27,983 bases of DNA from Schoenoplectus triqueter (taxonomy: Eukaryota > Streptophyta > Magnoliopsida > Poales > Cyperaceae). The translations under genes were made by a program, and so were the position numbers. The stretch's first letter is position 1; each line of letters starts with the position of its first letter. Shown here one piece after another: positions 1-27,983 of this stretch. The stretch is taken from assembly GCA_964058805.1 (NCBI GenBank), contig CAXKVV010000223.1, positions 1 to 27,983 of the forward strand. The letters run 5' to 3'. The notes under the pieces were generated by a model. That model worked only from the letters and a program-made list of their open reading frames with translations. It was not told the origin of the DNA and searched no databases.

Positions 1-810
1 CTGTAACATTGTAACGATTAAACAGAATGTTGTAACGGCTTATCCTTTCTTTCCAAACCATTGTAACGTTTCAAAAAAATTCTTGAAGTCCGACAAAGGC
101 ATTCTTGGCAAAATTAACGGCTACCCTTTCAAACCGTTATAACAATTCACAAGTCGTTATAACAGCTCAAGCCGTTAATAGTTTCTTTATCAGTTCCAAC
201 AAGCCTATTTCAAGGGATTAACTCTCTCACTTGAATTGATCTGTTTTATCTAGCAAAATCATTATTTCAGAGAGCTTACTAGCTATATACAAAGTGAGAG
301 AGATAAACATAAAAGATTGAAACACTTAATTAGCTAAATCCTTATTTAAACTCAATCTAGCTTTTTTTCATTCTCCCAACTTGATCATTAGTGTTCAACT
401 CTTCTTTATCACTATTTTTGAGCTGTAGTGCTCACTTTTGTTTTGAGTGTGTTGTCATTCATCTTTTTCTTTGAGTGTGTTATCACTCTTGTTATCGATA
501 GGCTTGACAGTCCATTTTATATAAGAGACCAAGTTCTATAAATGTAAGATTTTTTATTAGTGTTCGGCTCAACTTCAATTGTTAAAGAGGTTGGGAGTTT
601 TGAAAATGTAGGTATTGTTCGAACTCCGTTAACATATCTTGTGTTCTTATTTATTCTTTTCTTTTCTCTTTTTGTTTTAGTTGCTATACTTTTGTTGAGA
701 ATCAATTTGAATTATCTTCCACTGCCATTACACTTAGCATTAAGTCTCAAATCAATATCTACATTTCCACCTTAGATTCTTTAACTATCAAAACTTCAAA
801 GTACATCCCC
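1..810. repeat. LTR-retrotransposon-like remnant, copy 1 (5' end outside window)
   Basis: This segment shares ordered blocks with 18472-19591: AACGGCT/TTGTAACGATT motifs near the start, CTCTCTCAC paired with GTGAGAGAG, TTGAGTGTGTTATCA (471-485 here, 19244-19258 there) and AGAGACCAAG. Plant copia-type LTRs often show this AACGGCT-rich then CT-rich layout, so I infer an old LTR. No primer-binding site, polypurine tract, gag or pol frame follows, so it is a solo or truncated LTR at best. The right edge near 780-810 is approximate. The short open frames inside (517-775) look like chance. Confidence 0.4.
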
Positions 811-1212
811 TATAGGACCTTAAAACACGAGTAAAGAACTAAATATGTATAATTTGTGAAATAGAAGTACACTTTAAGATTATAAATTAATAAACTAATT
901 TGCATTCAACAAGGCATTCAACTATGAATAAATTATTTGTTACAAAATCAATAGAATGGAACTGGCGATGATCATTAACCCCATGATCAGTATGAATTCA
1001 ACACTCCGCCAAAGAAAAAGATTTGTCAAGAAATTACGTATATGTAAACTTCCGAAGTACTATGATCGCAAAATGGAGTCTCGGTGATTATTGTGATATC
1101 ACATTTTAAAAAAATAATTTTAATTTTGTCATTTTAGAAGTAAAATCTAATATTATGATCACAATATTAAGTCCCGATGAATTCATTTTTTTCCTATCAA
1201 CCTCTTTCTTAA
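811..1212. other. AT-rich intergenic stretch, nothing recognised
   Basis: No gene, RNA or clear repeat was recognised. On the minus strand near 955-1025 there is a roughly 27-codon hydrophobic open stretch that I cannot assign and do not call. Confidence 0.5.
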
Positions 1213-1270
1213 AACCGGCATGTGGCATGCAGCTACTAAGGAACCGGCATGTGGCATGCAGCTACTAAGG
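1213..1270. repeat. Perfect 29-bp tandem duplication (two units)
   Basis: Units 1213-1241 and 1242-1270 are identical and run from AACCGGCATG to CTACTAAGG. Each unit contains GGCATG twice. The lack of any difference suggests a young duplication. It lies about 350 bp beyond the 3' end of the minus-strand gene fragment at 1626-2041. Confidence 0.9.
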
Positions 1271-1625
1271 AATGAAGAAATTGAAAATACGGTGACGTCA
1301 AAATAAATTAGGCCTCTACATTGACAATTACTTGGTTAATATTAACCCTTTAATCAATACTGTATTATCAGTTGTTTAATTTTGTAAAAGGACAAAAAGA
1401 AGGCTTAAGATATTAATGTTATGTCAATTACACAGCACGAGTACAACATAGTAAACAACTTAGAAAACATACTATTCAAATTAATACCACCACTTATATG
1501 CAAAAGCATTTTTATCTCCAGTTACATTCAAAATTAGCAAACAGTGATGGTAATCTACATCAAACCAAAGTAGCAGGGGATTTGACAACCAGTTATCAGT
1601 TTTTATCAGCCTCCTCGCAGCCCTG

Positions 1626-2041
1626 TTAGTTGAACCAGGTAGCCTTCACCTTAATCCTACCAGGATGGCAAATCAGAATGAGCTCCTCATCCCCAGTCAC
1701 TCCGGCAACAAACCTCAGAGTCCCTTGGGCAAAGATGGCACCCGAATGCAGCAGGCACACATCAACAATTAGGACTGATACAAGTGGAAGTACTGTTACT
1801 TGCCTTAAAAGAGGGAGATGGATTACTTTTTCGGGACAAACGCCGAGGGCGTCCTCACTATTTTGTTAAACAACAAATTCCTGGCTTTCGGATCAGTAAT
1901 CTTGCTGTTTCGCACACTGATGGTTCCATAAATTTCAACCTTTTCTCCTTCCCAATCTATCACAGCAACATCCAGATGGGCCTCTGCACCATCTTTGTAA
2001 ATTGCATAATTTATCTCCATAGTGCCCAATATGGTCTTCAT
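1626..2041 (-). pseudogene. Fragment resembling the C-terminal domain of 60-kDa jasmonate-induced-protein-like proteins (DUF6598-type), frameshifted
   Basis: Two overlapping minus-strand frames together look like one domain. The upstream frame (2041 down to 1823) has the motifs MEINYAIYKDGAEAHLDV and EGEKVEIYGTISVRNSK, then stops at 1823-1825. A second frame, open from about 1865 to a TAA at 1626, carries DEELILICHPG and RIKVKATWFN at its end. The pattern (EVTYA-like start, 'IYG.I..RN' block, late beta-strand ending in a 'KVKVTW'-like string) is what I recall of the C-terminal region of plant 60-kDa jasmonate-induced-protein-like proteins. The frame change lies between about 1826 and 1865. 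The N-terminal part is missing upstream and no ribosome-inactivating N-glycosidase domain is visible, so the piece is truncated as well as shifted. A short intron or sequencing error at the junction is the alternative. Family assignment is from memory of the motif pattern and is moderate. Confidence 0.5.
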
Positions 2042-2049
2042 ATAAAACT

Positions 2050-3081
2050 TAATTTATAAATAATAACTGAAAATAATATCAAACAAACATGTACTCATTT
2101 GGACTTTTAATTCAAAAAATATACAATAATTAAATTCATAGAAATCTGAACAAAAATAAAATACTAGAAGAAAGTGTTATTTTTGTTTAAAGTTGATATT
2201 CTATAAAGACATGACCGTTCAATATTGATAATTACGAGTTCAATTAAAAATATTGATAATCTATAATATGCACAATATTTTGAATATTCTTTAATTATAT
2301 AAATTTATTTTTATTGCTGAAAATATTTTGTTTCTGAATTAGATAAATATTAATTTCTAACTAATAACAAAATCATAATTTAAAGTTAAAAGGGTAATTC
2401 AATTGATAACTATGAGTGCAATTAACAATTGAGGGGTTAATTATCATGAATTAACTAGTTTGGGGACGCTTTGTCACAAAATAAAAGTTTGGGAGAGACT
2501 TTATCACCTTAAGTTTTTTTTTTTTTTTTTTTTGGGGGGGGGGGGGTCTGAGACATTATGTCAAGATAAAATGAAACAAATTTGCAAATGGAATGGCCAT
2601 ATGTTGAGTCATCTATACTTTTATTATTATAAATAAAAAAAATATATATCCTAATTGTCTATATAAGAAGAGTGAGGATATTATACGATAAATAGTACAG
2701 ATTCGGCGCACTATGGATCTATATCTCTGTTTTGGTTAATAGTTCATCCAAACATATCAAAGTGATATCTATAAGTGAATTACTTATAATAGACCAAATT
2801 GCATTTTTTTTTTAGATATGTGAAAATGTCACTTTTTCAATGATTCATAATGTTTACATCAGGTGAACATTTAATTTTCTAAAGAATGGTGTACAAATTC
2901 CAAAAGATATAAAATTGGATCCACAAATAAATTTGCATTTCAAGAGCCACGTCGAGTGATCTTTTTTTTTTCCAAATTGGATGTACAAACAAATTATAAT
3001 ATTTAGACGAAATTTTCATAGGGACTTCTAATGGTGCTAATAATACATTTAACCTACATCTATTGAGTTTTTGAAAAGAAC
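2050..3081. other. AT-rich intergenic DNA with a T20-G13 homopolymer junction
   Basis: No gene was recognised, including no upstream exon for the fragment at 1626-2041. A run of 20 T (2514-2533) is followed directly by 13 G (2534-2546). The run length is likely polymorphic or assembly-sensitive. Confidence 0.6.
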
Positions 3082-3089
3082 CTTCTATA

Positions 3090-3404
3090 TAGGGGCGGAT
3101 GTATCATGTAACAGGGGGTCAGTTGACACCTCCTAAATTTTAAAAAATAATATTTTTAGATTAAAATTTTGTTAATCTGACCCCTCCTAAATTTAAAAGA
3201 AAATATATTCAATATCGTAAGTAATGAAAGAATTATGTAAAAAATTTAAAATATGAAGTTTCGTAGAGAAATTTTTTTATCGCTATGATTATTTATTATT
3301 TTTTTAATATTTTTATTTAATATCCGATTAGTTAATGGATTTAAACCTGATAAGCTACTAAATTTGATTACTGACCCCTGACCAAAATCATACATCCACC
3401 CCTG
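3090..3404. mobile_element. hAT-superfamily MITE with 8-bp target-site duplication
   Basis: Terminal inverted repeats are TAGGGGCGGATGTAT at the left and the complement of CAGGGGTGGATGTAT at the right (2 differences in 15). The flanks are identical 8-bp duplications CTTCTATA at 3082-3089 and 3405-3412. An 8-bp duplication with a (T/C)AGGGG-type tip is the hAT signature. The 315-bp element has no coding capacity. Its interior shares GATTAGTTAATGGATTTAAA with the element at 10778-11217, so the two are one family. Confidence 0.85.
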
Positions 3405-3412
3405 CTTCTATA

Positions 3413-4324
3413 TGTTGTATATTTAACAATTCTTTCATAAAAAATAGCTTTCTTATTTGTAAACATTGTTAACATAATAATACGATATAATAAATCTGCG
3501 TTAAAATTTTAGAATAAAGAGAATGATTTGGTCATTATATCTCCTTTACCAATCAAATGAACGCCTTGACAAAAAAAAAATCTTTTCTTTCAAATAAACA
3601 TGAGAATTTATTTTTATTTTCCTTCATAAAATTATTTTTCATGAAAAACAACTTTGCAAAACTATTCCGGTTAACGGCTAAATTTATCAGAAATGCGGAA
3701 ATTCTTTTGTTATCTGGCCGTCCGATTAAGAGAAAATATAGCACATTTCTTCTTTTACTTTTATCTGATATACATACACAGCAAAAATATGGAAACCGCT
3801 TTCCTTTCCAAATCTTATTTACTATCAAGCAAAAGCTAGTGTCTGTTGGCCTGTTGTCATTTATTCAGAAAAAAAAATGTTGATACGTGTAATATTGATA
3901 TAAATTTACAATGTAAAACAAGAGAAACAGCACAGCTTTTTGTTGCTCAACTTAAAACTTGTTTTACATAGACAAATCCGTCCTATGAAGATGTAACTTA
4001 CTCGAATGGTTTGGCACAGAAAGTTCAATTTTGTAAGAGGCATACAAAAGAAGATGATCTTGATTTTGCAAGCAAACATTGCATGCAGACCTTCCTATTT
4101 TTACATCAATAATAATAACTAATAAATAGACATCGATCAAAAGATTAAGTAAAACACATCTTACTATAATAGAGTGGCACCTTGCTCCAATCCTTAGCTC
4201 AGTTCTGAGTTTGATTGGAAGACTCTAATAAATATGCAAGGTATATCATACTGAATTAGTAGAGGAATATAATAAAGTAATTATAAGCTCAGAGGCAAAT
4301 AGTGTAATAATCTTGAAAATTAGT
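3413..4324. other. Intergenic DNA downstream of the GASA gene; includes its probable 3' UTR
   Basis: The minus-strand GASA stop is at 4325, so roughly 4130-4324 is its likely 3' UTR, although no textbook AATAAA is visible there. The open frames at 3553-3883 lie on both strands of the same AT-rich DNA and have no recognisable motif. A plus-strand open stretch near 3975-4112 was not recognised either. Confidence 0.5.
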
Positions 4325-6060
4325 TTAGGGGCATTTGGGGCCGCCACTCTTGGTTTTCCAGTTGTTGTAGCAGGGGCACTCTCCCTTGTTTCCATAGAAA
4401 CCAGATGGAACACAAAGGCATGTCTGGCAGCACTTATTGCAGAAGAACAGGCAAGGCTTCTTGTACTGAGTCTGGGAGCACCTCCTCTGGCATTGCCCGG
4501 GGCATTCTGTTCAAATTTTGATGCATTAGCATATAAACTGTTTGGATATAGCTTCTAACTGTTAGGAACTTTGCTCAGTGTGCAGATCAGGTTCATGGAT
4601 TGTACAGAGTGAAAAAACAAAGTTTGGAGATCAATTGAATGAAAAGCAAATTTTGGTGTACATCTAATAGATAGAAGCACAGTGTGAATTCAATTGATTT
4701 GGAAATTGGAAATAACAAAAAACACCCAATCCAGACAAGAGTAACTAACAGCTAGCATTGGTGGTTTATGAATCAGATTATGCTTCTACTGTTTCACTAA
4801 ACATGATTAGGTCTGTAACTAGATCTGAGATGGAAACTTTGGTATGCTATTGGAGTGGAGGCATTTGAAATTGTTTCTTTTAAAACCCTTATATGTTTAC
4901 TGTTAATATTTGCCATACTATCTATTGGATCCGCATGCATATTGATTCCTAAAATGGCCCATTTGTGGTGTTGGCTTTGTTGTCATCATCCTAAATAAAA
5001 ATTACATAATACTATCGGAAGTTGGAAATAGCCTCTAAAATGGCCCATATAGAATTAGGCATTATTTGGGGCCATTTGCTATTTCTGAAACATGTCTTGA
5101 AAGTAATTTTAAACTAGAGAGACTTACGAGAGCTCTGCAGATTTCCTTTCCCATTTTTCTGACCTCCTAGACCATTAACCTATAGTTAAGAAAACAGAAT
5201 AGCTCAACATACACAATAATTAAAAATTAACATTAACTAGGATGCTTGATTGATGCTTAACAACAATTGAAATTTTATTGAAACTAGTTTTTGGGATAGC
5301 AAGTTCACATACCCTTTCCAGTTCATACTTCACTTCAGCTTCATCAGTCTCCCTTATCTACGATAGAAAAAGCAATGAAATGTAAGCAATAACTATTTTA
5401 ATATAACAATATAGGATGTTCTACCAGTACATGGTTTGTGTCTTGTACCGGAATTCTGAAACTGTTATGAACAATCTAGCTTGTGTTTTCCTTGATTTAT
5501 TTTTACCGAACCAGATTCCTTAATTTGCCAGAAAGAAACCTATAAGAACTATAAAATTCGCAGAAATCATGACAGAAAATAGACAAAAAAGGAATTGTAC
5601 TGATCTACAATCAGTGGTGGAGCTTCATTTGATCAAAGGAGGCCATGGCCCCCATCTAATTTGAAAAATTAGTAAGAAAATAATAATTAATTTATACAAA
5701 TGATTGTACAGTACAAAGGCCGACCCCCCTTGATTATTGATGAAGCTCTGCTAATGTCTACAATCAAGCCTATAACTGCAGTAGACTTGTATGCACTGAT
5801 ACCAGTACCAATGTTGTTAACCAGAAGATCAACAATATTTTTACCATTTCTTCTAATGGGCCAGAAAACTCTGATCACCTGATATGGCTTTAGTTTGAAC
5901 TTAAAATACACAATATATACTAGATGGCCATAGTACCAAGTACCAACACGGTGTTACACGGCTATGGCCTAACAAGCAGTAATCATACCATGGATTCAGC
6001 CGTGCAAATGGCTAGGATGACAACTACCAAGACGAGAAGAAACTTAGCCATGGCCACCAT
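4325..6060 (-). CDS. GASA/snakin family gibberellin-regulated cysteine-rich secreted peptide (4 exons)
   Basis: GASA/snakin peptides are small secreted disulfide-rich proteins of the plant cell wall/apoplast, linked to gibberellin response, growth, redox and antimicrobial defence. Exons on the minus strand: 6060-5989, 5357-5313, 5158-5128 and 4506-4325. All introns are GT-AG and the phases join cleanly (0, 0, 1). The product is 109 residues, normal for the family. Residues 1-24 (exon 1) are a signal peptide with core FLLVLVVVILAI. Residues 25-50 are a polar linker rich in E/K. Residues 51-109 are the GASA domain with all 12 cysteines (51, 55, 59, 68, 72, 75, 76, 79, 81, 93, 95, 108) and hallmarks KKPCLFFCNKCC, CLCVPSGFYGNK, CPCYNNWK and the terminal GGPKCP. 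Two in-frame ATGs exist (6060 and 6051); the first is chosen by position and either keeps the signal peptide. Intron 1 (631 nt) carries a hAT MITE. No disabling change is seen. Exons 2 and 3 are the least certain. Confidence 0.93.
5612..5756. mobile_element. Short hAT MITE inside GASA intron 1, with 8-bp target-site duplication
   Basis: Left end CAGTGGTGGAGCTTCAT, right end the complement of CATTAGCAGAGCTTCAT. The flanks are identical TCTACAAT at 5604-5611 and 5757-5764. The 145-bp length implies an internally deleted derivative. It starts with the CAGTGG-type tip seen, less decayed, at 10778. It lies wholly within the 5358-5988 intron and leaves both splice sites intact. Open frames on both strands across it are by-products. 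Confidence 0.8.
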
Positions 6061-6151
6061 TTTCAAGCCGAAGATGCAGTAGTGTTAAGCGTTTACACAG
6101 GATTGGAGAAAGGAGTTTTAGATTTGGTTTGGAGGGAAAGGCAGTAGGGAT

Positions 6152-6163
6152 CCAAATATATAG
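6152..6163 (-). promoter_or_regulatory. Probable TATA box of the GASA gene
   Basis: Minus-strand reading CTATATATTTGG, about 92-100 bp upstream of the first ATG. A start site about 30 bp downstream (near 6130) would give a 5' leader of roughly 70 nt that is pyrimidine-rich and free of upstream ATGs, as is usual for plant genes. Inferred from sequence and position only. Confidence 0.55.
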
Positions 6164-6182
6164 AGTTGTGGAGCATAGGATT

Positions 6183-6204
6183 GGGGGGGGGGGGGGGGGG
6201 GGGG
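6183..6204. repeat. Uninterrupted run of 22 G (22 C on the gene strand)
   Basis: The homopolymer lies about 20 bp upstream of the proposed GASA TATA box. Such runs can form G-quadruplex or triplex structures and mutate rapidly. Whether it matters for expression is unknown, and the exact length in the assembly may be unreliable. Confidence 0.9.
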
Positions 6205-6361
6205 ATCGAAATCCTCTGAAGTAATTTTGTGCGTGAAATGTTGCTCGTATACGCTGTGCATAGTACTGACGTAATATTGCAGATTTTCTTTTTTGATAAA
6301 TAAAATAAAATAAATAGGGAAGTGGTCCCATTTTATTTAAATTCAGTCCCAATTTTTTTTC

Positions 6362-7243
6362 TTTTACAAAAATTTTAAGTTTTGATTAATTTTTTTTAAC
6401 TTTTTCAAACACTTCAATAAAGTCCATGTCACATATATAATTGTCAGAAAATTAACACGCAATGCCCAGTTACACAATAAATTTATTACAAATGAATACA
6501 TGTCATAGATACTAGTATTTTATTCTGCATGCAATTCATTATTCCAATATGACATAAATATATTTTAAAAATTGTTTTCTTATTTTTATTACACAAATAA
6601 TATAATAAAAATAATAATATTTTAATAACAAAATAAAATATATATTTTTTATGAATAATACGAAAAAAATACCATATTATTTGAAATATTAAGCAAAATC
6701 AGAAATAAAACATAAAGATAGACAAAAATATTCAAAAATCTTGCTACTATGGATTAAAATGAGTAGGAAAAAATAGGAACAGTGTTGTCCCCTATTCAGA
6801 TTTTTTTAAATCATCATTATAATTATGTATGTTAAAAAAAGATATTTATTGGTATAATTTTATTTTCTATGAAATATTTATTTATATTTGATCGACAAAT
6901 ATATTTATATTTATATGTTATTTAACTATATATTTAAATTTAAAAATTATATCAATAATTATTTTTTATCAACCAACTCTCTAACTTAATTTATTAACGG
7001 TAATTTACTTCATCCTTACTTAGATTACTTGATCATTGCTTTACTACAAGAAAAAAATATAAATACACTAATTAATTATTATACAAAATATATATATATA
7101 TATATCAATATAAAAAATTATTAAGAAGAACCATCAAACTTTTAATTGATTATTAAATATATAACAATATACTTATCCTATATAACATATGTTTGAAAAA
7201 GTTCCAAAAATTTTTTTATCAAAACTTCAAACTTTTGTATAAA
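6362..7243. repeat. AT-rich fold-back element with ~50-bp inverted arms
   Basis: The arm at 6362-6412 (TTTTACAAAAATTTTAAGTT to CTTTTTCAAAC) matches the reverse complement of 7191-7243 with scattered mismatches. GTCCCAATT/AGTTGGGACC motifs lie just outside each arm and may be the outer part of the same inverted repeat. The 780-bp interior is extremely AT-rich and non-coding, with a (TA)n run at 7086-7104. This is probably an old non-autonomous DNA transposon. No target-site duplication was found and the class is unknown. Confidence 0.45.
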
Positions 7244-7586
7244 AAAAAATACTGTCGGTCCCAACTAGAGTGCATATTTCCACTCGAATCATATCACTTC
7301 CTTATTTTTTATTTTATTTAAAAAACCTGTAATATTGTTCATTTTATTTTATTTTTGGTACCCAGAGGATAAGCTCGGTGTTGGGCGGGGTTGTTATAGG
7401 CGTATAGCCTATAGGGAAGCAAACAAAGTTCAATAAGGTGAAAAAAAAGTATCTTCCTAACATGCGTCGGCAAAAATTGCTTCCTGCCCTCGATTTAAAA
7501 ATTCAATTTATAAAAATAATAAAAAATAAAATATTTAAAAAATCAATTAAAAAAATGGAAATGTGCCCCTGTCTTTGAACCAGAAG
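7244..7586. other. Intergenic, nothing recognised
   Basis: A mixed AT-rich stretch with one more GC-rich island around 7360-7430. No open frame with recognisable content and no repeat partner elsewhere in the window was found. Confidence 0.5.
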
Positions 7587-7642
7587 TACAAATATGCACA
7601 TTCTCTGAGTTGGGTACAAATACGAAAATTCTCTGAGTTGGG
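7587..7642. repeat. 28-bp tandem duplication, two diverged units
   Basis: Units 7587-7614 and 7615-7642 both read TACAAATA/ACG...ATTCTCTGAGTTGGG and differ at a few positions in the middle. The function is unknown. Confidence 0.8.
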
Positions 7643-7762
7643 TTAGAGTGGCAACAATGACAATTTCAGGAGTGATAATGGGTGTTCTGGGTAGTAAAAA
7701 GATTGAAAATATGTAGGCCCCACAAGTGAAGGGGTTTTTGGTTAAAACTGAAAACTTGTGGC

Positions 7763-7991
7763 GCCTTTCACGGATGTGAGGGAGGGGAAGCGGATCCGCT
7801 GTCGCGCGGCACCGTGCAGCGCAGCACGGTGTCCGTTTGATCACTTTGAAATTCGAGTTAGCACGAATATCAAAGTGATCGAATGGACACCGTACTGCGC
7901 TGCACGGTGCCGCGCGACAGCTGATCTGATTCCGTGGGGGAGGTGGGGAGGGGAATGCATGTGGGAGGTCTGAAACCATCACGTGAAAGGC
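7763..7991. mobile_element. GC-rich palindromic MITE-like element with a near-perfect 58-bp-arm hairpin
   Basis: The inner arms 7798-7855 and 7864-7921 are reverse complements with 4 mismatches in 58, around an 8-nt loop. The outer ends GCCTTTCACG (7763-7772) and CGTGAAAGGC (7982-7991) also pair, separated from the inner stem by unpaired purine-rich spacers. The arms contain GTCGCGCGGCACCGTGCAGC and are far more GC-rich than the surroundings. No clear target-site duplication was seen. A transcript would fold into a long hairpin that could feed small-RNA processing. Open frames on both strands are mirror images of the palindrome, not genes. Confidence 0.7.
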
Positions 7992-8331
7992 AAACTATGA
8001 GGGGAACATGTTACGTGCCTCACCCAGCGGTGCTCTTTTTAATTCCCTCTCTTCTCTTTCATGGATCTCTTCTGAAAAAGGGAACGCAAAAGACATTCAT
8101 TCACTCATTATACATCGTACAATACATTATTATACATACTTGACGTAGTTATTACATACATTTATACGCTTCATCTCTCTCTCTAATTACTCATCCAAAA
8201 CGAAAATTGCGAGTGGTGAGTGACGTGAGTTCAGTTAATAAATGCGGCGACGTAATGTTTCTCATCGAAGACCATTTGGGATCCTTCAATGGAGGATTAA
8301 AGATGAGAGTGGTCTAACGGACATTCATAAA
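7992..8331. other. Intergenic, pyrimidine-rich patches, no gene recognised
   Basis: Contains CT-rich stretches (8043-8060, 8174-8184) and a short open frame with no recognisable motif. Confidence 0.45.
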
Positions 8332-9485
8332 TCAGATTTTTTTTTTGTAAATATAATAAATAAAAGGAGGAAAATAGTATGATTGCTGCGAATTTTTGCA
8401 CCTCTATTATGAACCGAGTTTGAAACTCGATCCCAATTTTTTTTGGTATTTTTTTCTATTTTGATTATTTTTTTATCATTTTAATAGTTTATTTAATTAA
8501 TTTATTATGTTTAATAATTATTCAATGATTTAACTTGTTTTCTTAATTGATTGTTAACTATGAGTTCGAACGAACACAGATGAGATTGAAGACAAATTCG
8601 AAATCTGAGCATATCATCTTCAAATAATCATAATTTTTGATAGAAAACTTTGATCGAAGTGTGCTACCAAGTCATGAAAAGCTCGTCTGAGGCCTTAAAA
8701 CCATTTAAAGTTGTGGGAATTTTTTTATCATTTTTCAGATTTGTAGTTAGAAATTGAATATATTCTTGTTCGTTGTGCTCATCATATATAGTTATATTCA
8801 TAAGAATTTTATGATGTATTTTTTGAATTAGTTACTTTTAGTTTTTTGTGTATAATTATATTATAATATCAACTAATATTATATATTTATTAAATACACA
8901 ACAATATCGTATTTAACATATTAATATTTTAACTATATTTTTATAAAAAGTGATAAATATTTAGTGTTGATTTTTAGTTAAAAATCAGACGCTAAATACG
9001 ATAAAAAAAAAGAAGCTAAACCAATAAATAAATAATTTATCATAAAATTTTAAACGAAACAAAATAAAACTGAAAAAAATAAAATATTGATTAATTAAAT
9101 GATCATCATTACAATTTTTCACAAAATAAAACATTTTTTCAGAAATTAATTAATTGTTTGTTCAGTCAATTAATGATGATCATTTTCCTTCGTTCGATCG
9201 GGAGCATCGGATGGAATAAAAATATTATGAAATTAAATAATTAATTAAAAATAAGCTAAATTATTGAACAAATATTAAACATAATAAAATAACTAAATAA
9301 AATATTAAAACTATAAAAATAATAAACAAATTATTAAACAAATAATTAATCGAAACAGAAAATTTTGTTAAAAATTAAGACTGAATTTGAAATTAGGTTC
9401 AAACTAGGGTGAAAAAACTCGAAGCAATCATATCATTTTTCTTTTTTTTTATTATATTTATCAAAAATAAAATCTGTTCATAAAT
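8332..9485. mobile_element. ~1.15-kb element with long (~225-bp) terminal inverted repeats, Mutator-like in shape
   Basis: The left end (CATTCATAAATCAGATTTT, then GTATGATTGCTGCGA) matches the reverse complement of the right end (CATTTATGAACAGATTTT, then ATATGATTGCTTCGA). The match continues with indels to about 8550 and from about 9240. Long inverted repeats around a short non-coding interior fit a non-autonomous MULE, but no 9-bp duplication was identified, so the superfamily is inferred from shape only. A second perfect 15-bp inverted pair (9097-9111 and 9171-9185, core GATCATCATTA) lies in the interior. Confidence 0.55.
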
Positions 9486-9556
9486 GGTACAAAGAGATCA
9501 CTGTGCATCATAACTGCTAAACCTTGACAAGAAGGCCACCTAACTGTTTTATCTCT

Positions 9557-9949
9557 GGATCTAAATATGCTATTATTCTTGTCAATAATAGTTCTACTTT
9601 TAAATTTAAAAATATGTAAAAATAATTTAGAAATAGAAATAATTTTATAGATATGCTCTTTTACTTATAGATTGGTAACCTTTGAAAGTTTATGTAATTT
9701 CATTAATGTTTGATAGTTCATCAAAGATTATCAAATTTAACGGTCTTTCACTAATGTTTGTAATAGTTTCAAATTAATGGTCTTTGATGAACTACTAAAC
9801 ATTAATCAAATTATATGAAATTTGACGGGCTATCAATTTACAAGTAAAATAATATATCTACAATTTTTTCTGTTTTAAATTTTATTTTATTTTTTTAGAT
9901 TTAAAAGTAAGCCCTGCTATTATTCAAGAATAATAGCAGATTTGAATCC
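9557..9949. mobile_element. Palindromic MITE, family D, copy 1
   Basis: Near full-length inverted repeat. The left end GGATCTAAATATGCTATTATT pairs with the right end, whose complement starts GGATTCAAATCTGCTATTATT. The inner arms share ATAGTTCATCAAAGA and its complement around a short centre. Each end holds its own small hairpin (CTATTATT...AATAATAG). The inner arms match the element at 20751-21139, so both belong to one family. No coding capacity. Confidence 0.65.
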
Positions 9950-10769
9950 ATCCCTACAAGCAGCTTGTATGGATCTTGATGAAGTCAGAATTTCACATTA
10001 CTCGGATGGCCTGTCAGGCCGTGATAATAAATAGGTTCACCGTGCATTGCACTGCACATCAAGGAATGAAGATTAATGAAATTAATTAATGCACATTGAT
10101 TATGTTCGCCACTACAAATCAACATTGTGTACTCGTCTTTTAGTATTTCCTTTTAATTTTGCATGTAGTTGTTCCCATTTCCCACGTGATCGATCATGCT
10201 TGTTTGATGAAATTGAATTCTAGCGTCGACGTTTTGTGCTTTCCAAAATTTTAGATTCTGAAACTTGTTTGAATATTTCTTATTGTATATTCACAATTTT
10301 CCTCTACCTACCTCGATTGTTTTTTTTTATCCATATGATCAATCTTTAATAAAACGATGGTTAAACAAGGATTAAAAGAATTCTGGTGTCAAGTAAGAAA
10401 TGTGAAATGCTCCCCTTACCTCCACGGCTCCACCGTGAGGCACGTGTATTTATATTATTGATTCTTGTGTTAAGTATGGTACAAGGTACAATACAATCAA
10501 AAATCAAAAGATTAGAAAACAAATATCACAGGAATTAATTGCTCTCCAAATACGATCACGCAAATATATTTACCATTAATATTTACAGCTAGGCAATGTC
10601 GTGAGATATTTTGTGAGAGATTCATAGCATATTTTGTTGACACCAAGTTTCTACGAAATTAAATCGATTTATTTAGTAATCATTAATTGAAATCGTATCA
10701 TATTTGAATTGGATCTTCTTCTCTCTCTTTTTTGTGCCGATTTAAGGATAAAATGTAATCTTCTCTGGT
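9950..10769. other. Intergenic, no gene recognised
   Basis: A longer stretch of more balanced base composition (9960-10220) without a recognisable frame. Small palindromes GGCCTGTCAGGCC (near 10008) and a CACGTG (10441) are noted but cannot be given a role. Confidence 0.45.
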
Positions 10770-10777
10770 CCCAAAGC

Positions 10778-11217
10778 CAGTGACGGACCCAGGGTTATCC
10801 AGGGGGCACGTGCCCCTCTGGATTTTTGAAAAATAGTGTTTTTCGGTAATGTTTTTGATAATTTGCCCCTCCTCGGAAATTTTTTTTACCCCCCTGAATT
10901 GTCTGATTATTTTTATTGAGAAAAAATATTTAATACCGTGCATAATGAAATAATTATGCAAAGATATCAAAATATAAAGTTCCTTAGACGAAAACTTACT
11001 TCATCAACTTGATTATCTATTACTTTGAGCTTTATTTTATTGTTATTTTAATATATAAAATGTTATTATTTAATAAAAAAATTATTAGTTAAGTATATAT
11101 ATTAAATTATTATTATTTTTATTTAGTACCCGATTAGTTAATGGATTTAAATCCGATAAACCATTACAATCCGATAATTGCCCCTCCCCCCTAAATAAAA
11201 TCCTAGATCCGTCACTG
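10778..11217. mobile_element. hAT MITE, 440 bp, with perfect 8-bp target-site duplication
   Basis: Ends CAGTGACGGACCCAGG and the complement of CAGTGACGGATCTAGG (2 differences in 16). The flanking duplications CCCAAAGC at 10770-10777 and 11218-11225 are identical. This is the widespread plant 'CAGTGRCGGAYC' hAT tip. The interior is GCCCCTCC-rich near the ends and shares GATTAGTTAATGGATTTAAA with 3090-3404. The minus-strand open frame across its left half is a chance frame. Confidence 0.88.
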
Positions 11218-11225
11218 CCCAAAGC

Positions 11226-11986
11226 TGGTGTGGTTTCAGACTTTCAGTTAGCTAAAACCAAATCTGTAACGACCTAGGAATATACTATACCAAATTTTTA
11301 CGAATTGATGAACTCGAGCATATTCAGTGGTTTGCAATTTTAAACATCATCTTGATTTGCCCTCGTAGTACTTTTGTACTACTTTATATTTTTTTTGAAT
11401 TGATATTATCTTATAGGATTAATAAATTAATTTTGTAAAAATTAAATAAGTCATAAGTATAAATAATTTAAAAATATATATATAACTCCCATTAATTAGC
11501 CAAGGTTTATCACAAAGACGAAACACATTATAATATGTAGTAAATCTGCGATTTTGTCAGTATAAATTGAATATTATAATATATACATCGCTTTATCCAG
11601 CTTAAAATGTAAAATTGATAAATCACAACTTCTTGATTAAAATATGATAGACATAAAATATAAAACCCACAAAATACCCTCAGAAGGAAACCAGGCTTGT
11701 GGATAAAATATGTCAGACAAATATTAAACTTAATTTAAACATCCTCTTTGGTCCCTCATTACTGGAGATATAAATTTTACAACACGCATTCCCATGAACA
11801 AAAGCTTATATTTGTTTTTCCTAAAAAAGTTGCTAATTTTTTTTCTGACGGTGCGTCGGTGCTGAGCTGGAGAATGAAATGACATAACATGCACCCCACA
11901 CAATATTAAACAATACACAGATATTTCACCGAAGAGAGAAATGAAAGAAAATAGAAAAAGTTGACATTTGTCAATTACTTTTGGCG
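11226..11986. other. AT-rich intergenic, nothing recognised
   Basis: No gene or repeat partner was found. The minus-strand frame at 11730-11918 has no recognisable motif. Confidence 0.5.
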
Positions 11987-12480
11987 CGTGTAAAATAGTG
12001 CATGTCTAGGCATTCTTCTTCTCTTCTGGCATGCGTAACCCATACTTAATTTATGCTATCTTAGCCCTACTGTTCTACATACAGTAGATGTCTAGATCCG
12101 AACGCTTAGGTAAAATGAACAGAAAATTAAATAAATAGTGTACCTGTTTGAGAGGGAAATTAATCAATCAGATCCAATCTAATCTAATCTAATCTAAGAG
12201 ACCTACATAAGAGGGGCCCAGCAACTAGACAAACCAAGGTGGGACCCAGCAAATTGGATGCAAACAGATATAACAATACTTCATTGACGCACACGCATAA
12301 AAAAATACGGACGGGTCAGATCCGACTAGCGGAACTCATCACCGTGATCTAATCCATTCTGATCCGTGATTCAACTCGTTAATTCTGTGATCTATTAGAA
12401 CCGGCGGGTCTAGCACGGACACGGACAAAAAAATTTAAAAAAAAAACGTGCTAGACCGACCCGTCTCGACCCGACCCGAC
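11987..12480. repeat. Duplicated segment, copy 1
   Basis: Nearly identical to 14053-14510 in the same orientation. Shared blocks include AAATAGTGCATGTCTAGG, TAGATGTCTAGATCCGAACG, an (AATCT)n run and GGGCCCAGCAACTAGAC. Copy 1 has about 25 extra bases (near 12041-12065) and an altered stretch near 12299-12345. It ends in an inverted pair GGGTCTAGCACG/CGTGCTAGACC and CCCGA repeats. No gene was recognised in either copy. Confidence 0.85.
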
Positions 12481-12945
12481 TAGGGAATCAAAATCATGTT
12501 CGCGTGTCAAGGCACGGCACGACACGAAACGGTACGAGAGCGACACGGCACGGCACGCGTGCCTATCCGTGCCGGCATGACACGTGTCACGTGTCGTGTT
12601 CTTAAACGTGACGTGACTGATTTTTTTCATTTTCGACACGGCACGACACGCACGGTTAAGAGGTCCCAACACGGTACGTCACGACACGAGCACGACACAC
12701 GACTAGACACGACACGTATAAGCACGACATGAATAGGCACGAACACGCACGGTACGGCACGGATAGGCACGGACACGCACGGCACGACACGGGTAGATAC
12801 GGATAGGCACGGGTAGGCACGACATGTCAAGGCACGGTAGGCACAGGTAGGCATGACAAGGCACGGATAGGAACTGATAGATACGGGTAGGCACGAATAG
12901 GCACGGCACGGTAAAACACAGTAGGCACGAGTAGGCACGGGATGA
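12481..12945. repeat. Degenerate CACGAC/GGCACGG array
   Basis: About 450 bp of irregular repeats of CACGACACGG, GGCACGGCACG and GGGTAGGCACG, GC-rich in an AT-rich setting. On the minus strand it encodes apparent CRAY/VPIRA peptide repeats, which are translation artefacts. The period drifts (6, 7, 10, 12 bp), unlike a clean satellite. It abuts the end of the duplicated segment copy 1. Confidence 0.75.
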
Positions 12946-13378
12946 TCGACAGTGCTATAATTTTACTGCAGCAGTACTGTTCCAGCATTATATTGCAAAA
13001 CGTGGCATGTCTCCTGTACATTAGATATGCATTTAATATATCAAAAATTTCATGTATATGAGTTATGTAATTTTAATGCTTTTTTAATATTTCAAGTTCT
13101 GAAATTTTTCAGGCATCGATGCACCTACCTCGCAATCTTTTGACATGACATTTAAAAATTAAAAATTTTAAAAATTAAACAGACGTTCATTTGGCCTGGT
13201 AAACAATGCTTTAAATTTAAAAATTAAAAAAGGCTAAAATAACCTCATGTAACAGCCATAATTGAATATTTTTAGGGGTAAAATTATAAAATAAAAGAAA
13301 TGACAGAAATACCCTCCTAAACGGTTATAAATAATTTAATTTGAAGGTTATTTTCATAATTTCACTATCAATTTTCAT
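12946..13378. other. AT-rich DNA upstream of a promoter-like segment
   Basis: No gene was recognised. It contains GGCCTGGTAAACAATGCT near 13193, which vaguely resembles PIF/Harbinger tips, but no matching second end was found. Confidence 0.3.
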
Positions 13379-13939
13379 CTATAAATAGCTACACAATTCA
13401 TCAAATTCATTTCATCCATCCAAACAACTCAATCTTTCATACTCTCAACTCAACGAAATATATTCTCAAACTTTCTTACTCTTGTATTCATATTCTGAAA
13501 TTAAGTAGCTTTCTTAGAGGTACGTATCTTTCAATTTTATTTTTTTAGGTAAAAATAAAATGCATTAATGCATGGTTAAAAAATAGATAGAAAATTTAAA
13601 AAAATGTTGATAATATTTTTGTGCCTTTCCCAAACCAGAATACTTATCTCTTTTTTCGTTTTTTTAATCCATATTCGAAAATACTCAAATTTTTCTATGA
13701 CTTCCCCAAATCAAAATAAACTTAGAAAAATATGTGTGTTTTTTTAATACTTACATCTTTTTTCTAATAATTTTATATTTTTTTCTATGCAGGTTTTTTC
13801 ATATTTATAAAAATAATATTCAAATATCCCAAAAAAATTATAAAAATAATATTCAAAAATCTCAAAAAAATTATATTAAAAATCAAAATTCAAAATCCAA
13901 TTTTTTTTATTAATCAACAATATGGATCTAACTCAAAAC
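13379..13939 (+). pseudogene. Orphan promoter, leader exon and intron with a dead ORF (decayed transposon or gene 5' end)
   Basis: A strong TATA box CTATAAATAG (13379-13388) is followed by a CA/CT-rich leader (CATTTCATCCATCC) typical of plant 5' UTRs. A canonical donor GAG|GTACGT (intron from 13520) and an acceptor TTTTCTATGCAG| (intron to 13792) give a 273-nt intron. The first ATG after it (13922) reads only MDLTQN before a TGA. Plant PIF/Pong-type transposon ORFs often begin MDPN-like after a spliced leader, so a truncated Harbinger relative is one possibility. This is inference, and a gene-promoter remnant fits equally well. Confidence 0.35.
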
Positions 13940-14052
13940 TGAATATATAAGCAACAAAATAATGAGGTAAATTACAATTGTGTAGATAATTTTTATTTAA
14001 ATTATAATTACTTGTACAACTAAATTGTTTTTCTTTAATCAAGGCGGCTTCG

Positions 14053-14510
14053 AGTGTGAAATAGTGCATGTCTAGGGATTCTTCTTCTCTTCTGGCATGC
14101 GTAACCCCTACTGCTCTACATACAGTAGATGTCTAGATCCGAACGCTTAGGTAAAATGAACTGCAAATTAAATAAATAGTGTACCTGTTTGAGAGGGAAA
14201 TTAATCAATCAATCCAATCTAATCTAATCTAATCTAAGAGACCTACATAGGAGGGGCCCAGCAACTAGACAAACCAAGGTGGGACCCAGCAAATTGGATG
14301 CAAACAGATATAACAATACTCCATTGACGCACACGCATCTAGTGTTGTAAAAAAATACAAGAACTCATGACCGTGATTCAATCTGTTCCGATCCGTAATT
14401 CAACCCGTTAAATCTATGATTTATTAGAACCGGCGGGTCTAGTACGGATACGGACAAAAAAAATAAAAAATAAAACGTGCTAGACCCGACCCGTCCCGAC
14501 CCGACCCGAC
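14053..14510. repeat. Duplicated segment, copy 2
   Basis: Second copy of 11987-12480 with high identity. It lacks the ~25-bp stretch present in copy 1 and has a different short junction near 14338-14360. It ends in CCCGA pentamers that continue in diluted form to about 14850. Confidence 0.85.
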
Positions 14511-15276
14511 CCGATCCGGAAAACCCGACAAACCCGGAAAAATTAAAAATAAAATAAAATGCGGGGAAATTAAATTTTTTGGTCAAAATATAAATAGTTA
14601 TATATTTTTAATATTCTTAATAATTATTTTTTAATTTTTCGGAATTTTTGAGAATTTATTTAAATTTTATTGAGTTGTTTTTGAATTTTGAATATAAAAA
14701 ACTCGCTGACGTGTCCCATTCCCGACCCGACCCATTCCCGACTCGCCGACCTGACGGGTCACGGCCAACCCCAAAATAAATTCGTCTCATAAAAATTCAT
14801 CGACCCGTCCCGCCAAATCTCGCTCACTCGTGCAAACCCGCCCGATTTTTAATTCACTACACGGCTACACGCAGCCATATTCTACTTCTACACAAAGAGA
14901 GAACACACGGGGCAGTTGCACCGTGCTAAGTGCTAACACGGTATACCTGCTTCTCTCTCTCTTTGTTTTCTTTTCTCGTTGTTAAATGCACACAACCGAT
15001 GTGCCGGATAATTATAATGATAACCAGAAGAGATTATTTAATATTGACATTATGACGATGATGATAATAATAAAATTAATTCTCAAAAAATAACAACAAA
15101 TTTAATTTTACAATAGTAATGTCATAATATTTTATTGTTATAATAAAAATAACAAAAACTATACAACAACAACAAAAGTCTTTAATTTTAAATAAATTGA
15201 GATAGACTACAAATGAAACCAATTCGAAAACATAGAATTAAGATATCTCTATAATAGCATTACCACCATCATCATC
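14511..15276. other. CCCGA-containing then AT-rich non-coding DNA
   Basis: 14480-14560 and 14700-14850 are rich in CCCGACC and CCCATTCCCGAC words, with AT-rich DNA between and after. The minus-strand frame at 14365-14586 reads through the pentamers (SGRVGSGRVGS) and is an artefact. No gene was recognised. Confidence 0.5.
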
Positions 15277-15291
15277 GCCACCACCACCACC

Positions 15292-15332
<41 letters not shown>

Positions 15333-15346
15333 CAACAACAACAACA
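15277..15346. repeat. Compound trinucleotide microsatellite (CCA)n-(AAT)n-(AAC)n
   Basis: (CCA) repeats at about 15277-15292 run into (AAT)n to about 15329 and then (AAC)n to about 15346. Likely length-polymorphic. Confidence 0.9.
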
Positions 15347-15539
15347 ATAAACACTATCTCTAAAAATTAAAATAAAATGTAAGAAGAATTCTTCCGCAAG
15401 ATCTCATCCTCTTGATTCTTGAAAAAAAAAATAAGAGTATCAAATGGGTGAGGACGGATTTAGGGGAGGATAAAAAAAGGCCTGGTCTCACATAAAACAA
15501 AAATTTGTATAAAATATTAAAAAGAATATAGTGTATTTT

Positions 15540-15715
15540 CCAAGTTTTTAAAAAAAGTTTCACGGTTTTTAACCGTAAGACAATAATTTTGAGTTAAAAT
15601 GATTTAAACGTGATTTTTAACGGTTTAAACGATATTTTTTTACTTCACATTAAGGATTTTGATGAAATTACAATGGAGTTAAAACGGTTAAAAATGAAGT
15701 TTTTTAAAAGCTTGG
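15540..15715. repeat. Small fold-back, 176 bp
   Basis: CCAAGTTTTTAAAAAAAGTT at the left pairs imperfectly with the complement of AACTTTTTTAAAAGCTTGG-type sequence at the right, with CGGTTTTTAACCG and AACGGTTAAAAAT inside. Probably an old MITE remnant; no duplication was found. Confidence 0.4.
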
Positions 15716-16489
15716 TATTTTGAGAGATTTTGTTCATTTTTTTCTGAGGAAGTTTAAAATGCAACGCGTCAAAATTTAAAATTTTAAAATTAAAAATGTC
15801 AAATATGAACCGTTCAATTTATTCTACATATCAAACTCATTTAGAAAATTAAATTTTATATTTTTTTAAAGAAAATTGGTAGAAAGAAAATCATCGCTAT
15901 TAGACGATCCAAAATCCTCAAATCAACCAACTTTCCATCAGTAAAAAAAATAGCAAAAAAAGTTTCAAAAAATATAAATTTTAATTTTTCTCTAAGAATT
16001 TGATATAAAAATAAATTGAAATGTTCGGATCAATAATTTGATATGAGACCTTAAGTTTTTTACCTTACGTTTTTTACGACAAGTACACACATGAATGAAT
16101 TACTTTTTAAAATAAATTGAGAAAATTGCTTTAGTTGTGGTGAAGTGAATTTGTCACAGTAACTTCAGTTCACTTTACTTTTTACGGCAAAGTAAAATAA
16201 TAAAAAAAAATGCGAATTTAATTTACTTCATTTCTATTTGCTTCTTTAAAAGGAAAATTATAGCGGTATAAGTAATATCTCACTCCGTCTTATGCTTGTT
16301 AAACGAAAAGCATACAATTGAATAAACGCGAATGCATAATGTTATAAATAATTATTTCCTAGCCCATTATCACCTATTCGTACTTATTCGTACAGCCGTA
16401 TCAATGATTCTTTCTTTTAAGTATTTCAGGAAGATTTAATGCAAAAGTTCAAGCATTAAACTGATAACCGTATTATATATAGAGAATAA
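15716..16489. other. AT-rich intergenic, nothing recognised
   Basis: No gene, RNA or clear repeat was found in this stretch. Confidence 0.5.
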
Positions 16490-16889
16490 ATTTATGGTAC
16501 TCTTAAGCTAGCTGAGATCTTCTATAAATTTAATTCAAAAAATATATTAAATTATTTTTAAATTTTGATTTACTAATGCTCATCAAAAAAAATTATGAAA
16601 ATCTTATAGGATAGAAAAATTTGAGGTGTTTTGAGGCTTTTAATTCATCGTTTTTAATTTTTGAAAAAAAATATATAAATATTAAGTATTTTATTATTTT
16701 TTTAGAGCTGATTTTTAAAAATTAAAAAACAAAGACTTAAAAAACTTGAAACACCTCAAATTTTTGCATCCCATAAGATTTTCATATGAAGAATTTAATG
16801 AGTATGATAAATCAATATTTGAAGATGATTTGATATATATTTTTTGAGTTAATCTCACGAAAGGTCTCCATGAAGAGCACGTCGGATTA
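16490..16889. mobile_element. Palindromic MITE, family B, diverged copy (B1)
   Basis: Arms share AAAATATATTAAATTAT, AAATTTTTGCATCCCA and GAATTTAATGAGTATGATAAAT with B2 (17366-17778) but with many substitutions. The centre GTATTTTATTATTTTTTTAGAGCTGATTTT is in the same orientation as in B2. The terminal 16-bp palindrome seen in B2 is largely lost. It ends directly in a (TC)n(TA)n tract at about 16890-16930. Confidence 0.65.
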
Positions 16890-16890
16890 T

Positions 16891-16930
<40 letters not shown>
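16890..16930. repeat. (TC)n(TA)n compound microsatellite between two MITEs
   Basis: About 13 TC units followed by about 8 TA units, between B1 and element A. The same arrangement follows the right ends of B2 and B3, so it seems to belong to the element end or its target. Confidence 0.9.
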
Positions 16931-16932
<2 letters not shown>

Positions 16933-17331
16933 GAGTGAGGCTATGGTGCTTCGCGAAGCACAAAACCTCCCGTGCTTCGCGTCCGTATCTCGAATTTGAA
17001 AGTTCATACGCTCGATCCAAACCGTTGAACATGATCTTCATATTGAAATATCTTTGGAGATCAAATTTTATATTTTTTTGAATTTTTTTGCTATTTTTAA
17101 ATGAGTATAAAATTTGCTGATCTAACGATTTCTGCACCATCCAAAACTAGTGATTTTGTACCCATCTAAAAAATAGCAAAACAATTCAAAAAAATATAAA
17201 TTTTGATCTCCAAAGATAGTTCAATATGAAGATCATGTTCAACGGTTTGGATCGGGCGTATGAATTTTCAAATTCGAGATACGGACGCGAAGCACGGGAG
17301 GTTTTGTGCTTCGCGAAGCACCATAGCCTCA

Positions 17332-17336
<5 letters not shown>
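16931..17336. mobile_element. Palindromic MITE, family A
   Basis: Full-length fold-back of about 406 bp. It starts TAGAGTGAGGCTATGG and ends with its exact complement CCATAGCCTCACTCTA. Just inside each end sits a perfect 16-bp palindrome GTGCTTCGCGAAGCAC (16946-16961 and 17306-17321). Arms carry GACGCGAAGCACGGGAGG and its complement, then AT-rich arms around a unique centre with ATCTAACGATTTCTGC. It is embedded in TA repeats on both sides. The minus-strand frame spanning it is a chance frame. Confidence 0.8.

Positions 17337-17365
<29 letters not shown>
17337..17365. repeat. (TA)n microsatellite between MITEs A and B2
   Basis: About 14 TA units join the right end of A to the left end of B2, with no other sequence between them. 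Confidence 0.9.
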
Positions 17366-17369
<4 letters not shown>

Positions 17370-17778
17370 GAGATAGCGTGAGCTTAAGCTCACGGAGGCC
17401 TTTCGTGAGCTTAACTCAAAAAATATATTAAATTATCTTAAAATTTTAATTTATCATTCTCATTAAATTCTTTATATCAAAATATCATGGGATACAAAAA
17501 TTTGGAGCGTTTTGAGCTTTTTAAGTCACCGTTTTTAATTTTTGAAAATGATGTTCAAGTATTGAATATATTATTATTATTATTATTAGAGCTGATTTTC
17601 AAAAATTAAAAACGGTGACTTAAAAAGCTCAAAACGCTTCAAATTTTTGCATCCCATGAGATTTTGATATAAAGAATTTAATGAGAATGATAAATTAAAA
17701 TTTTAAGATAATTTAATATATTTTTTGAGTTAAGCTCACGGAAGGCCTCCGTGAGCTTAAGCTCACGCTATCTCCACT
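17366..17778. mobile_element. Palindromic MITE, family B, complete copy (B2)
   Basis: Starts AGTGGAGATAGCGTGAGC and ends with its complement. A perfect 16-bp palindrome GTGAGCTTAAGCTCAC sits inside each end (17378-17393, 17751-17766). GTGAGCTTAA recurs at 17405, 27 bp after the first. Arms of roughly 170 bp carry GCATCCCATGAGATT and TTTAATGAGAATGATAAAT, around a short asymmetric centre with (ATT)n. The right end continues into (CT)n(TA)n. Confidence 0.8.
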
Positions 17779-17807
17779 CTCTCTCTCTCTATATATATAT
17801 ATATAAT

Positions 17808-18432
17808 TAGGCTACGATGCTTTGCAAAGTACAAGAGCGTTGTGTGCTTTGCGCTCTATTTTCCATTTCAAGTCAGAAATGATCGATCCAAATCACTCAA
17901 TCTAATCTCTATATCAAAATCTATTAGTAAACCAAATTATATATTTTTTTGAAATTTATTTGCTATTTTTTTGGATAGGGGGGAAACCGTCATTTTTGGA
18001 TGAACCAGAATTCTCAGATCGAGTCATTTTCTCCTCATCAGAAAAAATAGCAAAAAAAATAAAAATATAAAATTTGGTTTCCTAATAGATTTTGATATGA
18101 AGATTAAATTGAACGGTCTGAACCTTTCAATCTAATCTTCATATCAAAATCTATTAAAAAATCAAATTTTATATTTTTTTAGAATTTTTTGCTATTTTTT
18201 CTGATGAGGAGAAAATTACTTGACCTGAGAATTCTGGTTCATCCAAAAATGATGGTTTTCTCCCTATCGAAAAAATAGGAAATGAATTCTAAAAAATATA
18301 AAATTTAGTTTACTAATAGATTTTAATATGGAGATTAGATTGAGCAGTTTGGATCAATCATTTCTGACTTAAAATTAATAATAGAGCGTAAAGCACACAA
18401 TGCTCTTATACTTTGCAAAACACCATAGCCTA
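17808..18432. mobile_element. Palindromic MITE, family C (head-to-head dimer related to A)
   Basis: Ends TAGGCTACGATGCTTTGCAA and the complement of TAGGCTATGGTGTTTTGCAA, plainly related to A (GCTATGGTGCTTCGCGAAGC). Inside are two units, 17898-18111 and 18128-18342. Each is itself a palindrome starting CAATCTAATC, with the centre of the second (GAGAATTCTGGTTCATCC) the reverse complement of the first (GGATGAACCAGAATTCTC). A has one such unit, C has two. TA tracts flank both ends. Confidence 0.7.
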
Positions 18433-18471
18433 TTTATATATATATATATTTATATTTATATTTAAAAAAAT

Positions 18472-19591
18472 TGTTAGAGTTCTAAAACATAATTTTAGTA
18501 AGTCGCATACTAAATAATTTTCTTAATTTATCAATTTATAAAATAATATTTAAATATTATAATTCTCTTGTTTGAAATTGTGCACGGATTAAAATGCACA
18601 AGAGATGAAATCTACGTATTGGATGCTAGAACTAAATCAAGATTTACTTAGGTTATGATTTAGTTAGACTCAACTTAATTGAATTGGTTAAAATAAATTG
18701 AATTAAACTGCAAAAAAAAATCAAAGAAATAGATCAAGCCATTATGTAACAGCTCGTATAGCTTAGCCATACTTTAAAAATATATATTTTATTTACAAAA
18801 TATCAGAACAAAACATTGAAACGGCTGGAGAGACATTGTAACGATTCGAGAAACATTACAACGGCTCAAAATTTAAAGTTTCAAAAATTAAAGGTTTAAT
18901 ATTCAATGACTACTTCTAAACCATTACAAAGGCTCACCAACCAATGATAACGGCTCAAATTGAAATCCGATTTGTAAACAGCTTTAAAAAATCTATTTAA
19001 AAGAAGTTACTCTCTCACACCCGACTCTCTTATTCTCACTTGTTCCTAATAGTAAAATTTTAAGTTCTAAGATTTCATCAGCATATCCTAAGTGAGAGAG
19101 ATAAGACCAAATAAATGATAGTTCTCAATAAGTCAAATCTTTCATTTTAGCTTAATCTAGATCCTCTCTATTATCCTTACTAGATCATACGTGATCAGTG
19201 CTTCTTCTTATTTATCCTTGAGTCTTGAGTGTTCTCTTCTTTATTTGAGTGTGTTATCAGTCATCTCCTTAGTGACCCTCTTGTATTAGAGACCAAGATT
19301 TTTCTTAATCGTTAGACTCGACAGCCTATTTATTTTGCAATGGACTGAGCTTTATATTTATAAACACTTATTGTAGTGTATCACCTCAACTTAGATTGTC
19401 TATAGATTTAGACTCCTAAAGACGTAGACCTTTTTTTGCTAAACTCTGTTACATCTTGGATCTTCTTGCTTGAATTATTTTCCATTATGCTTGAACATTA
19501 AACTCTAATACGATTTTGTATTACATCCTTTGTGTTTCTTGATGTTTATATCCTACCCTACCTTTTGATATCCCTATTACCATACCCAACA
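18472..19591. repeat. LTR-like remnant, copy 2 (possible solo LTR)
   Basis: Begins TGTTAGAG and ends CCCAACA, matching the TG...CA ends common for plant LTRs, about 1.12 kb. It shares AACGGCT motifs, the CTCTCTCAC/GTGAGAGAG pair (19010-19018, 19092-19100), TTGAGTGTGTTATCA and AGAGACCAAG with 1-810. The 5-bp flanks (AAAAT and TTTAT) do not match, so the boundaries are tentative. No internal retrotransposon sequence follows. Confidence 0.45.
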
Positions 19592-19651
19592 TTTATACAT
19601 ATATGTCATTAATTATTTACACCCAAAAAATTATATTATTTTAATTCTATT

Positions 19652-20080
19652 TTGAGAAGGATCTAATTTTCACCACTGGATTTAGTCGCATCTAATATAA
19701 CCAAATTTCTTTTTAATTTATATTTCATAATTTAGTATTTAAATTTTAAATCTAAATCACTGATTTTATTCATTTTTACACTAGATATTAAGATATATGT
19801 TCATAAAATTTTATTATTTTTTGAGCTCATTTAAAGTGGGATTGAATGATAGTAAAATAAATATATAAAAATTAATCAATCATAATAAATTAGATTCACT
19901 CATTTTGATACCATTTGATCTAGCATAAAATAACATCCAAAAATCATGAAATTTTACAAACATATATCTATCATAAAATTAAACAAAATCGATGGGTTCA
20001 GATTTAAATTTTCAATATTAAATTTTAAAATATAAATTAAAAATAAGTTTAATACCAGTTTTGGTGGCATTCTCTCCTAT
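19652..20080. mobile_element. Fold-back MITE with ~200-bp arms
   Basis: The left arm (CACCACTGGATTTAGTCGC, TTTCTTTTTAATTTATATTT, TTAGTATTTAAATTTTAAATC) matches the reverse complement of the right arm (CCACCAAAACTGGTATTAAA, TTATTTTTAATTTATATTTT, TTAATATTGAAAATTTAAATC) with scattered differences. The centre lies near 19850-19880. Edges are approximate and no duplication was identified. Confidence 0.55.
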
Positions 20081-20342
20081 TTTCTTTTAATTTTGTAGGC
20101 AGTAAGAACTGTCAAGTTTTACAGTTCGAATTTGTAAACGTAACCCCACAAACCGAAGCACCATTTTCTACGATTCTTTATATATTTCGTAGTTAAAAAA
20201 AATAAAGCGCATCCAGTGGTTAAGTTTTATAAATTTAAACAAAAACAAGAGAACTAATCCATCTGATACGCATTACTTTTATCATTGCGTCCCTCTTATT
20301 TAATTTTCCCCAAAGATTAAAGTTATATATATATATATATAG
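20081..20342. other. Intergenic spacer ending in a (TA)n tract
   Basis: No gene was recognised. A (TA)n run at about 20325-20341 is the flank of the next element. Confidence 0.5.
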
Positions 20343-20725
20343 AGTAGAGATACCGTGAGCTTAACTCAAAAAACATATCAAATCATTTTAAAATTTTAAT
20401 TTATCATTCTCATTAAATTCTTTATATGAAAATTCCATGGGATGCAAAAATTTGGAGCGTTTTGAGTTTTTTAAGTTGTGATTTTTAATTTTTGAAAATC
20501 AACTCTAAAAATAATAATAATATATTCAATACTTGAACATCATTTTAAAAAATTAAAAACGGTGACTTAAAAAACTCAAAACACTCCAATTTTTTGCATC
20601 CCACAAGATTTTTATATAAAGAATTTAATGAGAATGATAAATTAATATTTTGAGATGATTTAATATGTTTTTTGAGTTAAGCTCACGGAAGGCCTCCGTG
20701 AGCTTAAGCTCACGGTATCTCCACT
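20343..20725. mobile_element. Palindromic MITE, family B, copy 3 (B3), opposite orientation
   Basis: Arms match B2 closely (TTTAATGAGAATGATAAATT, AAAAACGGTGACTTAAAAA). The asymmetric centre (AACTCTAAAAATAATAATAATATATTCAATACTTGAACATC) is the reverse complement of that of B2, so the element lies in the other orientation or has flipped. The right end keeps the 16-bp palindrome (20698-20713). The left end lacks it through an apparent 27-bp deletion between GTGAGCTTAA repeats. It is followed by (CT)n(TA)n at 20725-20748. Confidence 0.8.
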
Positions 20726-20750
20726 CTCTCTCTCTCTATATATATATAAA

Positions 20751-21139
20751 GAGTGAGGATCCATTGAGAATGAATTATTTTGACAAACTTAACAATGGAC
20801 CTCTAAATAAACACAACAAAAAAAATAAAAATGAAAAAAATTTATAGATGTGTTCTTCTATCTTTAGATTGATGGTCATTCAAATTTCATGCAATTTCAT
20901 TATCGTTTGATAGTCCATCAAAGATCATTAAATTTTCATATAAGTTGCAACGGTTTTAATTTAACGGTCTTTGATGAACTATCAAATAATAATAAAATTA
21001 CATGAAATTTGAATGGTCATCAATCTAAAGATAGGAAAACACATCTATAAAAAAAAATCATTTTTATTTTTTTTTTATATTTATTTAGAGATCTATGACA
21101 AAGTTGTCAAAATAACCCATTGTCAACTGATCTCTTCTA
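20751..21139. mobile_element. Palindromic MITE, family D, copy 2
   Basis: The left end (GAGGATCCATTGAGAATG, then TTATTTTGACAAACTT) pairs with the complement of the right end (GAGATCAGTTGACAATG, then TTATTTTGACAACTTT). Inner arms GATAGTCCATCAAAGATC and GGTCTTTGATGAACTATC pair and match the element at 9557-9949. It follows directly on the TA tract that ends B3. Open frames on it are chance. Confidence 0.7.
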
Positions 21140-21352
21140 AAAAAAAAGACAGTTTTGCATTGACTTGGTTACTTGAGAGTATAAATTTCTATTATATATA
21201 AATCCTTAGTTACCAGTAGAGATGATGATAATACAACACGTGGCTGTTTATATCCATTCGGAACTTCTCAGTTCGTGACCAACACATCCGGTCCAGACAG
21301 AGAATTGATAGGACCGGGTTGAGCCTTGTCGTATGTCAAGCTGAGACTTATA

Positions 21353-21674
21353 TAGAGGTGGCAGAATCCGACCCAACCCGACAAACCCTCCCAATCCGTC
21401 CGGATCCGAACCCGATCCGACCCGATTTTTTAAGAAAGTCAAACTGATCTGACCCGACTCGAACCCGATCTGACCCGACCCGACCCGAACCCGACCTGAC
21501 CCGACCCGACCCCAGATTAAATGGCCTTCAATCCAATCGAAATCTATCAACGATCTGAAAAAACACAACATGTAAATTGACCTGACCCGACCCGACCTGA
21601 TTTCTTCCAGAAAGTCAAACTGACCCGACCCGCCCGACCCGAACCCGACCCGACCCGTCCGATTGCCACCTCTA
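21353..21674. mobile_element. hAT-type MITE with CCCGA-pentamer interior and 8-bp target-site duplication
   Basis: Ends TAGAGGTGGCA and TGCCACCTCTA are perfect 11-bp inverted repeats. The flanks GACTTATA at 21345-21352 and 21675-21682 are identical. The interior is mostly degenerate CCCGACCCGA and AACCCGATC words, with AAGAAAGTCAAACTGA-type blocks repeated directly (21432-21447 and 21610-21622). The minus-strand frame across it (VGSGRVRVGSG) is an artefact of the pentamers. Confidence 0.85.
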
Positions 21675-21682
21675 GACTTATA

Positions 21683-22054
21683 CATGCTTGGTGTTACTTG
21701 GGCCCTCTCGGCCTTGAGTATTGAAAATTTTAATTGCAGATAGGCCGACTAAATAATTTTCATTCCGACGGCATAGACCGATATAAGATTTTGGTAGAAC
21801 GAAATCTAAGAACATTTTTAACACTGAAATCATTTTTAAATTTTTGTTTAAGACACGTCAAAAAAATTACTAATCATAATTAATTTTCTTCAATACTAAA
21901 ATTTTATGATGACAGTTTTCATACCAAACTAACAATTATCATCCACGTCAAACAATAATTACAAAAAAAAATTTACAACACTGCACCTTCTCCCTAAATT
22001 GTAAATGTTTCAATTAAAATATAAAAAATAATATGACATACTGAAAGAATTAAT
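21683..22054. other. Intergenic, no gene recognised
   Basis: The first ~110 bp is moderately GC-rich (GGGCCCTCTCGGCCTTGAG) and continues the sequence interrupted by the hAT MITE; its identity is unknown. The rest is AT-rich. Confidence 0.45.
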
Positions 22055-22257
22055 TTAATCATCAAGCTCATCTGCTTCGAATCAATTCCAAATGTCTTTC
22101 ACTAAATCGGCTTGTAGTGTACAATTTATAAATCTCTCGTGAATTCTTCAATGATTTTGAATATATTCTTCATAACGTGATAAAGCCGGCTTCTATGAAT
22201 TTCAGATCGTAATACATTATCATTTACTAGTTCATCTGGATAATCAAAGTTTGCAGG
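22055..22257 (-). pseudogene. C-terminal remnant of a PIF/Harbinger (ALP1/HARBI1-like) transposase
   Basis: Minus-strand reading contains LQADLVKDIWN followed by a stop and FEADELDD before a TAA at 22055. The string 'LQADLVEHIW..F' is a hallmark of the C-terminus of plant Harbinger/ALP1-like proteins. Upstream (22257 to about 22130) another frame reads PANFDYPDELVNDNVLRSEI and on to a stop, so at least one frameshift and one nonsense codon are present. No DDE catalytic part is visible, so this is a dead fragment. The same strand carries the MATE-like exons just upstream. Confidence 0.4.
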
Positions 22258-22578
22258 AAAAAAAAAGAAGAATAAATGTCAAGTTGGTGTTACTTTAATG
22301 CTTCTGATTGATTTTGCAGCAGAATGCACTCATAGAAGAAAGATTTTGCAGCAAAAAGCAATTGCCTACTTATTTATTTCTCCTATGCTTGAGCTACATG
22401 CAGATAGTATTTTTAATGATAGGAAAATGAAATCAACAGATTTCACACCATATTAGGCAACTGGAGCTTGAGTCTGATACTTTTTCTAAGTCATTTTTAG
22501 TTGCTTATGACTTGAAGTATTCAATTGGACTGATGAGAAGTTTAAAATAAAGCATCAAAAGTTTAGTTCAAAACTTAC
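22258..22578. other. Non-coding, possibly intron of the MATE-like remnant
   Basis: Follows a GTAAGT donor on the minus strand. It contains a direct repeat GATTTTGCAGCA at about 22310 and 22342. No further transporter exon could be found. Confidence 0.35.
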
Positions 22579-22806
22579 CATGTTGACATGCCACCAACTT
22601 GTAACTCGGGATGTTCCAGTATGCCGACCAAAATTATAACAACCTGAGTAATAACAAAGCTTCAACTGTCAAAAGAAAAATCAATTTAACCATAACAAAA
22701 ATATGTGGATCAAATTGTTAAAATTGAAAACCCTATTAATATATAATTCTGACCGTAACATTATAGCAGAAGCATGAGGAAGAATGCCACTTGTAACATC
22801 GGAAAA
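22579..22806 (-). pseudogene. Remnant of a MATE (DETOXIFICATION-type) transporter, two exon pieces
   Basis: MATE/DTX proteins are membrane antiporters that export organic cations, flavonoids or metals. On the minus strand, 22806-22754 reads FSD then LPHASAIML and ends at a GT. An ~88-nt intron ends TTTTCTTTTGACAG. The piece 22665-22579 has QVVIILVGILEHPELQVGG in one frame and ends ATG|GTAAGT. This matches the family block 'LSLASAVMLCLETWY.Q..VL.AGLLENPEL.LD.LSI' before the next transmembrane helix. Between the joined exons the expected CLE.WY stretch is broken by a TGA and small indels. Only about 45 of some 480-500 residues are present. A tighter acceptor at CTCAG|GTTG is an alternative. A decayed or truncated gene is most likely. 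Confidence 0.5.
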
Positions 22807-23300
22807 TATCTAATACCTTTCTATAATTAAGCTGAGTTGTAATAAAGATAATATATTTTTATACTATGTTATATGAGTGTGGGTGCGGGTATCATATTTG
22901 ATATGGTGCAAATGCGATAATACGTTAATTTTAAAAAATCTTAGATACGGTGCTATTATGTATAATAAATTTTATATAAAATAATATTTATAATAAACAA
23001 AAAAAGGGGGAACACTCTCTTAATTTATCAAGCAAAAGGCAGCAGCTAATATAATGGCGAGTGCGCACGATGGGAAGCATTTCTTTTTATCGAGAAAAAA
23101 GTTAGCATAAGGAACCGGTTAATTTTCTAATGATTTGGACTAAAATTTGTCTCAAATCTTATTTTAACCATTGCATCAATTTTTTTCATCAATCTCGATG
23201 AAAACTCATTTTTCATTTTATATTTTTTCCAATCTAAATGTTAATTTAATGATTGAAATAAAATTTAGTTCCAAGTCATTGAAATCCCATTCCTAAAATT
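22807..23300. other. AT-rich intergenic, no gene recognised
   Basis: No further MATE exon was found upstream. A short motif-repeat region (GGTGCGGGTATCATATTTGATATGG, 22881 on) resembles the degenerate word repeats seen elsewhere. Confidence 0.45.
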
Positions 23301-23304
23301 AAAA

Positions 23305-23640
23305 CCTTGCTTTCACACAAGCATCGATGTGATATAGTGGTCTTGCTACTTTCTTCATTTCCCTTAGGCGTGGGTTTGATTCCTCGTGCCCTTTCCTTTT
23401 CCAAGGGATTTTTCAGAGAATTTATGGGATCGATTGTGGCTGCAACGTGTGCGGCTTTCAGTGTGACGCATCCAAAACGTATTCAAAGTGTCATAATGGA
23501 GTATCGAAAACATATTAAAGTGTATCGGAGACCAAATTTACAAGTCAGACTAAATAAAATAGTCAGATATATCACATGGCGTATCCGATATGAATCTGTA
23601 TTGAACTTGTAATGGATACACGTGCGTTAAAGAATTTGAA
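23305..23640 (+). mobile_element. Possible tRNA-derived SINE
   Basis: TGATATAGTGGTC (23330-23342) resembles a pol III A box and GGGTTTGATTCC (23372-23383) a B box. They are about 43 bp apart, as in plant SINE heads, and GCGTGGGTTTGATTCC is the usual SINE context. The body after it contains degenerate GTATCGGA/GTATCC words. No clear poly-A/T tail or flanking duplication was identified. The 101-codon plus-strand frame through it has no recognisable domain. Confidence 0.4.
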
Positions 23641-24341
23641 GTATTGGAGTAATACGCCTTTTTTATAAAGCAAATAAAAATTAATTATTATAGAAAGCAA
23701 CTAATCTGCTCAAATATATACTTTTATCTAAAGTTTCTGTCCCAGAGAATTGTGCATGCTATTGAGCACTAGGAACTGTCAGGAGTTTGCCAGAAATACA
23801 AATAATACCAATTCCATGCTTGCTAATTCGCGAGCATCCTAATTGTGCATGCTATTATAGGCTCAAATGGTATCTCAAATTCCAAAAAATATTCTGAAAT
23901 ATTTATTCTCATTTTTTTCTTTTTCATTTGGATAGTGTAGAAATAGCACTGTTCTCGGGTTAGCAACCATCTAAATACATAAACAAAATCGAGAATAATA
24001 GCAGAATATTGTTAATTCGCTAACCCAAAAAAACGTTGGTTAGCGGATTAGTGTCCATGAGGATAGTGAAAACAATGAAAAATTATTTTTTTTCTCTTAT
24101 ATTAGTACGGAGTAATATTAAATAAATATTATTATTAAATAAAATATAAAAAAAAAATTATTTTAACTATTCTCTCAATTATTCTCAAATTACTATCCAA
24201 ACAACATTTTACTAATTCAAAATAGTAAAAATTAACATTTTTTCATATTTTCTAAAATATCACTAATATCATATTATTTTCAATTACTAAAATAAAAAGT
24301 GTTATTCTTACACTAATCCTTTCACCATGCAAACACACCTG
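23641..24341. other. AT-rich intergenic, no gene recognised
   Basis: A direct repeat AATTGTGCATGCTATT occurs at about 23748 and 23841. Inverted GGTTAGCAACC/GGTTAGCGGATTAG motifs at 23958-24050 hint at another small element. TACGGAGTA at 24106 resembles a Stowaway tip but has no partner. Confidence 0.4.
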
Positions 24342-24559
24342 TGGGCCTGGTGTTCCCAACAAAATGTGCACGTTTTAAATTTATTTATGCATGTAGCCAC
24401 GATGGAACCGTTCTTCTTCTCATGTCAGCCCAAACGCATAGCCAGCCCTCCATCTGTATCCCCCCAACACAGAGGAAACCTCACCATAAATTCACAGAAT
24501 AAGGCCCAGAAAATTTCCACGATTCAGCCTAATATATGGACTTAATTCTTTTCTGGGCC
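24342..24559. promoter_or_regulatory. Cluster of TGGGCC/GGCCCA elements
   Basis: TGGGCC at 24342-24347 and 24554-24559, GGCCCA at 24503-24508 and AGCCCA at 24427-24432. Such site-II/UP-type motifs cluster in promoters of growth-related plant genes. No attached gene was recognised on either side. The 72-codon plus-strand frame here has no known motif. This may be a promoter relic. Confidence 0.3.
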
Positions 24560-25979
24560 TACATTTGTTTGTTTGAGCATCTTTACAAATATTAGAAAAA
24601 AAGCTGTCTATTACGTGAAACTCTCTTAATTTTAAAAAATATTATATATAATATATTAATTTTTATAAATAAATAATATATTTTATTTAGATATAATTTA
24701 TGTCTAAATTAATTATAAATATTTTAAAAATTTTAAATAAAATTAATTCATTATTTAATAATGATAATTTATGAAATATAATAATTTTTTTTCTAAGGAA
24801 GGCTATACAACTGATAGCCTTTTTTTACAATAAATATTAATAATAATCGATGTTTAATGTATTTGATGTATAACTTTATTTTATTAATACATGTAGAAAA
24901 ATAACAAAAGAAATGAAAAGAAATGACTTTAGATAATTATGAATTTCTCATCGTTATAAATATCCTCAACTTCAATTTTTTTAAATAAAAAAACAGACTG
25001 AAAGTTATTCTAATACGGACATACGCTTTAATAGTATAGATAAAGATGCTTTGAGCAGTGAGAAAATACGAGCAGACAGAGACAAGAATTAGTTGTTTCT
25101 AAGCTTAGAAATGCGTGCTTCAAATAATTATTTTATCTTCTGGATATCGTTGAACATATATTATACTTGACAACATAAGAAATGAGAATACTAGTTGCAT
25201 GTATAGAACTATGTCTTGAAACGAGTTGCTGACATTTGAAATAGATCCGCATCTAGTTCTCTAGCGATTAGGAAACGGGTCGTTAAAAAATGAATATCTG
25301 AGCCATTCTATTTAGATGTGCATAAAAAAATAACTTGTAAGTTTTCAAATGTGTAACATCTCACAAGGAAAACATTGCTTTTGCCAATACACAAAAAAAA
25401 TAGTTCTCACTTTTTTGTTATTTTTTTTGTTAAAAAACGGACATTTTAATTTGAATTATATTAAAATTTTGAAAGAAACAAAACCTCTATCAGAGTTATT
25501 CCATTTTCATATGAACAATGAGTTTAAAATAACTTGCTTTGAATTAAAATTTTAAGGTTGGAATTGAGATTGTTTGATGAAGAATTTAAGAAGAACAAAA
25601 AACATGCAAGTTACTTACAAAATGGAATAACTAACTATTTTCTTGCTTGACTTTGAATTTGAGTATTATAAAATATATAGTTGTCAAAAAGATATCATAT
25701 AAAATGCTAACACAAAGAAAAAAAAAATAAGAAACATAATTTGACTGATATTCACCAGTGAACTTGCTGTAAACCGTGCCGTGCAAACTGAATAAAATTG
25801 TTTTACATCTCCATAAACATTTCCCTATATAGCGACATATATCACAAGAAATGAATTATTATTTCTTCTGTCATTCATTTTCATGTTTTAGAATAGAAAC
25901 TTAGAATTTCAACTTTTGAATGATTCTTTAATGAATAAATTGTACACACAAAATTTGAATATATCTGATATATATATGA
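24560..25979. other. Long AT-rich stretch, no gene recognised
   Basis: The frame at 25349-25555 has no recognisable motif. A perfect 14-bp inverted pair AGTTATTCCATTTT/AAAATGGAATAACT (25494-25507, 25619-25632) is the main structure seen. Confidence 0.5.
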
Positions 25980-26246
25980 GAGCATCCGCATTTCATTGTC
26001 AAATTGGTTATCATATTTTATTTGACAAATGTCATTTTAATATCATGGATGCAGAGACTAGACAAAATTAAACAATTATCTAAATTTGACAGTCCATTTG
26101 ACAAGTTACATCAGCGGAGGAACAGAAAAATAATTATGAAAGTGCCAATTTCATTTTATTCAGAGATGCTACTTTTAAAATGGATTGTTAATTTGATGAT
26201 GTGATATAAAACTTTAATTTTGACAATCCAATCAATGCAGATGCTC
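25980..26246. mobile_element. Tourist-like (PIF/Harbinger) MITE
   Basis: The left end GAGCATCCGCATT pairs with the right end, whose complement is GAGCATCTGCATT. GAGCATC tips are typical of plant Tourist-like elements. The 3-bp flanks are TGA (25977-25979) and TAA (26247-26249), consistent with a mutated TWA duplication. The 267-bp interior contains repeated TTTGACA words and no real gene; the 66-codon frame in it is chance. Confidence 0.6.
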
Positions 26247-26249
26247 TAA

Positions 26250-26561
26250 TATTTTAGTTCAACGTTGACGGTTGTACCCAAATTCATATAACATTGAGGC
26301 CAATTCTGCTATTGATTATGATTAGTTTGAGTTTGACTGTTATAATGGAAATTAATGATTGTAATTGATTCTAATTCAATTTTTCTAAAAAATTTAATCG
26401 ATAGTATAACGAGTTAACTACTCTAAAATTAATTCCTGAATCGTGAGAACGGCCACGTCACGCCATCATACATCCCCACCCGTTTGATCCGAGTATGAAT
26501 TATTCCATTGTACAAACCGACCGAGATTCCGTCGCCACACACCCAATTCAAAATCCACATC
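26250..26561. other. Intergenic, no gene recognised
   Basis: Becomes less AT-rich from 26450 (CACGTCACGCCATC, CGTCGCCACACACCC) without a recognisable frame. Confidence 0.45.
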
Positions 26562-26569
26562 TATTAATG

Positions 26570-27181
26570 TAGAATTTAAACGGATATGATATTATCTGAA
26601 ATTATTTATTTATTTCTTTATATATATATTATATATATATATAAATAAATTCGGATATTTTTTTAATATGGATGTCAATTTAATATTTATTTACTGATAC
26701 GGATGTTGATCTGAGTTTTATTTTATGAATATTGATACGGATCTGAATAATTATTCGGATGTGAATAATTTTAAAATTCGAATATTCATTTAAAATATAT
26801 TATATATTTTTCAATTATGCATTTGATGTAGATTATAAATCGATTTAATTTTAGATCTAATATGTGCTCATGTCTTTTATAATTTGCCAATGCATTTGAA
26901 CTAATAACGTAGTAATAATTAGTGATAAATTTTTATAACTAATATTAAAATTTTCCTAACCAAAAAAAATAAATAATTATTTTTCAATAATATTTAAAAT
27001 AATTTTATTTGATATTCGAAATATATTTATATTCACAATCGTATCATTTAGTATTCGGTCCATATTCGATATTGGTTTAATATTTTCAATCTGTATGTGT
27101 ATTCAAAAAATATAATCGGATGTGAATACGATTTCATCATTATGGCATTATCTGTACGTATTTAATCCGTTTACACCTCTT
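26570..27181. mobile_element. Probable hAT-like element with GGATRTGAATAYGGAT-word interior
   Basis: TAGAATTTAAACGGAT at the left and the complement of AAGAGGTGTAAACGGAT at the right form imperfect inverted ends. The flanks TATTAATG (26562-26569) and CATTAATG (27182-27189) agree at 7 of 8 bases. The interior is built from degenerate words such as GATACGGATGTTGAT, GGATCTGAATAATTATTCGGATGTGAAT and complements near the right end. No coding capacity. Confidence 0.5.
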
Positions 27182-27189
27182 CATTAATG

Positions 27190-27553
27190 CTAATCCTTAC
27201 TGTTCCTCCACCGCTTCCGACCCATTATACAGCGGGTCAATTAGCATTCTCAACAACCCATTACATGTATTCCTACGCAACAAACGATACACTCTTTTGG
27301 TTCCCAACAAATTACGGTCTCAACTGCCACAGTAACTCCGCCAGTAGTTGAACACAAATTAACCCCCATTATTACCCCCCCCCCCCACCTCTCTTTCCTT
27401 CGGACCAAACCTCATCTCCCTTCCCTTCCTCGCAAAAGGACAAACGGTAAATCGGTAATTAATCTAAAGGTAATTAATTCACAAGTCACAAGCATTGCTT
27501 GTTAAGGAGCAGTGGAAATAATAAATGACTCCATTCACACAAGAGGATCAGTC
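27190..27553. other. Moderately GC-rich intergenic DNA with a 12-C run
   Basis: No gene was recognised on either strand. A run of 12 C lies at 27375-27386, followed by CT-rich sequence to 27430, which could be promoter-like. No TATA box with an attached frame was found. Confidence 0.4.
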
Positions 27554-27740
27554 TAGGGCTGCACAAAAAAGCTCGGGCTCGTGGCTCAGCTCGGGCTCGG
27601 ATCGGGTTTGAGCTAATCTGGCTCGAGCTAAAATGACTCGAGCTAATTTGGCTCGAGCTAATCTGGCTCGATATTTAAATGAGCCGAGTTTGAGTTGGGG
27701 TCGGCTCGGCTCGTGGCTCGACTCAGCTCGAATAAAAAAA
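27554..27740. mobile_element. GCTCG-word repeat element, left end
   Basis: Starts TAGGGCTGCAC, a hAT-like tip, then AGCTCGGGCTCG, GGCTCGAGCTAA and GGCTCGGCTCGTGGCTCG words to about 27730. No matching GTGCAGCCCTA right end is visible before the window ends, so it is truncated or incomplete. The minus-strand frame of ARLARAKLARV repeats is an artefact. Confidence 0.5.
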
Positions 27741-27784
27741 TAGTTTTTATAATTTTTTTTGCTGAACTTTAATCCGATAACTCC

Positions 27785-27818
27785 TCTCTCATCATCTCTC
27801 ATCATCTCTCATCATCTC
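27785..27818. repeat. 10-bp tandem repeat TCTCTCATCA, three units plus partial
   Basis: Units at 27785-27794, 27795-27804 and 27805-27814 are identical, followed by a partial unit. Confidence 0.9.
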
Positions 27819-27983
27819 ACCGTATCAGCGGCTTAAAGACGTCTCTTGCTCGCTCATAATTAGATTCGTATATCTGACTCGATAATTTTTTGTTGGTCCA
27901 TCCATTCAAATTAATGCAGCGAAGATGTCATTGAAAAAATAGTTTGTTGATATAACAATTTTGTATCAATTATCATACAAATT

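What the first reader, a model, noticed from the sequence alone, without database searches (positions are those of the whole stretch)
16490..18432. Train of four palindromic MITEs strung on TA microsatellites
Order: B1-(TC)n(TA)n-A-(TA)n-B2-(CT)n(TA)n-C-(TA)n, with no other sequence between. Three sequence families share one design: TA-rich flank, TAG/AGTG tip, a 16-bp sub-terminal perfect palindrome (GTGCTTCGCGAAGCAC in A, GTGAGCTTAAGCTCAC in B) and arms pairing to the centre. Each tract may be the target for the next insertion, so the elements could build their own landing sites. Rice Micron is a described TA-microsatellite-targeting element; serial insertion of several families would go further.
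Basis: partly seen in the sequence, partly recalled or inferred. Interest (0 to 1): 0.75.

Follow-up and report, generated by a model that had tools for sequence, protein, structure and literature searches.

The report
Train of TA-repeat-targeting hairpin MITEs
Four small hairpin-shaped jumping-DNA remnants sit end to end because their kind inserts into TA repeats, a habit already described in guayule, rice, pineapple and barrel medic, so this is a clear new example of a known kind.

Summary
Window 16482-18449 is B1-(TC)n(TA)n-A-(TA)n-B2-(CT)n(TA)n-C-TA, with only dinucleotide repeats between elements. A, B2 and C each fold into one long hairpin (z -41.6, -35.9, -34.0). Corrections: A and C are related, and C and B1 lack the perfect 16-bp palindrome. 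The habit is genome-wide: (TA)5 lies beside 140 of 176 exact A tips (reverse strand) and 127 of 136 B tips (forward strand). Of 24 two-tipped A copies read, 23 have TA on both sides; 10 of 26 A copies read abut another element by a fixed motif (12 by eye). Trains elsewhere have other orders; the only second copy of this train found is in contig C1991, probably an overlap. Serial insertion into TA microsatellites is the best explanation, and it is published: SaTar arrays (guayule, rice), Ac-mMITE clusters (pineapple), MuTAnT (Medicago). A Mutator-like transposase is likely, but none with these tips was found. Less usual: A tips are phase-locked to the TA repeat (239 against 7); one contig holds a tandem array of identical A units; two A copies sit at the centre of inverted duplications of their flanks. 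The last two could be assembly artefacts.

The parts
16474..16481 (.). short (TA)4 tract left of B1
   Evidence: sequence
16482..16890 (.). B1, decayed copy of MITE family B (79.5% to B2)
16891..16932 (.). (TC)n(TA)n tract between B1 and A
16933..17334 (.). A, 402-bp hairpin MITE, tips GAGTGAGG...CCTCACTC, 16-bp subterminal palindrome
17335..17366 (.). (TA)16 tract between A and B2
17367..17777 (.). B2, hairpin MITE of family B, tips GTGGAGATAGC...GCTATCTCCAC
17777..17805 (.). (CT)n(TA)n tract between B2 and C
17806..18432 (.). C, 627-bp hairpin MITE related to A (63-74% over long stretches)
18435..18449 (.). TA tract right of C
20324..20748 (.). solitary fifth copy of family B (element 20342-20724) with TA on the left and (CT)n(TA)n on the right; same kind, outside the train

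Best explanation
The train consists of non-autonomous, hairpin-forming MITEs, most likely Mutator-like, that insert into (TA)n microsatellites. Each insertion leaves TA repeat on both sides, hence two landing sites, so several families accumulate end to end without nesting. B1 and C are the older members, A and B2 the younger. The TC stretches are most simply slippage expansions of the elements' own CTC/GAG tips. Shown here: hairpin structure, TA association, association with neighbours, different orders at different loci, difference in decay. Inferred: that TA pre-existed, the order of insertion, a Mutator-like transposase acting in trans, and slippage.
For: TA beside 140 of 176 exact A tips on the reverse strand and 127 of 136 B tips on the forward strand. 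23 of 24 two-tipped A copies read have TA on both sides. Background: 9 TA tracts of 10 bp or more in 116 kb of 33 MULE loci, one of them counted twice, and no A, C or B tip in the 30 of these scanned. Neighbour tip just beyond the tract in 10 of 26 A copies against 11 of 3850 control windows. Trains in other orders on C1135, C584, C164 and C56. Young A (0.75% from the majority of 25 copies) beside old B1 (79.5% to B2). L015: A in a TAA tract with a 9-bp repeat at its edges, as Mutator-like elements leave. The same behaviour is published (PMC5907723, PMC8449440, PMC4486113).
Against: No empty site was seen, so TA before insertion is not shown. No MULE with these tips was found. The T-first phase on both sides of A (239 against 7 tips) does not fit a 9-bp duplication, whereas L015 has 9 bp. 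In C489 and C39 neighbouring elements arose, as assembled, by duplication and not by insertion. 36 of 176 exact A tips lack (TA)5 within 14 nt; longer GA stretches may account for part of these.
Confidence: 0.85

Rival explanations
1. The TA tracts are a product of insertion: elements insert at short TA runs or AT-rich sites and the tracts grow afterwards by gap repair or slippage.
For: PMC5907723 cites maize elements whose empty sites had 6-8 bp of TA and which gained long TA after insertion. GA/TC stretches at the tips look like slippage of the element ends. L015 sits in TAA, not TA.
Against: Neighbours abut across one shared tract rather than lying merely nearby, which needs TA to be a target at least for later insertions. 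MuTAnT empty sites already had about nine TA repeats (PMC4486113).
Confidence: 0.3
2. Elements travel with TA filler and enter other TA tracts by homologous recombination, for example from circles, as PMC5907723 proposes.
For: A tips keep one TA phase almost always (239 against 7), as inherited flanks would. The C489 array has one spacing repeated exactly.
Against: An even target duplication, such as 10 bp, explains the phase as well. Both phases occur beside B tips (listing). L015 has an exact 9-bp repeat without TA.
Confidence: 0.12
3. The train is one ancient segmental unit copied as a whole.
For: C1991 carries an identical train.
Against: The 4,943 bp of C1991 compared are identical to the window, flanks included, which fits an overlapping contig. 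Other loci have other orders. One search scored 40 of 2992 candidates, so a further copy is not wholly excluded.
Confidence: 0.03

Closest known systems
SaTar elements (guayule and rice; also sorghum and citrus), PMC5907723
   Same: Non-autonomous terminal-inverted-repeat elements of about 400-1700 bp in (TA)n and other microsatellites; mixed-family, non-nested arrays; about 30% linked; some copies with target duplications outside microsatellites.
   Different: Different species and, as far as could be judged, different sequences (their sequences were not seen). No autonomous partner found here, whereas guayule has one. Tandem and inverted duplications of elements seen here are not in the sections read.
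Ac-mMITEs of pineapple, PMC8449440
   Same: TA-flanked MITEs with GA...TC ends, 46.1% of full-length copies in clusters, GA/TC stretches read as slippage, 9/10-bp duplications in copies without TA, no autonomous partner found.
   Different: Ac-mMITE families are 510-570 and 210-270 bp; A, B2 and C are 402, about 411 and 627 bp. The authors excluded tandem duplication for their clusters; C489 here looks like one.
MuTAnT of Medicago truncatula, PMC4486113
   Same: Foldback MITEs in TA microsatellites.
   Different: An autonomous mudrA-like element is known there; 9-bp duplications; arrays are not described in the sections read.
Micron (rice) and TAFT (maize)
   Same: Insertion in (TA)n.
   Different: Known here only through PMC4486113 and PMC5907723 and from recall; the original papers were not read.

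Membership tests
SaTar / microsatellite-targeted MITE (mt-MITE) | Most copies flanked by dinucleotide microsatellites | tested here: met
   140 of 176 A tips, 127 of 136 B tips, 23 of 24 two-tipped A copies
SaTar / microsatellite-targeted MITE (mt-MITE) | Non-nested, mixed-family arrays joined by microsatellite | tested here: met
   Window and C1135, C584, C164, C56 maps; no mapped element is split by another in the loci mapped
SaTar / microsatellite-targeted MITE (mt-MITE) | Terminal inverted repeats, small size, no coding capacity | tested here: met
   Arms of 163-216 nt, 402-627 bp; no ORF over 159 aa in the window, and the one overlapping the train (141 aa) crosses from B1 into A
SaTar / microsatellite-targeted MITE (mt-MITE) | Sequence identity to the published families | not testable with these tools
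   Consensus sequences are in supplementary files, which could not be read; published lengths differ
Mutator-like elements (MULE) | 8-11 bp target site duplication | tested here: inconclusive
   One copy, L015, with 9 bp in a TAA tract; TA phase of A implies an even length; B shows both phases (listing)
Mutator-like elements (MULE) | Autonomous element with matching tips and MULE transposase | tested here: inconclusive
   149 MULE-domain matches; 30 loci scanned for tips, none found; in five contigs with both, the MULE match lies outside the mapped elements. The one MULE whose ends were read has other tips and a 9-bp duplication (C1063)

The most novel reading that the evidence does not exclude
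Besides serial insertion, the near-perfect hairpin of a fresh A element can act as a pivot for inverted duplication of its own flanks (C39, C133), and its TA ends for tandem amplification into a young satellite (C489). Palindromic MITEs would then multiply neighbouring elements and TA landing sites without transposition.
Probability: 0.25. Interest if true: 0.55.

Novelty: new member of a known kind. Interest (0 to 1): 0.3.

Why it matters
It adds another genome to a short list in which TA-seeking MITEs build modular arrays, with linkage close to the published 30% (guayule) and 46% (pineapple). The TA phase of the tips, strict beside A and mixed beside B, is a simple read-out of duplication parity that could be used where target duplications inside microsatellites cannot be read directly. 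If the inverted and tandem cases are real, hairpin MITEs also grow arrays by duplication.

Tried and rejected
Segmental duplication of the train: largely rejected. One search lists the full train only in the window and at C1991:5697-7639; the 4,943 bp compared are identical, so C1991 is most likely an overlapping contig. One search scored 40 of 2992 candidates.

Autonomous partner: 149 MULE-domain matches, 150 of 187 candidates scored. Thirty loci scanned for tips; five contigs holding both a MULE match and A or B copies were read. No MULE between A, B or C copies was seen there; the mapping needs long matches and could miss a short diverged tip.

Three independent families: rejected, A and C are related. 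RNA genes in the window: none reported. ORFs of at least 120 aa: three, the longest 159 aa.

Second allele for the C39 inverted duplication: one search found only the two copies in C39 itself, which does not decide between real and artefact.

The A copies come from exact-tip matches early in the contig-ordered lists, which favours young copies; sites on C158, C166 and C181 with one listed tip were not read, nor anything later than C198.

Genome-wide count of A-A neighbours: not completed.

Full report
What is there. The window is contig C218 of an 82.1 Mb, 2086-contig assembly. Between 16482 and 18449 four MITE-like elements stand end to end with only TA or TC repeats between them. A (402 bp), B2 (about 411 bp) and C (627 bp) are near-complete hairpins with fold z-scores of -41.6, -35.9 and -34.0; B1 is a decayed B copy with z -9.8. 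A and C share 63-74% over stretches of about 105-127 nt, so they are one lineage. A further TA-flanked B copy lies at 20342-20724.

Genome-wide habit. A tips with up to 3 mismatches, which may include C tips, number 749 forward and 743 reverse, B tips 294 and 291. That is about 746 and 292 copies if each has two tips. Exact A tips number 193 and 176. On the reverse strand, where the listing shows each tip once, 140 of 176 have (TA)5 within 14 nt; the forward count of that call (777) repeats tips and is not used. For B, 127 of 136 forward tips have (TA)5 within 30 nt; the reverse count (841) repeats tips and is not used. Of 26 A copies read, 24 had both tips and 23 of these had TA on both sides. 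The exception, L015, sits in a TAA tract with the 9-bp repeat ATAATAATA at its edges. As background, 33 MULE loci (116 kb) hold 9 TA tracts of 10 bp or more, one counted twice because L039 lies inside L072, and the 30 loci scanned for tips hold none. These loci are not a random sample.

Neighbours. Ten of 26 A copies have an element-like tip just beyond the tract by a fixed motif, which occurs in 11 of 3850 control windows. By eye I would add L032 and L086, giving 12 of 26. Contig C1135 carries about a dozen A, B and C pieces in another order, and C584, C164 and C56 carry other trains. These maps show truncations and A-C fusions (L014, L073) but no element split by another.

Ages. Twenty-five full A copies differ from one another by 1.8% on average, and the window's A by 0.75% from the majority; the sample favours young copies because tips had to be exact. 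B1 is 79.5% like B2, and matches to C elsewhere in the loci mapped lie mostly near 81-89%. The members of the train therefore seem to have arrived at different times, as serial insertion predicts.

TA phase. Beside A tips the repeat starts with T in 239 cases (112 + 127) and with A in 7 (2 + 5; one of the 7 lies in the C489 array). Of 24 two-tipped A copies, 19 are T-first on both sides, 4 on one side with the other unclassed, and 1 unclassed. An even duplication such as 10 bp fits; 9 bp does not, unless elements move together with their TA flanks. B tips in the listing show both phases: the C4 copy at 152 kb has one of each, the C112 copy A-first on both sides, the C106 copy T-first on both.

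Other routes. In C489 A tips recur at spacings of 408 six times and then 398; the six 408-bp units are identical and the joins read ATATA. Seven A copies of this array have the same interior. In C39 (L021) an A copy lies at the centre of an inverted duplication of about 535 bp per side with one mismatch next to A, with equal TA and GA tracts and a neighbouring MITE on each side; a search found only those two copies of the adjoining host sequence. In C133 (L034) about 70 bp per side, tract included, are inverted copies. Among 56 distinct full-length interiors held, the only others with shared inverted 25-mers were L079, which lies between two A-like pieces, and the C489 copies, whose neighbours are themselves palindromic. 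These cases may be real, for instance hairpin-templated synthesis, or may be assembly errors at hairpins.

Transposase. PF10551 has 149 matches. The MULE in C1063 has tips GGGAGCAGAG and a 9-bp duplication TTTTTTATT, unlike A, B or C. The partner of A and B remains unknown, as in pineapple (PMC8449440).

Literature. Read: PMC5907723 abstract, Results part 1 of 2 and Discussion part 1 of 2; PMC8449440 abstract, Results part 1 of 2 and Discussion; PMC4486113 abstract, Results and Discussion. They describe the same behaviour, including non-nested mixed arrays (SaTar) and clustering of 46.1% of full-length Ac-mMITEs. Paper searches were otherwise seen as listings only; I make no claim that the inverted or tandem cases are absent from print. 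The finding is a new member of a known kind.

Noticed in passing
L071 (C489:14327-17550): Tandem array of A elements: spacing 408 six times then 398, units identical, joined by ATATA; looks like a young satellite made from a MITE, or an assembly artefact.
   Followed up: partly
L021 (C39:409006-410487) and L034 (C133, A copy at about 31286-31688): A copies at the centre of inverted duplications of their flanks, about 535 bp and 70 bp per side.
   Followed up: partly
L014 (C22:725205) and L073 (C56, from 133797): Chimeric elements with one A half and a C-like half.
   Followed up: no
L023, L025, L021, L081, L082 beyond the A flanks: Further MITE families with tips of the same design (CTA-GGTGCT...AGCAC), not catalogued here.
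   Followed up: no
G000 contigs C42, C294, C732, C802, C957 and others: MULE-domain matches of identical score (56.4 bits) with frames of about 738-766 aa open on many contigs; C732 and C1039 share 3.2 kb at 99.3%. Looks like a recently active MULE family whose tips were not determined.
   Followed up: partly
   Followed up: yes
window 12697-12940 and 21444-21512: Degenerate minisatellite-like arrays (GCACG... and GACCC units) listed by the tandem repeat finder.
   Followed up: no
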